This document shows positions 1 through 64,000 of a stretch of 64,000 nt of DNA, in pieces. How positions within the stretch are numbered: position 1 is the first letter of the stretch; every line of letters starts with the position of its first letter. A program made the translations under genes and the position numbers. The stretch lies in the NCBI RefSeq assembly GCF_001202035.1, contig NZ_LGHT01000023.1:1-64000 (forward strand), read 5' to 3'. This DNA is from Pseudorhodobacter wandonensis (GTDB lineage: Bacteria > Pseudomonadota > Alphaproteobacteria > Rhodobacterales > Rhodobacteraceae). Under the pieces are notes generated by a model, which was not told the origin of the DNA, searched no databases, and saw nothing but the letters and a program-made list of their open reading frames with translations.

Positions 1-1
1 A

Positions 2-865
2 TGGGGGCAAATGTCCTTTTGGGGTGCGACGGTTATTACCGGCCTGTTCGGCGCTATTCCGGGCATCGGCGAATCGATTCAGACTTGGTTGTTGGGCGGC
101 CCAGCCGTTGATAACGCCACGCTGAACCGTTTCTTCAGCTTGCACTATCTGCTGCCTTTCGTGATTGCGGCCCTTGTCGCCATTCACATCTGGGCTTTCC
201 ATTCGACCGGCAACAACAACCCGACAGGTGTTGAAGTGCGCCGCACCTCGAAAGCAGAAGCCGAGAAAGACACATTGCCCTTCTGGCCTTACTTCGTGAT
301 GAAAGACCTTTTCGCGCTGGCCGTGATTATGGTTGTGTTCTTTGCGGTTGTTGGCTTTATGCCGAACTTCCTTGGCCACCCGGATAACTACATCGAGGCC
401 AACGCGCTTTCGACACCTGCGCATATTGTGCCGGAATGGTACTTCCTGCCGTTCTACGCCATTCTGCGTGCGTTCACGGCCGATGTTTGGGTTGTGCAGT
501 TGGTGAACTTTGTCACCTTCGGCATCGTTGACGCCAAGTTCTTTGGTGTTATGGCGATGTTTGGTGCGATTGCAGTTATGGCACTTGCGCCTTGGCTGGA
601 CACATCTTCGGTACGTTCGGGCCGCTACCGCCCGATGTTCAAGATGTGGTTCGTATTGCTGAGCATCGACTTTGTGGTGCTGATGTGGGTTGGCGCGCAG
701 CCTGCCGAGTTCCCATATGACTGGATCTCGCTGATTGCTTCTGCTTACTGGTTCGCCTATTTCCTCGTGATCTTGCCACTGTTGGGCGTGATCGAAAAGC
801 CGCTGGCCCAGCCTGCGACCATTGAGGAAGACTTCAAATCGCACTACGCCGATCCGGCCGAGTGA
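2..865 (+). CDS. petB: Cytochrome b of the bc1 complex, C-terminal part (5' end outside window)
   Basis: Ubiquinol:cytochrome c oxidoreductase subunit in the inner membrane, carrying both b hemes and the quinone sites. The reading frame is already open at base 2 ([13 protein letters not shown]), so an internal ATG at 11 is not the start and the gene begins upstream of the window. Visible family marks are the spaced heme histidines in [15 protein letters not shown] and the Qo-site PEWY motif in [14 protein letters not shown]. Several C-terminal membrane segments follow. The stop overlaps the leader of the cytochrome c1 gene, as in the usual petABC operon; the Rieske gene would lie upstream. 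Confidence 0.96.
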
Positions 866-879
866 GGGAAAAGGAACTG

Positions 880-1740
880 ATGATTATGTTTCGTAAAATC
901 GCAATCAGCGCCGTTTCTGCCCTCGTGATGGGGGCCGGCTCGGCACTCGCTTCGGGCGGCGGTGGTCATGTGACTGATGTGCCATTCAGCTTTGAAGGGC
1001 CATTTGGCACCTATGATGAGCATCAGCTGCAACGCGGGCTTCAGGTTTATACCGAGGTATGTTCTGCCTGCCACGGTATGAAGTTTGTTCCTATCCGCAC
1101 CCTTTCGGATGTGGGCGGGCCGCATTTGCCAGAGGATCAGGTTCGTGCCTATGCTGCCGAGTTCACGGTAGTTGATGCTGAAACGGGTGAAGACCGGCCG
1201 GGTAAACCGACCGATCACTTCCCGCATTCAGGTTTGCCGAACGCGCCAGACCTTAGCCTTATGGCCAAGGCGCGCGCCGGTTTCCACGGGCCATATGGCT
1301 TGGGTATCAACCAGTTGTTCAAGGGTATCGGCGGACCCGAGTATATTTACTCTATCCTTGCCCATTATGAGGAAAACCCGGAATGCGCCCCTGATGGCGT
1401 TGACGGATTCTATTACAACACTGCCTTTAGCGCAGGTTCGGTGCCGGATAGCTGCAAGGACGAGCATGGTGTGTCCACCGTGCCCGGCACTTGGATCGCT
1501 ATGCCGCCTCCGCTTTCGGATGGTTTGGTTGAGTATCAAGACGGGCATGAGGCCGACATTCACCACATGGCCGAAGATGTTTCTGCCTTCCTGATGTGGG
1601 CGGCTGAGCCAAAGATGATGGCGCGCAAGCAAGCAGGCTTTACCGCTGTGATCTTTCTGACCATCTTGTCTGTGCTGTTGTACCTGACGAACAAGCGTAT
1701 CTGGTCGGCCGTGAAAGGCCCCAAGAAAAAGCACGCTTGA
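880..1740 (+). CDS. petC: Cytochrome c1 of the bc1 complex
   Basis: Membrane-anchored c-type cytochrome that passes electrons from the Rieske protein to soluble cytochrome c. A signal peptide of about 24 residues ends in SALA. The heme c motif CSACH is at about residues 61-65, the distal Met is probably the one in [13 protein letters not shown], and a C-terminal anchor segment ([14 protein letters not shown]) precedes a basic tail. I chose the ATG at 880 behind AAGGAA; an ATG at 886 is equally possible and may be better spaced. A GTG at 862 in the same frame lies inside the end of petB and has no ribosome site. The gene ends before a strong terminator. Confidence 0.96.
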
Positions 1741-1758
1741 TTTGATCTGACACGATTT

Positions 1759-1790
1759 AAAGGCCCCGCCCGAAACGGTGGGGCCTTTCT
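1759..1790 (+). terminator. Rho-independent terminator of the bc1 operon
   Basis: Perfect 9-bp stem AAAGGCCCC / GGGGCCTTT (1759-1767 with 1780-1788), 12-nt loop, followed by TCTTGT. It lies 18 nt after the petC stop. Confidence 0.85.
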
Positions 1791-1811
1791 TGTATCTGCC
1801 AAGGCCTCACC

Positions 1812-2354
1812 ATGCCCCTGACCTGCCATGCCTTTGTAGCCGCCAGCCTTGACGGCTTTATCGCCCGCCCTAACGGCAGCATTGACTGGTTGGAGCCTTT
1901 CAATGCGGCTGATGAAGACCATGGCTATGACGCCTTTATTGCCGATAAGGATGGTATTGTGATGGGGCGCGGCACCTTTGAAACCGTGCTGGGATTTGGT
2001 CATTGGCCCTATGCCTTGCCGGTGATCATCATGAGCCAAACCCTGACCGTCGACGATATTCCCGAATCGCTGGCCGAATTGGTGGCTATTTGTGACATGG
2101 AACCTGCCGAGCTGTTGGTGGCCTTGGCCGAGGAAGGTTGGCAAAAAGTCTATGTTGATGGCGGGCAACTGCTGCAATCTTTTCTGCGCGATGGGTTGCT
2201 GAATGATATTACCGTAACCCGCGTTCCGCTGTTGCTGGGGCAGGGGCGGCCGCTGTTTGGTGCGCTATCTGCCGATGTGCAACTGACGCATCAGCATACG
2301 GTCAGCTTTCCGTCTGGCCTTGTTAGCACAAAGTACGGCATTTCCGCGCAATAA
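1812..2354 (+). CDS. Dihydrofolate reductase-like (RibD C-terminal domain) family protein
   Basis: A 180-residue single-domain protein of the DHFR/RibD-C fold, like the YyaP/YwjB group. The start ATSLDGFIA-type motif appears as AASLDGFIARPNGSIDWL, followed by GIVMGRGTFETV and YVDGGQLLQSFLRDGLLNDI, which match the NADPH-binding reductase pattern. The substrate is not known for this group and few members have been tested. It stands alone between the petC terminator and the thiamine riboswitch, so context gives no pathway. A link to pterin or flavin metabolism is only a possibility. Confidence 0.8.
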   Translation: MPLTCHAFVAASLDGFIARPNGSIDWLEPFNAADEDHGYDAFIADKDGIVMGRGTFETVLGFGHWPYALPVIIMSQTLTVDDIPESLAELVAICDMEPAELLVALAEEGWQKVYVDGGQLLQSFLRDGLLNDITVTRVPLLLGQGRPLFGALSADVQLTHQHTVSFPSGLVSTKYGISAQ

Positions 2355-2360
2355 CCGCTT

Positions 2361-2378
2361 GCCCCTGCCGCTGGGGGC
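2361..2378 (+). terminator. Possible weak terminator hairpin
   Basis: GCCCC (2361-2365) pairs with GGGGC (2374-2378) just after the preceding gene, then GTTAAATT. The stem is short and the T-run poor, so this may be a processing stem or chance. Confidence 0.3.
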
Positions 2379-2391
2379 GTTAAATTGACCA

Positions 2392-2484
2392 GCACCTCGG
2401 GGTGCCCTTGTGCAGGGCTGAGATTTGGCAACAGCCAAAGACCCGTTGAACCTGAACCGGTTAAGACCGGCGGAGGGAAGGTGC
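2392..2484 (+). promoter_or_regulatory. TPP riboswitch (THI element)
   Basis: The closing P1 helix GCACCT / AGGTGC (2392-2397 with 2479-2484) encloses the hallmark THI-box segments: GGGGTGC (2399-2405), CTGAGA (2418-2423) and TTGAACCTGA (2446-2455), then the P4/P5 arm ending in GGAGGGAA. It sits 47 nt upstream of the first gene of the thiamine transport operon. The following leader has only a 5-bp hairpin (2485-2498) and no intrinsic terminator, so I infer control of translation rather than of termination. Confidence 0.95.
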
Positions 2485-2531
2485 ATGGAATGATCCATCC
2501 CGACTTTTTGCCGTCGTTTTTGGAGAGACCC

Positions 2532-3509
2532 ATGCTGAAACGACTTTTTCTGTTACCCCTTTTGGCCACCCCTGCGCTGGCGGACACGCCTGTGTTGACG
2601 GTTTATGCCTCGACCTCATTCGCGTCCGAGTGGGGCCCGGGCCCCGCGATTGAGACGGCGTTCGAGAAGGTTTGCGGCTGTGATCTGCAGTATCGCACCA
2701 CCGATCTGATCCCTAGCCTGATGTTGGAAGGCAAGAATACCGATGCCGACGTGGTGATCGGCATTTCTACCGATGAAACGCTGCGCGCGCGGGAAACTGG
2801 GCTGTTTGGCCCGCATAACCAAGATCTTGCCAGCCTGTCCTTGCCGGTCGAATGGACGGACACGGTCTTTTTGCCGTTCAACTATGGCGACACGGCGTTT
2901 ATCTATGACAACACCAAACTGACCAACCCGCCGCGCAATTTCGAAGAGCTGGCATCCCTGCCCGAAGATGTGAAGATTGTGATCCAAGACCCGCGCTCCT
3001 CAGGGGCGGGGCTGGCCTTGGTGCTTTGGGTGAAATCGGTTTACGGCGATAAGGCCGAGGAGTATTGGCGCCGCCTTGCCCCGCATATCCTGACTGTGAC
3101 CAAAGGTTGGTCCGAGGCCTATGGCCTGTTTACGGCAGGCGAGGCGGATCTGGTAATGTCTTACATCACCTCGCCCGCCTATCACATGATCGTTGAAAAC
3201 GACTACACCAAGGTTGCAGCGGTGTTTGACGAGGGTCATTATTTCACCGCCGAGGTTGTGGGCCAAATTGCCGGCACTGATCAGCCCGAACTTGCGCAAT
3301 CTTTCATGAATTTCGTGCTCAGCGAGACTTTTCAGGAAATGATCCCACGGGTGAATTTTGGCTTTCCGGTCAAGCTGGATTCCAGCCTGATGCCGCCCGA
3401 ATTTGCCAAGCTGAACCTGCCACCAAAATCGCTGTTCTATTCCGAGGCTGAAGGCGCGGCCCTGCGTGATGCCGCCGTGGCCGAGTGGCAACGCGGCCTT
3501 AGCCAATAA
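2532..3509 (+). CDS. Diverged ThiB-like periplasmic binding protein
   Basis: Extracellular solute-binding protein of the thiamine-binding (TbpA/ThiB) type, 325 residues, with a signal peptide ending LATPALA. The start at 2532 follows GGAGAG; the frame is open further upstream but runs through the riboswitch. It is clearly paralogous to the next gene: shared SEWGPGPA, VCGCDL, VIQDPRSS, GWSEAYG.FTAGEAD and TSPAYH. Several expected thiamine-pocket positions differ, however: TYDSF is ASTSF, a short deletion removes the DG after CGCDL, and NWMYP is NFGFP. It may bind a different thiamine precursor or salvage product. Expression should follow the TPP riboswitch. Confidence 0.85.
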   Translation: MLKRLFLLPLLATPALADTPVLTVYASTSFASEWGPGPAIETAFEKVCGCDLQYRTTDLIPSLMLEGKNTDADVVIGISTDETLRARETGLFGPHNQDLASLSLPVEWTDTVFLPFNYGDTAFIYDNTKLTNPPRNFEELASLPEDVKIVIQDPRSSGAGLALVLWVKSVYGDKAEEYWRRLAPHILTVTKGWSEAYGLFTAGEADLVMSYITSPAYHMIVENDYTKVAAVFDEGHYFTAEVVGQIAGTDQPELAQSFMNFVLSETFQEMIPRVNFGFPVKLDSSLMPPEFAKLNLPPKSLFYSEAEGAALRDAAVAEWQRGLSQ

Positions 3510-3528
3510 CCCTGTGATGGAGGTATTT

Positions 3529-4518
3529 ATGACCAAAACGATTCCCGCAGCGCTTGCGTTTGTGCTTTTGGCCTCGGTTGCCCAAGCCGATACACCAGTG
3601 TTGAAAGTGCTGACCTATGACAGCTTTACCTCTGAATGGGGCCCCGGCCCAGCGGTTGAAAAGGCGTTTGAGGCGGTTTGCGGTTGTGATCTGGTGTTTT
3701 CAGCCGTTGGCGACGGTGCGGAACTGCTGGCGCGTTTGCAGCTTGAAGGCGCGAACTCGGACGCTTCAGTTGTGCTGGGGTTGGATACCAACCTAACGGC
3801 ACAGGCAGCGGCCACCGGTCTGTTTGCACCACATGGCCAAGCAGCGGCCAACGATCTGCCGGCACCCTACGCCGATCCGGTTTTCCTGCCATATGACTGG
3901 GGCTATTTCGCCTTTGTCTATGATAAAACCAAGCTCACCACACCACCCACTTCCTTTGAGGAATTGGCTGCATCCGATCTGAAAATAGTGATTCAGGATC
4001 CACGGTCCTCGACCCCCGGACTTGGGTTGTTGCTGTGGGTCAAGGCGGCTTACGGTGAGCGTGCGCCGGCGATTTGGGCCGCATTGGCCGACAATATCGT
4101 CACCGTGACCCCCGGATGGTCCGAAGCTTATGGCATGTTTACAGCCGGCGAGGCGGATATGGTGCTGTCCTACACCACCTCACCCGCCTATCACCTGATC
4201 GCTGAAAATGACGATACCAAAGCAGCGGCGGGTTTTGCCGAGGGGCATTACATGCAAGTCGAAGTTGCGGGCAAGCTGGCGCATGCACCACAGCCCGAAT
4301 TGGCCGATCAGTTCCTAGCCTTTATGGCAAGCGACGCGTTCCAGTCGATTATCCCGACGACCAACTGGATGTACCCAGCGCATAAGCTTGCGGATGGGTT
4401 GCCAAAAGGGTTTGAGCAGATGATCGCACCGGAAAAGTCGCTGCTGATGACGGCCGACGAAGCACAAGCCGCACGTAAACCGGCGTTGGATGAATGGCTG
4501 ACCGCGCTGTCACGCTAG
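3529..4518 (+). CDS. thiB: Thiamine/TPP-binding periplasmic protein ThiB
   Basis: Periplasmic receptor of the ThiBPQ importer, 329 residues with a signal peptide ending VAQA. ATG 3529 has ATGGAGG five bases upstream. It keeps the canonical family motifs: TYDSFTSEWGPGP, VVLGLDTNL, VFLPYDWGYFAFVYD, RSSTPGLGLLLWVK, GWSEAYGMFTAGEAD and TTNWMYP. It follows the diverged paralogue by 19 nt and overlaps thiP by 25 nt, so all four genes should form one riboswitch-controlled transcript. Confidence 0.93.
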   Translation: MTKTIPAALAFVLLASVAQADTPVLKVLTYDSFTSEWGPGPAVEKAFEAVCGCDLVFSAVGDGAELLARLQLEGANSDASVVLGLDTNLTAQAAATGLFAPHGQAAANDLPAPYADPVFLPYDWGYFAFVYDKTKLTTPPTSFEELAASDLKIVIQDPRSSTPGLGLLLWVKAAYGERAPAIWAALADNIVTVTPGWSEAYGMFTAGEADMVLSYTTSPAYHLIAENDDTKAAAGFAEGHYMQVEVAGKLAHAPQPELADQFLAFMASDAFQSIIPTTNWMYPAHKLADGLPKGFEQMIAPEKSLLMTADEAQAARKPALDEWLTALSR

Positions 4519-6032
4519 CCGCCGCAGGGCTGGCCGCAGCGGTTTTTCTGCTGCTGCTGGCCCCGTTGGGCGCGCTAGGGCTCACTTTTCAAGGTTTTGC
4601 CTTTAGCGCGCCCGAGCTTGCCGCGCTGCGTTTTACGCTGCTGCAAGCCACACTTTCGGCTGCGCTTTCGGTTGCTTTGGCCGTGCCGGTTGCGCGGGCA
4701 TTGGCGCGGCGGCGGTTTATGGGGCGCTCGGCCCTGATCTCTATTTTGGGGGCGCCGTTCATTTTGCCCGTTATCGTGGCTGTTCTGGGGCTGTTGGCCG
4801 TGTTTGGCCGGGCCGGTTGGTTCAATGACGCATTGGGCCTGTTGGGCCTGCCGTCATTTTCGGTTTACGGGCTGCAAGGTGTTGTTTTGGCGCATGTGTT
4901 TTTCAACATGCCTTTGGCAGTGCGGATGATCTTGCACGGCTGGCAGGCTATTCCTGCCGAGCGTTTTCGCCTTGCTGCCAGTCTTGGGTTTACGCCCCGC
5001 GCCAGCCTGCGCCATATCGAAGCGCCGATGCTGCGTGAGGTGTTGCCCGGCGCGGGTTTGGTGATTTTAGTGATCTGCCTGACCAGTTTTGCTGTGGCGC
5101 TGACGCTGGGCGGCGGGCCAAAGGCGACGACGATTGAGCTGGCGATTTATCAAGCATTGCGGTTTGACTTTGATCTGCCGACAGCGGCGCGGTTGGCTTT
5201 GTTGCAGTTTGCACTCTGTGCTGCGGCCTTTGTCGTGGCATCACGGGTCAGCTTGCCGTCGGGTTTTGGCGCGGGCCAAGGGCGCGACGGTGGTCCACCT
5301 TCGCCGAACGGGTGGCGCAAAGTGGTCGATACTTTTGCGATCGTTCTGGCGGCGCTGTTCCTTGCATTGCCTTTGCTGGCGGTTGTTTTGAATGGACTTC
5401 CGGGGTTGGTAGACCTGCCTGAGACGGTTTGGGCGGCGGCAGGGCGGTCATTGGCGATTGCGTTGGCTTCAACCGCGATCAGCCTAGCGGCAGCAACGGT
5501 ATTGGCCTTGGCGGCCGCACAGGGCAGGGGCTGGGTGGCATTGGCCGCGACCTTGCCGCTGGCTGCATCAAGCCTTGTGCTAGGGACAGGTTTGTTCTTG
5601 ATTTTACAACCTTATTTTAAACCGGCAAGCCTTGCCCTTCCGGTGACCATGACCATTAACGCCGCGTTGTCACTGCCCTTTGCCTTTCGCATATTGGCGC
5701 CCGAGGCCCGCACGCTTTATGCAGATTACCAGCGGTTGGGTGCGTCATTGGGCATGGGCGGGTGGGCGTGGCTGCGCTGGGTGGTCTTGCCCAGGCTTGC
5801 GCGGGTTTTGGGGTTTTCGGCGGGCCTTGTGGCCGCGCTGTCGATGGGCGATTTGGGAGTGATCGCGCTGTTCGCGGGCGAGGGGGAGGCGACATTGCCC
5901 TTGCTGGTGCAACGCTTGATGGGCGCCTACCGGATGGAGACCGCAGCGAGCGCGGCGCTGCTTCTGGTGCTGCTGTCTTTTGCGCTGTTTTGGGTCTTTG
6001 ACTACGGGGGGCGGCGCTATGCTGGCACTTGA
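4494..6032 (+). CDS. thiP: Thiamine ABC transporter permease ThiP
   Basis: Fused two-lobe permease of 512 residues with about 12 hydrophobic segments, the size and layout of ThiP in the FbpB-like group. Each half carries an EAA-type loop, for example RFRLAASLGFTPRASLRHIEAPML in the first lobe (split over residues near 160-185) and YQRLGASLGMGGWAW in the second. The start ATG at 4494 overlaps the end of thiB by 25 nt, which suggests translational coupling. It should form the membrane channel with ThiQ. Confidence 0.92.
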   Translation: MADRAVTLAAAGLAAAVFLLLLAPLGALGLTFQGFAFSAPELAALRFTLLQATLSAALSVALAVPVARALARRRFMGRSALISILGAPFILPVIVAVLGLLAVFGRAGWFNDALGLLGLPSFSVYGLQGVVLAHVFFNMPLAVRMILHGWQAIPAERFRLAASLGFTPRASLRHIEAPMLREVLPGAGLVILVICLTSFAVALTLGGGPKATTIELAIYQALRFDFDLPTAARLALLQFALCAAAFVVASRVSLPSGFGAGQGRDGGPPSPNGWRKVVDTFAIVLAALFLALPLLAVVLNGLPGLVDLPETVWAAAGRSLAIALASTAISLAAATVLALAAAQGRGWVALAATLPLAASSLVLGTGLFLILQPYFKPASLALPVTMTINAALSLPFAFRILAPEARTLYADYQRLGASLGMGGWAWLRWVVLPRLARVLGFSAGLVAALSMGDLGVIALFAGEGEATLPLLVQRLMGAYRMETAASAALLLVLLSFALFWVFDYGGRRYAGT

Positions 6033-6711
6033 AAACCTGTCCATTCGCATGGGTGATTTCGCGCTGCACGCCGATTGGCAGGCCCCGAAAGGTGCGCGGA
6101 TTGCGATTATCGGGCCTTCGGGGGCAGGTAAATCGACCCTGCTGTCCCTGATTGGCGGATTTACGGCACCTGATACGGGAAAGGTGCTGTGGCAAAGCCA
6201 AGATTTGACGCGGTTAGAGCCGGGGGCGCGGCCTATTACTACGCTGTTCCAAGACCAGAACCTCTTTCCGCACCTGACTATCGCGCAAAACCTTGGCCTT
6301 GGTATCTCGCCAAACCTGCGGCTGACCAAGGCCGACAAAGAGCGGATAGAGGGCGCGTTGGAACGCACGGGCCTTGCTGGTTTTGGCCCGCGCAAGCCTG
6401 CGCAGCTTTCTGGCGGGCAGCAAAGCCGCGCGGCGCTGGCGCGGGCGCTGTTGCGTGACAAACCGGTTTTGCTGCTGGATGAACCCTTTGCCGCACTGGG
6501 ACCGGCATTAAAGGCGGAAATGCTGGGGTTGGTTTCCGACCTGGCAGATGAAACCGGGGCAGTTGTGTTAATGGTGACGCATGACCCCAAAGATGCCCAG
6601 GCCTTTGCGCCGCTAACCTGTTTGGTCGCGGGCGGCATAGCTTATGCGCCACAACCGACCGAGGCATTGTTGCGCAATCCGCCCCCTGAATTGGCGGCCT
6701 ATCTGGGCTAA
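6019..6711 (+). CDS. thiQ: Thiamine ABC transporter ATP-binding protein ThiQ
   Basis: ABC ATPase of 230 residues that powers thiamine uptake. It shows Walker A GPSGAGKST near residues 33-41, a Q-loop in TLFQDQNLFPHLT, signature LSGGQQSRAALARALL, Walker B VLLLDEPF and the switch His in VTHD. The family-typical D-loop is AALGPALKAEM. The chosen ATG at 6019 overlaps thiP by 14 nt; an upstream in-frame ATG at 5980 would overlap by more than 50 nt and adds a non-conserved leader. Confidence 0.94.
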   Translation: MLALENLSIRMGDFALHADWQAPKGARIAIIGPSGAGKSTLLSLIGGFTAPDTGKVLWQSQDLTRLEPGARPITTLFQDQNLFPHLTIAQNLGLGISPNLRLTKADKERIEGALERTGLAGFGPRKPAQLSGGQQSRAALARALLRDKPVLLLDEPFAALGPALKAEMLGLVSDLADETGAVVLMVTHDPKDAQAFAPLTCLVAGGIAYAPQPTEALLRNPPPELAAYLG

Positions 6712-6816
6712 GGGCGCTGGTTCATCACGATCTGTCATTGCACCCCACACAATTCAGCGATTGACCAGCGCTGCGGGGAAACGCAAAAGTTCGGGCTTAG
6801 CCCGAGGACGATAGCA

Positions 6817-8061
6817 ATGACCACTGCCCGTAAATCTGACCTGTTCACACCCGTTCTGATCGCGGGCTGCGCGATTTTGATGGTGAACTTCGCCATTCGT
6901 GCCAGTTTCGGCGTGTTCCAAATTCCGATCGCCGCCGAATTTGGCTGGATGCGGGCCGATTTTTCGATGGCGATTGCTATTCAGAACCTTGCCTGGGGTG
7001 TAGGGCAGCCGATTTTCGGCGCGCTTGCCGAACGGTTTGGCGACAGGCGCGCGATTATTGCGGGGGCGATATTATACGCATTGGGATTGGTGCTGTCGTC
7101 GATGGCAGTGACGCCGGGCCAGCATTGGCTATTGGAAATTCTGGTAGGCTTTGGCATCGCGGGCACCGGATTTGGCGTTATTCTGGCGATAGTCGGGCGG
7201 GCCAGTTCGGATGAAAACCGCAGTCTTGCGCTGGGGATCGCCACGGCGGCAGGGTCGGCAGGGCAGGTGTTTGGCGCCCCAACGGCCGAGTTTTTGCTGC
7301 AAAGCTATAGTTGGCAAACGGTGTTCCTGATCTTTGCTGTTCTAATCTTGTCGGTGCTTTTTGCGTTGCCGTTTCTGCGTGCGCCAATCACGGCGGGCAA
7401 AGTCGAGTTGCAAGAAAGCCTAGGGCATGTGTTGGTGCGGGCGTTCAAGGACCCGAGCTATATCATGATCTTTCTGGGGTTCTTTTCCTGCGGGTATCAG
7501 TTGGGTTTTATTACGGCGCATTTCCCTGCATTTGTGACCGAGATGTGCGGGCCGATAAACCAAGCGGGGTATCTGGCGGCAATCGGGATTTCGAGTACAT
7601 CGGCCCTGGGGGCGATTGCCATTTCGGTTATTGGATTGGCGAATATTGCGGGGGCGATTTACGCGGGATGGCTGGGCAAGCGGTATTCGAAGAAGAACCT
7701 GTTGGCAGCGATTTATGCAGGGCGCACTGTAACAGCCGCCGCGTTTATCCTGCTGCCGATGACACCTGCAAGCGTGCTGGTGTTTTCTTTGGTGATGGGG
7801 TCTTTGTGGCTGGCTACGGTGCCGCTGACCAGTGGTTTGGTCGCGCATTTGTATGGGCTGCGCTATATGGGCACGCTTTATGGGCTTGTGTTTTTCAGCC
7901 ATCAGTTGGGGTCGTTCCTTGGGGTGTGGTTGGGTGGCAAAATGTATGATTTGACAGGCGATTACACCTTGGTGTGGTGGCTTGGAATCGGGGTCGGCGC
8001 GTTTTCGGCGCTGGTGCATTTGCCGATAAAAGAGCGCCGGGTAGAGTTGGTTGCGGCCTAA
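6817..8061 (+). CDS. MFS transporter, OxlT/monocarboxylate-like
   Basis: A 414-residue major facilitator superfamily permease with about 12 membrane segments. Typical features are the N-terminal VNFAIRASFGVFQIPIAAEFGW segment (residues about 23-44) and the loop motif AERFGDRRAI between segments 2 and 3. The general look is of the oxalate/formate and monocarboxylate branch; the substrate cannot be read from sequence. GAGGA precedes ATG 6817. It is followed by a strong hairpin, so it is probably a single-gene unit. Confidence 0.85.
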   Translation: MTTARKSDLFTPVLIAGCAILMVNFAIRASFGVFQIPIAAEFGWMRADFSMAIAIQNLAWGVGQPIFGALAERFGDRRAIIAGAILYALGLVLSSMAVTPGQHWLLEILVGFGIAGTGFGVILAIVGRASSDENRSLALGIATAAGSAGQVFGAPTAEFLLQSYSWQTVFLIFAVLILSVLFALPFLRAPITAGKVELQESLGHVLVRAFKDPSYIMIFLGFFSCGYQLGFITAHFPAFVTEMCGPINQAGYLAAIGISSTSALGAIAISVIGLANIAGAIYAGWLGKRYSKKNLLAAIYAGRTVTAAAFILLPMTPASVLVFSLVMGSLWLATVPLTSGLVAHLYGLRYMGTLYGLVFFSHQLGSFLGVWLGGKMYDLTGDYTLVWWLGIGVGAFSALVHLPIKERRVELVAA

Positions 8062-8067
8062 GGGGCT

Positions 8068-8105
8068 GCCGTTTGCGGGGGGCATCGAGCCGCCCCGCAA
8101 ACGGC
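8068..8105 (+). terminator. Strong hairpin, probable terminator
   Basis: Perfect 13-bp stem: GCCGTTTGCGGGG (8068-8080) pairs with CCCCGCAAACGGC (8093-8105). No T-run follows, but the position right after the MFS stop fits transcript ending. Confidence 0.7.
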
Positions 8106-8152
8106 GCTGACGCGGTGCGTTCTTGAAAGCGGAAAAGTTACTTGATGGCGGA

Positions 8153-8184
8153 GCCTCCGGCGGAGGTATTTTTGCCAAGATGAA
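8153..8184 (+). repeat. Intergenic repeat, family 1 copy A
   Basis: CCTCCGGCGGAGG palindrome followed by AGGTATTTTTGCCAAGATGAA (8164-8184). The 21-nt core recurs exactly at 19025-19045, and a relative with the GAGGATATTTT...CCGAAAAG form is at 26546-26571. Similar elements are common between genes in Rhodobacteraceae (from memory). Confidence 0.75.
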
Positions 8185-9361
8185 TGGGGTGGGGATGAAG
8201 GTTGGGATTGCCAGTTTGGTTTTGGCTTATGTGTTGAGCCAGTTTTACCGTGCGTTCTTGGCGGTGATGAGCCCGGTTTTGACAAGCGATTTGGGATTGA
8301 GCCCGGCGGATTTGGCCGATGCTTCGGGGATTTGGTTTTTGGCCTTTGCAGCAATGCAAATTCCCGTCGGGGTCGCTTTGGACCGCGTGGGGCCGCGTTG
8401 GACGGCGGCGGTGTTGTTTGGCATCGGCGCGGCAGGCGGCGCAGCTTTGTTTGCGGTCGCAAGCACAGGGTTCGAAGTAAAGCTGGCGATGGCATTGATT
8501 GGTGTGGGCTGTTCGCCGGTGTTGATGGCAAGTTATTACATCTTTGCGCGGCAATTTTCGGCCCAGGTATTCGGGACTTTGGCCGGGTTGGTGATTGGAG
8601 TTGGCTCTTTGGGCAATATTGCAAGTTCGTTGCCGCTTGCCCTTGCATTGGAGGCGTTTGGTTGGCGGGGGGCGCTTTGGATGTTGGCGGCGCTGAGCTT
8701 TGCAGTATCGGTGGCAATCGCGGCCTTGGTGCGTGATCCGGCGCGGGTGGAGATGACCCAGCGAGGCAGCGTTTTGGATATTTTGCGGATACGGGCCTTG
8801 TGGCTGATTTTGCCCGTTATGGCGGTGAATTACTTGCCATCCGGTGCGTTGCGAGGGCTGTGGATCGGGCCTTATATGACCGACATCTACGGAATGGAGG
8901 CAGCAGGGATTGGCCGCGTGACATTGGCGATGGGGCTGGGAATGGTATTGGGGAACTTGGCTTACGGGCCGCTCGACCGGGTTTTGGGTACCCGGAAATG
9001 GCTTGTTTTTTGCGGCAACGCGGTTGTGGCCGTGGCGCTATTGGCGCTGTGGGCGATGCCTGTGCAAGGCGTGGTTTTTGCAGGGGCGATGTTGGTTACG
9101 GTTGGGATTTTCGGCGCCTCATTCCCAATGGTTATGGCCCACGGACGAGCATTTTTCCCGCCGCATCTGGTGGGGCGGGGGGTGACTTTGATGAACCTTT
9201 TCGGCATCGGGGCGACCGGGTTGGCGCAGGTTTATACGGGGCATTTAAAGGCAGGGGCGGCAAGTGCTGAAGCTGGCTACGTGGCGATTTTCGGGTTTTT
9301 TGCGGTAGTGGTGATTTTGGGACTGGTTGTCTATGCATTTGCCGAGGATCGCACTGATTAA
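8180..9361 (+). CDS. MFS transporter
   Basis: Major facilitator permease of about 393 residues, roughly 12 membrane segments. The N-terminal part (VLSQFYRAFLAVMSPVLTSDLGLSPADLADASG, read in pieces) and GVALDRVGPRW in the segment 2-3 loop are typical of the family. The substrate is unknown. The start is uncertain: ATG 8180 is the last part of repeat copy A, whose GGAGG is 13 nt upstream, while ATG 8195 follows GGGGTGGGG. The frame is open to a TTG at 8123, which has no ribosome site. It is not closely similar to the preceding MFS gene. Confidence 0.82.
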   Translation: MNGVGMKVGIASLVLAYVLSQFYRAFLAVMSPVLTSDLGLSPADLADASGIWFLAFAAMQIPVGVALDRVGPRWTAAVLFGIGAAGGAALFAVASTGFEVKLAMALIGVGCSPVLMASYYIFARQFSAQVFGTLAGLVIGVGSLGNIASSLPLALALEAFGWRGALWMLAALSFAVSVAIAALVRDPARVEMTQRGSVLDILRIRALWLILPVMAVNYLPSGALRGLWIGPYMTDIYGMEAAGIGRVTLAMGLGMVLGNLAYGPLDRVLGTRKWLVFCGNAVVAVALLALWAMPVQGVVFAGAMLVTVGIFGASFPMVMAHGRAFFPPHLVGRGVTLMNLFGIGATGLAQVYTGHLKAGAASAEAGYVAIFGFFAVVVILGLVVYAFAEDRTD

Positions 9362-9370
9362 GCCGGGGGT

Positions 9371-9388
9371 GGTGCGCTGAAGCGCACC
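9371..9388. repeat. Palindromic intergenic repeat, family 2 copy A
   Basis: GGTGCGCT-GA-AGCGCACC, a perfect 8-bp stem with a 2-nt loop, between the MFS gene and asd. A related palindrome is at 12233-12255. It may also end transcription of the MFS gene. Confidence 0.7.
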
Positions 9389-9480
9389 CTACGCGGTTAT
9401 TTTTGGCGGGTGGTATGGTGGGGCTTTTCACTGCGCGCCCTTTGCGCTATGGCGCGGTGACCGCATAAATGGAGGCCAAG

Positions 9481-10503
9481 ATGGGCTATAGAGTCGCTGT
9501 CGTTGGGGCCACGGGTAACGTGGGCCGCGAAATGCTGAATATCCTCGCTGAGCGCGAGTTTCCGGTGGATGAGATTGTGGCGCTTGCGTCGCGCAAATCC
9601 ATGGGTACCGAGATCAGCTTTGGTGACAAAACCCTGAAGACCAAGGATCTTGACACCCACGACTTTACCGGCTGGGATATCGCGCTGTTTGCCGTAGGGT
9701 CGGATGCGACCAAGATTTATGCGCCAAAGGCTGCCGCTGCGGGTTGCGTGGTTATCGATAACTCGTCGCTGTACCGCTATGACGCCGATGTGCCGTTGAT
9801 CGTGCCAGAGGTGAACGCCGACGCGATTTATGGCTATACCAAGCGCAATATCATCGCCAACCCGAACTGCTCGACCGCGCAGATGGTTGTGGCGTTGAAG
9901 CCGTTGCATGACCGTGCGAAAATCAAGCGAGTGGTTGTCAGCACGTATCAATCCGTGTCGGGTGCCGGCAAGGAAGGCATTGACGAGCTGTGGGACCAGA
10001 CCAAAAGCATCTACAACCCGACCGACAACCAGCCGCCAAAGAAATTCACCAAGCAGATCGCGTTTAACGTGATCCCGCATATTGATGTGTTCTTGGACGA
10101 TGGTTCCACCAAAGAAGAGTGGAAGATGGTTGCTGAGACCAAGAAGATTTTGGACAAAAACATCAAGGTTACCGCGACTTGTGTGCGCGTGCCGGTGTTT
10201 GTTGGCCACTCGGAATCGATCAACATCGAGTTTGAAGACTTCTTGGACGAGCATGAAGCGCGCGACATTCTGCGCGAGTCGCCCGGGATCATGGTAATCG
10301 ACAAGCGCGAAAACGGTGGCTATGTCACGCCGGTGGAATGCGTGGGCGATTATGCGACATTCATCAGCCGCATTCGCCAAGACAGCACAATCGACAACGG
10401 TATCAACCTGTGGTGCGTTTCGGACAACCTGCGTAAGGGCGCGGCGCTGAACGCGGTGCAGATTGCCGAGGTTTTGGGCCAGCGCTGCCTGAAAAAAGGC
10501 TGA
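9481..10503 (+). CDS. asd: Aspartate-semialdehyde dehydrogenase
   Basis: Cytoplasmic NADPH enzyme that reduces aspartyl phosphate to aspartate semialdehyde, a branch point to lysine/diaminopimelate, threonine and methionine. The protein has 340 residues. The N-terminal nucleotide motif is VAVVGATGNVGREM, the active-site Cys130 is in ANPNCSTAQM, and the substrate region QSVSGAGKEGIDEL is present. ATG 9481 follows GGAGG at 9471-9475. The gene stands alone and ends at a clear terminator. Confidence 0.97.
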   Translation: MGYRVAVVGATGNVGREMLNILAEREFPVDEIVALASRKSMGTEISFGDKTLKTKDLDTHDFTGWDIALFAVGSDATKIYAPKAAAAGCVVIDNSSLYRYDADVPLIVPEVNADAIYGYTKRNIIANPNCSTAQMVVALKPLHDRAKIKRVVVSTYQSVSGAGKEGIDELWDQTKSIYNPTDNQPPKKFTKQIAFNVIPHIDVFLDDGSTKEEWKMVAETKKILDKNIKVTATCVRVPVFVGHSESINIEFEDFLDEHEARDILRESPGIMVIDKRENGGYVTPVECVGDYATFISRIRQDSTIDNGINLWCVSDNLRKGAALNAVQIAEVLGQRCLKKG

Positions 10504-10523
10504 TCACAGATTGATCGGATAGG

Positions 10524-10554
10524 AAGGCATCCGCCCAACGGCGGGTGCCTTTTG
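10524..10554 (+). terminator. Rho-independent terminator of asd
   Basis: Stem AAGGCATCCGCC (10524-10535) with GGCGGGTGCCTT (10540-10551), one T-G wobble, CAAC loop, then TTGC. Confidence 0.88.
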
Positions 10555-10617
10555 CTTTGCGGCCTTGTGTTTTTGCAAGCCAACGATAGGCTTGGTTTGA
10601 ATTTTCAGGGGGTTTTC

Positions 10618-12225
10618 ATGCGTTTGGTTTTTGGGTTTTTGCTGCTTGCTGTGCCAGCGCAGGCTGAAACGATTTCTGTGGGCAGCAGGATTACCGATGT
10701 AGTGGTTTACCCGCAGGGGGCCAAGCTGACGCGGTTGGTTGAGTTCACGGCCACAGCGGGGCAGCATGATGTGATTATCACCGATTTGCCGTTGAATACA
10801 AATGCCGCAAGCCTGCGGTTGATGCCGTCCGAAGGGGTGCAAATCGGTGCCTATGCTTTGCGCAATGATCGGGTGATGCCGCAGGACGTGGCGAAATCTG
10901 ACGCGCAAGTTGCGGCCGAAGCGGCATTGGAAGCCGCCGAACTGGCCGGTGGCCGGGCGCAACTGGCGATGGATGCGGTTGCCGCACGGATAGATGCGGC
11001 CGCTGCGCAGATAGCCTATCTGAACCGGATCGGGGCGGGCGACGCCAAGGCTGATGTGGCGAATTTACAGGCCACAGCACAGATGATCGGCGCCGAGGTG
11101 TTGGCTGCGTCGAACGCAGCACTGGCGGCGCGGGCCGATTTACCCGCCGTGCAAAAGGAACTGCAAGACGCGCAAGAGGCGCAGGTGCGCGCGCAGGCGG
11201 CGTTGGACGCGTTGACGGCAAGCGTCAAGGATCATGCGGCCGTGTCGATGGCTGTTTCAATGGAAAAGGCGGGGCCGGTGCATCTGGAGGTGACGCAATT
11301 TGTGGCGCAGGCGACCTGGCAACCAATTTATGATATTGCGTTGGACCGCGGTGCAGGGAATGTGGTGATTGACCGCTCGCTTTTGGTATCGCAAAACACG
11401 GGTGAGGATTGGGCGGGGGTCGCGCTGACGGTTTCAACAGCGCAACCTGGTAACAGGGCCGAAGCCTCGGAACTTTGGCCGGAATTGCACCGCGTCGAAG
11501 AGCCTGTGAAACAGGATTATGCCCGCGCCGACACTATGGGCATGATGGCCGAGCCGGTAATGGAGGCCGCGTCTGCGGCCCCTCTTAGCAAAGCTGCGGT
11601 ACAGTTTCAGGGCGATATTGTGAGCTATGCCTATCCTCAAAAGGTAAGCATTGCCGATGGGGCCGATAATTTACGACTGACCTTGGATGAAGTTGTCTTG
11701 CCTGCCCAAGCACAGGCGCAGGCAGTTCCGCGTTACGATGCATCGGCCTATATGATGGCCGCATTCACCAATACCAGTGGTCAGATCTTACTGCCTGGTA
11801 CTGCAGTGCTGATGCGAGACGGGGCGCTGGTGGGCGAGGTGTCCTTGGGCACCGTGGCGCCGGGGGGGCGAGCCAGCCTTGGCTTTGGCGCCATAGAGGG
11901 GCTGAGGTTGAAACGTGTTGTGCCGGCGCGGGCCGAAGGTGATCGGGGGGTATTCAGCAAATCGAACCAGATCGAGCAGACAGCGGTCTTGACGGTTGAG
12001 AACCTTACGGCCGAGAAATGGGCTGTGCGGGTTGTGGACGTGGTGCCCTATTCCGAGCAGGAGGAGTTGGAGATCAACTTTACCGCTGTTCCGCCTGTGA
12101 GCGAGCAAGACGTAGACGATAAACGCGGGGTGCTGGCCTGGGATATCGCGGTGCCAGCAGGAGAAGTGCAAGAGATTACGGTTTTGACGCGCGAAAGCTG
12201 GCCGGAAGGGAAAGAATTGCAGTGA
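10618..12225 (+). CDS. MuiA-type DUF4139 domain protein
   Basis: Exported protein of 535 residues of the mucoidy-inhibitor-A-like family (N-terminal DUF4140, C-terminal DUF4139). The signal peptide is MRLVFGFLLLAVPAQA. Then comes a VVVYPQGAKLTR segment typical of the N-terminal domain, an alanine-rich coiled region (about residues 100-200), and the DUF4139 part with EVTQFVAQATWQPIYDIALD and NTGEDWAGVALTVSTAQP. The molecular role of the family is not established. ATG 10618 is chosen because it begins the signal peptide; the frame is open upstream to 10552, inside the asd terminator. Confidence 0.85.
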   Translation: MRLVFGFLLLAVPAQAETISVGSRITDVVVYPQGAKLTRLVEFTATAGQHDVIITDLPLNTNAASLRLMPSEGVQIGAYALRNDRVMPQDVAKSDAQVAAEAALEAAELAGGRAQLAMDAVAARIDAAAAQIAYLNRIGAGDAKADVANLQATAQMIGAEVLAASNAALAARADLPAVQKELQDAQEAQVRAQAALDALTASVKDHAAVSMAVSMEKAGPVHLEVTQFVAQATWQPIYDIALDRGAGNVVIDRSLLVSQNTGEDWAGVALTVSTAQPGNRAEASELWPELHRVEEPVKQDYARADTMGMMAEPVMEAASAAPLSKAAVQFQGDIVSYAYPQKVSIADGADNLRLTLDEVVLPAQAQAQAVPRYDASAYMMAAFTNTSGQILLPGTAVLMRDGALVGEVSLGTVAPGGRASLGFGAIEGLRLKRVVPARAEGDRGVFSKSNQIEQTAVLTVENLTAEKWAVRVVDVVPYSEQEELEINFTAVPPVSEQDVDDKRGVLAWDIAVPAGEVQEITVLTRESWPEGKELQ

Positions 12226-12232
12226 AAATTGG

Positions 12233-12255
12233 GGGTGCGCATTGGATGCGCACCC
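12233..12255. repeat. Palindromic intergenic repeat, family 2 copy B
   Basis: GGGTGCGCAT-TGG-ATGCGCACCC, a perfect 10-bp stem. It lies between two convergent genes, so it may serve as a terminator for both. Confidence 0.75.
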
Positions 12256-12262
12256 TAACGGG

Positions 12263-12910
12263 CTAGACCGAAATGAAGGTCGCGCTGTTGGCATCGTATT
12301 GTTCTAGCCCGCCTTCGCCGACATCGGTCCACAAGCCGTGAAGCGTGAGTCGGTCATCCTCAACTGCCGTTTTGACGAATGGAAAACTCATCAGGTTTTC
12401 GAGGCTGACCAATACAGCCTCTTTTTCCAAGGCGCGGGCACGTTGGCTTTCTTCAACATGTGCAACGCGTTCGTATCCGGGCCGCAAGATATCCATCCAG
12501 CGGCCGACAAAGCTGGAACTTTCCAAAAGCTCAGGCGCGTGGCCTGAACACATATCATGGCAGCCTTTGACGCCACCACAGTTCGAATGGCCCAGCACGA
12601 CGATATGCGCGACCTTAAGCGCGGTAACCGCATATTCAACCGCGGCCGAGGTGCCGTGATTTTTGCCATCGGGCGTAAAGGGCGGCACAAGGTTGGCGAT
12701 GTTGCGGTGAATAAAGAACTCACCTTCATCCGCGCCGAAGATCGAAGTCACATGCACACGGCTGTCACAGCATGAAATCACCATCGCACGGGGGTGTTGG
12801 CCTGATTCTGCCAGACGACGATACCAAGCCTTATTCTCGGCGTATGCGGTTGCCTTCCAGCCATAATAGCGCTGGGTCAGATAGGTAGGAAGCAATTTGG
12901 CACGGTTCAT
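12263..12910 (-). CDS. Beta-class carbonic anhydrase
   Basis: Zinc enzyme of 215 residues interconverting CO2 and bicarbonate. Expected zinc ligands are visible: Cys47 and Asp49 in ISCCDSRV, and His108 and Cys111 in GHSNCGG, with the Asp-Arg pair of the CxDxR motif. The segment EGEFFIHRNIANLVPP is typical. No signal peptide, so it should be cytoplasmic. It is transcribed convergently with the DUF4139 gene and divergently from the next gene, with a 139-bp shared upstream region. Confidence 0.95.
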   Translation of the reverse strand: MNRAKLLPTYLTQRYYGWKATAYAENKAWYRRLAESGQHPRAMVISCCDSRVHVTSIFGADEGEFFIHRNIANLVPPFTPDGKNHGTSAAVEYAVTALKVAHIVVLGHSNCGGVKGCHDMCSGHAPELLESSSFVGRWMDILRPGYERVAHVEESQRARALEKEAVLVSLENLMSFPFVKTAVEDDRLTLHGLWTDVGEGGLEQYDANSATFISV

Positions 12911-13049
12911 CGTTGGCTCCTGTAGATGGGTCCTGCCCTAAATAAGCTGAGGTTTAGGAAAATTCGAGGTGTTTCGGTATCTGTCAGCAACCTTTTATTC
13001 AACACCTTGGCGCAATCTGGGCTTGGGTGTGAATGGAAGGACTGGGGTC

Positions 13050-13433
13050 ATGAGCGCAAATGTAATGGAATTAAGACCGAAAGATAGGGTGCAACAGGAT
13101 GCTGAACCGATAGCGCTGATTTACCGCTCGATGGGTACACATGCCGCCGAAGAGGTGGTGAACCGCGCACTGAGTGAGTTGGCGTTAACAGTGTCGGGGT
13201 TGTCGAAATTGGCCCGCTGCGGTGAGTTGGCAGATATGGTGCGGCAATTGCGGCGCCTGGAACGTATGGCAGTTCAGCTGGGGTTGGTAAGTTTTGGTGC
13301 TGTAGCACTTGATGCGCAGGATTGCCTGCAGCGTGATGATATGACCGCCTTTTCTGCCGTTTGGGCACGACTGATCCGGGTGGCCGAGGTATCATTGGCC
13401 ACAGAAAAAGGCACGTTGGATTTGCAGATCTAG
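13050..13433 (+). CDS. Uncharacterised small helical protein
   Basis: A protein of 127 residues that I do not recognise. It is predicted mostly helical, without signal peptide or membrane segment; the middle (ALSELALTVSGLSKLARCGELADMVRQLRRLE, read in parts) looks like two amphipathic helices. ATG 13050 follows GGAAGGACTGGGG; the frame is open upstream to 12969 but without a good ribosome site. A four-helix signalling-type fold such as an Hpt-like domain is conceivable, but no active-site motif is convincing. It precedes the aminopeptidase by 120 nt. Confidence 0.6.
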   Translation: MSANVMELRPKDRVQQDAEPIALIYRSMGTHAAEEVVNRALSELALTVSGLSKLARCGELADMVRQLRRLERMAVQLGLVSFGAVALDAQDCLQRDDMTAFSAVWARLIRVAEVSLATEKGTLDLQI

Positions 13434-13553
13434 AGGGCAAAAGGACAGTATCAGAATAATTTCGACCTAGCCGCGCATTTTGGGGTTTATGATGCGTGGC
13501 AAAACCCAATAGGCTTCACTCAAGAGCAGTCGAGATTGAATGGAGTTTTGCCT

Positions 13554-14945
13554 ATGCCTGAATTTGCCCCTGCGGCAGCCTTATCGCGCCCGGTTCATAT
13601 TGTGTCCGAGGCGGGGTTGGCGGAATGGCTCGTTGCGCAGTCTGGCCTCGTGCGCGGCTGGATAGAGGCAACTGGCTTTACCGGCGCATTGGGCGCAGTG
13701 ATGTTGGTGCCGGATGCCGCAGGCCAAGTGGCGGCAGCAGTGGTGGGGTATGGCAACCCTGCCGCGCGCGCCCGCTGCCGGTTCGGTGTGGCACCTGTGG
13801 CGACTGCTGTACCTGCAGGCGATTGGCATTTTGAGACTGATCTGACGGGCGAAGCGCTGGATGAAGCGGTGCTTGCATGGCTATTGGGGCAGTATCGTTT
13901 TGATGCTTACCGCCCCGGCACAACGCGCAAGGCGCAGGCGCGACTGAAAGCACCCGCAGGAATAGATGCCACGCGGTTGCTGGTCATGGCCGAAGGGGAG
14001 TTTCTGACCCGCGATCTGATCAATACACCCGCGTCGGATATGGGGCCGGATGAGCTTGAGATGGCGTTTCGGACCTTGGCCGAGCGGCATGATGCACAAG
14101 TTTCGGTGACGCGGGGCGATGATTTGCTGGTGCAGAATTTCCCGATGATCCATGCGGTCGGGCGGGCTTCTAGCCGCGCGCCGAGATTGCTGGATATGCG
14201 TTGGGGGAATGCAGGGCCGCAGCTGGTGTTGGTTGGCAAAGGTGTTTGCTTTGACACAGGCGGATTGGATATCAAACCCGCCGCGGGCATGTTGTTGATG
14301 AAAAAAGATATGGGCGGGGCGGCCACAGTGCTGGGGCTTGCACATATGATTATGGCGCTTGGCCTTCGGATTCGGTTGCGGGTGCTGGTGCCTGCGGTTG
14401 AAAATGCGATTTCGGGGTCTGCGATGCGGCCACGCGATATTCTGACTTCGCGCAAGGGGTTGACGGTTGAGGTGAACAATACCGATGCCGAAGGCCGCTT
14501 GGTGCTGGCAGATGCTTTGGCGCTTGCCGATGAAAGCCCTGCTGATTTGGTAATCTCCATGGCAACATTGACAGGCTCGGCGCGGGTAGCGGTTGGCCCT
14601 GATCTGGCGCCGTTTTTCACGGATGTCGAAGGGTTTGCCGCCGCACTGTCGCAAGCGGGGGCGCAAACCAGCGATCCGGTTTGGCGCTTGCCGCTTTGGC
14701 CGGGTTATGAAGCATTGATTGAACCAGGGATTGCCGATCTGGACAACGCCCCGAGCGGCGGCTTTGCAGGGGCATCCACCGCAGCACTGTTTTTGCGCCG
14801 CTTTGTGGCCAACCCGGCCTATGTCCATTTCGATATTTACGGCCATCAGCCAAGTACCGCACCAGCACGGCCCAAGGGCGGTGTCGGCCAAGGTGCACGT
14901 GCGATCTTGGCCGCTTTGCCACGGATGTTGGGGACTGAAATATGA
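13554..14945 (+). CDS. M17 family leucyl aminopeptidase
   Basis: Cytosolic metallo-aminopeptidase of 463 residues that removes N-terminal residues from peptides. The metal and active-site motifs of family M17 are present: KGVCFDTGGLDIKP, MKKDMGGAA and NTDAEGRLVLADAL. The N-terminal domain is less conserved, as is normal. ATG 13554 follows TGGAG with 8-nt spacing; a TTG at 13536 in frame is less likely. Its stop overlaps the NlpC/P60 gene by 4 nt, so the two peptidases are probably made together, perhaps for breakdown of cell wall peptides. Confidence 0.93.
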   Translation: MPEFAPAAALSRPVHIVSEAGLAEWLVAQSGLVRGWIEATGFTGALGAVMLVPDAAGQVAAAVVGYGNPAARARCRFGVAPVATAVPAGDWHFETDLTGEALDEAVLAWLLGQYRFDAYRPGTTRKAQARLKAPAGIDATRLLVMAEGEFLTRDLINTPASDMGPDELEMAFRTLAERHDAQVSVTRGDDLLVQNFPMIHAVGRASSRAPRLLDMRWGNAGPQLVLVGKGVCFDTGGLDIKPAAGMLLMKKDMGGAATVLGLAHMIMALGLRIRLRVLVPAVENAISGSAMRPRDILTSRKGLTVEVNNTDAEGRLVLADALALADESPADLVISMATLTGSARVAVGPDLAPFFTDVEGFAAALSQAGAQTSDPVWRLPLWPGYEALIEPGIADLDNAPSGGFAGASTAALFLRRFVANPAYVHFDIYGHQPSTAPARPKGGVGQGARAILAALPRMLGTEI

Positions 14946-15796
14946 ATGATATTCCGCAAGATACGGGGCAGCATAGCGACCGTCGTCTGACGCTGGCGAA
15001 TGCACGTGTGGCGCATATTTCCTTGCAAGGGGTGGTCAAGGCCCCCACTTATGCCGATGCGATGCCGTTTGAGATCGCTGTGCCTTTGGTTGATCTGTCG
15101 CGTGATCCGGGGGGGGCGCGCGAACGTCAATTGCTGCTAGGAGACAAGTTTGAGGTGATTGAGCAAAGCGATGGCTTTGCCTTTGGGCGCAGCACCAAGG
15201 ATGGCTACTGCGGCTATGTCCCTGAAAACGCTTTGTGCGAGCCGACGCGTGTGACCCATTGGCTTGCCTCGCCTGCCAGCCATTTGTACTCGGAACCTCG
15301 GGCCGAGGCGCCGCAATCTGTCGGTATCAGTTTTGGCAGCCGCCTGTGGGTTGTTGGGCAAACTGGCAATTTCGCCGAGACGCCGCACGGGTTTGTGCCT
15401 GCTGGGCATCTACAACCAATCGGACGTTGGTATAGTGACCCTGCCGAGGTGGCGCGTTTGTTCTTGGGTGTGCCGTATTTATGGGGCGGAAACAGCCATT
15501 CGGGCATTGATTGCTCGGGCCTCGTGCAAATGTCGCTCTTAGCCTGCGGCATTCCGTGCCCCGCCGACAGCGATATGCAGCAGTCATTGGGACAGGCTGT
15601 GCCTGAAGGGGCCGCCCTGCAGCGCAATGATTTGCTGTTCTGGAAAGGTCATGTCGCCATGATGCTGGATGCCTCGCTGATGATACACGCAACCGGCGCG
15701 TTCATGGCGACGGTTATCGAACCAGCAGATGAAGCGATCACGCGCATCCGCGAAAAAACCGGCGGCGAAGTAACAGCACGGCGGCGTTTGATCTAA
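14942..15796 (+). CDS. NlpC/P60 family cysteine endopeptidase with SH3-like region
   Basis: A 284-residue protein with an N-terminal SH3-like part (about 45-165) and a C-terminal NlpC/P60 domain that usually cuts D-Glu-diaminopimelate type bonds in peptidoglycan peptides. The catalytic Cys191 is in GIDCSGLVQ, and His237 in WKGHVAMM and His249 in MIHATGAF complete the site. No signal peptide is seen, which suggests it acts on muropeptides inside the cell, similar to Mpl/YkfC-type recycling enzymes. ATGA overlap with the M17 gene supports the same pathway. Confidence 0.9.
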   Translation: MNDIPQDTGQHSDRRLTLANARVAHISLQGVVKAPTYADAMPFEIAVPLVDLSRDPGGARERQLLLGDKFEVIEQSDGFAFGRSTKDGYCGYVPENALCEPTRVTHWLASPASHLYSEPRAEAPQSVGISFGSRLWVVGQTGNFAETPHGFVPAGHLQPIGRWYSDPAEVARLFLGVPYLWGGNSHSGIDCSGLVQMSLLACGIPCPADSDMQQSLGQAVPEGAALQRNDLLFWKGHVAMMLDASLMIHATGAFMATVIEPADEAITRIREKTGGEVTARRRLI

Positions 15797-15800
15797 TCTG

Positions 15801-15877
15801 CGCGACACCATGTCACCCGCGCAAAAGGTCACTTTGTGCGGCTTGGCTGTACGTTTTAGGGTATGTGTAGTGTCGCG
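15801..15877. repeat. Inverted repeat framing the DevB-like leader
   Basis: CGCGACAC (15801-15808) is the inverse of GTGTCGCG (15870-15877). The arms lie 61 nt apart between the NlpC gene and the exporter operon. Could mark an operator or be chance. Confidence 0.3.
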
Positions 15878-15912
15878 GTATGTCCGCGCCTGCCCAATCT
15901 AAGGGATTGTTG

Positions 15913-17124
15913 ATGACCCAAGACCCGAAAGCCGTTCCGTCCGAGTTGCCGCTGGAAGATAGTGGCATGGTGCCGGCTGTTTCAGCGGTGGTACCAAATC
16001 GGCGGTCCAAGCTGCTGTATATTCCAGTGGTTATGCTGCTGCTGTTTTCCGGTGCGGTAATCGGGATGTACTTTCAGCCACCGGGGTTGCGCGTGTTTTT
16101 CGGGCTGACGGGTTTGGAGCCGGGGGCGGGTAGCGACACACCGATTGCCGTCGCAATTCAAAAGGTTAAAGCACAAGAACTGGTCGCCGTGATGAGCGAG
16201 GGCGATGTCGTCGCGCTTGGCCGTGTTATCCCCAAGGGTGATATCGTCAGTGTGGCCACGCCTTCGGGTGCCGGCGACGCGCGGCTTGCCGAAGTGCGGG
16301 TCAAGCTTGGTGATGTTGTCGCGGCAGGTGACGTGCTGGCGGTTTTGGATAATCTGACCGCGTTGGAAAACGGGGTAGCAACGGCCAAGGCGACGATTGA
16401 TGTGCGCGCAGCGAACTTGGCCCAGACCAAAGCCACAATTCGCGCCAGTCGGGATGAGGCGCAAGCTGCCTTGGAGCGGGCCGAGGCAACGGCGAAAAAT
16501 GCGCATTCAGATATGGAGCGGATTACATCGTTGTTTGAGCGGGGCGTGGCAACGCGGGCCGATCTCGACCAATCTGTGGCGCGTGCATCAGAGGCGGGTC
16601 GCGATGTCGAGCGCGCCGTGGCCACCCTGTCGCGCTATCAGGCTGTAGATGCAACCCAGGCCGATATTGCCGTCGCCGACGCGAATTTGGCCGCTGCAAA
16701 AGTGGAATTGACCCGTGCCGAGCACAATCTTGAAAGCGCCTATGTCCGTGCGCCAAGTGCAGGCACTGTGCTGGATATTAAAGCCCGCGCGGGTGAGAGG
16801 CCTAGTGGCGGGATCATTGATCTGGGCGACACCAGCCAGATGACGGTAGAGGCCGAGGTGTACCAGACCTTGATCGGCAGGGTGGCGATTGGCGACCCTG
16901 TGACCGTGTCGGCCGAGGCTTTGGCGCAGGATTTGACCGGCATTGTGACCGCTATCGGGCTGGAAATCGGGCGGCAGTCGATCACTTCGGATGATCCTGC
17001 TGTGAATACGGATGCGCGCGTTGTAGATGTGATTGTGACCTTGGATCCGCAGTCTTCGGAATTGGCGAAAGGTTTTACCAATCTGGAAACCATCGTGCGT
17101 ATAGATTCAGGCCGGATGGAATGA
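15913..17124 (+). CDS. DevB-type periplasmic adaptor (membrane fusion) protein of an ABC exporter
   Basis: HlyD-like membrane fusion protein of 403 residues. One membrane segment near residues 33-55 (LLYIPVVMLLLFSGAVIGM) is followed by a lipoyl-like half motif (GDVVAAGDVLAVLDN), a long alpha-helical hairpin (about 145-255), the second lipoyl half (YVRAPSAGTVLDI) and a beta-barrel domain. ATG 15913 has AAGGGA 6 nt upstream; ATG 15880 is an alternative. The following genes encode the matching permease and ATPase, as in cyanobacterial devBCA. An outer membrane TolC partner is not nearby. Confidence 0.87.
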   Translation: MTQDPKAVPSELPLEDSGMVPAVSAVVPNRRSKLLYIPVVMLLLFSGAVIGMYFQPPGLRVFFGLTGLEPGAGSDTPIAVAIQKVKAQELVAVMSEGDVVALGRVIPKGDIVSVATPSGAGDARLAEVRVKLGDVVAAGDVLAVLDNLTALENGVATAKATIDVRAANLAQTKATIRASRDEAQAALERAEATAKNAHSDMERITSLFERGVATRADLDQSVARASEAGRDVERAVATLSRYQAVDATQADIAVADANLAAAKVELTRAEHNLESAYVRAPSAGTVLDIKARAGERPSGGIIDLGDTSQMTVEAEVYQTLIGRVAIGDPVTVSAEALAQDLTGIVTAIGLEIGRQSITSDDPAVNTDARVVDVIVTLDPQSSELAKGFTNLETIVRIDSGRME

Positions 17125-18296
17125 ACGCTGTACTGACATGGCTGTTTGGCCGCTTGCCCATCGGCTGGTTGCAGCTGTCGCACAGTCGCACGCGGTTGTT
17201 TGCAGCGGTAGCAGGCGTGGCCTTTGCCAATCTGTTGGTATTCATGCAATTGGGCATCATGGGGGCGCTGAACAGTTCGACCGTGGCGCCCTATTCACTG
17301 TTGAATGCCGATATTATTCTGTCCTCGCAAGAGGGTAACACCTTGACCGATAGCGGGAATATCGCGCGGGCCTATATGTTTCAGGCGCTGGGCGTACCAG
17401 GGGTTGCCGCGGGGACACCACTTTATATTGGCAACCTGCCGCTATCGGTGGCGGATGGCAGCTCTATTTCCTTATTGTCCTTTGGGCTGGACGTGACGCA
17501 GACGGGCTTTGTCGCCGCAAGCATTGCACCCGAAATGGGGCGTCTGGCGATCGAAAATGCAGTTTTACTGGATAAAGACACGCGCGGCATGCCCGCCGAT
17601 GCTTTGGCAAGCCTTGCCACCGGCGGGCGGTTTACGTTTGAGGCAAATGGCAAAACCCTAAATGCGGTTGGGTCTATGGCGGTCGGGGGCGGTTTTCTGG
17701 CGGATGGGATGATGGTGACATCAGATCAAAGCTTTCTGCGGTTCTTCCCGTCGCGCAATTCCGGTGCTCCGGACCAGATCTTGTTGCGTGTGGCTGATGG
17801 AATAGCGCCGGATGTGGTGGTTGAGCGGCTGCGGGCCGTCTTACCGCCGGAAAACGTAAAGGTGCAAACCGTTGCAAAAGCGCGTGCTGCCGATCTGGCC
17901 TTTATGGCGACCGAGCGGCCGACAGGGATTATCTTTGGTTTCGGCGTGTTTATGGGCATTTTAGTGGGGTTGGTGATTGTGTATCAGGTCTTGTCGACCG
18001 ATGTCGCCGACCATCTGCGGGAATATGCAACGTTCAAGGCGATGGGCTATGACCAGCCGTTTTTCCTCGGGATTGTGTTTGAAGAGGCGCTTATTCTGGC
18101 GGTGCTGGGGTTTGTGCCGGGATTAATTGTGTCAATAGGGCTCTATACAGCGTTGAATGCGGTGACGGGTTTGCCGGTGGCGATGGTCGCCAGCCGCGCG
18201 GTGCTGGTGTTTGTTGGCACGCTGGTGGCCTGTTCTGCTTCGGGCGCGATTGCAACGCGGCGTTTGGCGGCGGCTGATCCGGCGGACTTGTTCTGA
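17121..18296 (+). CDS. DevC-type ABC exporter permease
   Basis: FtsX/MacB-like permease of 391 residues: an N-terminal membrane segment (LFAAVAGVAFANLLVFMQLGI), a periplasmic domain of about 220 residues, and three C-terminal membrane segments ending in ATRRLAAADPADLF. This matches DevC, which works with DevA and DevB. It overlaps the adaptor gene by 4 nt and the ATPase gene by 1 nt. The substrate is unknown; related systems export lipids, glycolipids or peptides. Confidence 0.87.
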   Translation: MNAVLTWLFGRLPIGWLQLSHSRTRLFAAVAGVAFANLLVFMQLGIMGALNSSTVAPYSLLNADIILSSQEGNTLTDSGNIARAYMFQALGVPGVAAGTPLYIGNLPLSVADGSSISLLSFGLDVTQTGFVAASIAPEMGRLAIENAVLLDKDTRGMPADALASLATGGRFTFEANGKTLNAVGSMAVGGGFLADGMMVTSDQSFLRFFPSRNSGAPDQILLRVADGIAPDVVVERLRAVLPPENVKVQTVAKARAADLAFMATERPTGIIFGFGVFMGILVGLVIVYQVLSTDVADHLREYATFKAMGYDQPFFLGIVFEEALILAVLGFVPGLIVSIGLYTALNAVTGLPVAMVASRAVLVFVGTLVACSASGAIATRRLAAADPADLF

Positions 18297-18997
18297 TGGC
18301 TGATAACCAAATCACGCATCCCATCAAAGTGCAGGGTCTGAACCATTTTTTCGGCACGGGCGAGGCACGAAAACAAGCGATCTGGGATTTGAACCTGACC
18401 ATCAAGCGCGGGAGTCTGACGATTTTGATGGGGCCATCTGGGTCAGGGAAAACCACAGTGCTGACGCTAATGGGCTGTTTGCGCAATGTGCAAGAAGGGC
18501 GTGTTGGGTTGCTTGGGCATGAGTTGCACGGCGCATCCGAGGCGCAATTGGTGCAGTTGCGACGGCGGCTCGGGTTTATCTTTCAAGCCCATAATTTGCA
18601 TGAAAGCCTGACCGCCACGCAGAACGTGTTGATGGCGTTACAAGTGCATGGGCGGGGAAATGCCGCCAAGCAACAGGTTGCGGCGCGTCATATTTTGGGC
18701 TTGTTGGGGCTGGCGGACCGGGCGGATTATTTGCCGCAAAACCTGTCGGGTGGGCAAAAGCAACGGGTGGCAATTGCCCGGGCCTTGGTTTCAAACCCCG
18801 AAGTGATTTTTGCAGATGAGCCGACAGCCGCGCTCGACAAGGAGTCGGGCAGGGTGGTGGTTGAGATGCTGAAAAAGCTGGGTCAGGCAAGGGGCACGAC
18901 GACTGTCATGGTGACGCATGACAACCGGATCATGGACCTTGCCGACCGGATCATCACGCTGGAAGAGGGGCGGGTGGTTCAGGATACTGCGCCATAA
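18296..18997 (+). CDS. DevA-type ABC exporter ATP-binding protein
   Basis: ATPase of 233 residues for the DevBCA-like exporter. Walker A GPSGSGKTT, Q-loop FIFQAHNLHESLT, signature NLSGGQKQRVAIARAL, Walker B VIFADEPTAALD and H-loop VTHD are all present, in the style of the LolD/MacB/DevA group. The start overlaps the permease stop as TGATG. It is the last gene of the operon; repeat copy B follows 28 nt after the stop. Confidence 0.9.
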   Translation: MADNQITHPIKVQGLNHFFGTGEARKQAIWDLNLTIKRGSLTILMGPSGSGKTTVLTLMGCLRNVQEGRVGLLGHELHGASEAQLVQLRRRLGFIFQAHNLHESLTATQNVLMALQVHGRGNAAKQQVAARHILGLLGLADRADYLPQNLSGGQKQRVAIARALVSNPEVIFADEPTAALDKESGRVVVEMLKKLGQARGTTTVMVTHDNRIMDLADRIITLEEGRVVQDTAP

Positions 18998-19024
18998 GCC
19001 GGGTTTGCGGGAAAGGCAGGGTTT

Positions 19025-19045
19025 AGGTATTTTTGCCAAGATGAA
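19025..19045 (+). repeat. Intergenic repeat, family 1 copy B
   Basis: Identical 21-nt core AGGTATTTTTGCCAAGATGAA to that at 8164-8184. The 199-bp gap around it (18998-19196) holds no convincing gene; the creatinase promoter should be here. Confidence 0.75.
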
Positions 19046-19196
19046 ATCAGGCGGTTGTGCGAAGGCAACAAACACGGCAAAAGATGAAACAGCCGCGATG
19101 GCGTCGTCGCAAGGCAGATGGCCCAAACTTTCGTCCTGTACACCGGGGCCTTTCGGGGCCGACCTGATGCCGCCCCATATTACATGAGGTCTGACG

Positions 19197-20435
19197 ATGA
19201 CGCTTACGCGCCCCCAAAATACCCGCCCAGAGAATTACCGCTTTCACAATGGTAGCAAGGAGGTGATGCCCTTTGCGCCCGAAGAATATGAAGCGCGGCT
19301 GGAGGGCCTGCGCGATATTATGGAGCTGCACGGGTTGGACGCAGTGGTTCTGACGTCGATGCACAATGTCGCCTATTATTCGGGTTTTCTGTATTGCTCG
19401 TTCGGGCGGCCCTATGCCTGCGTGGTGACAGCGACCCAATGTGTGACGGTCAGCGCGGGGATTGACGCGGGCCAGCCCTGGCGGCGCAGTATTGGCGACA
19501 ATATTACCTATACCGACTGGCAGCGTGACAATTTTTGGCGCGTGGTGGCCGGAGTTGTCGGGAATGGTAAATCCGTCGGTTGTGAAGGCGACCATCTGAC
19601 GCTGGTGCAATCGGAAAAGCTGAATCATTTTCTGAAGCCCACGCGTGGGATGGATATTGCGCCTGCGACAATGGTACAGCGGATGATGAAATCGGATGCC
19701 GAGATTGCCCTGATCCGGCACGGCGCGCAGGTGGCCGACGTGGGCGGCTATGCCATTCGCGATTGCCTGATCGCGGGCAAGGGCAAAGCCTTGCGCGAGA
19801 TTGATGTGGCGATGGCGGGCCGCGATGCGATGGAGTTGGAGATCGCCAAGCGCTTTCCCGATGCCGAGTACCGCGATACTTGGGTTTGGTTTCAGTCTGG
19901 GCTGAACACGGATGGCGCGCATAACCCGGCAACTGGGCGGGTTTTGCAGCATGGTGATATTCTAAGTCTGAACTGTTTTCCAATGATTTCGGGCTATTAC
20001 ACCGCCTTGGAACGCACGATGTTTTTAGGTGCGGTCGATGATGCCAGCCTGAAGATATGGCAGGCCAATGTTGCTGCGCATGAATATGGTATGAGCTTGT
20101 TGAAACCGGGGGCGACCTGTTCGGACATCACGGCGCAGATCAATGATTTCCTGGCGGATAGGGACCTGTTGCAATACCGCACTTTTGGCTACGGTCACAG
20201 CTTTGGCATCCTTTCCCATTTTTACGGGCGTGAGGCCGGGTTGGAGCTGCGCGAAGATATCGACACCGAGTTGGAACTGGGGATGGTGATTTCGATGGAG
20301 CCGATGTTAACTATTGCCAATGGTCAACCGGGGGCCGGTGGTTACCGCGAACATGACATTTTGGTGATTACCGAGGAAGGCAATGAGAACATTACCGCCT
20401 ATCCTTATGGGCCAGAGTTTAACGTGGTTGGCTGA
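19197..20435 (+). CDS. Creatinase (creatine amidinohydrolase)
   Basis: Hydrolyses creatine to sarcosine and urea. The 412-residue protein has the N-terminal domain plus pita-bread M24 fold of creatinase. Long stretches match what I remember of the Pseudomonas and Paracoccus enzymes: SDFLYCSFGRPYA-like SGFLYCSFGRPYA, GQPWRR, YTDWQRDN, WFQSGLNTDGAHNP with the catalytic His near residue 240, SLNCFPMISGYYTALERT, YRTFGYGHSFG and GAGGYREHD. Metal ligands of true M24 aminopeptidases are replaced, as expected for creatinase. No creatininase, sarcosine oxidase or urease gene is adjacent, so a related guanidino substrate is possible. Confidence 0.85.
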   Translation: MTLTRPQNTRPENYRFHNGSKEVMPFAPEEYEARLEGLRDIMELHGLDAVVLTSMHNVAYYSGFLYCSFGRPYACVVTATQCVTVSAGIDAGQPWRRSIGDNITYTDWQRDNFWRVVAGVVGNGKSVGCEGDHLTLVQSEKLNHFLKPTRGMDIAPATMVQRMMKSDAEIALIRHGAQVADVGGYAIRDCLIAGKGKALREIDVAMAGRDAMELEIAKRFPDAEYRDTWVWFQSGLNTDGAHNPATGRVLQHGDILSLNCFPMISGYYTALERTMFLGAVDDASLKIWQANVAAHEYGMSLLKPGATCSDITAQINDFLADRDLLQYRTFGYGHSFGILSHFYGREAGLELREDIDTELELGMVISMEPMLTIANGQPGAGGYREHDILVITEEGNENITAYPYGPEFNVVG

Positions 20436-20519
20436 TGCGTCGCGCCACTGCATGGTTCGTGCCGTGATTGTAGTGGGTTAGCGGTTGACGCCGACACCTG
20501 TGAGCGTCTGAAAGTTGAC

Positions 20520-20547
20520 TGGCCCCAAACTGCAACGTTTGGGGCCA
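20520..20547 (+). terminator. Terminator after the creatinase gene
   Basis: Perfect 11-bp stem TGGCCCCAAAC / GTTTGGGGCCA with TGCAAC loop, then TTCTTGTTGT. Confidence 0.85.
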
Positions 20548-20637
20548 TTCTTGTTGTGATTGGGCCGAAGGGCTTGACGTTGGCCGTCAGAAGTGGCCGT
20601 AAGTATGTAACGAATTCCCTAACCAAGTGAGCGCATT

Positions 20638-21453
20638 GTGATCAAAACCTTATTGGATCGTCGTACATTCCTTTCGCTTTCCGGCTCTGCTGTGCTGGGG
20701 GCCTGCGCCGCGCCGCAAGTGGCGCCGAATCCGAATGCAGGTTTTGTAGAAGGCTATGGCCCGATTTTCGATAGCGGCTATACCTTGCCGGGTATTCCGC
20801 CCGAATACACCAAAGGGGTAAACCGTCGCATCACCGGCACTTATTTGGGTGAGCAGCCCGTGGGGACGATTGATGTCGATCCCTATGCCAAGTTCTTGTA
20901 CTTTGTGCGTGAAGGGTCGAATTCGGTTCGCTTTCCGATTGGTGCGGGCCGCGCAGGCCGCAGCTTTTCCGGTGGTGGCACCATTCGGGTGAAAAAGAAA
21001 TGGCCGGGTTGGACGCCAACCGCAAATATGCTGCGCACAGAGCCAGAAATCTACGGCCCGTTTGCACGCGGTATTCGGGGCGGTTTGCGCAGCCCTCTGG
21101 GCGCGCGGGCACTGTACCTTTATCAGGGCAATCGCGATACGCATTACCGCATTCATGGAACGAACGCTCAGGATTCCATCGGCAACTCCAGCTCGGCCGG
21201 ATGTATCCGGATGTTTAACCAAGACGTAATTGCACTGTTCGAAATGGTACCAATCGGGACCCGCGTGCATGTGCGCTCGGAAGAAGAAGCGCTACGGGTG
21301 GACCCTGAAAACTTTAACCGCGGGATCGAGATTCCGGCACACCGCACCGATCCAGAGGCGATTTACAGCGAAGAGGCAATTGCCAATGACCCGCTGCCGG
21401 TGTTTGACGATGAGACTACGGCCGTTATTGATCAGGGCAATGTGCCACTGTAA
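20638..21453 (+). CDS. L,D-transpeptidase (YkuD domain) lipoprotein
   Basis: Periplasmic enzyme of 271 residues that forms 3-3 peptidoglycan cross-links or attaches proteins to peptidoglycan. A twin-arginine-like start (DRRTFLSLSG) leads to a lipobox LGAC with Cys23, so it is probably a Tat-exported lipoprotein. The YkuD catalytic motif is HGTNAQDSIGNSSSAGCIRM, with the active Cys in AGCIRM. The start codon is GTG at 20638; no better ATG exists before the signal peptide. It ends at a strong bidirectional hairpin. Confidence 0.92.
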   Translation: MIKTLLDRRTFLSLSGSAVLGACAAPQVAPNPNAGFVEGYGPIFDSGYTLPGIPPEYTKGVNRRITGTYLGEQPVGTIDVDPYAKFLYFVREGSNSVRFPIGAGRAGRSFSGGGTIRVKKKWPGWTPTANMLRTEPEIYGPFARGIRGGLRSPLGARALYLYQGNRDTHYRIHGTNAQDSIGNSSSAGCIRMFNQDVIALFEMVPIGTRVHVRSEEEALRVDPENFNRGIEIPAHRTDPEAIYSEEAIANDPLPVFDDETTAVIDQGNVPL

Positions 21454-21474
21454 ATCGGGCGTAGTACCCAAGCA

Positions 21475-21498
21475 AACGGCCCCGTTTTCGGGGCCGTT
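21475..21498. terminator. Bidirectional terminator
   Basis: Perfect 10-bp stem AACGGCCCCG (21475-21484) / CGGGGCCGTT (21489-21498), TTTT loop, followed by TTGC on one side and preceded by CCAAGCA on the other. It separates convergent genes. Confidence 0.85.
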
Positions 21499-21515
21499 TT
21501 GCTGTTCACAACCGC

Positions 21516-21866
21516 TCAGAGCCGGATCACATATTCTTTGACCGTAGTTTCCAGCACTTCCCAGGTGCCATTGAAACCAGGACGGATGATCCAGCTATCA
21601 GCAGCGCGCAGGGTGGTGGCGAGCCCATCCGCATCGGTCAGAACCGAGACTCCGTTCAGTATGCGGATATATTCCCACTCGGAGTAGGACACTTTCCATT
21701 TGCCCGGTGTCGATTGCCATATGCCGCAGTAAAGCCCGTCACGGTCCTCGATATTCCAAGTGGTATGCACCGGATCGCCTGACAGCAGCTTATCGGCTGC
21801 GGGGCGTTCGGTTTCGGGTGGAATGCCGTCGCGTGAAACGGGGGCAAGCAAAGCAGGGTTTGGCAT
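21516..21866 (-). CDS. Cupin domain protein (EutQ/DUF861-like)
   Basis: Single-cupin protein of 116 residues. The second half reads as a compact beta-barrel, with WKVSYSEWEYIRILNGVSVLTD and DSWIIRPGFNGTWEVLETTVKEYVI, the usual pattern of the DUF861 cupin group. The classic metal-binding histidines are not evident, so it may be a binding or structural cupin. I chose ATG at 21866 (MPNPALL); the frame stays open to 21968 but that part looks non-coding. Divergent from the unknown cluster with a 230-bp upstream region in which I see no clear motif. Confidence 0.7.
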   Translation of the reverse strand: MPNPALLAPVSRDGIPPETERPAADKLLSGDPVHTTWNIEDRDGLYCGIWQSTPGKWKVSYSEWEYIRILNGVSVLTDADGLATTLRAADSWIIRPGFNGTWEVLETTVKEYVIRL

Positions 21867-22096
21867 GTGGGTTCCAATGCTGGTTTTGGCATTTCGGTTG
21901 GTTGCATATGTCACCTCAAGTCGGGGTGGCGGGTCAAGCTCAAAGGCCTTTGCGTTCGAATCTTGCAATCCCCGCCCCCTTGTCGCAGTTTATTGGTAAT
22001 TCGGGGTGAACCTGTGGCGCATTTTTTTCGCGATACGGGCTGGAATTTTCCGCAACTCCTACACATATGTTAAATGTATTTACATCGGAGACCAGC

Positions 22097-23170
22097 ATGG
22101 CAGATTTCGACAGCAAAATCCGTGAAAGCCAAGAGCAAGTGGCAAAAGCGCAAACGAAGATATCCGAAGTCACCAGCCGGATTGAGGCCGCTCGCGCCAA
22201 GATTGAGGCAGGTGAGGCGGCGATTGACGTAGAAAGCGCCACGCTGGACGATGTGCACAAACATACCGACCTGATGAACGCCAATATCGCCGATCTGATC
22301 ATGGGGCTGGATGATGTGACGGCCGGCTTTAGCCGCGATTTCGATGAAATGCGCAACAAGACAGGCATGGAAAGCTTTATTGGCGTTTTCTCGAATGCCA
22401 AGGCAGAATCGATGCGGCAGGAACGTATGCGCGCGGCGTCGATCGACGACAAGTTGCAGGATTTAATCGGAAAATCGGATATAATTGTCAAGCTGTTGCA
22501 AGGCCAGTTGGATTTGCTGAACGGCCAGAAAAACAGCGTGGAAACCAACCTGACTGCAACGCTGGACGAGCGCGAAGCAACGGTGGGCAGCCTTGAATCC
22601 GTGCGCGCCGAGATTGCCGGCATGGACCCCGCAATTATTGAATTGGAAAACAAGATCAGCGTCGAGCAAGACGCCGCCAAGCGCACCAAGCTGGAAAGTG
22701 AATTAGCCGCGCTGAACACTCGCTACAATGCGCTGGTACAGCAAGAGCAGGTCGATCTGGCCAAGTCGCAAACCCTTGAACGCTATATCGAAAAGGGAAA
22801 AACATGGATGGACAGCTTGCAAAACCAAGCGGCCACCCAGATGGTGCTTATCAACAAATTGCAGACCGACACCAAGCAGCGCGTGGTGCTGTATGATGCG
22901 CTGACCTCATCCTTGAAAACTGCACAGCAGCAGGATGTAGCCCACCGCATCAACGAAATCGGCGTGAAAACCGACCAAGAGGCGCAGGCTGCGATGGCGG
23001 CGATTGGTACCGCCACCAACAACCGCATGGCTGATATGATGGAAGCGCACGAAGACCACATGGTCTTTGCCCGCAAAGTGCTGGAAGCCAAGGCCAAAGC
23101 GGATGAGCGGTTCGCCCGTCGCTTTGCTGCAATTGTCGAAAAGCATGACAAAAACCAGTATGGCGGCTGA
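22097..23170 (+). CDS. Long coiled-coil protein, first gene of an uncharacterised cluster
   Basis: A 357-residue protein made almost wholly of helices with heptad-like patterns (residues about 1-60, 130-230 and 240-340), rich in Gln, Glu, Lys and Ala, without signal peptide or membrane segment. I do not recognise the family; it superficially resembles PspA- or TelA-like helical proteins but lacks their motifs. ATG 22097 has CGGAG with 6-nt spacing; ATG 22067 is possible. It starts a same-strand block running to 32033 with a AAA+ ATPase, suggesting a scaffold or substrate for that machine. Confidence 0.72.
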   Translation: MADFDSKIRESQEQVAKAQTKISEVTSRIEAARAKIEAGEAAIDVESATLDDVHKHTDLMNANIADLIMGLDDVTAGFSRDFDEMRNKTGMESFIGVFSNAKAESMRQERMRAASIDDKLQDLIGKSDIIVKLLQGQLDLLNGQKNSVETNLTATLDEREATVGSLESVRAEIAGMDPAIIELENKISVEQDAAKRTKLESELAALNTRYNALVQQEQVDLAKSQTLERYIEKGKTWMDSLQNQAATQMVLINKLQTDTKQRVVLYDALTSSLKTAQQQDVAHRINEIGVKTDQEAQAAMAAIGTATNNRMADMMEAHEDHMVFARKVLEAKAKADERFARRFAAIVEKHDKNQYGG

Positions 23171-23171
23171 G

Positions 23172-23414
23172 ATGCGGCTATGGCGGGCCACGCTGCGGGC
23201 GCTTGAGGTGGTCTATGTCATGTTCTTTGGCGAAGGCGATCGCTGGTCGGTTTGGGCTGTGGTCATGGCGGGTTTGGTGGGCCTGTTCCTATGGGCCGCG
23301 ACCGACGGCTTTATCGCGGCCCCCAGCCTTGGGCAGATCGTGTTTATGGCTGTGTTCGTGGCGATTAGTGCAGTCGGCGTCTATATTCGCCGCAAGAGGA
23401 AAGACGATCAGTGA
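23172..23414 (+). CDS. Small two-segment membrane protein
   Basis: About 80 residues with two hydrophobic segments (WAVVMAGLVGLFLWAATDGF and LGQIVFMAVFVAISAVGVYI) and a basic tail RRKRKDDQ, so both ends should face the cytoplasm. The start is uncertain: ATG 23172 directly follows the preceding stop, while ATGs at 23145 and 23160 overlap it. The stop overlaps a GTG start of the next gene (GTGA), a sign of coupled translation. Function unknown. Confidence 0.65.
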   Translation: MRLWRATLRALEVVYVMFFGEGDRWSVWAVVMAGLVGLFLWAATDGFIAAPSLGQIVFMAVFVAISAVGVYIRRKRKDDQ

Positions 23415-24535
23415 ACACCTTGATGGATGATCATGCAGAGCTTTATGATACCGCCATTGTCCGGCGCTATTTTGACAAGTTTGACCGGATTACCGGCCAT
23501 CTGGCCAATGTCGCGGCGGAACTTGAGGCCGAGGGCCATCTGACCAGAATCGAGTCACGGGTTATCGGCGGCTATGTGCAGCGGTTGAACCTGACTTTTC
23601 AGGCGCTTGGCTACAAATATCTGATGACGGGGCGGGTCGATGGGCCCTTGCCCGGCAAGCTGACCTTTGACCGGCATGAATCCGGCTTTCCGGTCGCGCA
23701 AGAACTGATGGTCATGGCCAATGACGCGCAGCAGGCCGAAAAACATCTGGCGCAATTGCCCACTGATACCGAGCTGAAAGATGCGATGATCCGGCAGATT
23801 GTGGGTGAGTTGGCCATCCCGACCAAGCTGCAATTCACCATGTCGCAGCGGCTGTATTATGAAAGCCTGCGCGGCGGGCACCAGTTTTGGGCGCGCAATG
23901 ACGCTGACGTGCAATGGCTGGGCGAAACATCGGACCGCAAGTCGTGGCTGGTGCATTGGGCGGTTTATGATACGCAAACCAACTTGCCGGTGATCTATCT
24001 GATGAACCTTGAGGATAGCGGAAAAACGCCGCTTCCGCGTGACAATCGGCGCTGGCCGCAAGTGCAGGCGCATCTGATGGCGCAAAGTCTCGACGGGTTA
24101 AAGCTTGTGACGATTGCCAAAGGCTTTGATACCGATTTTGATGACCTGCACCCCAAACGCCTGCGCCGCATCCACCTTGGGCCGATGTATTCCAGCAGTT
24201 TCACACTGCAATCCGGCCCGATTTCGGAGGTTCTGGCCGATGCCAAACCCGAGCCGGGCCAGGATTGGGCATTTGTCTGGACGGTTGAGGATTTGTTGGC
24301 AGAACGCGAGGAAACCGTGAAAACCGGCTGGTTTTCATCTGCAGAACGGCAGATTTTCGCTTCGGGTCCGTTCATCGGCAAAACGCTGGCCGACATTGGC
24401 GCAACCAATATGGAGCGAATGTTGATCATGCCCGAACGTCCGTTTCAGGCCTTGGCAGAAAAAAGCCCGCCGGGTTTTGCCGATATTCGCAAGTTTGTTG
24501 TGGGCGCGGGGGACCGCGTTTTACCGCAGCGGTAA
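23411..24535 (+). CDS. Uncharacterised 374-residue protein
   Basis: Soluble protein of unknown family. It has a helical N-terminal third (AELYDTAIVRRYFDKFDRITGHL) and a mixed C-terminal part with WLVHWAVYDTQTNLPVIYLMNLE and LGPMYSSSFTLQSGPISEVL. No nucleotide-binding or catalytic motif is clear. The GTG at 23411 overlaps the preceding stop; ATG 23423 is an alternative. It sits 18 nt before the AAA+ ATPase gene and so may be its partner or adaptor. Confidence 0.68.
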   Translation: MNTLMDDHAELYDTAIVRRYFDKFDRITGHLANVAAELEAEGHLTRIESRVIGGYVQRLNLTFQALGYKYLMTGRVDGPLPGKLTFDRHESGFPVAQELMVMANDAQQAEKHLAQLPTDTELKDAMIRQIVGELAIPTKLQFTMSQRLYYESLRGGHQFWARNDADVQWLGETSDRKSWLVHWAVYDTQTNLPVIYLMNLEDSGKTPLPRDNRRWPQVQAHLMAQSLDGLKLVTIAKGFDTDFDDLHPKRLRRIHLGPMYSSSFTLQSGPISEVLADAKPEPGQDWAFVWTVEDLLAEREETVKTGWFSSAERQIFASGPFIGKTLADIGATNMERMLIMPERPFQALAEKSPPGFADIRKFVVGAGDRVLPQR

Positions 24536-24553
24536 GATTAAGGAAGTGCCAAG

Positions 24554-26494
24554 ATGACCACACGTGACACGATGGAACTGCGCGAAGACGATATTAAATC
24601 GCATTACCGCGCGGCGACCGAAATGCTGATGGGGGTGGATCACTCTCCCCGTATCGGCACTGCACGACACACGGCCGTGGCACCTGAAAAATCGCCGGGT
24701 GTGGCGGCCACAGGGCGCAGGTTTCGGTCTACGACCCCGGGTTTGGTGACGCGCAGTACTGCGCGGGCCGAAGGGGTGCGCCTGTTGGACCGGATCGCCG
24801 ACAAGGATGATGACGACCCGCTGACTTCGGCACTTCAGGCCACGGTGGGGCAGGCATTGCGTCGGGCCTTGGCAATTGCACTGGCGGTAGGGCAAGAGTT
24901 TGCGCGCCAAACGCCGCTGGTAGAGCTGAAAAAAGCAAATCTAGAAGGCCGTTTGCCTGCCGAGCGTAAGGCCGAATTTACCGAGCTGTTGGCTGCCGAG
25001 GCATTGGCGGTGCTTTATACCTTTGGCAATGCAACCGCGTTTTTGCTAGCCCCGCAAACGAATGAACGCACTGCCGAGATTGGCCCTGTGGAGGAAATTC
25101 TGACCGATAACGCGCCGCTGGCCTTGCATGGCGCGTTGTGGGAATTGGACCAAACCATCGCCGCCCATGCAAGCGATGACGCCAGCCTTGTTGCAACGGT
25201 TCTGGCCTATGCCGAGCAGCTTATGGCTGCGGTGGCACTGCGCGGCCAAGATGCGCCACGGCTTGCAGGCTTTACCGCGGCAAGCTGGCGGGTCGAGGCC
25301 GACAAGCTGACGATTGCGGGCTTCAAGCCGGCACTGGCTGCGCGCGGCACGGCGCTGACGATGACGTTCAAAAAGCCGAATGAGGTGGTGGGCAACCATA
25401 TCGCCAAATACCAATCCTTGCGTTTGGCCAAGATGCTGATGGCCTATGATTTTGACCGCAAGTTGAACCCTTTTGCCGAAATGGGCGGGTTTATCTTTAC
25501 CTTTATGGGTGATGGCGCACCGGGAACAGGCAAGACAACGCTGATCCAGATGATGGCAGGATTATTGAATGATTACTGCAAGGTAGCGGGCTATCCGTTT
25601 CGCTATCAGAACTTTTCGATTGACCAGATCGACAGCTATCAAGGCAAATCGGGGCAAAATGCCAAAGCCTTTATTACCAATGTTTTGGACCCTGCGGTGA
25701 TCGGGTTCGGGACGATTGACGATATCGACCAAATCGCGGGCAAGCGCGGCGACAAGCAATCATCCGCAGGCCAGCAAGAGGTGACTGCCGTGTTCATGGA
25801 GGCCTTTGCAGGCGCGAATACTGTGGTGCGCGGCAACTGTACATTTGGGATGTTTTCCAATTATCCCGAAAATGTCGATGATGCGCTGCGGCAACGGGCG
25901 GGTGCGCGGTTCTTGGTCGATGGGCCGCAAACGCGCGACGACTACATTGATATTCTCGCCCTGCTGATGGGCAAAAACCATAACATCCCGGTGGGTGACC
26001 ATGATTTATTTGCCGCCCAAGAAATGAAACGCGCCGTCGCCGCCAGCTTTGAGGGCCATTCCCGCCCGCATGAAGACGGGTTGTTGAAAGTATGGGACCA
26101 GGTGGGCCGCGATATTGGGCGGCTGGACACGATTGTTAAACTGGGCACCTACTTGAAGGCGATTCAAGAGGCCGACCCGCGCTTTACCGGCCGGGCGATC
26201 AAGAACATCACCGATGCTGTAAAAGTGCGGGCGATGGATTTTGAACTGCCGGATGAGTGGATGGAACAGCCGGACTTGTTTTTGTTTAAGGGCTATGACG
26301 AAAAGCTGGCGATGATTAAGGGTATGCAGCAGCCGATCACCGTTGAGATGGTTGTGCAAGAAATCAACCGCTATGCGGATTCAGAGTTCCGCTATGCCGA
26401 CAAGTCGGACGAGGTGGCCATTTCGAACATGATCCGAGATTTTGGACGGCAGGAAGAGGCCAAGCGGCGGTATTTGGAGGGGAAGGGATCATGA
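24554..26494 (+). CDS. AAA+ family ATPase of the uncharacterised cluster
   Basis: A 646-residue protein with a long N-terminal region (about 310 residues, no recognised domain) and one AAA+ module. Walker A is GAPGTGKTTL near residues 320-329, Walker B lies in GFGTIDDIDQI near 386, and the sensor/arginine-finger part reads SNYPENVDDALRQRAGARF. The C-terminal lid includes FTGRAIKNITDAV. This is the ATPase core of classical AAA proteins (spastin/ClpX-like remodelling enzymes). No membrane segment; the nearby small membrane proteins may recruit it. Repeat copy C follows its stop. Confidence 0.82.
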   Translation: MTTRDTMELREDDIKSHYRAATEMLMGVDHSPRIGTARHTAVAPEKSPGVAATGRRFRSTTPGLVTRSTARAEGVRLLDRIADKDDDDPLTSALQATVGQALRRALAIALAVGQEFARQTPLVELKKANLEGRLPAERKAEFTELLAAEALAVLYTFGNATAFLLAPQTNERTAEIGPVEEILTDNAPLALHGALWELDQTIAAHASDDASLVATVLAYAEQLMAAVALRGQDAPRLAGFTAASWRVEADKLTIAGFKPALAARGTALTMTFKKPNEVVGNHIAKYQSLRLAKMLMAYDFDRKLNPFAEMGGFIFTFMGDGAPGTGKTTLIQMMAGLLNDYCKVAGYPFRYQNFSIDQIDSYQGKSGQNAKAFITNVLDPAVIGFGTIDDIDQIAGKRGDKQSSAGQQEVTAVFMEAFAGANTVVRGNCTFGMFSNYPENVDDALRQRAGARFLVDGPQTRDDYIDILALLMGKNHNIPVGDHDLFAAQEMKRAVAASFEGHSRPHEDGLLKVWDQVGRDIGRLDTIVKLGTYLKAIQEADPRFTGRAIKNITDAVKVRAMDFELPDEWMEQPDLFLFKGYDEKLAMIKGMQQPITVEMVVQEINRYADSEFRYADKSDEVAISNMIRDFGRQEEAKRRYLEGKGS

Positions 26495-26512
26495 TGGTCT
26501 TTGTGACAATCG

Positions 26513-26571
26513 CTGGGGGGGCTGTCTGCCCCCCCAGACCCCCCCGAGGATATTTTAGCCGAAAAGAAAGC
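26513..26571 (+). repeat. Intergenic repeat, family 1 copy C with long G/C hairpin
   Basis: A perfect 9-bp hairpin CTGGGGGGG / CCCCCCCAG (26513-26521 with 26529-26537) followed by CGAGGATATTTTAGCCGAAAAGAAAG. This type is frequent in Rhodobacteraceae intergenic DNA (from memory). Here it interrupts the cluster between the ATPase and the next gene, and the bases just after it (AGGGGGT) serve as that gene's ribosome site. Confidence 0.75.
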
Positions 26572-26585
26572 AGGGGGTGTTTTTA

Positions 26586-26912
26586 ATGAACATTTTGGTC
26601 CTTGCTTTGCTTGTTGTTGCGGGCTTTGTCTTTATCACCTTTGCCGTTGTGCCTTTTGTAACCCGTCCCGCGATGTTGTTTGACAAAGGGCCGTCCCATG
26701 CGCGGATGATGGGGATACTCATTTGCGGGAGTGTGGCGGTTGCGGTGTTGTTTGCGCTGAATCCTGACCGCATGGCTGACTTGAAGCCGAGGTTTTGGGA
26801 GGCGGCAGGGTTGGCAGGTTTCTCGGCTATCTTCTGGTTGCCGTGGTACCTATTTGCATTCACCCGCCGTGCCAATTTGGTAAAGGCCACGACTGAGAGG
26901 GGCCGATCATGA
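26586..26912 (+). CDS. Small membrane protein with three hydrophobic segments
   Basis: A protein of 108 residues. Segments are MNILVLALLVVAGFVFITFA (1-25), ILICGSVAVAVLFAL (about 46-62) and LAGFSAIFWLPWYLFAFT (about 78-98). It is not a family I recognise. ATG 26586 has AGGGGGT 8 nt upstream; the in-frame TTT/ATG possibilities before it lie in the repeat. Its stop overlaps the next gene by 4 nt, so it belongs to the same operon. Confidence 0.68.
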   Translation: MNILVLALLVVAGFVFITFAVVPFVTRPAMLFDKGPSHARMMGILICGSVAVAVLFALNPDRMADLKPRFWEAAGLAGFSAIFWLPWYLFAFTRRANLVKATTERGRS

Positions 26913-28270
26913 AACGTCTTATCCAAAAGGGGCTGATGTTCGGGAATCTGGTCGAGGTTTCTTCGCCCGCGCTGATTGAACGCTATAACCGCGCCCTGGA
27001 GCACTTGGCGGGCAAGCGCACAGTTCTCACAGATTTTCACATTGATATTTCCGGGTTTTCGCCCGAGATCGGTGACGAATTGGGTGATGATCGTTATCTT
27101 AACCCCAACGGCTGCAATCGGCAGTTTATTTTGCTGACCACAGCGCAGAAAGCCGCGCCTCTGTTGAACGTGACGTTTTCGACATCGCGTGGTGTGCTAA
27201 AGCAGTTTATCGAGGCGAATGAGGCGCAGTTATTTGCCCTGACTGCCCGCGATGCCGTGGCTGGCGAGCTGTTTAACAGTGTGTATGAGGTATCTAACCC
27301 CTCGCGATTGCTGGATATTCGCCGAATTACGGTAGAAGGCGACACGATTGGCGGGCATGTCGCCGATGCGGCCAAACTGGGCCAGATGATTGAGCGTTTT
27401 CGCACTGAACCAACCGGGTGGCGCGATGATGTTTTGATAGCCGAGATGATCGGGTTGGCGAAAAAGACCGGTGATGTGACGCGGGTACCGATTGCCCTGC
27501 CCAAGATGGCATTCGAACAAGCGAATTTCTGGACCTCGCATTTCGGCGGTTTGTACGTGTTTCGTGATGCCAGTTTTCCGGCGGTGATTTCGGTGCTGCC
27601 GCGTGACAGCCTTGGCACGCTGCCGATTGACCAGGTGATGGACCTGAGCCAGCGCAACATGATCGCGGACTGGCTGGAGAAAAACGGGCTGGTCGAGCCG
27701 ATTGTCAAGGCACGCGGCATGGACAGTGCGGCGGTGCTGCGCCAGAAAATGGACTTCATTCTGGTTGAGGCAGCAGATGCGCTGAACCTTGATCTTGGCC
27801 ATGCGACACGAAATGACTTGCGTAAAATCGCGCAGCGTTTGGGCGCGAACTTGCCGCAAGAATTCCTTGGGCTTGCGCGGCTTTTGGCATGGGTAGAAGG
27901 CGGAGGTGACTGGCCGCGGATTACGTCCGAGCACCCTGCCTATTTTTACACGCTGCGCTCGCGCCCGCACAAAGACCGCGATTTGGTTAACATGTTGCTC
28001 AGCCAGCTTGCGCCTTTGGACGTGCGGCAGATGTTCATCACCCACAAAGAATTGTTCTACGCCAGCTATGCCAGATGGTCCGACCGGAAACGCGGTTATG
28101 TTGCCGATTTTCTGGAACGAGAGTATCAAGTGGATAAGGCGGGCGCGCGTGCTGCCCTGTTCGGTGCCGAGCCGGGCATGGATGAGGCCGAGCGTTCCGA
28201 ACCGAAACCCAGCCCAACGATGGCCGATCTGGTCGGCCCGTGGGGCGCCGTTCGAAAGGCCCGCAAATGA
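26909..28270 (+). CDS. Uncharacterised 453-residue protein of the cluster
   Basis: Soluble protein without clear catalytic motif. It opens with a beta-rich section (LTDFHIDISGFSPEIGDELGDD) and continues mostly helical, with LRKIAQRLGANLPQEFLGLARLLAWVEGGGDW and a C-terminal Asp/Glu-rich tail. It may belong to one of the recent Rhodobacteraceae DUF families (I think DUF6638, not certain). It overlaps genes on both sides by 4 nt (ATGA), a strong sign that it works with its neighbours. Confidence 0.72.
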   Translation: MKRLIQKGLMFGNLVEVSSPALIERYNRALEHLAGKRTVLTDFHIDISGFSPEIGDELGDDRYLNPNGCNRQFILLTTAQKAAPLLNVTFSTSRGVLKQFIEANEAQLFALTARDAVAGELFNSVYEVSNPSRLLDIRRITVEGDTIGGHVADAAKLGQMIERFRTEPTGWRDDVLIAEMIGLAKKTGDVTRVPIALPKMAFEQANFWTSHFGGLYVFRDASFPAVISVLPRDSLGTLPIDQVMDLSQRNMIADWLEKNGLVEPIVKARGMDSAAVLRQKMDFILVEAADALNLDLGHATRNDLRKIAQRLGANLPQEFLGLARLLAWVEGGGDWPRITSEHPAYFYTLRSRPHKDRDLVNMLLSQLAPLDVRQMFITHKELFYASYARWSDRKRGYVADFLEREYQVDKAGARAALFGAEPGMDEAERSEPKPSPTMADLVGPWGAVRKARK

Positions 28271-28533
28271 TTGGATTGTTTCGCCTGATGCTGTTCGGCT
28301 TTATCGGCATGACGATCATGTTCTTTTTGCTGAACCTCTATTCGCGATCGGTTCAGCGCGAAGAACTGGAAAAAGAATGGGATGCCACGCAGAGCCCCGG
28401 CGACCGAGAGGAGTTTATCGCCTCGGGTATGGCCGCCTATGAAAAGGGTCTGCGTAAAAAGTTGATTTGGTTGGTCTATGTTCTCCCGACGCTGGCCGTG
28501 ATAGCCGCAATCTATCTATTGAATTTTTCCTGA
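28267..28533 (+). CDS. Small two-segment membrane protein
   Basis: A protein of 88 residues: one membrane segment at residues 2-26 (LMLFGFIGMTIMFFLLNLYS), a charged loop SVQREELEKEWDATQSPGDR, and a second segment at about 64-87 (LIWLVYVLPTLAVIAAIYLL). Similar small proteins occur beside DUF1523 genes in related bacteria (from memory). ATG 28267 overlaps the preceding stop; the upstream in-frame ATG 28240 lies inside that gene. Function unknown. Confidence 0.72.
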   Translation: MIGLFRLMLFGFIGMTIMFFLLNLYSRSVQREELEKEWDATQSPGDREEFIASGMAAYEKGLRKKLIWLVYVLPTLAVIAAIYLLNFS

Positions 28534-28543
28534 GGGACCGCCA

Positions 28544-29197
28544 ATGCGCTATGTAAAATGGACATTTTTCACGATCATAGCAGTTTTGCTATTCTCGTTC
28601 TTTCACTACACATTGCCCCAGCATGATATTGTGCGGATCGTTGGCACCGAAAACCGCCGCATTGATTTTGGCGAAAATTCGTTCTTTTGGGCCAGCCCAG
28701 ACGTGGGAACCGCGGCAGGGACCAACCGCGATGTGCGCTTTATCAATGCTGAAAAAGCCAATGGTAAAATAATCGTTTATCGCAATGAAGATACCGGCTG
28801 GGGGTGGCCACCGTATTTCAAATTGGACAGTTCCAACCTGCAAGCCGAAGCGCAGGCTTTGATTTCGAACGACAAGGCAAACCCGATTTGGGCATCGATC
28901 ACGCATTACGGTTGGCGCAATGAGTTTTTCACCATCTATCCGAACGCAGTTTCGGTAAAGGTGGTCGATGGGCCTGATGTGCGGATTATTCCATGGTTCA
29001 ACATTCTGTTCTTGATTGTGTTGTCTGGCGTGCTCTTTTTACTGTGGCGGATGTGGGCGCAGTTTCGCGAGCGCACGATTGACCCGACACTGGAAAGCAT
29101 CGGCGACACGATTGACGAGCTTGATGAGACCGCCGATAGTGTTTGGGCGCGCTTTAAGGCATGGCTGGCGACTTGGACCGGCAAGCCGCGCCGTTAG
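28544..29197 (+). CDS. DUF1523 family membrane protein
   Basis: A 217-residue protein with an N-terminal membrane segment (residues 5-24), a periplasmic domain with the family's distinctive YRNEDTGWGWPPYFKLDSSNLQAEA (residues about 80-105, read in parts) and ITHYGWRNEF, and a second membrane segment near 150-168 followed by a cytoplasmic helical tail. DUF1523 proteins are common in Rhodobacteraceae and have no assigned function. It follows the previous gene by 10 nt. Confidence 0.85.
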   Translation: MRYVKWTFFTIIAVLLFSFFHYTLPQHDIVRIVGTENRRIDFGENSFFWASPDVGTAAGTNRDVRFINAEKANGKIIVYRNEDTGWGWPPYFKLDSSNLQAEAQALISNDKANPIWASITHYGWRNEFFTIYPNAVSVKVVDGPDVRIIPWFNILFLIVLSGVLFLLWRMWAQFRERTIDPTLESIGDTIDELDETADSVWARFKAWLATWTGKPRR

Positions 29198-29225
29198 GCA
29201 TTTTGGGGGATAGGCAGGGCGCAGC

Positions 29226-32033
29226 ATGGATGAGCTAGAGATGTTGGTCATCTTTGCAGGGACCGCAGCATTGCTGGTCGTACTGCTTGTTCCCTATTTA
29301 TTCTTTTCGCATCTTGGCCTGAAATCAAAGGTCAATCGATTAGAGCAGCTGATAGTGCGATTGCAATCAGAGCTTCAGGAAAAGTCCAGCTCGTCGCAGG
29401 GTGAGCAAACGAAAGCTGCGACGATTTCGCCTCAGGCGGCGAAAGAGCTGCAATCTGCGCCCCCACAGGCGCCGATACCGCAATTCTGGCCCAAAGCGCC
29501 GCCACAGCCCGCGCCGGACGAAGTGCTGCCGCCTGTAGCTTTTGTGTTCAGGACTGATCTGATCAGTAAGTTGATGACATGGCTGCGCGAAAACTGGGTT
29601 CTGGCGATCGCGGCTGCGTCCTTGGTGCTGGCCGGCGTGTTCATGGTGCAATATGGCATCGAGAATGGATTGTTGACGCCGTTCTGGCGGGTGACAGGGG
29701 CATTGGCGTTTGGTGCGGCGCTGATCGCGGGGGGCGAGTATATTCGCCGCAAAACCGGTGATGAGTTTGAAGATGGCGATGCGGTGGGCGCGACACGGTT
29801 TTTGCCCTCTACCCTGTCTGGTGCGGGCATTGTTGTGCTCTATGTGGCGGTGTTCGCCGCCCGCGCGCTTTACGGCCTTATCGACCCGCTAACCTGCTTT
29901 GCAGGGCTTGGCGTCGTGTCGGCGGTCGCGTTGGTTTTGGGCTGGTTTTACGGGCCGGTTCTGGCGGCGGTGGGTGTGTTGGGGGCGTCACTTGCGCCGT
30001 TCATCACCGGCAGCAGTTCCGACAACGCGTGGATGGTTCACTACTATCTGGCCATTGTTGCTATGGTCGCGCTGGGAATTGATACGGTTAAGCGTTGGGC
30101 CTGGATTTCGGTGCTGGGCCTGGTGGCGACGATTGCAGGCTCGTGGTTGCTGTGGCTCGATCGGGTTGCGGATTTGCACTTTCTTGCGGGCGGCTTGATA
30201 ACTTGGTTCGCGGTCCTTGCCATCCCCGAACGCGGGCTATTTCCACGCCAAGCAGGGGCTGCGTTCTTAGATGCCGCGGTAACGCGGGGCAAACTGCGGC
30301 CCGAGTTTCCGACGCGCATGGCATTTGGTACCACGCTTGCCGTCACAATTGCTGCGCTTGCTGTGGCCGCCAACGCCCAGTCGCCTGATACCGTTTGGCT
30401 GGCGGTATTCACATTGGCGCTAATGATTGCAGGCACAACGCTGTGGACGCGTGACGCGCCCGCGCTGTATGATCACGTGCTTCTCCCCGGGTTTGCGTTT
30501 CTGGCAATTCTCGCCTTTGAGGGCAGCAATTACGGCCCATTATTGGGCGAATTCCAACAGGCCGGCATCACGGTTGCGGTGGGCGAGGCAACGCCGGTTG
30601 CAAACCCTGTACCGATGACGGTTTGGGTGTTGGCAGGGCTTGGTGCGCTTGGAACGTTGTTGATGTTTTGGCGGATGCAAAGCGCAGTGCAGAGCGCTGC
30701 AGTAAGCCGCAGCTCCGCGTTTTGGGCCTTTAGTGCTGCGGTTTTTGCCCCAACAACCCTGATTATCCTAGAGTTCCTGTGGACACCAGGAGCGGTGCTG
30801 GGGCAATATCAATGGGCGCTTGCGGCAATAGCGATGGCGGGCTTGACGGTTCTGCTAACCTTACGCGCCCAAGCCGCAGATAAGGGCGCGCCATTGCGCA
30901 TGGGCCTGTTTGCCGTAGGTGCGCTGACGCTGATCACACTGGCTGTGTTCCTTGTGCTGACAAAATCGGCGTTGACAGTGGCGTTGGCGGTCATGGTGCT
31001 GGGCACGGCGCTGTTGGATCGCCGTTCCCCAATGCCGCCGTTAAGCTATTTTGTGCAGATCGCCGTTGCGATCATCACGTTCCGGCTTGTGGTCTGGCCC
31101 GGGTTTGACTGGGCCTTGGGCTGGGATTATACCGCCAACCTGTATGAAATCGCTTATTTTGAGGTGGCTTTTGCCTTCCTTGCCACACTTGCACTGCTGG
31201 CCGCCGCATGGTGGATCTCGCGCGGTCAACGCCTGAAAACCGCGCTCGTGCTGGAAAGCGCGTGTTGGACCATACTTGGCGTATTTCTTGCTGTCACCCT
31301 GCTGCGCGTGGCGCCAAGAGAGGCAGGCGATAGCCATTGGGTCATGGGTCTGATGTCGGCAATCTGGTGCGCCTTGGCGCTGAACCAGCTGTACCGGATG
31401 CAAATGGGCGGCAAGATGATGACCATCATTCGCGCCATTGTTGCAGGGGTGTATGGTTTGGCAGCCGCGGGAACACAGTTTGTGCTGCTCTTTGTTTCCA
31501 ACCCTTTGTTCGGCTATAATGAATTGGTTCAAGGGCCACCGGTTCTAGATAGCCTTGCACTGGCGTTTTTGCCTCTTTGCGTGGTTTTCGCAGCTGCCGG
31601 GTGGAAGATTACCCATCTCGGCCGCTTCTTGCGCATCGGTTTCACCCTCGTGGCAAGCGCGTTTGCTGCGTGCTATGTCGGAATGGAGATCCGCCGCCTC
31701 TGGCGTGGCACCGACTTGTCGGTTCCCGGCTTTACTGACCCCGAGCTGTACAGCTATACGCTGGCCATGCTTGTCGCCTCGGTTGTGTTGCTGGCGCTAG
31801 CCTTTAGTCGTCGGTCCGATAATGTGCGCAAGATTGCGATGGCAGGTGTGGCGTTGACTGTTGCGAAAGTGTTCTTGGTAGATATGTCCGGCCTTTCTGG
31901 CTTGATTAGGGTGTTTTCTTTTATGGGGCTAGGGCTGTCGTTGGTTGGCCTTGCATGGCTAAATCAAAAGATGACAGCCCAATGGGAACGCAGAGCGCCC
32001 GTCAAGCCTTCGCCCAAAGCGCCATTGGTTTAA
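29226..32033 (+). CDS. DUF2339 family large polytopic membrane protein
   Basis: A 935-residue protein. One N-terminal membrane segment is followed by a coiled coil (LKSKVNRLEQLIVRLQSELQ), a Pro/Ala-rich linker (about 70-105) and then more than 20 membrane segments to the C-terminus. The motif WVLAIAAASLVLAGVFMVQYGIENG and GEYIRRKTGDEF are typical of DUF2339. The family is widespread and of unknown function; a role in envelope or polysaccharide processes is often guessed. It is the last gene of the block. Confidence 0.86.
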   Translation: MDELEMLVIFAGTAALLVVLLVPYLFFSHLGLKSKVNRLEQLIVRLQSELQEKSSSSQGEQTKAATISPQAAKELQSAPPQAPIPQFWPKAPPQPAPDEVLPPVAFVFRTDLISKLMTWLRENWVLAIAAASLVLAGVFMVQYGIENGLLTPFWRVTGALAFGAALIAGGEYIRRKTGDEFEDGDAVGATRFLPSTLSGAGIVVLYVAVFAARALYGLIDPLTCFAGLGVVSAVALVLGWFYGPVLAAVGVLGASLAPFITGSSSDNAWMVHYYLAIVAMVALGIDTVKRWAWISVLGLVATIAGSWLLWLDRVADLHFLAGGLITWFAVLAIPERGLFPRQAGAAFLDAAVTRGKLRPEFPTRMAFGTTLAVTIAALAVAANAQSPDTVWLAVFTLALMIAGTTLWTRDAPALYDHVLLPGFAFLAILAFEGSNYGPLLGEFQQAGITVAVGEATPVANPVPMTVWVLAGLGALGTLLMFWRMQSAVQSAAVSRSSAFWAFSAAVFAPTTLIILEFLWTPGAVLGQYQWALAAIAMAGLTVLLTLRAQAADKGAPLRMGLFAVGALTLITLAVFLVLTKSALTVALAVMVLGTALLDRRSPMPPLSYFVQIAVAIITFRLVVWPGFDWALGWDYTANLYEIAYFEVAFAFLATLALLAAAWWISRGQRLKTALVLESACWTILGVFLAVTLLRVAPREAGDSHWVMGLMSAIWCALALNQLYRMQMGGKMMTIIRAIVAGVYGLAAAGTQFVLLFVSNPLFGYNELVQGPPVLDSLALAFLPLCVVFAAAGWKITHLGRFLRIGFTLVASAFAACYVGMEIRRLWRGTDLSVPGFTDPELYSYTLAMLVASVVLLALAFSRRSDNVRKIAMAGVALTVAKVFLVDMSGLSGLIRVFSFMGLGLSLVGLAWLNQKMTAQWERRAPVKPSPKAPLV

Positions 32034-32054
32034 TCCGGCATCAATCAAGGTTTG

Positions 32055-32065
32055 AAAGGAGGTGA
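32055..32065 (+). promoter_or_regulatory. Unusually complete Shine-Dalgarno sequence
   Basis: AAAGGAGGTGA is fully complementary to the 16S rRNA anti-SD tail and lies 6 nt from ATG 32069 after the GGAGG core. This predicts strong initiation for the GFA gene. Confidence 0.8.
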
Positions 32066-32068
32066 AGA

Positions 32069-32461
32069 ATGGAAACGTTTACAGGGGGATGCCTTTGCGG
32101 TGCCGTTCGTTTTGTTGCAACCGGTCAGCCGAACCGTGTTGGCATTTGCCACTGCCTTGATTGTCGAAAGCACCACGGCGCACTGTTCCACGCCGCAGCA
32201 ATATTTCATGAGACGGACGTAACTGTCTTTGGCGTAACGCACAGTTATAAGGGGCGGTTTTTCTGTCCGCGCTGCGGCTCGCCTGTATTTTCCATCAGTG
32301 GCCATGAGGTCGAGGTCCATCTCGGTGCCTTTGACGCCCCCAACCAGTTCGTGCCAAGTTACGAGTTGTGGACACAGCGCCGCGAGGCATGGTTGCCAGA
32401 GTTTCCGGTGTCTGAACGCCATCAATATGACCGGCCGGTCGAGCCGGCGCATCAAGATTAA
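32069..32461 (+). CDS. GFA (glutathione-dependent formaldehyde-activating-like) zinc protein
   Basis: A 130-residue protein of the GFA/CENP-V fold. Cysteines in GGCLCGAVRF, CHCLDCRKHHG and FFCPRCGSPVF form the expected zinc sites. Family members have diverse or unknown activities, and the classical Gfa function is disputed, so formaldehyde detoxification should not be assumed. It starts 35 nt after the DUF2339 gene. The 224 bp that follow (32462-32685), up to the convergent flagellar operon, show no gene or clear terminator. Confidence 0.87.
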   Translation: METFTGGCLCGAVRFVATGQPNRVGICHCLDCRKHHGALFHAAAIFHETDVTVFGVTHSYKGRFFCPRCGSPVFSISGHEVEVHLGAFDAPNQFVPSYELWTQRREAWLPEFPVSERHQYDRPVEPAHQD

Positions 32462-32685
32462 CGCAAAACACCGTTTGGGTTGGCGCAAGCATTCCGACCA
32501 CGCTTTCTTCAAAGCCGTTCCTCAAATCATCAGTTTTGATTGTTTCTGCGATGGCTAAAGGAAGAATTTATTTGATGCAGCCTGTCGGCGCAAAAGACCG
32601 TCGCTGAACCTTTGGTGGTCGCGCTAAGTGTTGTTCGCTTTGGTCGGTTTCCCAGCCCTTGCCGCAAAAAATAAGCACAACTTGG

Positions 32686-33000
32686 CTAAAGTTTTCTTAA
32701 AACTTCCGAGCGCCCAAAGGCTACTTCTGCGTCCTTGCGTGCCCCCATCCAAGCAACCGTCTGGCGCGCAAGAAGAATGTTCAGTTCGGATCGCCGTAAC
32801 TCTGCCCACCTTTCATATTGAAATGCTGCCGCTGCCGAAGCACACGGACCAAGTTGATCATCCGGTTCTACAACCAAATCGCTAAGGCGTTGCAAGCTTT
32901 GGTTTCGCGCCTCTGCACATGCGCGCAGGCGGGCAAGATGCTGGTTTAAGATAAGGTCAGACAGCGCCTTAAGACGTCTGAGGTTTTTCACATCTTTCAA
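32686..33000 (-). CDS. FliJ-like helical protein at the end of the flagellar operon
   Basis: A 104-residue, highly charged, all-helical protein (MKDVKNLRRLKALSDLILNQ) with no membrane segment. Size, helicity and place after flhB suggest a FliJ-type export chaperone or a similar flagellar accessory protein, but sequence identity to known FliJ is not evident to me. Its ATG overlaps the flhB stop by 4 nt. Confidence 0.62.
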   Translation of the reverse strand: MKDVKNLRRLKALSDLILNQHLARLRACAEARNQSLQRLSDLVVEPDDQLGPCASAAAAFQYERWAELRRSELNILLARQTVAWMGARKDAEVAFGRSEVLRKL

Positions 33001-34091
33001 TCTGGCCCCCGCTGCGCCGCAGTCTTTCGCTGACGAATGGATTCTGAATAGCGTATTGCGGCCGCGACAACGCGGTAATGGTCAGGGTGTACCTCTTGCC
33101 CGACGTCGAGCGATGCAAAAAGCATACGGGCCGTAGGCGGATCAGAGTGTAGTGGAATGGCGGCTTCTGCTGCGCGTTCGCGTATACGTTGCGCTATTTC
33201 ATCTACCCCTTTTGCGACACAAATGGGGGCGCGGCCGGAAAGCCTGTCCCACTTTAGCGCAACTGCAAAATGCGTCGGGTTCACGATTACAACGTCAGCT
33301 GTCCGCACATCTTGCAACATGCGGTTCGTCGCAATTTCCTGCCCCCTTTGGCGCCGTTTTGCTTTGGTGTGTGGGTCGCCTTCCGCGTTTTTATGCTCAT
33401 CCATCAGCTCTTTGCGCGACATCTTGTTTGACCTAAAGTGCTCTGCCCGTTGCCAAAAATAGTCGATCCCACCAATTGCAAGGACAAGCATGGCGATGAT
33501 GGCAAGAAAACGGATGACAATTTCAAACAGCATCGCGATGGAAACCGCCGGCGACAAATAGATCATGCGCAACAGGTCATCGGCTTGATGGCTTAAAAAG
33601 CTGAACAACAGAACAGAAATGATCAGCAGTTTCACAAAGCTTTTGAAAAACTCAAAAAGTCCCTTGCGGCCCAATTTATTTTTAATACCCGAAATTGGCG
33701 AGATCCGGTTCAGCTTTGGCGCAAGCTTGGACGGCGTGAATATCATGGCACGCTGCGCGAGAATCATAAGCGTGGCGGTCGCAAAAGGTATCAGAAAAAA
33801 TGGAGCAACCGGGCCGATCACTGTGGCCAGAACGGTAAAAACACTGCGCCCCGCACCTTTTGTCCACACGGCCGAAAGGCGGTCGGACTGCTCAAGTATT
33901 GCTGCTGCGGCCTCGCCCGATTTTGTGAGCATGCTTGCGCCAAGTGCCGCCCCTGCCAAAAGAAACCCCAAGTAGGCTCCCGCAGTAATCAGGTCATTCG
34001 ACCGCGGAATTTCGCCTTTTTCACGTGCGTCGGACAGCTTTTTGTCTGTGGCTTCGTGTTCTTTGTCCGAAGGGCTTTGCTCGTCGCTCAT
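32997..34091 (-). CDS. flhB: Flagellar export protein FlhB
   Basis: Export-gate protein of 364 residues that switches substrate specificity of the flagellar type III apparatus. It has an N-terminal cytoplasmic stretch, four membrane segments (about 35-55, 87-110, 150-170, 188-210) and a cytoplasmic domain with the autocleavage motif NPTH at about 271-274 in VVIVNPTHFAVALKW. The basic linker before the cleavage domain is present. Overlaps fliR by 4 nt. Confidence 0.96.
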   Translation of the reverse strand: MSDEQSPSDKEHEATDKKLSDAREKGEIPRSNDLITAGAYLGFLLAGAALGASMLTKSGEAAAAILEQSDRLSAVWTKGAGRSVFTVLATVIGPVAPFFLIPFATATLMILAQRAMIFTPSKLAPKLNRISPISGIKNKLGRKGLFEFFKSFVKLLIISVLLFSFLSHQADDLLRMIYLSPAVSIAMLFEIVIRFLAIIAMLVLAIGGIDYFWQRAEHFRSNKMSRKELMDEHKNAEGDPHTKAKRRQRGQEIATNRMLQDVRTADVVIVNPTHFAVALKWDRLSGRAPICVAKGVDEIAQRIRERAAEAAIPLHSDPPTARMLFASLDVGQEVHPDHYRVVAAAIRYSESIRQRKTAAQRGPD

Positions 34092-34867
34092 GGCGCACCT
34101 GCAAACGGGTTATTGAGGAAAGTGAGCAAAGCCATGTGCCAAAGTTGTAGCAAAAGAGGCGATGCCATCGCCAGCATCATAAGCCCGCCAAGCGTAAGGG
34201 CCGGCGCCCCAACAAAAATAACCATCAGTTGCGGCATCGCCCGGTTTATCACCCCAAGCGCAATGTTATAGATGAGCGAGGCCGCGATAAAAGGCGATGC
34301 CATCTGGAACGCCAGTGAAAACGCGTTGGCAACCTGCGAAACACCCCAGCTTGCAATATCCTCGCCGCTGGGCAAAACGCCGAGGGGCAGGACTTGGTAA
34401 GAATAGACAAAGAGCTCAGCGATACGGATGTGGAGCCCAAGGCTGACAGCCAAGGCCAGGCCGGTCATCACAAATAGATGCGACATTGTAGGTTGCGGTT
34501 CACCGCTTTGCCCGCCAAAAAGCTGCGAAAGCGAAGTTGCTTGTGCTGCCAAAGTGCCCGCAATTTGCAGGGCATGTACGAATAGCCGCATCCCGATGCC
34601 AATAACCAGACCGGCCAATACTTCAACGACAATTGGGCCCGCAAACGTGCCGCTATAGGGTCCGACCTGATCTGCGACGATCGGCAAAACGACCATCGTA
34701 TAACAAATGCCAATGGCCAACCGAACCCTTTGCGGAATAGCCTGTTCACCAAAAGCGGGCAGCAATGCCATAGCAGCCCCAACACGCAGGAACACCAAAA
34801 ATATGACCCAAACCCAGTGTTCGGTGTATCCGCTTGCCTGGGTCAGAAGATTGAGCAACTGGGTCAT
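34088..34867 (-). CDS. fliR: Flagellar export protein FliR
   Basis: A 259-residue integral membrane protein of the export gate, with about six hydrophobic segments. The characteristic FliR parts are FLRVGAAMALLPAFGEQAIPQRVRL (residues about 25-50) and LAAQATSLSQLFGG. It overlaps flhA by 4 nt and flhB by 4 nt, so the export gate is translated from one message. Confidence 0.94.
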   Translation of the reverse strand: MTQLLNLLTQASGYTEHWVWVIFLVFLRVGAAMALLPAFGEQAIPQRVRLAIGICYTMVVLPIVADQVGPYSGTFAGPIVVEVLAGLVIGIGMRLFVHALQIAGTLAAQATSLSQLFGGQSGEPQPTMSHLFVMTGLALAVSLGLHIRIAELFVYSYQVLPLGVLPSGEDIASWGVSQVANAFSLAFQMASPFIAASLIYNIALGVINRAMPQLMVIFVGAPALTLGGLMMLAMASPLLLQLWHMALLTFLNNPFAGAP

Positions 34868-36936
34868 ATTGGTACTTGGCCTACCATAGCGGGTCGGGCC
34901 TCAAGGCCGATTTCTTCATACGAAAGCACCGGCGCGTTTAGGCCTTTGGCACTCAATACTGTCCGCAGAAAACGACGACGAAGGGTCGAGGTGATAAAGG
35001 CAGGATGCAAGCCGCTCTCAGCCGCCTTGTTCAGTTTTTCCGCCAGATTATTTGCAAGTCGGCTAAACTGATCGGGTGGCAATGCTACATCGCGCTGACC
35101 CTTTTCGCCGTCAATCTGATAGGTGGAAAAGGCTTTTTCCCATTCGGGGGCCAGTTGAATAAGCGGAATTGTCCCATCCTCGCGGCGTAAGGCTGCCACG
35201 AGTTGAAAGCCAAGCCGTTGTCGGACGTGCTCGCAAATAACTTCTGGCGCTCCTGCCGAACGCGCTTCGGCAATACTTTCAAGAATGAGCGGCAAGTTCC
35301 GGATAGAGACCCGTTCCTCCAACAGAAGGCGTAAAACGGCTAGCAGCATATCGATGGGAACTTTGTCTGGTACCAGCTCGTTCAAAAGGCGCTTGTTTGC
35401 ATCGGCGCGCACCGGGTCCGACAAATTGGCAAACTCTTCCAGCAGGCGGCGTAAACCACGCAAAGACAGCAGGCGCGACAGATTGTTTTTCAGCACTTCA
35501 AGCAAATGGGTCGCAAGCACCTCTGTCGGCGAGACAACCGTAAGGCCTTGAATGGACGCCTGTTCCTGGGCATCCGGCGGAATCCACCTTGCGGGGGCCC
35601 CATAGACCGGTTCGCGTACGTCCATTCCTTCGGGTACCGGCAAGCCGTCTGACAGCAGTGCCAGTACGCGGTTATAGTACAACTTGTCGCGCACCTGCTC
35701 AACGCCTTGCAAGCGAATGCGGTAGGTTCCAGTTGGCAAGGATGGCTCATCCGTCAATCTGATTTCAGGCAGAATCAGGCCAAAAGCGCTAGCAATATGG
35801 TTGCGCATATTTGCGATGCGGGTATCAAGCCCCGTTGCAGGATCCAAAACCATCGCAACAAGGTCGGGCGCAAACTCGATGTGAATGTCATCAAAATCAA
35901 GGATATCCCCCATACGCCGCTCGGTTGGCGTTGCAACGCTCTCCTCCGCCTCGGGCTTTGGTTTGTTGGCTGCTTCGGCCCCCCAATAGGCCGCCGCCCC
36001 CAAAATCAGAGCGCCCAAGATAAATGGCAAAAACGGAAGCCCCGGCACCAATGCAAAGAGCGCCATCAAGAACGAAACTGTGGCCAATGCCCCGGGGTAC
36101 CTGCCAAGCTGTTCAAAGAACGACACATCCGCGGCACCGGTCTGTCCGCCCCGTGCCAAAAGCAGGGCCACCGCTATCGAAATGATGACGGCAGGAATCT
36201 GGCTGACCAACCCATCCCCTACCGTTAATATCGCATAGGTTTCAAAGGCCTGCCCGATTGGCATTCCGTGAACGACAGTACCGATTATCAACCCCATGAC
36301 AATGTTCAGCAGCGTGATCAACAGGCCTGCAACGGCATCGCCTTTTACAAATTTTGAGGCACCGTCAAGTGAGCCAAAAAAGTTCGTTTCCGCCAACTCA
36401 TTCTCACGCCGCCTTTTGGCTTCGGCGTGATCAATAGCACCGGCCGACATATCACTGTCGATCGCAAGCTGTTTGCCGGGCATACCATCAAGAGCAAAAC
36501 GGGCACCCACTTCGGCCATTCGACCTGCGCCTTTTGTGATCACCACGAAATTCACGATCAGCAAAACACAAAAGACCACGACGCCCAACAAAACCGAGCC
36601 ACCCATGATGAAATTTGCAAAGCCTTCGATAACCTTGCCTGCCGCCCCGGTTCCGGTATGGCCTTGGCCGATGATCAACTTTGTCGAAGAGACGTTGAGC
36701 GCGAGGCGAAGCATCAGAGACGCCAGCAGAATGGTAGGAAAGGCAGAAAACTCTAATGGACGCTGGATAAACAGCGTTACTGTAAACATTAAGATTGCGA
36801 GGGCGAAAGAGACGGCCAAGCCTATATCAAGCATCCAGGCGGGGACCGGCAAGACCATCATCACAATGACGGCCATCAGCGCGAGCGCGAGCAGAATCGT
36901 CGGTTGAAAAATCGTTTTGATTGTCAGGTTCTTCAT
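34864..36936 (-). CDS. flhA: Flagellar export protein FlhA
   Basis: A 690-residue export gate protein. About eight membrane segments fill the first 330 residues; the FHIPEP-region equivalent includes GARFALDGMPGKQLAIDSDMSAG (residues about 140-162) and ETNFFGSLDGASKFVKGDA. The cytoplasmic C-terminal domain carries GLTVVSPTEVLATHL and the helical lid. It is the usual size for FlhA and appears intact. It follows the lytic transglycosylase with a 4-nt overlap. Confidence 0.96.
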   Translation of the reverse strand: MKNLTIKTIFQPTILLALALMAVIVMMVLPVPAWMLDIGLAVSFALAILMFTVTLFIQRPLEFSAFPTILLASLMLRLALNVSSTKLIIGQGHTGTGAAGKVIEGFANFIMGGSVLLGVVVFCVLLIVNFVVITKGAGRMAEVGARFALDGMPGKQLAIDSDMSAGAIDHAEAKRRRENELAETNFFGSLDGASKFVKGDAVAGLLITLLNIVMGLIIGTVVHGMPIGQAFETYAILTVGDGLVSQIPAVIISIAVALLLARGGQTGAADVSFFEQLGRYPGALATVSFLMALFALVPGLPFLPFILGALILGAAAYWGAEAANKPKPEAEESVATPTERRMGDILDFDDIHIEFAPDLVAMVLDPATGLDTRIANMRNHIASAFGLILPEIRLTDEPSLPTGTYRIRLQGVEQVRDKLYYNRVLALLSDGLPVPEGMDVREPVYGAPARWIPPDAQEQASIQGLTVVSPTEVLATHLLEVLKNNLSRLLSLRGLRRLLEEFANLSDPVRADANKRLLNELVPDKVPIDMLLAVLRLLLEERVSIRNLPLILESIAEARSAGAPEVICEHVRQRLGFQLVAALRREDGTIPLIQLAPEWEKAFSTYQIDGEKGQRDVALPPDQFSRLANNLAEKLNKAAESGLHPAFITSTLRRRFLRTVLSAKGLNAPVLSYEEIGLEARPAMVGQVPI

Positions 36937-37613
36937 GGCCGCCCTCCAAGCAATGGGCGTGCCTCAGTTGAAATCAGAAGTAGCGGGCCGAGCGCGCCCG
37001 AAAGGCCAAAGCGTTGCTGGGGTGGTCTGTTTCTTTGTGTTGGTGGTAACTGAATAGGTGCCGATTGCCCTGCGAGATGCGCTTCATACAACCGTTTAAG
37101 GCGAAGAACATAAGCCTCGGCACGGTCGCCATCAGAAGAATGATAGCGGCCAACTGCGGCCCGCCACTCGCCGGTCTGGCTGTACAGTTTTTGCAGGAAT
37201 TGCGCGGCATAAAGCGCATTGTTTCTTGGTGAAAACATGTCATTCAGGTTTTGAAATGCTTGCCTGTGCCACCGCATGTTAAGTTGAAAGCAACCGATGT
37301 CGATGTTGGTTCTTTGTTCGGCCATCAATGACTGAACAAACTGGATCGCTGCATTTTCGTTGTCGAACCAATGTCCTTTATTGCCGGATTGGACCGTCCA
37401 AGGCCAAGCTGAATAGTCATCTTTGTCAAACTTGGTTTGCCCGGTTTCGGCAAGCGCGACAGCGCGCAATACCGAAAGTGGTACTCCCGTGCTTTGCGAT
37501 GCATATCGAGCGGCATCTTCGCATAGCGAGGCCGGAGACGCCTGAGCTGAAGAACTGAAAAAAGCTAAGCAAAAGGCCAGAATCATTTGGCAAAAAAGAC
37601 GCCACCTATACAT
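36933..37613 (-). CDS. Lytic transglycosylase, probably flagellar (SltF-like)
   Basis: Exported SLT-domain enzyme of 226 residues that opens peptidoglycan, presumably to let the flagellar rod through. The signal peptide ends SSAQA. The catalytic Glu56 is in RAVALAETGQT, followed by DIGCFQLNMRWH and ALYAAQFLQKLYSQTGEW. Rhodobacter sphaeroides uses a dedicated SltF for this job; the placement as first gene of the flhA operon suggests the same here. The C-terminal tail is proline-rich. Confidence 0.87.
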   Translation of the reverse strand: MYRWRLFCQMILAFCLAFFSSSAQASPASLCEDAARYASQSTGVPLSVLRAVALAETGQTKFDKDDYSAWPWTVQSGNKGHWFDNENAAIQFVQSLMAEQRTNIDIGCFQLNMRWHRQAFQNLNDMFSPRNNALYAAQFLQKLYSQTGEWRAAVGRYHSSDGDRAEAYVLRLKRLYEAHLAGQSAPIQLPPTQRNRPPQQRFGLSGALGPLLLISTEARPLLGGRP

Positions 37614-37673
37614 TGCACCACCGTTTTATCGGGGCCCGTTCTAGCCCCCAAGACTGACCTTAGGGGCGTAGTC

Positions 37674-37687
37674 TTACCAATTGGTAA
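37674..37687. promoter_or_regulatory. 14-bp perfect palindrome, operator candidate
   Basis: TTACCAATTGGTAA lies in the 187-bp divergent region between the flagellar operon and the dnr-like regulator, 61 nt upstream of the transglycosylase start. The form is that of a dimeric regulator site. It is not an FNR/NNR box. Confidence 0.4.
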
Positions 37688-37694
37688 CCGGCAC

Positions 37695-37771
37695 ATAACT
37701 CGCGGGGCCGATTTATGGTGTTTTTGTCAGCAAACCAACAATTGGCTTTGCTGTGTAATTATGCGAGTTAT
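37695..37771. repeat. Inverted repeat in the divergent regulator/flagellar promoter region
   Basis: ATAACTCGC (37695-37703) and its inverse GCGAGTTAT (37763-37771), each followed by GGGGCC on the same strand. They frame a 59-nt AT-richer stretch that should hold promoters of both operons. Confidence 0.4.
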
Positions 37772-37800
37772 GGGGCCAAGCAAATGGTTAGGGTCGGCAC

Positions 37801-38502
37801 ATGACGCCAGACGAAAGAAAAATCGCTTCGGGGTCGATCTTGTTGTCGGGCGCATCGCAAGAGGCAATTGACCTGTTGTTGAAAACGGCTCGGGTACGGG
37901 GATTTGACCGCGGAGCGACACTGTTCTTGCAGGGCGAAAAAGCAAACGCAATCTATGTTGTTCTAAACGGATGGGTAAAGCTCTACCGAATCGCGCCGAA
38001 CGGGGCCGAGGCTGTTGTGGGCGTCTTTACCAAAGGCCGGAGCTTTGGCGAAGCTGTCGCCTTTCAGCATGATGTTTACCCGGTTGCCGCCGAGGCCGTG
38101 ACGGATTGCCGGGTGATCCGCATCGAAGCAGAGGCCTATTTACGGCAGATTCGTGAAAACCCCGAGTTTGCTATCTCGATTCTGTCTGCAACGTTTGTTC
38201 ATTTGCAATCACTCGTCGCACAGGTTGAGGCACTGAAAGCCCAGACAGGTGCGCAGCGGCTGGCCGAGTTCTTGCTTGAACTATCTGATTGTGCTGCCGG
38301 CAATTGTGAGGTGGTTTTACCCTATGACAAGGTATTGATCGCCGGACGTTTGGGGATGAAACCCGAGAGTCTGAGTCGTGCCTTTGCCAAGCTGCGCGAT
38401 CATGGGGTCAATATTCGGCAAAACCATGCGTCGATTACCGACATTGCGAAACTGCGCGATTTTGCGTTTGAAGATCCGGCCATGTCATGGAGCAAGAATT
38501 GA
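37801..38502 (+). CDS. Crp/Fnr family regulator, Dnr/NnrR type
   Basis: A 233-residue transcription regulator with an N-terminal cyclic-nucleotide-fold sensor domain, dimer helix (LQSLVAQVEALKAQTGAQRLAEFLL) and C-terminal helix-turn-helix. There are no N-terminal cysteines, so it is not an oxygen-sensing Fe-S FNR; general similarity (QGEKANAIYVVLNGWVKLYRI, AYLRQIRENPEFA) is to Dnr, the NO-responsive type. The recognition helix KPESLSRAFAKL keeps the Glu-x-x-Ser-Arg pattern that reads TTGAC-type half sites, which agrees with the boxes at norC and nirS nearby. Confidence 0.88.
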   Translation: MTPDERKIASGSILLSGASQEAIDLLLKTARVRGFDRGATLFLQGEKANAIYVVLNGWVKLYRIAPNGAEAVVGVFTKGRSFGEAVAFQHDVYPVAAEAVTDCRVIRIEAEAYLRQIRENPEFAISILSATFVHLQSLVAQVEALKAQTGAQRLAEFLLELSDCAAGNCEVVLPYDKVLIAGRLGMKPESLSRAFAKLRDHGVNIRQNHASITDIAKLRDFAFEDPAMSWSKN

Positions 38503-39062
38503 TGCAAGATATCCACGTCGCTTTGAAGTTGATTGATGCCGCCAATGCTGCCGACCCGACCTTGGAAAATGGCCAGCCAGCCGCTTTGCTTTATGGTGAG
38601 CGTATGTCGGCCGAGGCGGGGCGGTTGTTTCCGGATGCGTCCGATGTGCTGCGGATCGCGGCGCGGGGCCAGCATGTTGAACGGTGGTTGTTGAAACGCG
38701 CCGATTATCCTGAGGGCAAAGAAGGCTACCATGCGTGGCGGCGCGAGCAGGGGCGGCGGCATGGCGTGCGCGTGGCGGGGATTATGGCCGAGGCGGGTTA
38801 TAATGCCGAAGATCAGGCACGGGTCGGTGTTTTGCTGCGCAAAGAAGGGATCAAGCGCGACCCAGAGGTTCAGGCGCTGGAAGATATCATTTGTTTCGTG
38901 TTCATCCGCTGGTATTTTGCTGATTTCGCGGCCAAACGCAGCGGTGAGGATTTGCTGAAAATCGTAGAAAAAACTGCGCGGAAAATGTCGGCCGAGGCGC
39001 GGGCGCGGGCGTTGAGGGAATTTGATCTGCCCGAGGATTTCGCGGCGGTTTTTCGCGATTGA
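38502..39062 (+). CDS. DUF4202 domain protein
   Basis: A 186-residue soluble protein. The family is recognisable from LIDAANAADP, RAADYPEGKEGYHAWRREQGRRHG (here KRADYPEGKEGYHAWR) and EDIICFVFIRWYFADFA. Histidines and acidic residues are conserved, which hints at a metal-dependent HD-like hydrolase, but no function is established. ATG 38502 overlaps the regulator stop by one base (TGATG), and GGAGCAAG lies upstream; ATG 38487 is an alternative. The coupling to a Dnr-type regulator suggests a role under denitrifying or nitrosative conditions. Confidence 0.83.
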   Translation: MQDIHVALKLIDAANAADPTLENGQPAALLYGERMSAEAGRLFPDASDVLRIAARGQHVERWLLKRADYPEGKEGYHAWRREQGRRHGVRVAGIMAEAGYNAEDQARVGVLLRKEGIKRDPEVQALEDIICFVFIRWYFADFAAKRSGEDLLKIVEKTARKMSAEARARALREFDLPEDFAAVFRD

Positions 39063-39149
39063 CCGCACGCGGACATATTTTCAACTCATTGATATAACAC
39101 GAAAATGCATATTCCGTTTACCGGATCTTAATCTTTTCGCCGCGCGATG

Positions 39150-39410
39150 TCAGCCCATCAGATAGAGCGCAAGAAGCCCCAACATGTAAAAGGCCAAAAC
39201 GGTTGCAAAGCCTTGGCGGAGGGGCGGCGCGGCTGCAAGGCCGAGATAGCGGTTCGCGATAATGCGGGCCTTGGCCCATGCAAGGACCAGAATGGCGCTG
39301 GCTGTCAGCCCAAGGCCCAAGCGGCCCCAACCGGCGTGCAGACCCAAAGCCAGCAGGGTAGACATCGCAGATAGGGCAAGAAGCGCGATCCAAGCGCGGG
39401 TCAGAGACAT
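39150..39410 (-). CDS. norF: NorF, small membrane protein of the NO reductase operon
   Basis: An 86-residue protein with three hydrophobic stretches, similar in layout to cytochrome oxidase subunit IV. NorF is known to be needed for full NO reductase activity in Paracoccus-type nor operons. Identification rests on size, hydrophobicity and place after norE in the order norCBQDEF. It starts 4 nt after the norE stop. Confidence 0.82.
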   Translation of the reverse strand: MSLTRAWIALLALSAMSTLLALGLHAGWGRLGLGLTASAILVLAWAKARIIANRYLGLAAAPPLRQGFATVLAFYMLGLLALYLMG

Positions 39411-39414
39411 TTTC

Positions 39415-39972
39415 TTACCTTAACAGATAGATGACGGGGAACAGCAGCACCCAGACCAGATCGACCATATGCCAAAAGGCGACACCGGTGTGCGCGTTAC
39501 CCGTTTTGGGAAAGGCGGCGACCAAGCCGAGGATGACGATACCGGCAACGACATGGGCCGCGTGAAACCCTGTGAGCAGATAGTAAAAGGTGAAAAACGC
39601 ATGGGTATCGGTGCCGATAACTTGGGCGGCTTTCTCGGCATATTCGGCAGCTTTGACCACCAGAAATACCAGCCCCAGAGCCGCCGCAGCCGCAAGGTTG
39701 TAGCGCGCCGCAGCAATCCGGCCGGATTCAATCGCCTGTACGGCCCGCGCCGCAAGATAGCCCGAGGTGACCAGAACCACGGTGTTCACCCCCGCGCCTG
39801 CGCGGTGCAGGTGGTCTTGGGCAGCGGCAAAACCGGCGGGGTCGGTGATGCGCACAGCCAGAAAGGCGGCAAGGCCCGCACCGAACACCAGCAATTCCGA
39901 CACGATCAGAATCCACATCATCAGATCGCCGGGCAGTTGGTCAAAAACGCTTTCGTCGGATGTATCTGTCAT
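39415..39972 (-). CDS. norE: NorE, cytochrome oxidase subunit III-like protein
   Basis: A 185-residue membrane protein of the cytochrome c oxidase subunit III family, with five membrane segments (for example MMWILIVSELLVFGAGLAAFL and FFTFYYLLTGFHAAHVVAGIVIL). The His in YLLTGFHAAHV and the C-terminal WHMVDLVWVLLFPVIYLL are family marks. NorE helps NO reductase assembly or activity but does not carry hemes. ATG 39972 overlaps the norD stop by 4 nt; the open frame further upstream lies within norD. Confidence 0.9.
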   Translation of the reverse strand: MTDTSDESVFDQLPGDLMMWILIVSELLVFGAGLAAFLAVRITDPAGFAAAQDHLHRAGAGVNTVVLVTSGYLAARAVQAIESGRIAAARYNLAAAAALGLVFLVVKAAEYAEKAAQVIGTDTHAFFTFYYLLTGFHAAHVVAGIVILGLVAAFPKTGNAHTGVAFWHMVDLVWVLLFPVIYLLR

Positions 39973-41882
39973 GCGCCGACCAGTTGCCGGTAGATTTCGG
40001 GTAAAGCCTGCGTCAGTTTGTCCGGGTCTGAAATGACCGTAAAGCCGCCGGGGCCGAACATGCGCGGGAACCATGCTTTGCCGTCACGATCGACGGTGAT
40101 GCCGTAAACGGCGTGGCCTGCGCGGCGGGCCTCACGCACGGCCATGCGGCTGTCTTCAATGCCGTGGCGGCCCTCGTAATGATCGAGGTCATTGGGTTTG
40201 CCATCGGTGATAACCAGCAGCAGGCGGCGTTTGCGTGCCTGACCGGACAGTTCCTTGGACACATGGCGGATGGCGGCGCCAAGACGGGTGTAATGGCCGG
40301 GGGTCAGTGACGCGATGCGGCGAATGACGGTGTCATTCATCGGCTCGGCAAAATCCTTGCAGCTTTGCACATAGACGCGGTTCCGTTTCAGCGATGAAAA
40401 GGCGTGAATGGCAAAGTCGTCGCCACAGGCATTCAGGCCCCACGCAAGGGCGGCCAGTGCCTCGCGTTCTACACCAATCACTGTGCGGCCATCATGGCCA
40501 TGGCCCGGAACCGCACTTTCGGTAGAGCGTGAGACATCGAGCAAAATCGACACCGCCAGATCGCGCATTTGCGGGCGGGTTTGCCGCCAGATGCGGTCAT
40601 CGCCCTGGCCGGTTGCATAAAAATCGACCCGTGCGCGGACAGCCCGATCCGTATCAAGTTCGTCGCCGTCAAGGTGGCCAGAGGTCGAAATTCGGCTGGG
40701 ACGCAGAGCCTCGAACTGACGTTTGACGGCGCGGATACGGGATTGCGCGCGCGGATCGTCCTGAAACGGGGATTGGTCAATGGGCTGTGCCTGCGACGAC
40801 AAAATGCGTGTATGAGCGGGCAGGTAAACTCCAGTGCGACAATCCCATTCAGGATAGGTGGAAATGCCGGAAAGCGCCTCTCGGTCCACATCTTCGGGAG
40901 ACAGGTCAAGGTGCAGTTTCAGGCGGGTGGCAGGGGCTTTGGAGATTTGTCCAAGCCCGATTTCTTCGGCATCATCGGCGGCCTTTTTGGCGCTGTCATC
41001 ATCGTCATCCTCGACCCGGCGGTTGAGGTTGATGAATTCGGCCCAAGACAGGATTGCCTCGAATTTATGCAGGATAAAGCTGTCGTTGCGTTCGGCCTGA
41101 TCGGCGCGTTTGCGTTTGGCGCGGCGGGTTTTGGCGCTGTCTGATGACTCGGCCATGCCATCGGTGGCGCGGGCCTCGACCTGCGTTTCGGCGGAAAAGG
41201 TCACATGCCGCAGGTCGGGCCACAGGGCTACGGGGCGAAAGGGTTTATAGCCGCGCGGGGTTTTGGCGGGCAAAGCGGGTTGCGGGCAATCATCGCCCAG
41301 CATGCGGCGGATGCGGGCCTCAATCGCGGCTTCTACCCGTGGCAGGGTGGGGCGGGGGCGCAGGGCCAGGGTGGCGGCGCAGAGATCGCGGTAGAGGGCG
41401 GTAAAGCCGGGGGCGTTTTCGAGCGTGTTGCGCACCATTGCATCGGCGGCATCTAGGGCTGCGATGTCGGCGGCAAGCGGGTTGTCGGTTTCAATGGGGG
41501 CGGCATCGGCATGGGCCGCGCTGGCGGTAAGCCACAGGTAGAGCGCGGCGTTAGCCTCGCGCGCGGGGAAGGTGGACAGGCTTTCCGGCAGGCGCAGGCT
41601 TTCGCCATCAAAGGACGCGCGGGGCAGGTGTTCGGTATCGGTGCCAAGGCGGCGCAGAAAGGACAGGCGGTGGTGGGATTTCTCCTCACCCACCGCTTTG
41701 ATCTCGGTTGCCGGATTGCCACCGAGGCCACGGAAAAGCACTGCCAGCCGTCCGCCAACCTCTGCAAGGTTGACACGGGCTCCGTCGTGGCTGCTTGGTG
41801 CATCCAGACGGCTGGCGAGCTCGTGCCACAGTTTGCCCATCGTTTCCTCGGGTTCCCATGGCTCGATGTCGATCTTGGTCAT
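39969..41882 (-). CDS. norD: NorD, von Willebrand A domain activation protein
   Basis: A 637-residue cytoplasmic protein needed to activate NO reductase. The C-terminal VWA domain has the metal site DxSxS in SILLDVSRSTES and later ITDGKPNDLDHYEGRHG. The middle contains an acidic-lysine segment. NorD and the AAA+ protein NorQ act as a chaperone pair that inserts the non-heme iron into NorB, by analogy with CbbO/CbbQ. It follows norQ by 7 nt. Confidence 0.94.
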   Translation of the reverse strand: MTKIDIEPWEPEETMGKLWHELASRLDAPSSHDGARVNLAEVGGRLAVLFRGLGGNPATEIKAVGEEKSHHRLSFLRRLGTDTEHLPRASFDGESLRLPESLSTFPAREANAALYLWLTASAAHADAAPIETDNPLAADIAALDAADAMVRNTLENAPGFTALYRDLCAATLALRPRPTLPRVEAAIEARIRRMLGDDCPQPALPAKTPRGYKPFRPVALWPDLRHVTFSAETQVEARATDGMAESSDSAKTRRAKRKRADQAERNDSFILHKFEAILSWAEFINLNRRVEDDDDDSAKKAADDAEEIGLGQISKAPATRLKLHLDLSPEDVDREALSGISTYPEWDCRTGVYLPAHTRILSSQAQPIDQSPFQDDPRAQSRIRAVKRQFEALRPSRISTSGHLDGDELDTDRAVRARVDFYATGQGDDRIWRQTRPQMRDLAVSILLDVSRSTESAVPGHGHDGRTVIGVEREALAALAWGLNACGDDFAIHAFSSLKRNRVYVQSCKDFAEPMNDTVIRRIASLTPGHYTRLGAAIRHVSKELSGQARKRRLLLVITDGKPNDLDHYEGRHGIEDSRMAVREARRAGHAVYGITVDRDGKAWFPRMFGPGGFTVISDPDKLTQALPEIYRQLVGA

Positions 41883-41889
41883 GCTGGCC

Positions 41890-42696
41890 TCACCCGAAAA
41901 CAGCGGTTACAAGATCGAGGAGCCCGCGTTTGGTATCGCGGTCGTCGGTCAAAGGTTCGATCATCGCGGCCAGAATGGCACGTTCAACCGGCATGCCTTG
42001 GCGGATCAGGGTTGCGGCATAGACGACTAGGCGGGTTGAGACGCCTTCCTCCAGATCCTGCCCTTTCAGGTCGCGCAGTTTATTGGCGAGGCGGACGAGG
42101 GGTTTTACCCGCGCCTCATCCAGACCGGATTCGCGCATGACCACAGGGATTTCATGTTCCGGTTTGGGGAAGGTGAATTCCAGCGACACAAAGCGCTGGC
42201 GGGTTGAGGGTTTGAGGGTTTTCAGGATGTTCTGATAGCCGGGGTTATAGCTGGCCACGAGCATGAAGCCGTCTGCGGCCTCCAGCTCCTCGCCCGTGCG
42301 GTCGATTGGCAGGATGCGGCGGTCATCGGTTAGCGGGTGCAGGACCACGGTCACGTCTTTGCGGGCCTCGACCACCTCATCCAGATAGCAGATAGCCCCT
42401 TCGCGCACGGCGCGGGTCAGGGGGCCATCGACCCAGATCGTCTCGCCGCCCTTTAGCAGGTAGCGGCCAATCAGATCGGCGGCGGACAGGTCATCATGGC
42501 AGGCCACAGTATACAGCGGGCGGCCAAGCTGGGCGGCCATATGGGCCACAAAACGGGTTTTACCGCAGCCGGTGGGGCCTTTTAGCAGCACCGGCAGCTG
42601 GTTGTCATAGGCCGCTTGAAACACCGCAATCTCATCGGCTTGGGGCAGGTAGAAGGGGGCATCTGCCGCCCCCTTCAGGTTCAGGGTTCCATCCAT
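41890..42696 (-). CDS. norQ: NorQ, MoxR-type AAA+ ATPase
   Basis: A 268-residue AAA+ ATPase that works with NorD. Walker A GPTGCGKTRF, Walker B AICYLDEVVEA and sensor 1 ASYNPGYQ are visible, and the C-terminal part fits the CbbQ/NorQ subfamily. I chose ATG 42696 because GCGGAG lies 8 nt upstream; ATG 42702 (overlapping the norB stop as TGATG) is also possible. Confidence 0.94.
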   Translation of the reverse strand: MDGTLNLKGAADAPFYLPQADEIAVFQAAYDNQLPVLLKGPTGCGKTRFVAHMAAQLGRPLYTVACHDDLSAADLIGRYLLKGGETIWVDGPLTRAVREGAICYLDEVVEARKDVTVVLHPLTDDRRILPIDRTGEELEAADGFMLVASYNPGYQNILKTLKPSTRQRFVSLEFTFPKPEHEIPVVMRESGLDEARVKPLVRLANKLRDLKGQDLEEGVSTRLVVYAATLIRQGMPVERAILAAMIEPLTDDRDTKRGLLDLVTAVFG

Positions 42697-42701
42697 AACC
42701 A

Positions 42702-44099
42702 TCACTCCGCAGCCACATGATCCGGGTCACGCTCCAGCCGGTCGCGCTCGATCGGGCCGGGGCTTACGATTTCACGGCGTGGCACCATCACTGAATAGAT
42801 GAACAAGAGCGCACCCAGAACAACCGCAATACCCGAGCCGAAGCGCATGGCGTAGAAGATCCAAAGCTGGTCTTGTACCTCCATAAAGCCCATGCCCAGC
42901 ACGCGTTGCAGGTGGGTTTGGACCGTGCCTGCAAAGGTCAGCGTAAAGGTCATAAACACCATCCCGCCCGACATCAGCCAGAAGGACGCCATGTTCAGCA
43001 CCTGGTTATAGGGGTCACGGCCCAACAGCACCGGCATCGCATAGGTGATGATCGCCAGGTTTACGCAGACATAGGCACCGTAAAACGCAAGGTGGCCATG
43101 GGCTGCGGTGATCTGCGTGCCGTGGGTATAGTAGTTAACCCCGTGCAGCGTGTGCATGAAGCCCCAGATGCCTGCGCCAAAGAACGCCAGCACCGCACAG
43201 CCCAGCGACCAAAGCAAAGCGGCCTTGTTCGGGTGGTCGCGGCGGCCTTTCCAAACCATCACGAAGGCAAAGGACATCATCGCAAAGAACGGCACGATTT
43301 CGAGACTGGAGAACACATCGCCAACCCAAGCCCAATAGCCGGGGGTGCCGATCCACAAGAAGTGGTGGCCAGTACCAAGGATGCCCGAGAACAGCGCGGT
43401 GGCAACGATGACATAGAGCCATTTCTCGACCACTTCGCGGTCAACGCCGGTCAATTTCAGCATCAGGAAGGCAAGGATCGCGGCCATGACCAATTCCCAC
43501 ACGCCTTCGACCCACAGGTGGACAACGAACCACCAATACATCTTATCCAATGCAAGGTTGGCAGGGTTGACGAAGGCAAAGAGGAACAACAGCGACAGCC
43601 CCCAAAGCCCCAGCAACAAAATGTTGGTGATCGCGGTTTTCTTGCCTGCCAAGACGGTCATGGTGACGTTGAACAAAAAGATCAGCGCCGCAACAACGAT
43701 ACCGGCCTTGACCCAACGGGGTTGCTCTAGAAACTCGCGGCCTTCCTTGCCGAACAGGAAGCTGCCTTCAAACAGGTTGAAGGTATAGGTTACAACCACG
43801 CCTGCGGTGCCAAGAACAAGAATGGCAAGCTGCAGATAGGCGAGCTTGGTCGAATACATCTCGCGCTCGGTCTCTTCGGGCAGCAGGTAATAGGCAGCAC
43901 CGAAAAAGCCCAGAAGCAGCCAGACGATCAGGCTGTTGGTGTGCAGCATCCGCACGATGTTGAACGGCAGGATTTCCGACAGGAAGTTTCCGTCTACGTA
44001 GATATAGCCCATAATCAGGCCAAGGCTGACCTGCACGGCGAACAAAGCCATGGCTACGATAAAGTAGACCAGAGCAATTTTTTGAGTTTGATATTTCAT
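42702..44099 (-). CDS. norB: Nitric oxide reductase large subunit NorB
   Basis: A 465-residue cytochrome b subunit of the cNOR type with about 12 membrane segments. It reduces two NO to N2O at a heme b3/non-heme iron centre. Expected histidines are in RMLHTNSLIVWLLLG, WFVVHLWVEGVWEL, GTGHHFLWIG, HTLHGVNYYTHGTQITAAHGH. GGAGGCCTGAC precedes ATG 44099. It is 11 nt downstream of norC. Confidence 0.97.
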   Translation of the reverse strand: MKYQTQKIALVYFIVAMALFAVQVSLGLIMGYIYVDGNFLSEILPFNIVRMLHTNSLIVWLLLGFFGAAYYLLPEETEREMYSTKLAYLQLAILVLGTAGVVVTYTFNLFEGSFLFGKEGREFLEQPRWVKAGIVVAALIFLFNVTMTVLAGKKTAITNILLLGLWGLSLLFLFAFVNPANLALDKMYWWFVVHLWVEGVWELVMAAILAFLMLKLTGVDREVVEKWLYVIVATALFSGILGTGHHFLWIGTPGYWAWVGDVFSSLEIVPFFAMMSFAFVMVWKGRRDHPNKAALLWSLGCAVLAFFGAGIWGFMHTLHGVNYYTHGTQITAAHGHLAFYGAYVCVNLAIITYAMPVLLGRDPYNQVLNMASFWLMSGGMVFMTFTLTFAGTVQTHLQRVLGMGFMEVQDQLWIFYAMRFGSGIAVVLGALLFIYSVMVPRREIVSPGPIERDRLERDPDHVAAE

Positions 44100-44110
44100 G
44101 TCAGGCCTCC

Positions 44111-44563
44111 TTAGCCCGCATCATTCGGTGGCCAGTTTTGCGTGTTGATCGTATTGGTCCAGAGAAGGAAATCGGCCAATTCGCGGTATTCCGCATCGGT
44201 CAGGTTGAATTGTGGCATTTGGCGACGGCCCTCGATGCCCGTGGGCATGGCGTCCATCCAGCTTTTCAGGCTGTCCATTGCCGCCTCGTGGTCGTCATTC
44301 ACGCCCCAGCGGGTCATCACATTGCCCAGTTCTGGTGCGAAATAGGCACCTTCGCCAAGCAGGGTATGACAATTGATGCAGCCGTGCTTTTCCCACAGGT
44401 GTTTGCCTGCCGCGACCGAAGGGGTCAGCGTTTCAGCATTGGTCGAGGTGGTAACGATATATCGGTGGCTGTTCCACGTCAGCCCGATAAAAATAAGGAT
44501 AAAGAACAGTGACCCGCCATAAAAGATATTACGGGCCATGCTCTTGGTCATGACTTCGCGCAT
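44111..44563 (-). CDS. norC: Nitric oxide reductase cytochrome c subunit NorC
   Basis: A 150-residue membrane-anchored cytochrome c that feeds electrons to NorB. An N-terminal segment (residues 11-30) anchors it; the heme motif CINCH is at residues 62-66, followed by TLLGEGAYFAPELG, a NorC signature. The probable distal Met is in RRQMPQFNLTD. First gene of norCBQDEF. Upstream are a leader hairpin (44582-44613) and an NNR/FNR-type box (44663-44676). Confidence 0.97.
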   Translation of the reverse strand: MREVMTKSMARNIFYGGSLFFILIFIGLTWNSHRYIVTTSTNAETLTPSVAAGKHLWEKHGCINCHTLLGEGAYFAPELGNVMTRWGVNDDHEAAMDSLKSWMDAMPTGIEGRRQMPQFNLTDAEYRELADFLLWTNTINTQNWPPNDAG

Positions 44564-44581
44564 TGCGCCTTCCCTTTCTCA

Positions 44582-44613
44582 GAGCTTGCCCGAGGGATGC
44601 GCGGGGCAAGCTC
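44582..44613 (-). other. Stem-loop in the norC leader
   Basis: 10-bp perfect stem GAGCTTGCCC (44582-44591) / GGGCAAGCTC (44604-44613) with a 12-nt loop. It lies 18 nt before the norC start codon and would be in the 5' untranslated RNA if transcription starts near 44628. Confidence 0.6.
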
Positions 44614-44662
44614 GGGGCCGTTGATGGTAAACTATCTGTGAAGCGAGCGGGCGAGTCGTGCC

Positions 44663-44676
44663 TTAACGAAAGTCAA
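44663..44676 (-). promoter_or_regulatory. NNR/Dnr (FNR-type) box of norC
   Basis: TTAACGAAAGTCAA matches the TTGAC-N4-GTCAA type palindrome with one variant base in the left arm. The centre is 107 bp from the norC ATG. A GATAGT hexamer at 44636-44631 on the minus strand may be the -10 element. Confidence 0.85.
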
Positions 44677-44706
44677 ATGCTCGGAGGAAAATGCACAGTT
44701 TATTGG

Positions 44707-45573
44707 TCAGGAAATATGTTCCAGCCGCGTGTTCGGGGTTTGGGCAAGGGCTGCATCAATGGCGGGGCGGTCCATCAGGCAAAATGCGGTGGACAGTGCA
44801 TCGGCCACAGCCGCCGAAGGGGCAGAAACCGAAACCGTGTTCCACAGCGGGGCAGGGCCGTGCGGGTTGATGATATGCGGTGCATCTGCGCCAATCACCG
44901 TGCCGCGCGGCGAAGATGTTGCCAGCGCGCGGTTTTGCAGCAGCGCCTCGCCCAGGCGGTTGCCTTGGGGGCCCGCGATAGCGACGCGCCACGGGTCTGC
45001 GCCGTGATCGCCAAGCGCCATCACCTCGCCCATATCGACCAATACATTGTGATAGCCTTTGCCATACAGAAATTCTGCGATGCTATCGGCGGCGAAGCCC
45101 TGGGCGATACCGTTGAAGGTAAGCGCCATATCGGGGGCAAGGCGGATATCGGTTTCCGACCATTTCACCTTATTCCAGCCCACTAGGGCGCGCGCGGCGT
45201 TCAGGTCGCGGCCCTGCGCTGTGGCCAGCCAAAGCGGCTGAACCGACGGGTCAAACATGCCGCCTGTGGCCTTGTTCACGCGGTCGCTTGTGGCCACTAC
45301 GGTTTGAAAGGCGCGGGTGGTATTGGCGATATAGCCGGTTTGGTTCAACCGCGTCAGGGTAGAGTCGCGAAACAGCGAAAAGTCGGCCTCGATTAGGTCA
45401 ATCAGCGCCTCGATCTTTGGCCAGAGCAAGGCGGCGCGGTTTTCGGGCAGGCCAACAAGTGCGATTTGCGCATCCGCCCCCAAAGCGCGGCCTTTCCAGA
45501 TCGCAGGATTGGCAGCGGCGGGCGAGGTGCAGAGCGCGGCGGCGGTGATGGTTAGGAAACGGCGTCGGTTCAT
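44707..45573 (-). CDS. nirX: NirX, ApbE-like FAD:protein FMN transferase
   Basis: A 288-residue protein of the ApbE family, which covalently attaches FMN to target proteins in the periplasm. A twin-arginine-type signal MNRRRFLTITAAALCTSPAAA leads the protein; ADFSLFRDSTLTRLNQTG, GGMFDPSVQPLW, FNGIAQGFAADSIAEFL and VDMGEVMALG are ApbE motifs. Its likely substrate is the FMN domain of NirI, encoded just upstream with ATGA overlap. In Paracoccus the pair nirIX lies in the same place. Confidence 0.93.
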   Translation of the reverse strand: MNRRRFLTITAAALCTSPAAANPAIWKGRALGADAQIALVGLPENRAALLWPKIEALIDLIEADFSLFRDSTLTRLNQTGYIANTTRAFQTVVATSDRVNKATGGMFDPSVQPLWLATAQGRDLNAARALVGWNKVKWSETDIRLAPDMALTFNGIAQGFAADSIAEFLYGKGYHNVLVDMGEVMALGDHGADPWRVAIAGPQGNRLGEALLQNRALATSSPRGTVIGADAPHIINPHGPAPLWNTVSVSAPSAAVADALSTAFCLMDRPAIDAALAQTPNTRLEHIS

Positions 45574-47597
45574 GCGGGCTCTCCTGTGCGGGCGCGGCGT
45601 TTTAAGACGGGGCAGCTGTGGGCGTCATTCATGATGATCTGGCAGCGCAGGCATAAAACGCATTCATTGGCGTTGATGCGGCCCAGCGGGTCTATGGCGC
45701 CGACGGTGCATTTGGTTTCGCAAAGCCTGCATTCGCGGCCACATTGCGGGCGGCGTTTCAGCCAGTCAAAGATTTTCAGCTTGGCGGGAATCGCCAGGCC
45801 TGCGCCCAAGGGGCACAGGTAGCGGCAGTAGAAACGTTCGATAAACAGGCCCGCGAACAGGATGGCTGCCACGAACAAAAGGAACGGCCAGGCGCGGAGC
45901 ATGCGCAGGGAAATCGCGGTTTTGAACGGTTCAAACTCGGCCGCGATCAGGGCGTCATGCATCGAATAGAAGGACAGCGCGAGGATGCCGACGAAGGCCG
46001 TGTATTTGATGACCCAAAGCCGTTCATGCAGGGCCTGTGGCACGGCGATTTGCCGCACGCCAAGCGCCTGGGCGGCGGTGTTTGTTAGCTCTTGCAGCGC
46101 GCCAAAGGGGCAAAGCCAGCCGCAATAGACGCCGCGCCCCCAGAACAACAGGCCAAGCGCGGTGAAGCCCCAGAGAAGGAAGATCACGGGTTCGATCAGG
46201 AAGGTTTCCCAGCGAAAACCGTTCAGGAGTGAGTGGACAAAGGCCACGACCTGCACGACCGATAGCTGCCCGTTCAACCCCCAGCCCAGCACAAACAGCG
46301 TGGTGGTCAGAAAGCCGATGCGCCCGATGCGCCACAGGCGGGGGCGGCGGGTGATCCATTCCTGGGCAAATAGAATCAGTGTCAGCACGGCGAGCATGCC
46401 GACAACCACGCCGGTTTGCAGGCGCTTTGCCTGCCAGATGGTTTGCCACAGCGGTGCGTCGGGCGGGGGCGGGGCAAGGCGGTAGGCATCGGGCAGGCGG
46501 TAATCGACAAGGATGTCCATCGTTGCCACGCCATCAACCGTGGGGCGACTGGCCTGCACGGTTACGCGAAAGGGGGCCAGCGGGTCGATGGTTTTGGGCA
46601 GGCGAAACAGGCTGATCTCTTTGACATCAGGTGCGCCGTCGATACGCAGACGCTTGATCATTTGATAACTGTCTGCGCCCGGCTGATAGGTTGTGCCGTT
46701 TTGCGAAAGGGTCAGGCGGTCGAACACCCCCGATTTGCGCCAATCGGTGCCGCGATGCGAATAGAGCCCCGATGAAATGACCACCAAAGCCGATTCGCCA
46801 GGGCCGAGATTGCCCACGGCGGCGGTATAGCTTTGCTGGCCCAGCAGGGATTGGCCGACGCTTGGCGGGTCTACGAGGCCCAGCCAGAGGTGGATGAAAT
46901 CGCCGTCTCCGGGTTGCAGCGGCGGGGTGGAGCCTGCAAGTGCGGCAGCGGCCTCGGTCATGGAAACGCGGGTTTCAACAAGCGCACTGGCGGCCAAAAG
47001 GCCGGGCCAATCGGTTTGGGTAAAACCCAGCCGGTCGATGCCACCGGCGGCATCAATCAACCCGCGACCAATCGCCAAGGTGCGGGCGGTGCGCAAAATG
47101 CCATCGCGAATCACGCCTGTGGAAACGGTGGCGCGGGAAATGACCTTGGGCAGGTCTTGGCGTTCGGTGACGGCCGCGCGCAGGTTCTGACCGGCAAAGC
47201 CGCTGACATATTTGGCGATGTCTTCGTCTGAAATGCCCAATGTCAGCACGGGTTCATTATGCTGTATCAGCCGTGCGCCACGGATTACGGCATCAGGCGA
47301 CAGCGCCACCAAAACATCCAAGGGCCGGCCTGAATAGCCAACCGAGCCCGCGATTTCCCATGTAGAGCCGATATAACCGATCACACGCCCATCGGCCCGC
47401 ACCGTCCAGCCGGGGACGCCATCATCCTGCCGCGAAACCTGAACAGGCGCTTGGGTATCAAGAAGTTGGCGGGCCATGGCAGCATCTGGTGCGATGGTTT
47501 GCAACACGTCATTTGACACGCCGCTGGCCGCTGCCTGCGGTGCATATCCCGCCAAACAGAGGGCTATGAAAAGGCACGCTCCTTTTAAAAATTGCAT
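45570..47597 (-). CDS. nirI: NirI, NosR-like membrane flavo-iron-sulfur protein
   Basis: A 675-residue membrane protein of the NosR/NirI family, linked to nirS expression or electron supply. It has a signal peptide, a periplasmic FMN-binding domain (about 60-180), six or so membrane segments from about residue 395, CGWLCPFGALQEL and CRYLCPLGAG motifs, and a cytoplasmic ferredoxin-like end with two four-cysteine clusters (CRLCETKC...C and CVLCLRCQ...C). ATG 47597 has AAGG upstream; the GTG at 47600 is less likely. Divergent from nirS across an NNR box. Confidence 0.93.
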   Translation of the reverse strand: MQFLKGACLFIALCLAGYAPQAAASGVSNDVLQTIAPDAAMARQLLDTQAPVQVSRQDDGVPGWTVRADGRVIGYIGSTWEIAGSVGYSGRPLDVLVALSPDAVIRGARLIQHNEPVLTLGISDEDIAKYVSGFAGQNLRAAVTERQDLPKVISRATVSTGVIRDGILRTARTLAIGRGLIDAAGGIDRLGFTQTDWPGLLAASALVETRVSMTEAAAALAGSTPPLQPGDGDFIHLWLGLVDPPSVGQSLLGQQSYTAAVGNLGPGESALVVISSGLYSHRGTDWRKSGVFDRLTLSQNGTTYQPGADSYQMIKRLRIDGAPDVKEISLFRLPKTIDPLAPFRVTVQASRPTVDGVATMDILVDYRLPDAYRLAPPPPDAPLWQTIWQAKRLQTGVVVGMLAVLTLILFAQEWITRRPRLWRIGRIGFLTTTLFVLGWGLNGQLSVVQVVAFVHSLLNGFRWETFLIEPVIFLLWGFTALGLLFWGRGVYCGWLCPFGALQELTNTAAQALGVRQIAVPQALHERLWVIKYTAFVGILALSFYSMHDALIAAEFEPFKTAISLRMLRAWPFLLFVAAILFAGLFIERFYCRYLCPLGAGLAIPAKLKIFDWLKRRPQCGRECRLCETKCTVGAIDPLGRINANECVLCLRCQIIMNDAHSCPVLKRRARTGEPA

Positions 47598-47653
47598 CAC
47601 TTGGCCTTTGGTTCGGGGTGCGCAGACCCTGCCAAAGGGTCGCGCCTTGCGCC

Positions 47654-49490
<1,837 letters not shown>

Positions 49491-49499
49491 TCAAACATC

Positions 49500-49524
49500 G
49501 GGGCGGCGGGTTGCCTGCCGCCCC
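49500..49524 (+). terminator. Attenuating hairpin between nirS and nirE
   Basis: GGGGCGGC (49500-49507) / GCCGCCCC (49517-49524), with further pairing in the loop, 9 nt after the nirS stop. It may partly end transcription or protect the nirS message so that NirS outnumbers the maturation proteins. Confidence 0.65.
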
Positions 49525-49560
49525 ATCCTTTGCCTTTTCGCATTTTGAATGAGAGACGCC

Positions 49561-50364
49561 ATGAAAGACACCGCGCGCAGCATGATTTCGGGCAAGGTTT
49601 TCCTGATCGGTGCCGGGCCGGGTGACCCTGATTTGCTGACGGTCAAGGCGCTGCGTCTGTTGCAGGCCTGCGATGCTGTGGTGTTTGACCGGCTTGTCAG
49701 CCCCGAGATTATGGCGCTTATTCCGGCAGGTACGCGGAAAATCGACGTGGGCAAGCTGCCCAAATGCCACAAGCTGTCGCAAGACGGGATCAATGCTTTG
49801 CTGGTTGATCTGGCGGGCCAAGGACTGCAGGTGGCGCGGCTGAAGGGCGGCGATCCGTTGATCTTTGGGCGCGGATCGGAAGAGGCGGCCGAGCTGCAAG
49901 CCGCTGGAATTGCTGTTGAATATGTGCCCGGTATCACTGCCGCCCAAGGGGCCGCATCCAGTACCGGCGTGGCGCTGACGCATCGCGGATTGGCGACGGG
50001 TGTGCGCTATGTCACCGGCCACCGCGCGGCAGATGCGGCGCTGGATCTGGATTGGGCAAGCCTTGCCAACCCGCAAACCACGTTGGTGGTTTACATGGGC
50101 GTGGCCAATATGCCCGAAATTTCGGACCAGCTTATCCGCCACGGTATGCCGCATGATATGTCGGCAATGGCGATTGCCTGTGCAACGACGCCGCGCGAAT
50201 TGCGGGTGACGGGCCGGTTGGATGATATCGCGGCCAAGGCGGCTGTTTTGCCCGAGGGTTTGCCGGTGTTGTTCATCATCGGGCATGTCGTTTCGCTTTA
50301 TGCGCCTGCCGTTTTGCATGCGGCGCTGGCCTGTGACGGGGCGGGGATGGATGCCTATGCTTAG
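49561..50364 (+). CDS. nirE: Uroporphyrinogen-III C-methyltransferase NirE
   Basis: SAM-dependent methyltransferase of 267 residues that makes precorrin-2 from uroporphyrinogen III, the first step toward heme d1. The family motifs VFLIGAGPGDPDLLTVKALRLL, LKGGDPLIFGRGSEE, VEYVPGITAAQGAA and TGVALTHRG are clear. ATG 49561 follows GAGAG; ATG 49549 is an alternative. It is a dedicated CobA-type gene without a CysG dehydrogenase domain, as in other nir operons. Confidence 0.95.
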   Translation: MKDTARSMISGKVFLIGAGPGDPDLLTVKALRLLQACDAVVFDRLVSPEIMALIPAGTRKIDVGKLPKCHKLSQDGINALLVDLAGQGLQVARLKGGDPLIFGRGSEEAAELQAAGIAVEYVPGITAAQGAASSTGVALTHRGLATGVRYVTGHRAADAALDLDWASLANPQTTLVVYMGVANMPEISDQLIRHGMPHDMSAMAIACATTPRELRVTGRLDDIAAKAAVLPEGLPVLFIIGHVVSLYAPAVLHAALACDGAGMDAYA

Positions 50365-50659
50365 GATCGCGGCCCTGTGTTTGTTGCCAGTCGCGGCCTC
50401 GGCCGAGGTTGCCGCGCCAAGGGCTGTGGCGTTGGAACGCATGGTTATTCAAGATTGCGGGTCGTGCCACGGGCTGACGATGAAGGGTGGTTTGGGCAAA
50501 CCCCTGACCGCCGAGGCGCTGGATGGCGCTGATCCCGAGGCGCTGGCCTTGATCGTTCTTGACGGTGTTCCCGGCACCGCGATGCCGCCATGGCGCCCGC
50601 TTTTGACCGAAGAAGAGGCCGATTGGATTGCCCATTACCTTTTGAAGGACCAGAAATGA
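50357..50659 (+). CDS. nirC: NirC, cytochrome c55x
   Basis: A small periplasmic c-type cytochrome of about 100 residues. The signal peptide ends ASA; the heme motif CGSCH is at residues 34-38 in QDCGSCHGLTMKGGLG, and the distal Met is likely in GTAMPPW. It is thought to donate electrons during heme d1 biosynthesis or to NirS. It overlaps the nirE stop by 8 nt; ATG 50351 is an alternative start. Confidence 0.92.
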   Translation: MLRIAALCLLPVAASAEVAAPRAVALERMVIQDCGSCHGLTMKGGLGKPLTAEALDGADPEALALIVLDGVPGTAMPPWRPLLTEEEADWIAHYLLKDQK

Positions 50660-51801
50660 AAACGCTTGCCCTATGTTTTGCCCTGTTGGCCGCGCCTGCC
50701 TTGGCGCAGACCCCGTGCTGTGCCACCGGCGATTTAGGTGTGGTGGTTGAACGCGCCACCGGGTCGCTGTTGGTGGTGGACCGGTCTGACCATGCCGCAA
50801 TCGGGCGGGTTGAGGGCTTGGGCGATTTGTCCCATGCCTCGGTCACCTTTAGCCCTGATGAACGCTTTGCCTATGTCTTTGGCCGCGATGGCGGGTTGAC
50901 CAAGGTGGATATGCTGACGCGCAGCATTGCGGCGCGGGTGATACAGGCAGGCAATTCCATCGGCGGGGCCATCTCGGACGATGGCAAGCTGATCGCGGTG
51001 TCGAATTATGAACCCGGCGGGGTGAAGGTGTTTGACGCGGATACGCTGGCGCTGGTTGGGGATATTCCCGGCAACTCCAAAACCATCGGGTTGGTTGATG
51101 TGCCCGGCCGCCGTTTCGCGTGGTCGACATGGGACAGCGGCGAGGCGTTCATGGCCGATTTCTCGGGCACTGAGATGAAAGTCACCAAGCTGGGCGATGT
51201 GGGCAAAAACCCGTTTGACGCGGTGCTGACCGATGATGCCCATACCTATCTGATTGGTTTGTTTGGCGAAAAGGGTGTGACGGCGATTGACCTGTGGGAT
51301 GAAACCCCCGCGCCAGTGCGGTTTTTGAAGGATTACGGCAAGACCGAGGATGACCTGCCGGTCTATAAAATGCCGCACCTGCAAGGCTGGGCCTTTACCG
51401 AAGGCCAGTTTGTTTTGCCCGCCGTGGGCCAGCATGAATTGCTGTGGGTGAACCGCGAAACATTGGCCGAGGTTGACCGCACGCCAACCCACGGCCAGCC
51501 GGTGTTTATTATCGCGCAGCCTGCCTCGCCCTTTGTCTGGGTCAATTTTGCGACGCCGTTGAACGATACGGTGCAAGTGGTTGATAGCCGCGATCACAAG
51601 GTGGTTGCCAGCCTGACCCCCGGCAAAGCCGTGCTGCATATGGAATTTGCGCCGCGCGGGGCCGAGGTTTGGATTTCATCGCGCGATGACGACAAGATCG
51701 TGATTTATGACACCCAGAGCCGCGAGAAAATCGGGGAAATTCCGGCGCAAAGCCCGTCGGGGATTTTCTTTACCGCGCGCGCCCATCGGACGGGGTTGTG
51801 A
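50656..51801 (+). CDS. nirF: NirF, heme d1 biosynthesis protein
   Basis: A 381-residue periplasmic protein with the eight-bladed propeller fold of the NirS d1 domain but no heme c motif. The signal peptide ends PALA and TPCCATGDLGVVVERATGSLLVVD (read in parts) starts the mature protein. It is essential for heme d1 formation; the exact step is debated. ATG 50656 overlaps the nirC stop by 4 nt with AAGGA upstream. Confidence 0.94.
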   Translation: MKTLALCFALLAAPALAQTPCCATGDLGVVVERATGSLLVVDRSDHAAIGRVEGLGDLSHASVTFSPDERFAYVFGRDGGLTKVDMLTRSIAARVIQAGNSIGGAISDDGKLIAVSNYEPGGVKVFDADTLALVGDIPGNSKTIGLVDVPGRRFAWSTWDSGEAFMADFSGTEMKVTKLGDVGKNPFDAVLTDDAHTYLIGLFGEKGVTAIDLWDETPAPVRFLKDYGKTEDDLPVYKMPHLQGWAFTEGQFVLPAVGQHELLWVNRETLAEVDRTPTHGQPVFIIAQPASPFVWVNFATPLNDTVQVVDSRDHKVVASLTPGKAVLHMEFAPRGAEVWISSRDDDKIVIYDTQSREKIGEIPAQSPSGIFFTARAHRTGL

Positions 51802-52787
51802 TGACCGAGCGTCTGGACCAGATCGACCGCCATTTACTGGATGACTATCAGCGCAATTTCCCGCTGGTGCCGCGGCCTTTTGCGGTGCTGGGGCGGAACT
51901 TGGGGCTGAATGAGGGAGAGGTGATTGCGCGGTTGGCGGCGTTGCAGGCGCGGGGGCAGATTTCGCGGGTGGGGGCCACGGTGCGGCCGAATACGGCGGG
52001 CGCATCAACCTTGGCGGCAATGGCAGTGCCCGAAGACCGGATTGAAGAGGTGGCCGCACTGGTGAACGCCGAGGCGGGGGTGAACCATTCCTACCTGCGC
52101 GAAAACGCGTGGAATCTGTGGTTTGTGGCCACGGCGGCCGATGCGGAGGCGCTGGCGGCGCAGCTGGCGCGGTTGCGAAAGGTGACGGGGTTGGAGATCC
52201 TTGATCTGCGGCTGGTGCGGGCGTTCAACATTGATCTGGGCTTTGCCTTGTGCGGACCCCGCGCGCAAATGGCGCCGCGCCCTGCGCCCGATATGATGGT
52301 GCTGCGGCCCGAAGACAGGCCGATTTTGCAGGCGCTGTCGTCTGGCCTGCCGCTGGTTTCGCAGCCCTATCTGCATTTGGCGCAACGGTTGGAACGTACT
52401 GAAGGCGATATCATTGCCCGCATTGCAGCCCTGAGTGCTGCCGAGATTTTAACGCGGGTGGGGGTGATTGTACGGCATCGCGCGGTGGGATGGACATCAA
52501 ACGCGATGGTGGTTTGGGATGTCGCGGCCCCGCAGATTGCGGCGGCGGGGGTGTCGCTTGCGGCCCTGCCGGGGATTAGCCTGTGTTACCAGCGTGTTAC
52601 GCTGCCAGATGTTTGGCCATATCCGCTGTATTCCATGATTCATGCCCGCACCCGCGCCGAGGCGCTGGCCGTGCTGGAGCAGGCCAAAGCCTTGCCGGAA
52701 TTGGCAGGGGCTACACCGCAAGTTCTGTTTTCAACGCGCTGTTTCAAACAATCCGGCGCGCTTTTAACCCAAGAAAGGGCCGCCTGA
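51801..52787 (+). CDS. nirDL: NirDL, fused siroheme decarboxylase subunits
   Basis: A 328-residue fusion of NirD and NirL, two Lrp/AsnC-like halves of the siroheme decarboxylase that removes two acetate carboxyls from siroheme on the way to heme d1. The N-terminal half begins LDQIDRHLLDDYQRNFPL and the C-terminal half RPEDRPILQALSSGLPL near residue 170; each has the helix-turn-helix-like start followed by a ferredoxin-like fold, and the C-terminal half ends with LFSTRCFKQSG. Start ATG 51801 overlaps the nirF stop as TGATG. In many bacteria nirD and nirL are separate. Confidence 0.92.
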   Translation: MTERLDQIDRHLLDDYQRNFPLVPRPFAVLGRNLGLNEGEVIARLAALQARGQISRVGATVRPNTAGASTLAAMAVPEDRIEEVAALVNAEAGVNHSYLRENAWNLWFVATAADAEALAAQLARLRKVTGLEILDLRLVRAFNIDLGFALCGPRAQMAPRPAPDMMVLRPEDRPILQALSSGLPLVSQPYLHLAQRLERTEGDIIARIAALSAAEILTRVGVIVRHRAVGWTSNAMVVWDVAAPQIAAAGVSLAALPGISLCYQRVTLPDVWPYPLYSMIHARTRAEALAVLEQAKALPELAGATPQVLFSTRCFKQSGALLTQERAA

Positions 52788-53260
52788 TGCGCCGCAGCAG
52801 CCTTCCGCCAGATGCACTGGATGCTACCGATCGCGCCATTCTGAACGCGTTGCAAGAGGGCTTTCCCATTTCCAAGCGCCCCTTTGCCGAGGCGGGTGCC
52901 GCGCTGGGGATTGCCGAGGATGATCTGATTTCCCGCATCACAAACCTGCGCGAAATCGGGGCGATCACGCGGTTTGGCCCGTTTTACGACGCGGCGGCGA
53001 TGGGGGGGGCATTCTGCCTTTGCGCGATGGAGGTGCCAGCAGCGGAATTTGAAGAGGTCGTGACTTTGGTCAATGCGCACCCCGAGGTCGCGCATAATTA
53101 TGAAAGGATGCACCGGCTGAACATGTGGTTCGTGCTGGCCTGCGAAACCGAACAAGGGATTGAGCGTGTGGCGCAAGAGATTGAAACCGAGACCGGCCAT
53201 TCCGTGCTGCGCTTTCCCAAGCTGCGGGAATTTTTCATCGGCTTTCGGGTGCAGGCATGA
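52787..53260 (+). CDS. nirG: NirG, siroheme decarboxylase subunit
   Basis: A 157-residue Lrp-like protein, third part of the siroheme decarboxylase complex. DATDRAILNALQEGFPISKRPFAEAGAAL and FGPFYDAAAMGGAFCLCAMEVP are the family pattern. It overlaps nirDL by one base (TGATG). NirG is similar to NirD. Confidence 0.92.
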   Translation: MRRSSLPPDALDATDRAILNALQEGFPISKRPFAEAGAALGIAEDDLISRITNLREIGAITRFGPFYDAAAMGGAFCLCAMEVPAAEFEEVVTLVNAHPEVAHNYERMHRLNMWFVLACETEQGIERVAQEIETETGHSVLRFPKLREFFIGFRVQA

Positions 53261-53739
53261 CGCTGGATGCTGTTGATCGCCGTATTATCGCGGCCACGCA
53301 AAGCGGGTTGTCGCTGTCTCCGCAGCCCTATGCCGTGGTTGCGGCACAGCTAAAGCTGACCGAGGATGAGGTGATTGCACGGATGCAGGATATGCAGGCC
53401 CGTGGCATCATTCGCCGGATTGCCCTTGCGCCCAATCATTACGCGCTGGGCATGGTCGCCAATGGTATGAGCGTTTGGGATGTTGATAACACCCGCGCCG
53501 GCGATCTGGGCGAGAAAATCGGCGCTTTGCCTTTTGTGTCGCACAGCTATTTGCGGCCGCGCGCCGAGGGCTGGCCCTATAATCTGTTTGCGATGATTCA
53601 CGGCAGCACCCGCGACGAGGTTGAGGAAAAGCGTCAGGTGATCGCAGGGATTTTGGGCGATGCATGCCGTGCCAATGACATTCTCTATTCCACCCGCATC
53701 TTGAAAAAAACCGGCATGCGGATCAGCGGAGGGACCTGA
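53257..53739 (+). CDS. nirH: NirH, siroheme decarboxylase subunit
   Basis: A 160-residue Lrp-like protein similar to NirL and to the C-terminal half of nirDL. It starts [27 protein letters not shown] and contains [26 protein letters not shown] and a C-terminal [13 protein letters not shown]. It overlaps nirG by 4 nt and precedes nirJ by one base. The order matches nirDL-G-H in other alphaproteobacterial nir operons. Confidence 0.92.
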
Positions 53740-53740
53740 T

Positions 53741-54955
53741 ATGTTTCGACTAACCCAATATATGCGCGAGCTGGTGACACCAACGCCAGTGCGCAAACGG
53801 GTCAGTGCGGGCGGGGTAAAGCCGGTGGTGATCTGGAACCTGACGCGCACCTGCAACCTGAAATGCCGACACTGCTATACCACCTCGGCCGATGTGCCGT
53901 TTCCGGGCGAGTTGACGACCGAGCAGGCCTTGGGCGTGCTGGACGATTTGAAAGGCTTCGGCATTTCGGCGCTGATTTTATCGGGTGGCGAGCCGTTGAG
54001 CCGCTTTGATTTTTTCACGCTGGCCGAACGGGCCAAGGAATTAAAGTTCCGGCATTTGTCGCTGTCAACCAACGGCACGCGGGTGGCTGAAAACATTGAC
54101 CGGATTGATGCGCTTGGCTTTGATTATGTAGGCATTTCGATCGACGGGATTGGGGCCACGAACGACTGGTTTCGCGGGGTTGATGGCGCCTTTGATGAGG
54201 CGATGGCCGGTGTGCGGGCCTGCAAATCGCGGGGCGTCAAAGTGGGTTTGCGCTATACGATCACCGAACAGAACGGGCATCATTTGAATGAGATGTTGGA
54301 TTTGTGTCAGGCTGAAGGGGTGGATAAATTCTATCTGTCGCATCTGGTTTATGCAGGTCGCGGCGACAAGCACCGCGGCGAGGATACCGAGCATTCCCAC
54401 ACCCGCCGCGCCATGGATGTGCTGATTGAACGCGCTTGGGCGGCGATTGCGGCGGGTAAGGATTTCGAGGTTGTGACCGGCAATAATGATGCCGATGCGG
54501 TCTATTTTCTGCAATGGGTTGCGGATAATTTCAGTGCCGAACAAACCGCCCATGTCCGCGCGCATCTGACGGCGTGGGGCGGCAATTCGTCGGGGCTTGG
54601 CGTGGCCAATATCGACCCGCAAGGCAAGGTGCATCCCGATACCTATTGGTCGGATTACACCATTGGATCGGTGAAGAAAGACAGCTTTTCAACGCTGTGG
54701 ACGGGCCCCGATGCCATGCTGGCCAATCTGCGCCAGCGCCCGCGCCCGCTAAAGGGCCGCTGTGGTGATTGTGCTTTCAAGCAAGTCTGCGGTGGCAACA
54801 CGCGCATTCGGGCGCTGCAAGTTACCGGCGATCCGTGGGCCGAAGACCCGGCCTGCTATCTGACCAACGCCGAGATTGGCATTGGTGATGCCGACCGCCT
54901 AACCGTTACCCCTTTCCGAGGCAAAAGCCATGATCCGGCACATCGTTTTCTTTAG
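53741..54955 (+). CDS. nirJ: NirJ, radical SAM heme d1 biosynthesis enzyme
   Basis: A 404-residue radical SAM enzyme that removes propionate side chains from didecarboxysiroheme. The SAM cluster cysteines are at 38, 42 and 45 in [11 protein letters not shown], followed by [16 protein letters not shown]-terminal SPASM-like region has further cysteines in [13 protein letters not shown] and DPACYLT for a second cluster. The gene overlaps nirN by 26 nt. Confidence 0.96.
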
Positions 54956-56474
54956 TCTGCTTGCCACTACGGCCTTTGCCAACCCTGATGGGGCAATGAT
55001 TTACGTCGATCAATGCGCCGCCTGCCATGCGCAAACACGGCTGGGCGGTACTGGCCCCGCGCTGATCCCCGAAAGCCTTGGGCGGCTAAAGGGTGAGAGC
55101 CTTGAGGCAATTATCGCGGGAGGGCGTGTTGCGACGCAAATGCCCGCGTTCAAAGGCACCTTGAGCGCCCAAGAGATTGCCGCCGTTGCTGAATATATCA
55201 GTACCCCGCTGGCCACGCCGCCCAGCTGGACCGAGGCCGATATTGAGGCCACCCGCAGTCTGGATGCAGATTACACGCCTGCCAGCGCGCCGGTGTTCAA
55301 GGCCGATCCGATGAATATCACGCTGGTGGTGGAAACCGGCGATCATCATGTTTCTGTGCTGGATGGCGACACGTTCGATGTGCTTGACCGTTTTGAAACC
55401 CCCTTTGCCGTGCATGGCGGCCCAAAGTTCAGCCCCGATGGCCGCTATGTGTTCATCATGTCGCGTGATGGTTGGGTGCAGAAATACGATATCTGGTCGC
55501 TGCAACAGGTGGGGCGCGTGCGGGCGGGCCTGAATTCGCGCAATATCGCGATGAGCAATGATGGCAAGTGGCTGGCCGTTGCCAATTACCTGCCGCGCAC
55601 GCTGACCATTCTGGCGACCGATGATCTGACTGTGGCGAAGGTGATCGATGTGGCAGGCCATGACGGCACCCCCAGCCGCGTTTCGGCGGTGTACCAAGCG
55701 CCGCAGCGCAACAGTTTCGTGCTGGCGCTAAAGGATGTTCCCGAGATTTGGGAAATTGCGACCGACCCCGATGCCGGCCCGTTTTATGACGGCTTTGTGC
55801 ACAGCCATGAAAAATCGATGGAGGAAGGGCTTGCCGCCGAGAAGGGCTTGTTTGCCCGCCGCCGCATCAAGATTAACGCGCCTTTGGATGATTTCTTTTT
55901 CACCCCCGACTATACAAACCTGATCGGCACCAACCGCGAAGGCGACAAAGGTGTGGTGGTCAATATGGTTGTCGGCCATGAGATTGCCGAGCTACCGCTG
56001 CCCGGTATGCCGCATCTGGGGTCAGGCATCACCTGGACCAGCCACGGGCGCAAAGTGATGGCCACGCCGCATCTGCAAGAAGGGGTGCTGTCGGTGATCG
56101 ACCTTGAAACCTTTAAGCTGGTGAAAACCATTCAAATGGAAGGGCCGGGGTTTTTTCTGCGCAGTCACGAAAACTCGGCCTATGTCTGGGCCGATGTGTT
56201 CTTTGGCCCGAACAAGGGCAAGATGCATATCATTGACAAGGAAAGCCTAGAGATTGTGCGTACGCTTGACCCTGCGCCGGGCAAAACCGTGGCGCATACC
56301 GAGTTTACCAAGGATGGCCGCTATGCGTTGGTATCAATTTGGGAAGATGACGGCGCGGTGATCGTGTATGATGCGAAAACCTTTGAAGAGGTAAAGCGGC
56401 TGCCAATGCGCAAGCCTTCGGGGAAATATAATGTCTGGAACAAAATCACCTTCAGCGACGGAACCAGCCACTAA
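54930..56474 (+). CDS. nirN: NirN, dihydro-heme d1 dehydrogenase
   Basis: A 514-residue periplasmic NirS paralogue that performs the last dehydrogenation of the d1 propionate side chain. The signal peptide ends TAFA; the heme c motif is CAACH at residues 29-33, and a d1-type propeller follows from about residue 110. The C-terminal [13 protein letters not shown] resembles the NirS end. Its last 44 nt overlap the next small gene. Confidence 0.94.
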
Positions 56475-56700
56475 AGGCCCGCCCGTCTATAAAAACATGT
56501 GGGTCTTGGGGGCGTTGCTGTGGCCTTTTGCAACCTCGGCTGTGGCGATCAATCTGTTCATGCTGGGGCTTTTGACCCAAGCGATTGGCCTGCCCGCGAT
56601 TTCGCCGGTGGCGGCGCTGTGGTGGTGCCTGCCTTTGGGCCTGCCTGCCACCTATGCCGCGGCGCGCTGGGTTCGCAGTCTGATTGAGCAGGCGTCCTGA
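56431..56700 (+). CDS. Small two-segment membrane protein at the end of the nir operon
   Basis: An 89-residue protein with two hydrophobic segments (VLGALLWPFATSAVAINLFML and ISPVAALWWCLPLGLPATYAAA). It overlaps nirN by 44 nt in another frame, which for a translated overlap is long; ATG 56497 inside it would remove the overlap. GGGGAAA precedes ATG 56431. I do not recognise the family; nnrT-type or other nir accessory membrane proteins are possible. The convergent sugar operon ends 3 nt further on. Confidence 0.65.
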   Translation: MSGTKSPSATEPATKGPPVYKNMWVLGALLWPFATSAVAINLFMLGLLTQAIGLPAISPVAALWWCLPLGLPATYAAARWVRSLIEQAS

Positions 56701-56703
56701 CGG

Positions 56704-57537
56704 TTAAAGCCCGTAGATGCGGCGGGCATTGTGCTGTGTGATCGCGCGGGCCTCATCCGGGCTTAGGGCCGCAAGCAGGGCGCGGCTTTGGTCTATCCAT
56801 TTCGGCAGGCCGACACCAAGGTTGGCCACCGGCCAATCGCTGCCCCAGACAATCCGGTTGGGGCCGAAACAGTCGATCACATGCGCAACCCAAGGCATAA
56901 GGTCGGCGGTTTCACCCTGACCCGCCGCGCAATAGGCGGTGATGCCGGACAGCTTGCAATTCAGGTTGGGGAAGGCGGCCAAGCGCCGCAGCGATGCCGC
57001 CCAAGGTGCAAAACCGCCCCCCGCAATATCGGGCACACCACAGTGATCGAGCATAAATATCTGGTCATCGCAGGCACGCAGCAATTCCGCGGCCACGTCA
57101 TGTTGGCGGGCAAGGAAACACAGATCAAACGGCAGGCCCTTGGCCCCGATTTTGCGCAGGTTGCGGCGAAAGGTCTCCGAGCGCGACAGATCATCGGGCA
57201 CCACATGCAGGATACGACGATAGCCTTTCACGCCCAGGCCTTCGCACTCTTCCAGCCAGGCATCAAAGCCTGCATCGGTTTCGGGCCGACACGATGCGAT
57301 TTGCCCCAAGAGCGGTTCGCGCAAAAGGGTTGCGATAAACCGCGCCTCGGCCTGATAGTCGGCATCGTCTGCCCCCGCCTCCATAAACAGCGTGCCGATG
57401 ATGCCTTTGCCCGCCGTAAGTGCTGCATAGTTTGACAGCGTAAAGCTGCGCTGGGCCAGTGCCGGAATGTCATCTGTCCAGCTATAGCGCAGCGGGTCGC
57501 GGTAGATAAGGTGTTGATGGGTATCAAGAAACTCCAT
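56704..57537 (-). CDS. Amidohydrolase_2 family lactonase, L-fuconolactonase-like
   Basis: A 277-residue TIM-barrel metal-dependent hydrolase. The N-terminal DTHQHLIYRD gives the HxH-type metal pair, and MLDHCGVPD and WGSDWPVANLG give later His and Asp ligands. This is the form of L-fucono-1,5-lactonase and related sugar lactonases, and the neighbours (sugar dehydrogenase, dehydratase, importer) support lactone hydrolysis. The exact sugar is inferred. Last gene of the operon. Confidence 0.83.
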   Translation of the reverse strand: MEFLDTHQHLIYRDPLRYSWTDDIPALAQRSFTLSNYAALTAGKGIIGTLFMEAGADDADYQAEARFIATLLREPLLGQIASCRPETDAGFDAWLEECEGLGVKGYRRILHVVPDDLSRSETFRRNLRKIGAKGLPFDLCFLARQHDVAAELLRACDDQIFMLDHCGVPDIAGGGFAPWAASLRRLAAFPNLNCKLSGITAYCAAGQGETADLMPWVAHVIDCFGPNRIVWGSDWPVANLGVGLPKWIDQSRALLAALSPDEARAITQHNARRIYGL

Positions 57538-57540
57538 ACG

Positions 57541-59055
57541 CTACATCACCGCGCCGATTTGCCACGGCACAAATTCGGCCCCGCCAAAGCCCAACGCCTC
57601 GGATTTCGTGACCTCACCCGAGGCGACGCGAATGAACATCTCGAACATCTCGGCGCCTTTGTCGGCAAGGCTGACATCGCGGTCGATAATGTCGCCGGTG
57701 TTGATGTCCATGTCTTCCTCCATGCGGGTGAACATGTCGGTGTTGGTGGCCACTTTGATGCAAGGCACGGGTTTATAACCCGAAACCGAACCGCGACCGG
57801 TGGTGAACACGATCAGGTTCGCGCCCGAGGCAACCTGACCGGTGACCGAGCAGGGGTCGTAGCCGGGGCTGTCCATGAACACGAAACCCTTTTGGGTGAT
57901 CGGTTCGGCGAACAGATACACGCCTGCCAGCGGGGCAGTGCCGCCTTTGGCCACAGCCCCCAGCGATTTTTCCAGAATGGTGGTCAGCCCGCCGCGTTTG
58001 TTGCCGGGGCTGGGGTTATTGTTCATCTCGCCTTTGTTGCGGGCGGTGTAATCCTCCCACCAATGGATGCGATCAACCAGTTTCTGCCCGATTTCGGGGG
58101 TGACGGCGCGGCGGGTCAGCAGATGCTCGGCGCCGTAAATCTCGGACGTTTCCGACAGGATTGTCGTGCCGCCATGGCGCACCAGCAGGTCGGATGCCAC
58201 ACCAAGCGCCGGGTTGGCAGTGATGCCGGAATAGCCGTCCGAGCCGCCGCATTGCATCCCGATCACCAGTTCAGATACGGGGATAGATTCGCGCGTGCAG
58301 GCATCGGCTTTGATCGCCATTTCATGCAGCATTTCAACGCCGCGTTCCACCGTGCGACGTGTGCCGCCGGTTTGCTGGATGGTCATATAGCGGAAATTGC
58401 CATCGTCGCGCATCCGTGCCGCGCCGATCAGATCAGGGATCTGCATCACCTCACAGCCAAGTCCCACCAGCAGGATGCCCGCGAAATTGGGGTTGCGGGC
58501 ATAGCCTTGCAGGGTGCGAAACAGGGTGTCATAGCCCTCATTCTCGCCCGACATGCCGCAGCCGGAACTGTGAACGATTGGTACAATACCATCGACGTTT
58601 TTCAGGGCGCGGAACCAGTCGGTATTCTCGGCCTGCTCGGCGATGAAGCGCGCGACCGAGCCAGAGCAGTTGACCGAGGTCAGCACGCCCAGATAGTTGC
58701 GGGTGCCGGAGCGGCCGTCACTGCGGCGATAGCCTTGGAACACCCGTGCCTCGGTTATTGCGGGCAGGGGGGTGGCCTGTGCGCCAAAGGCGTAATCCTG
58801 TTCGTGGTCGGCCATCGCAAGGTTTTGCACATGCACATGCGCGCCTTGCGCAATGTCACAGGTGGCGGCACCGATAATCTGGCCGTAGCGGCGGATGTTT
58901 TCGCCCGCAGCAATCGCACGGTTGGCGATTTTATGGCCGCGTTTTACGGCGTCGACCATGGTATAGCCTGCCACGGTTTCACCGGCCGTTAAATCGGCAA
59001 GGGCAATATCGACATTGTCGTCAGCGTGCAGGCGGATGCTGGTTTGGTTGGTCAT
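57541..59055 (-). CDS. UxaA-family sugar acid dehydratase
   Basis: A 504-residue protein with an N-terminal SAF domain (residues about 1-90) and a C-terminal UxaA/GarD domain, as in altronate and galactarate dehydratases. Family sequence includes GYRRSDGRSGTRNYLGVL, VHSSGCGMSGENEGYD, MQCGGSDGYSGITANPALG and FTTGRGSVSGYKPVPCIKV. In this operon it probably dehydrates an aldonate such as L-fuconate to a 2-keto-3-deoxy acid; the enolase-type dehydratase usual for that step is absent from the window. Follows the SDR gene by 9 nt. Confidence 0.88.
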   Translation of the reverse strand: MTNQTSIRLHADDNVDIALADLTAGETVAGYTMVDAVKRGHKIANRAIAAGENIRRYGQIIGAATCDIAQGAHVHVQNLAMADHEQDYAFGAQATPLPAITEARVFQGYRRSDGRSGTRNYLGVLTSVNCSGSVARFIAEQAENTDWFRALKNVDGIVPIVHSSGCGMSGENEGYDTLFRTLQGYARNPNFAGILLVGLGCEVMQIPDLIGAARMRDDGNFRYMTIQQTGGTRRTVERGVEMLHEMAIKADACTRESIPVSELVIGMQCGGSDGYSGITANPALGVASDLLVRHGGTTILSETSEIYGAEHLLTRRAVTPEIGQKLVDRIHWWEDYTARNKGEMNNNPSPGNKRGGLTTILEKSLGAVAKGGTAPLAGVYLFAEPITQKGFVFMDSPGYDPCSVTGQVASGANLIVFTTGRGSVSGYKPVPCIKVATNTDMFTRMEEDMDINTGDIIDRDVSLADKGAEMFEMFIRVASGEVTKSEALGFGGAEFVPWQIGAVM

Positions 59056-59064
59056 GGGCCACCT

Positions 59065-59910
<846 letters not shown>

Positions 59911-59917
59911 TCATGAA

Positions 59918-60865
59918 TCAATCGTAAAGAACTGCCGCGATTTCCGGCGCGTCCATGTTGGTTTTGTCATACCAGAAAAAGCCGGTATCGATCAGCTTTG
60001 GCACGGACTCGCCCTTGGATGCCATCAGCGCTGCCTTGACGGTTTCATAGCCAATGCCAACAGGGTTTTGCGTGATCGCACCAGCCATAGACCCATCCAT
60101 GATTGCTGCCTTTTGCGCCGCACCGGAATCGTAACCGATGACGATCACTTCTGACCGGCCGGTTTCCTTGATCGCGTTCAGCACACCAATGGCCGAACCT
60201 TCGTTGGCCCCGAAAATCCCTTTCAGGTCAGGATGGGCGGTCAGGATGGCTTTGGTAATCTCGGTCGATTGCAGCTGGTCGCCGGCACCGTATTGGATGT
60301 CGACGATTTCGATGTTCGGGTGGCTTTCCTTGATGCGGTTCACGAAACCATCGCGGCGGTCGATGCCGGTGCGCGAGGTTTGGTCATGCACCACCAGCGC
60401 CACTTTGCCCGCATCACCGATCAGTTCAGCCATTTTATCGGCAGCAAGGCCGGCAGCGGCGGCGTTATCGGTGGTCGCAGTTGCAACAGGGATGTCGCTG
60501 TCTACGCCAGAGTCAAATGCGACGATCGGAATGCCGGCTTCTTGGGCCTTGCGCAGCATGGGAATGGCGGCTTGGCTATCCAGCGCGGCGAAACCGATGG
60601 CGGCAGGGTTTTTGGCCAAAGCGGCGGCCAGCATATCCATCTGCTTGTCGACCTGTGCCTCGGTATCCGGGCCTTCAAAGGTTACTGTCACGTCAAATTC
60701 AGCTGCGGCCTTATCGGCACCTGCCTTTACGGCCTGCCAGAACTGGTGCTGGAAGCCTTTGGAAATCAGCGCGATATAGGGCTTGTCTTGCGCTGCGACA
60801 AAGCCGGTGCTGGCCAATAGCGCCGCCGCACTGACAGCCGCGAAAAGGGTTCTTCTGTTCATCAT
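59918..60865 (-). CDS. Sugar ABC transporter substrate-binding protein (RbsB-like)
   Basis: Periplasmic receptor of 315 residues for a sugar importer, of the ribose/galactose type (Peripla_BP_4). The signal peptide ends TGFVAA. Family marks are YIALISKGFQHQFWQAV, GFAALDSQAAIPMLRKAQEAGIPIVAFDSGV and GIFGANEGSAIGVLNAI. It is encoded between the permease and the sugar enzymes. The specific sugar is inferred to be L-fucose-like from context. Confidence 0.92.
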   Translation of the reverse strand: MMNRRTLFAAVSAAALLASTGFVAAQDKPYIALISKGFQHQFWQAVKAGADKAAAEFDVTVTFEGPDTEAQVDKQMDMLAAALAKNPAAIGFAALDSQAAIPMLRKAQEAGIPIVAFDSGVDSDIPVATATTDNAAAAGLAADKMAELIGDAGKVALVVHDQTSRTGIDRRDGFVNRIKESHPNIEIVDIQYGAGDQLQSTEITKAILTAHPDLKGIFGANEGSAIGVLNAIKETGRSEVIVIGYDSGAAQKAAIMDGSMAGAITQNPVGIGYETVKAALMASKGESVPKLIDTGFFWYDKTNMDAPEIAAVLYD

Positions 60866-60900
60866 GGTTCTCTCTCCCGTTAAAATTATGGTGATGTGTG

Positions 60901-60917
60901 AATAGGTTGGCCCTATT
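60901..60917 (-). other. Short stem-loop between permease and binding-protein genes
   Basis: AATAGG (60901-60906) pairs with CCTATT (60912-60917). Weak; could be a processing stem in the 61-nt gap before the binding-protein gene. Confidence 0.3.
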
Positions 60918-60926
60918 TCTGGTTTG

Positions 60927-61925
60927 TTAACTCAGCCGGCGCCGCCGCATCATATCGGCATAAACTGCGATGATGATGATCGAGCCGGTGACGACGGTTT
61001 GCCATTCTTGTGCGACCGACATGATGCGCAGCCCGTTCAGCAAAACCGACATGATTAGCGCGCCGATGATGGTGCCCAGCACCGACCCGCGGCCGCCGGC
61101 AAGCGAGGTGCCGCCAATGACCACAGCGGCAATCGCGTCCAATTCATACCCGAGGCCCAAGGCGGGCTGTGCCGAGTTGAGGCGCGAGGCAATGATCAGC
61201 CCCGCGATACCGCAAATCCCGCCGGCCAGCGCATAGATCGCCATTTTCCAGCCATCGGCATTGACGCCTGACAGGCGCACGGCCTCTTCATTCGACCCAA
61301 GCGCAAAGCAATAGCGGCCCAGCACGGTGCGGTTCAGTACATAGCCAATCGCCAGCGCCAGCAGAAACAGGATCAGCACGCCATTGGGCAGTGGCACCGC
61401 CGGAATGATGGCCCCGACAAATGAGCCGGTCGAGATTTGGTCAAACCCCGGCGTGTCATTGAAATAGATCGGCTTGGTGCCCGAAATTACCAGCGACAGA
61501 CCTTTGAGGATAAGCATCATCCCCAAGGTTGCGATGAAGGGCGGCACCTTCATCTTGGCGACCAAGGTGCCGGAAATCAGCCCGCAACCCGCGCCGGCCG
61601 CCACGGCCGCGACCACGCCCACCGCAAAGGGCAGGCCCGCATAGGTTAGTACCACGCCCGCAATGACGGCGGTAAAGGTCATCAATGTGCCAACCGACAG
61701 GTCAATGCCGCCGGTGATGATGACCAAGGTTGCTGCGATTGCCAGTACGCCATTGACCGAAGTCGCCTGCAAAATCGCAAGGATATTAGAGGTTTGCATG
61801 AAGTTGGGCGAGGCGACCGAGAAGAACAGCAAAAGCACGATCAAACTGGCAAAGGCCCAAAGTTTTTGCTGCGCGCCATTGGCCTTTGGTTTGGCTTTGG
61901 CGGAAAGGGCGGGGGCGGTTGTCAT
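60927..61925 (-). CDS. Sugar ABC transporter permease (RbsC-like)
   Basis: A 332-residue BPD_transp_2 family permease with about ten membrane segments. The motif [26 protein letters not shown], the loop [11 protein letters not shown] (EAA-like) and [24 protein letters not shown] are hallmarks of RbsC/XylH proteins. It overlaps the ATPase gene by 4 nt. Confidence 0.95.
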
Positions 61926-63442
61926 GCGATTGCTCCTGTAGGTTCATCGGTGCGCAGGGTGGCCAGATGCATAATCTCTTCTTGGCTGGTGGCTGGCCCA
62001 CCGGGCAAAATGCCGGTCAGACGGCCTTCGCACATCACGGCGATACGGTGTGACAGGCGTAGCACCTCGGGCAGTTCAGCGCTGATCACGATCACCGCTT
62101 TGCCTTGTGCCGCAAGTGATTGCAGTAGTTTGTAAATCTCGGCCTTGGCACCAACGTCGATGCCGCGCGTGGGTTCGTCGAAAATCAGAATGTCACAATC
62201 GCGCAGCAGCCATTTCGCGATGACCACCTTTTGCTGATTGCCGCCCGATAGCAGGCGCAATTCCTGCCGTGCCGAGGGCGTGCGGATGGACAGGGTTTTG
62301 ATGTAACCATCGGCAGTAGCGCCCAGTTTGGCGTCATCAATCACGCCAAAGCTGTTGCCAAAACGGGGCAGGCTGGCCATCGCGATATTGTCGCGCAGGT
62401 CAAGCCCGAGCGCGAGGCCGAAATGCTTGCGATCTTCGGACAAATAGCCGATGCCCGCCGCAACTGCATCCTTTGGCGTGCGGATTTGCGTGGGCTTGCC
62501 ATGCACCAAAATCTCGCCGCTTTCGCGCTTGTCGGCGCCAAAGATCGCGCGGGCCACCTCAGTCCGGCCCGCACCCATCAGGCCGGCAAAGCCCAAAATC
62601 TCGCCCTGTTTCAGGGTAAAGCTGACATTGCGCACTAGTCGCCCACGGTTCAGGCCTTTTACCTCAAGCGCCATGGGGGCGTTGGAAAGGTCGGGAATTT
62701 CGACATGCACCGCCTCAAGCTCGCGGCCTACCATCATCGAAATAATGGTGTTGATCGGGGTGTCTTTGGCCTGCACGGTGCCGATATAGGCGCCGTCGCG
62801 CATTACGGTTACGCGGTCGGAAATGCGTTTGATTTCATCCATTTTATGGCTGATATATACCACCCCCACGCCTTCGGATTTCAGCTGGCGGATGATGGTG
62901 AACAGCTCATTCGTCTCGGCATCATTCAGCGCGGCGGTGGGTTCATCCATAATCAGAATGCTGGATTTGAAGGACAGCGCCTTGGCGATTTCAACCATTT
63001 GCTGCTTGGCGACCGACAGGCTGCGCACCTCGGCGCGGGGGTCGATGCGCACTTTCATCGCGGCAAAGATCGCCTCGGCCTGCGCGTTCAGCGATGCCTC
63101 ATCCAAGCGGCCAAACCGCAGGCGGGGTTCGCGGCCGATAAAGATGTTTTGCGCAACTGTCAGGTCGTTCATCAAGGCAAGTTCTTGGTGAATAATCCCG
63201 ATCCCGAGGTCTTGGGCCGCGCGGGGGCCGTTGATGGTGACGGTTTTGCCAGCCACAGAAATGCTGCCGCCATCGGGTTGGTAGATACCCGACATCACTT
63301 TCATCAATGTTGATTTGCCGGCGCCGTTTTCGCCCATCAGCGCGTGAACCTCGCCAGAGACCAGATCAAACTGCACCGATTTCAGCGCGTGAACGCCGGG
63401 AAAATGCTTATCAATTCCCATCATGCGAACAAGTTCGGTCAT
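61922..63442 (-). CDS. Sugar ABC transporter ATP-binding protein (RbsA-like, two ATPase domains)
   Basis: A 506-residue duplicated ATPase. The N-terminal half has Walker [10 protein letters not shown], a shortened signature ([15 protein letters not shown]) and Walker [11 protein letters not shown]; the C-terminal half has signature [17 protein letters not shown] and Walker [16 protein letters not shown]. As in other RbsA-type proteins, the second half lacks a full Walker A (GLMGAGRTE). It overlaps the genes on both sides by 4 nt. Confidence 0.95.
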
Positions 63443-63999
63443 GCGGCCCCCTTGGTCGAAAAATCTACGATGACTTTGATGATGCTGTCGCGGTTGGCGA
63501 CCAGTTCGGAAAAGCGGGTGGGCAGGGCGTCAAGCCGCAGCACCTCGGATTCCAGCTTGGCCGCGTCAATCCGGCCATCGCGCAACGCCGCCATGACGGT
63601 TTCAAAATCGGCCTTCAGCGCGTTGCGGCTGCCGATCAGGCGCATTTCGCGTTTGTGAAACTCGGGGTCGGAAAACGCGATCTGATCCTTGACCACGCTG
63701 ACCAGAACATACGTGCCGCCATGCGCGACATGGGCAAAGCCGGCCTCTATCGCGCCTGCATGGCCGGTGGCATCAAACACCACGTCATAGCCATCTGGGG
63801 CAGGCAGGGTTTGGCCGGGTTGGAAGATGGCATCAAAGCCAAAGCCGGTGCGCGCGGCCGTCAAACGCGTGGCACTGGTATCCAGCAGATGGACAGTCGC
63901 CCCCGCCAGCCGGGCAAACAATGCAGTGCCAAGCCCGATCGGCCCTGCACCGGTAACCAGTACCAGATCGCCCTTGGCAACCCCCGACCGTGCTACGGC
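63439..63999 (-). CDS. Zinc-type alcohol/sugar dehydrogenase, C-terminal part (5' end outside window)
   Basis: The frame runs off the window end, so only about the last 186 residues are seen. They contain the Rossmann nucleotide motif [19 protein letters not shown] and the C-terminal catalytic-fold half with the ending [10 protein letters not shown], as in threonine/sorbitol dehydrogenase-like MDR enzymes. An ORF start at 63921 is internal. In L-fucose pathways a dehydrogenase oxidises 2-keto-3-deoxyfuconate; this protein may do that or oxidise another intermediate. Confidence 0.87.
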
Positions 64000-64000
64000 A

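Follow-up and report, generated by a model that had tools for sequence, protein, structure and literature searches.

Nine open reading frames lie consecutively on the plus strand at positions 22097 to 32033 of the window (the whole stretch of Pseudorhodobacter wandonensis DNA analyzed, 64,000 nucleotides), as the original prediction had described, and are called A to I here. Gene A (22097 to 23170, start backed by homologues) encodes a 357-amino-acid (aa) coiled-coil protein; B (23172 to 23414), an 80-aa protein with two transmembrane (TM) segments; C (23411 to 24535), a 374-aa soluble protein; D (24554 to 26494), a 646-aa AAA ATPase (PF00004; E value, 2e-12); E (26577 to 26912), a 111-aa membrane protein with two TM segments; F (26909 to 28270), a 453-aa protein; G (28267 to 28533), a small protein with two TM segments; H (28544 to 29197), a 217-aa DUF1523 membrane protein with two TM segments (PF07509; E value, 4e-72; 241.8 bits against a curated cutoff of 23); and I (29226 to 32033), a 935-aa DUF2339 protein with many TM segments (E value, 1e-94). 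TM counts were taken from a simple hydropathy scan. The Pfam searches agreed with the families first named for D, H, and I, and the junction sequences bore out the 4-nucleotide (nt) overlaps at 23411, 26909, and 28267. F was rightly called uncharacterized but is not nameless, as it belongs to DUF6638 (PF20343; E value, 1e-214; 713.6 bits, above the curated cutoff of 27). The 82-nt D-E spacer carries a predicted G+C-rich hairpin on the plus strand (26513 to 26537, 10-bp stem), followed at 26541 to 26555 by CCCCCGAGGATATTT, a repeat with 53 copies in the P. wandonensis genome (≤1 mismatch; reversed control, 0). With hairpin and repeat inside this spacer, a single transcript spanning the nine genes is not assured; a promoter and terminator consensus scan gave counts no higher than in shuffled sequence (5 versus 6.3 and 9 versus 15.3).

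Gene neighborhoods were compared in the best 80 of at least 578 loci matching the AAA protein of the window, a sample skewed toward close relatives. A was present in 78 of these 80, C in 79, D in 80, F in 75, G in 73, and H in 73. The core order A-C-D-F was fixed in this sample and in distant genomes: it recurs in rhizobial-type loci, in other Alphaproteobacteria, in one genome of another class, and in Sinorhizobium, Shinella, Rhizobium, and two Vibrio records (hidden Markov model [HMM] E values of 1e-77 to 1e-244 for these last). Across 120 genomes, one per genus, of the window's family (taken as Rhodobacteraceae after the named nearest loci), A, C, D, and F were complete in 50, all absent in 66, and reduced to fragments or F alone in 4; A and D co-occurred with a Fisher value of 3e-33, which ignores the relatedness of the genomes. 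Pairwise distances at 71 loci were correlated at a Spearman coefficient of 0.53 to 0.66 inside the quartet, versus 0.39 to 0.49 between the quartet and G or H, with shared ancestry ignored. The grouping of A, C, D, and F into a four-gene module is well supported; for these four, the conserved neighborhood agrees with the original idea of a shared system, and non-co-occurrence was not seen. Because they are neighbors from Rhodobacteraceae to rhizobia and vibrios, their products very probably act as one machine, judging from these comparisons. At two of the best 80 of at least 578 loci (L033 and L059), F, G, and H are missing though the sequence runs on. In 3 of the 120 genomes, A, C, and D are missing but F is retained alongside G and H; F lies at a contig end in 2 of the 3.

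A single system of all nine genes, as first proposed, was not upheld. Among the best 80 of at least 578 loci, DUF2339 (I) adjoins the module in 2, B is present in 2, and E is present in 3; DUF1523 is found without the core. In 56 of the 120 genomes DUF1523 occurs without D, and 52 of the 56 lack all four core genes, so DUF1523 is a separate unit. H, more widely distributed than the core, and its partner G are a separate, wider-spread pair that is joined to the core in Rhodobacteraceae and does not lie near it in rhizobial-type loci or in the Sinorhizobium, Shinella, Rhizobium, and Vibrio stretches. Neither the envelope-stress role nor the recruitment of the ATPase by small membrane proteins gained direct support, the core standing without nearby G and H in these same distant loci. 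B and E are optional small membrane genes outside the core. The A-C gap exceeds 150 nt in 45 loci, 44 of which hold other, divergent TM open reading frames there, and is shorter in 33 more; the gap frames were chosen mechanically with a mild plus-strand preference, and strand counts were therefore not used. DUF2339 and the small membrane genes are neighbors that initial experiments on the module can dispense with.

D comprises a helical N-terminal domain (residues ~91 to 260), an AAA cassette (~265 to 460), and then a lid and C-terminal helices. Among 89 sequences, Walker A, the pore loop SYQGKS, sensor-1 Asn436, the arginines at 446, 448, and 452, and the stretch FTGRAIKN are invariant or nearly so; of these, Walker A, sensor 1, and the arginine fingers are features of the classical AAA cassette. 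Walker B reads D389-D390 in 89 of 89 sequences, with Asp in place of the catalytic glutamate of DE, a pair also invariant in a 19-sequence alignment with Vibrio, so ATP hydrolysis by D may be slow or unusual. Six distant sequences are 76 to 90% identical to D in the AAA part and 28 to 60% identical in the N-terminal domain, as expected of one motor with lineage-specific binding. By profile, D is a classical AAA protein whose nearest solved relatives are i-AAA (4e-5) and VCP-like (1e-4) proteins, with Rpt also matched; by fold the assignment is weak. The D model had a mean pLDDT of 55.5, mostly <50 in the AAA part, with the N-terminal domain predicted as a helical bundle; it was folded from 29 rows of close relatives, each ≥73% identical, and this narrow alignment may explain its weakness. 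Foldseek returned no match to the model at an E value of ≤0.001, and in a fold comparison the matches listed (at least 50) were AAA proteins aligned over residues 281 to 630, outside the N-terminal domain. D shares its cassette with the classical AAA unfoldases (i-AAA/FtsH, VCP-like, and proteasomal ATPases) but differs from them in that Pfam found neither a protease domain nor a recognized N-domain. Without a protease domain, remodeling is likelier than degradation, and the AAA+ remodeling activity first suggested for D is likely from its motifs.

The coiled-coil protein A is conserved right to its C terminus as far as Vibrio, with K332, D336, F339, R342, H350, and Y355 of the tail invariant in 19 aligned sequences that include Vibrio. 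Its mean identity across 71 loci was the highest of the six genes compared (A, 0.80; D, 0.76; F, 0.66; C, 0.65). Structure prediction of A alone gave an all-helical but weak model (mean pLDDT, 61.9), and its fold matches were headed by generic helical bundles (best Z, 12.1), below the caution level for such bundles of about Z 13. Several alpha-helical pore-forming toxin folds appeared among the matches at Z 10 to 12, below that level and from the same weak model. No Pfam family matched A, the ESCRT-III, PspA, and MIT families being absent at an E value of ≤1. By hhalign, kinship with TelA was rejected (PF05816; 0.8% and 0.6% probability), and kinship with PspA found no support (2.0% and 3.2% probability, in a PspA/ESCRT-III test made with a PspA alignment).

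C matched no Pfam family, and F matched DUF6638 only. Searches of solved structures by sequence gave nothing usable for C (no match at an E value of ≤10 in one search, a chance-level 0.81 in another) or for F (best, 0.034, with partial coverage). The idea that C and F are distant relatives of each other found no support (profile comparison, 0.2%). In the literature searched (titles and abstract beginnings), DUF6638 had no mention, accession and Pfam terms and topic words returned nothing on this cluster, and papers on DUF1523 (one or two mentions per paper), DUF2339, and DUF2333 did not describe it.

The reading that we favor, tentatively and as somewhat less than probable, is that A, C, D, and F together make one cytosolic machine in which D, as a threading motor, would disassemble or remodel the coiled-coil A, the adaptors being C and F. 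Gene order, co-inheritance, and motifs are as observed above; for the mechanism we infer a ring, a client, a direction, and a location. D would form a ring, as its family suggests, grip its client through the variable helical N-terminal domain and the adaptors C and F, and draw it through a pore lined with the conserved Tyr-Gln-Gly loop, spending ATP. A is the most likely client; D would dismantle its oligomers, perhaps beginning at the conserved C-terminal tail. Vps4 takes ESCRT-III filaments apart, and the Vps4-type pore loop combines an aromatic residue with glycine, as in the D loop. D may act on A in the same manner, although A has no detectable ESCRT-III kinship. In Rhodobacteraceae the core is joined to the G-H pair and, in many cases, to small membrane proteins, which would put the machine at the inner membrane. 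The client could just as well be C or F. Should A instead be a structural scaffold or tether, D would act on C, on F, or on the product of a gene elsewhere, serving a different complex as chaperone or assembly factor. We consider this possible but rather unlikely: C and F are larger soluble proteins inherited with D, and their lack of shared profile similarity would suit one client plus one adaptor better than a pair of adaptors, but the conservation of A, the highest of the six genes, is at least as easily explained by a polymer or client role as by a scaffold.

Between D and F lies a slot whose cargo varies. Across the loci compared, D-F gaps range from −4 to 2,382 nt, against −46 to 20 nt for F-G and G-H; the slots hold 71 plus-strand open reading frames of ≥90 aa in 37 clusters. 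Proteins seen in single loci include an Mrr restriction endonuclease, an AbiJ-type protein, a Schlafen AlbA_2 protein, DUF433 with PIN, DUF2971, and an exonuclease-BRCT protein. Such variability beside tight F-G and G-H gaps, and this variety of slot proteins, would suit a stress or defense system in which the AAA motor is a sensor or switch and the slot supplies exchangeable effectors. We regard that as unlikely. PADLOC (E value, ≤1e-5) matched 4 of 69 slot proteins (two of the 71 were dropped, one with masked letters and one of low complexity) versus at most 2 of 69 control frames downstream of H (from 73), so enrichment is not clear. The D-F gap is ≤48 nt or an overlap in 5 of the 7 distant loci measured, the core evolves slowly, and D has no homologue among 50,697 phage records or in a viral-contig scan. 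PADLOC also gave weak AAA matches of D to TRIP13 (E value, 3e-4) and IetA (0.006) and weak coiled-coil-type matches of A, the best being LmuB (0.002), with none for C or F at an E value of ≤1. At the minus-strand locus L135 the D-F gap is 8 nt. The CCCCCGAGGATATTT-type repeat was rejected as a general insertion target for slot cargo, occurring in 1 of 74 D-F gaps of other loci.

Descent from a true ESCRT-III/Vps4 or PspA-type membrane remodeling system is very improbable: a coiled-coil protein does adjoin a classical AAA ATPase, and the AAA part of D has Vps4 as one of its fold matches (Z, 7.0; rmsd, 17.6 over 231 residues; tied with many other AAA proteins), but the profile probability of A with PspA is 2 to 3% and the ESCRT-III, PspA, and MIT families have no Pfam match. 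The likeness to Vps4/ESCRT-III (Cdv) is that of a classical AAA motor gene beside a long helical protein; the differences are that in Pfam, at an E value of ≤1, D has no MIT match and A no ESCRT-III match, that D has its own helical N-terminal domain and a Walker B DD instead of DE, and that the module adds two conserved partners, C and F. TelA (toxic anion resistance) clusters likewise have a soluble helical protein, but A has no TelA profile similarity; the TelA gene of P. wandonensis is on another contig, and its stretch (L137) holds none of the six genes tested. As described in passages of PMC11237479, PspA operons with AAA+ ATPases also place a helical protein and an AAA+ ATPase side by side with membrane genes near, but A has no PspA kinship by profile; those PspA-operon passages hold no description of the A-C-D-F quartet.

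An extension of the favored reading, which we put forward as speculative and improbable, is an ESCRT-III/Vps4-like machine that arose independently, in which filament A would be recycled by motor D with adaptors C and F, kept as a unit in both Alpha- and Gammaproteobacteria; in Rhodobacteraceae it would also carry a pair of membrane anchors and, between D and F, a slot for exchangeable effectors. If D acts on A, this would be a filament-recycling system absent from the literature searched. The module gathers DUF6638 and two proteins without a family (A and C) into a single unit that can be tested and whose motor is defined, and it ranges over 50 of 120 sampled Rhodobacteraceae genera, plus rhizobia and vibrios. 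SMc02733 may lie in the Sinorhizobium meliloti copy, a possible link that is not used as evidence. PMC3687685 names a fragment in SMc02733 among the results of its ChvI DNA-binding screen.

Four of the nine genes, encoding the 357-aa coiled-coil protein (A), the 374-aa protein (C), the AAA+ ATPase (D), and the 453-aa protein (F; named Pfam family DUF6638), form a real AAA+ module that is widely shared. All nine genes of the original prediction are present in the window sequence on one strand, with the positions and overlaps claimed; their reading as a single envelope-stress machine was too wide, the shared module being these four.

A genome-collection scan with D gave at least 578 relatives, of which the best 80 loci were retained and searched with each window protein (tblastn). 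A, C, D, and F were found in 78, 79, 80, and 75 of the 80 loci, and the small two-transmembrane (TM) protein G and the DUF1523 protein H in 73 each; the predicted neighborhood is conserved for these six genes and not for the small membrane proteins B (2/80) and E (3/80) or the DUF2339 protein (2/80). Loci missing A (both) or C (one) start at a contig end. G and H are absent from seven loci, five of which stop at a contig end; in L033 and L059, the sequence continues without F, G, or H. Gaps range from −46 to 15 nt (F-G), −4 to 20 nt (G-H), and −4 to 2382 nt (D-F).

The window's family was sampled with one genome from each of 120 genera. A was detected in 51 of these genomes, C and D (D at E ≤ 1e-50) in 50 each, DUF6638 in 54, and DUF1523 in 106. 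The predicted co-occurrence held for A, C, D, and F, which are all present in the same 50 genomes and all absent from 66. Of the remaining four genomes, G727 carries A and F as fragments, whereas G704, G753, and G765 have F, adjoining G and H, without A, C, or D; F lies at a contig end in G704 and G765. DUF1523 occurs in all 50 core genomes and in 56 without D, 52 of which have no core gene. G and H are adjacent in four of five core-free genomes examined, and H alone was recognized in the fifth. These counts separate A-C-D-F as one unit from G-H as another, and locus distances agree (Spearman, 71 loci, shared ancestry ignored: 0.53 to 0.66 within the quartet, 0.39 to 0.49 for the quartet versus G/H, and 0.54 for G-H).

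One transcript for all nine genes is uncertain, because the 82-nt spacer after D carries a strong predicted hairpin followed by a genome repeat. This CCCCCGAGGATATTT-type sequence (window 26541-26555), beside a G+C-rich hairpin, has 52 further genome sites (53 copies at ≤1 mismatch; reversed control, 0) and may represent a family of interspersed palindromic elements or terminators. Elsewhere in the window are a TPP riboswitch (2388-2495; RF00059, 87.8 bits) and, after the cluster, ORFs read as FlhB-, FliR-, and FlhA-like flagellar export genes (32997-36936, minus strand).

The D-F junction in Rhodobacteraceae is a variable cargo slot for restriction, abortive-infection-like, toxin-like, and membrane genes (examples, L050:12310-13233, L064:11961-13457, and L034:11941-13085). 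Within the 80-locus set, 69/73 gaps are ≥150 nt, and plus-strand ORFs of ≥90 aa are present in 59/73. The 71 such ORFs fall into 37 clusters, the two biggest of which comprise 15 small multi-TM proteins and 10 proteins of 239 to 305 aa that have one to three TM segments. Mrr endonuclease, AbiJ-type, Schlafen AlbA_2, DUF433 with PIN, DUF2971, and exonuclease-BRCT cargo each occur at one locus, and a DUF559 protein at two. PADLOC (E ≤ 1e-5) matched 4/69 slot proteins versus at most 2/69 control ORFs and therefore does not demonstrate a defense role. Among seven distant loci measured, the gap is ≤48 nt or overlapping in five, 234 nt in one, and 2129 nt in Sinorhizobium meliloti, where the gap contains an endonuclease gene as well as an insertion sequence; L107 has an endonuclease-like ORF (by reading) between D and F.

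DUF6638 was found in 20/299 genomes of a phylum sample (10 in the window's family, own genome counted; 8 in one genus with rhizobia-like loci; 1 each in a different alphaproteobacterial family and a different class), and A in 7/385 of a class sample. All eight distant loci that were read in detail keep the A-C-D-F order, whether G and H are present or not, and so do S. meliloti, Shinella, Rhizobium leguminosarum, Vibrio vulnificus, and V. parahaemolyticus; the fetched Sinorhizobium, Shinella, Rhizobium, and Vibrio stretches gave no match to G or H. No D was encoded in the phage records searched or confirmed by viral-contig scan. A DUF2333 gene lies 3′ of F in S. meliloti (L164:13295-14518, annotated), and a similar ORF follows F in L107 (7814-8938, by reading), both loci without G and H. 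Another distant core locus has a PspA-like ORF (by reading) near DUF1523 (L104:6402-7115, minus strand).

D belongs to the classical AAA proteins (PF00004) and has profile matches to i-AAA, VCP-like, and proteasomal ATPases; its closest named relative among the matches listed is from Pseudorhodobacter ferrugineus (93% identity). All 89 D sequences have DD at Walker B and vary little or not at all in Walker A, the SYQGKS pore loop, the sensor-1 Asn, three arginines, and FTGRAIKN. Six distant sequences share 76 to 90% identity with window D in the AAA region and 28 to 60% in the N-domain (76-260), which is a predicted helical bundle over about 91-260 (block means, 71 to 92 pLDDT). The AAA part matches ATAD1, PAN, FtsH, and Vps4 in fold (Z, 7 to 8; poor rmsd, weak model), and a Pfam search found no protease domain. 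The literature searched gives no function for the module; from its anatomy, the best mechanism is ATP-driven remodeling, in which D would most likely remodel A, with C and F as adaptors.

A is conserved through its C terminus from Pseudorhodobacter to Vibrio, and its model is all-helical with low overall confidence. C and F showed no mutual similarity by profile comparison and no usable relative among solved structures by sequence search. Profile comparison showed no relationship of A to PspA or TelA. PspA (PF04012) had no match in the window's genome and was present in 13/41 genomes searched. On contig 26 of that genome, a region (L137:5544-11045) contains a TelA gene together with adjacent ORFs that read as XpaC-type, SPFH-type, and zinc-ribbon proteins.
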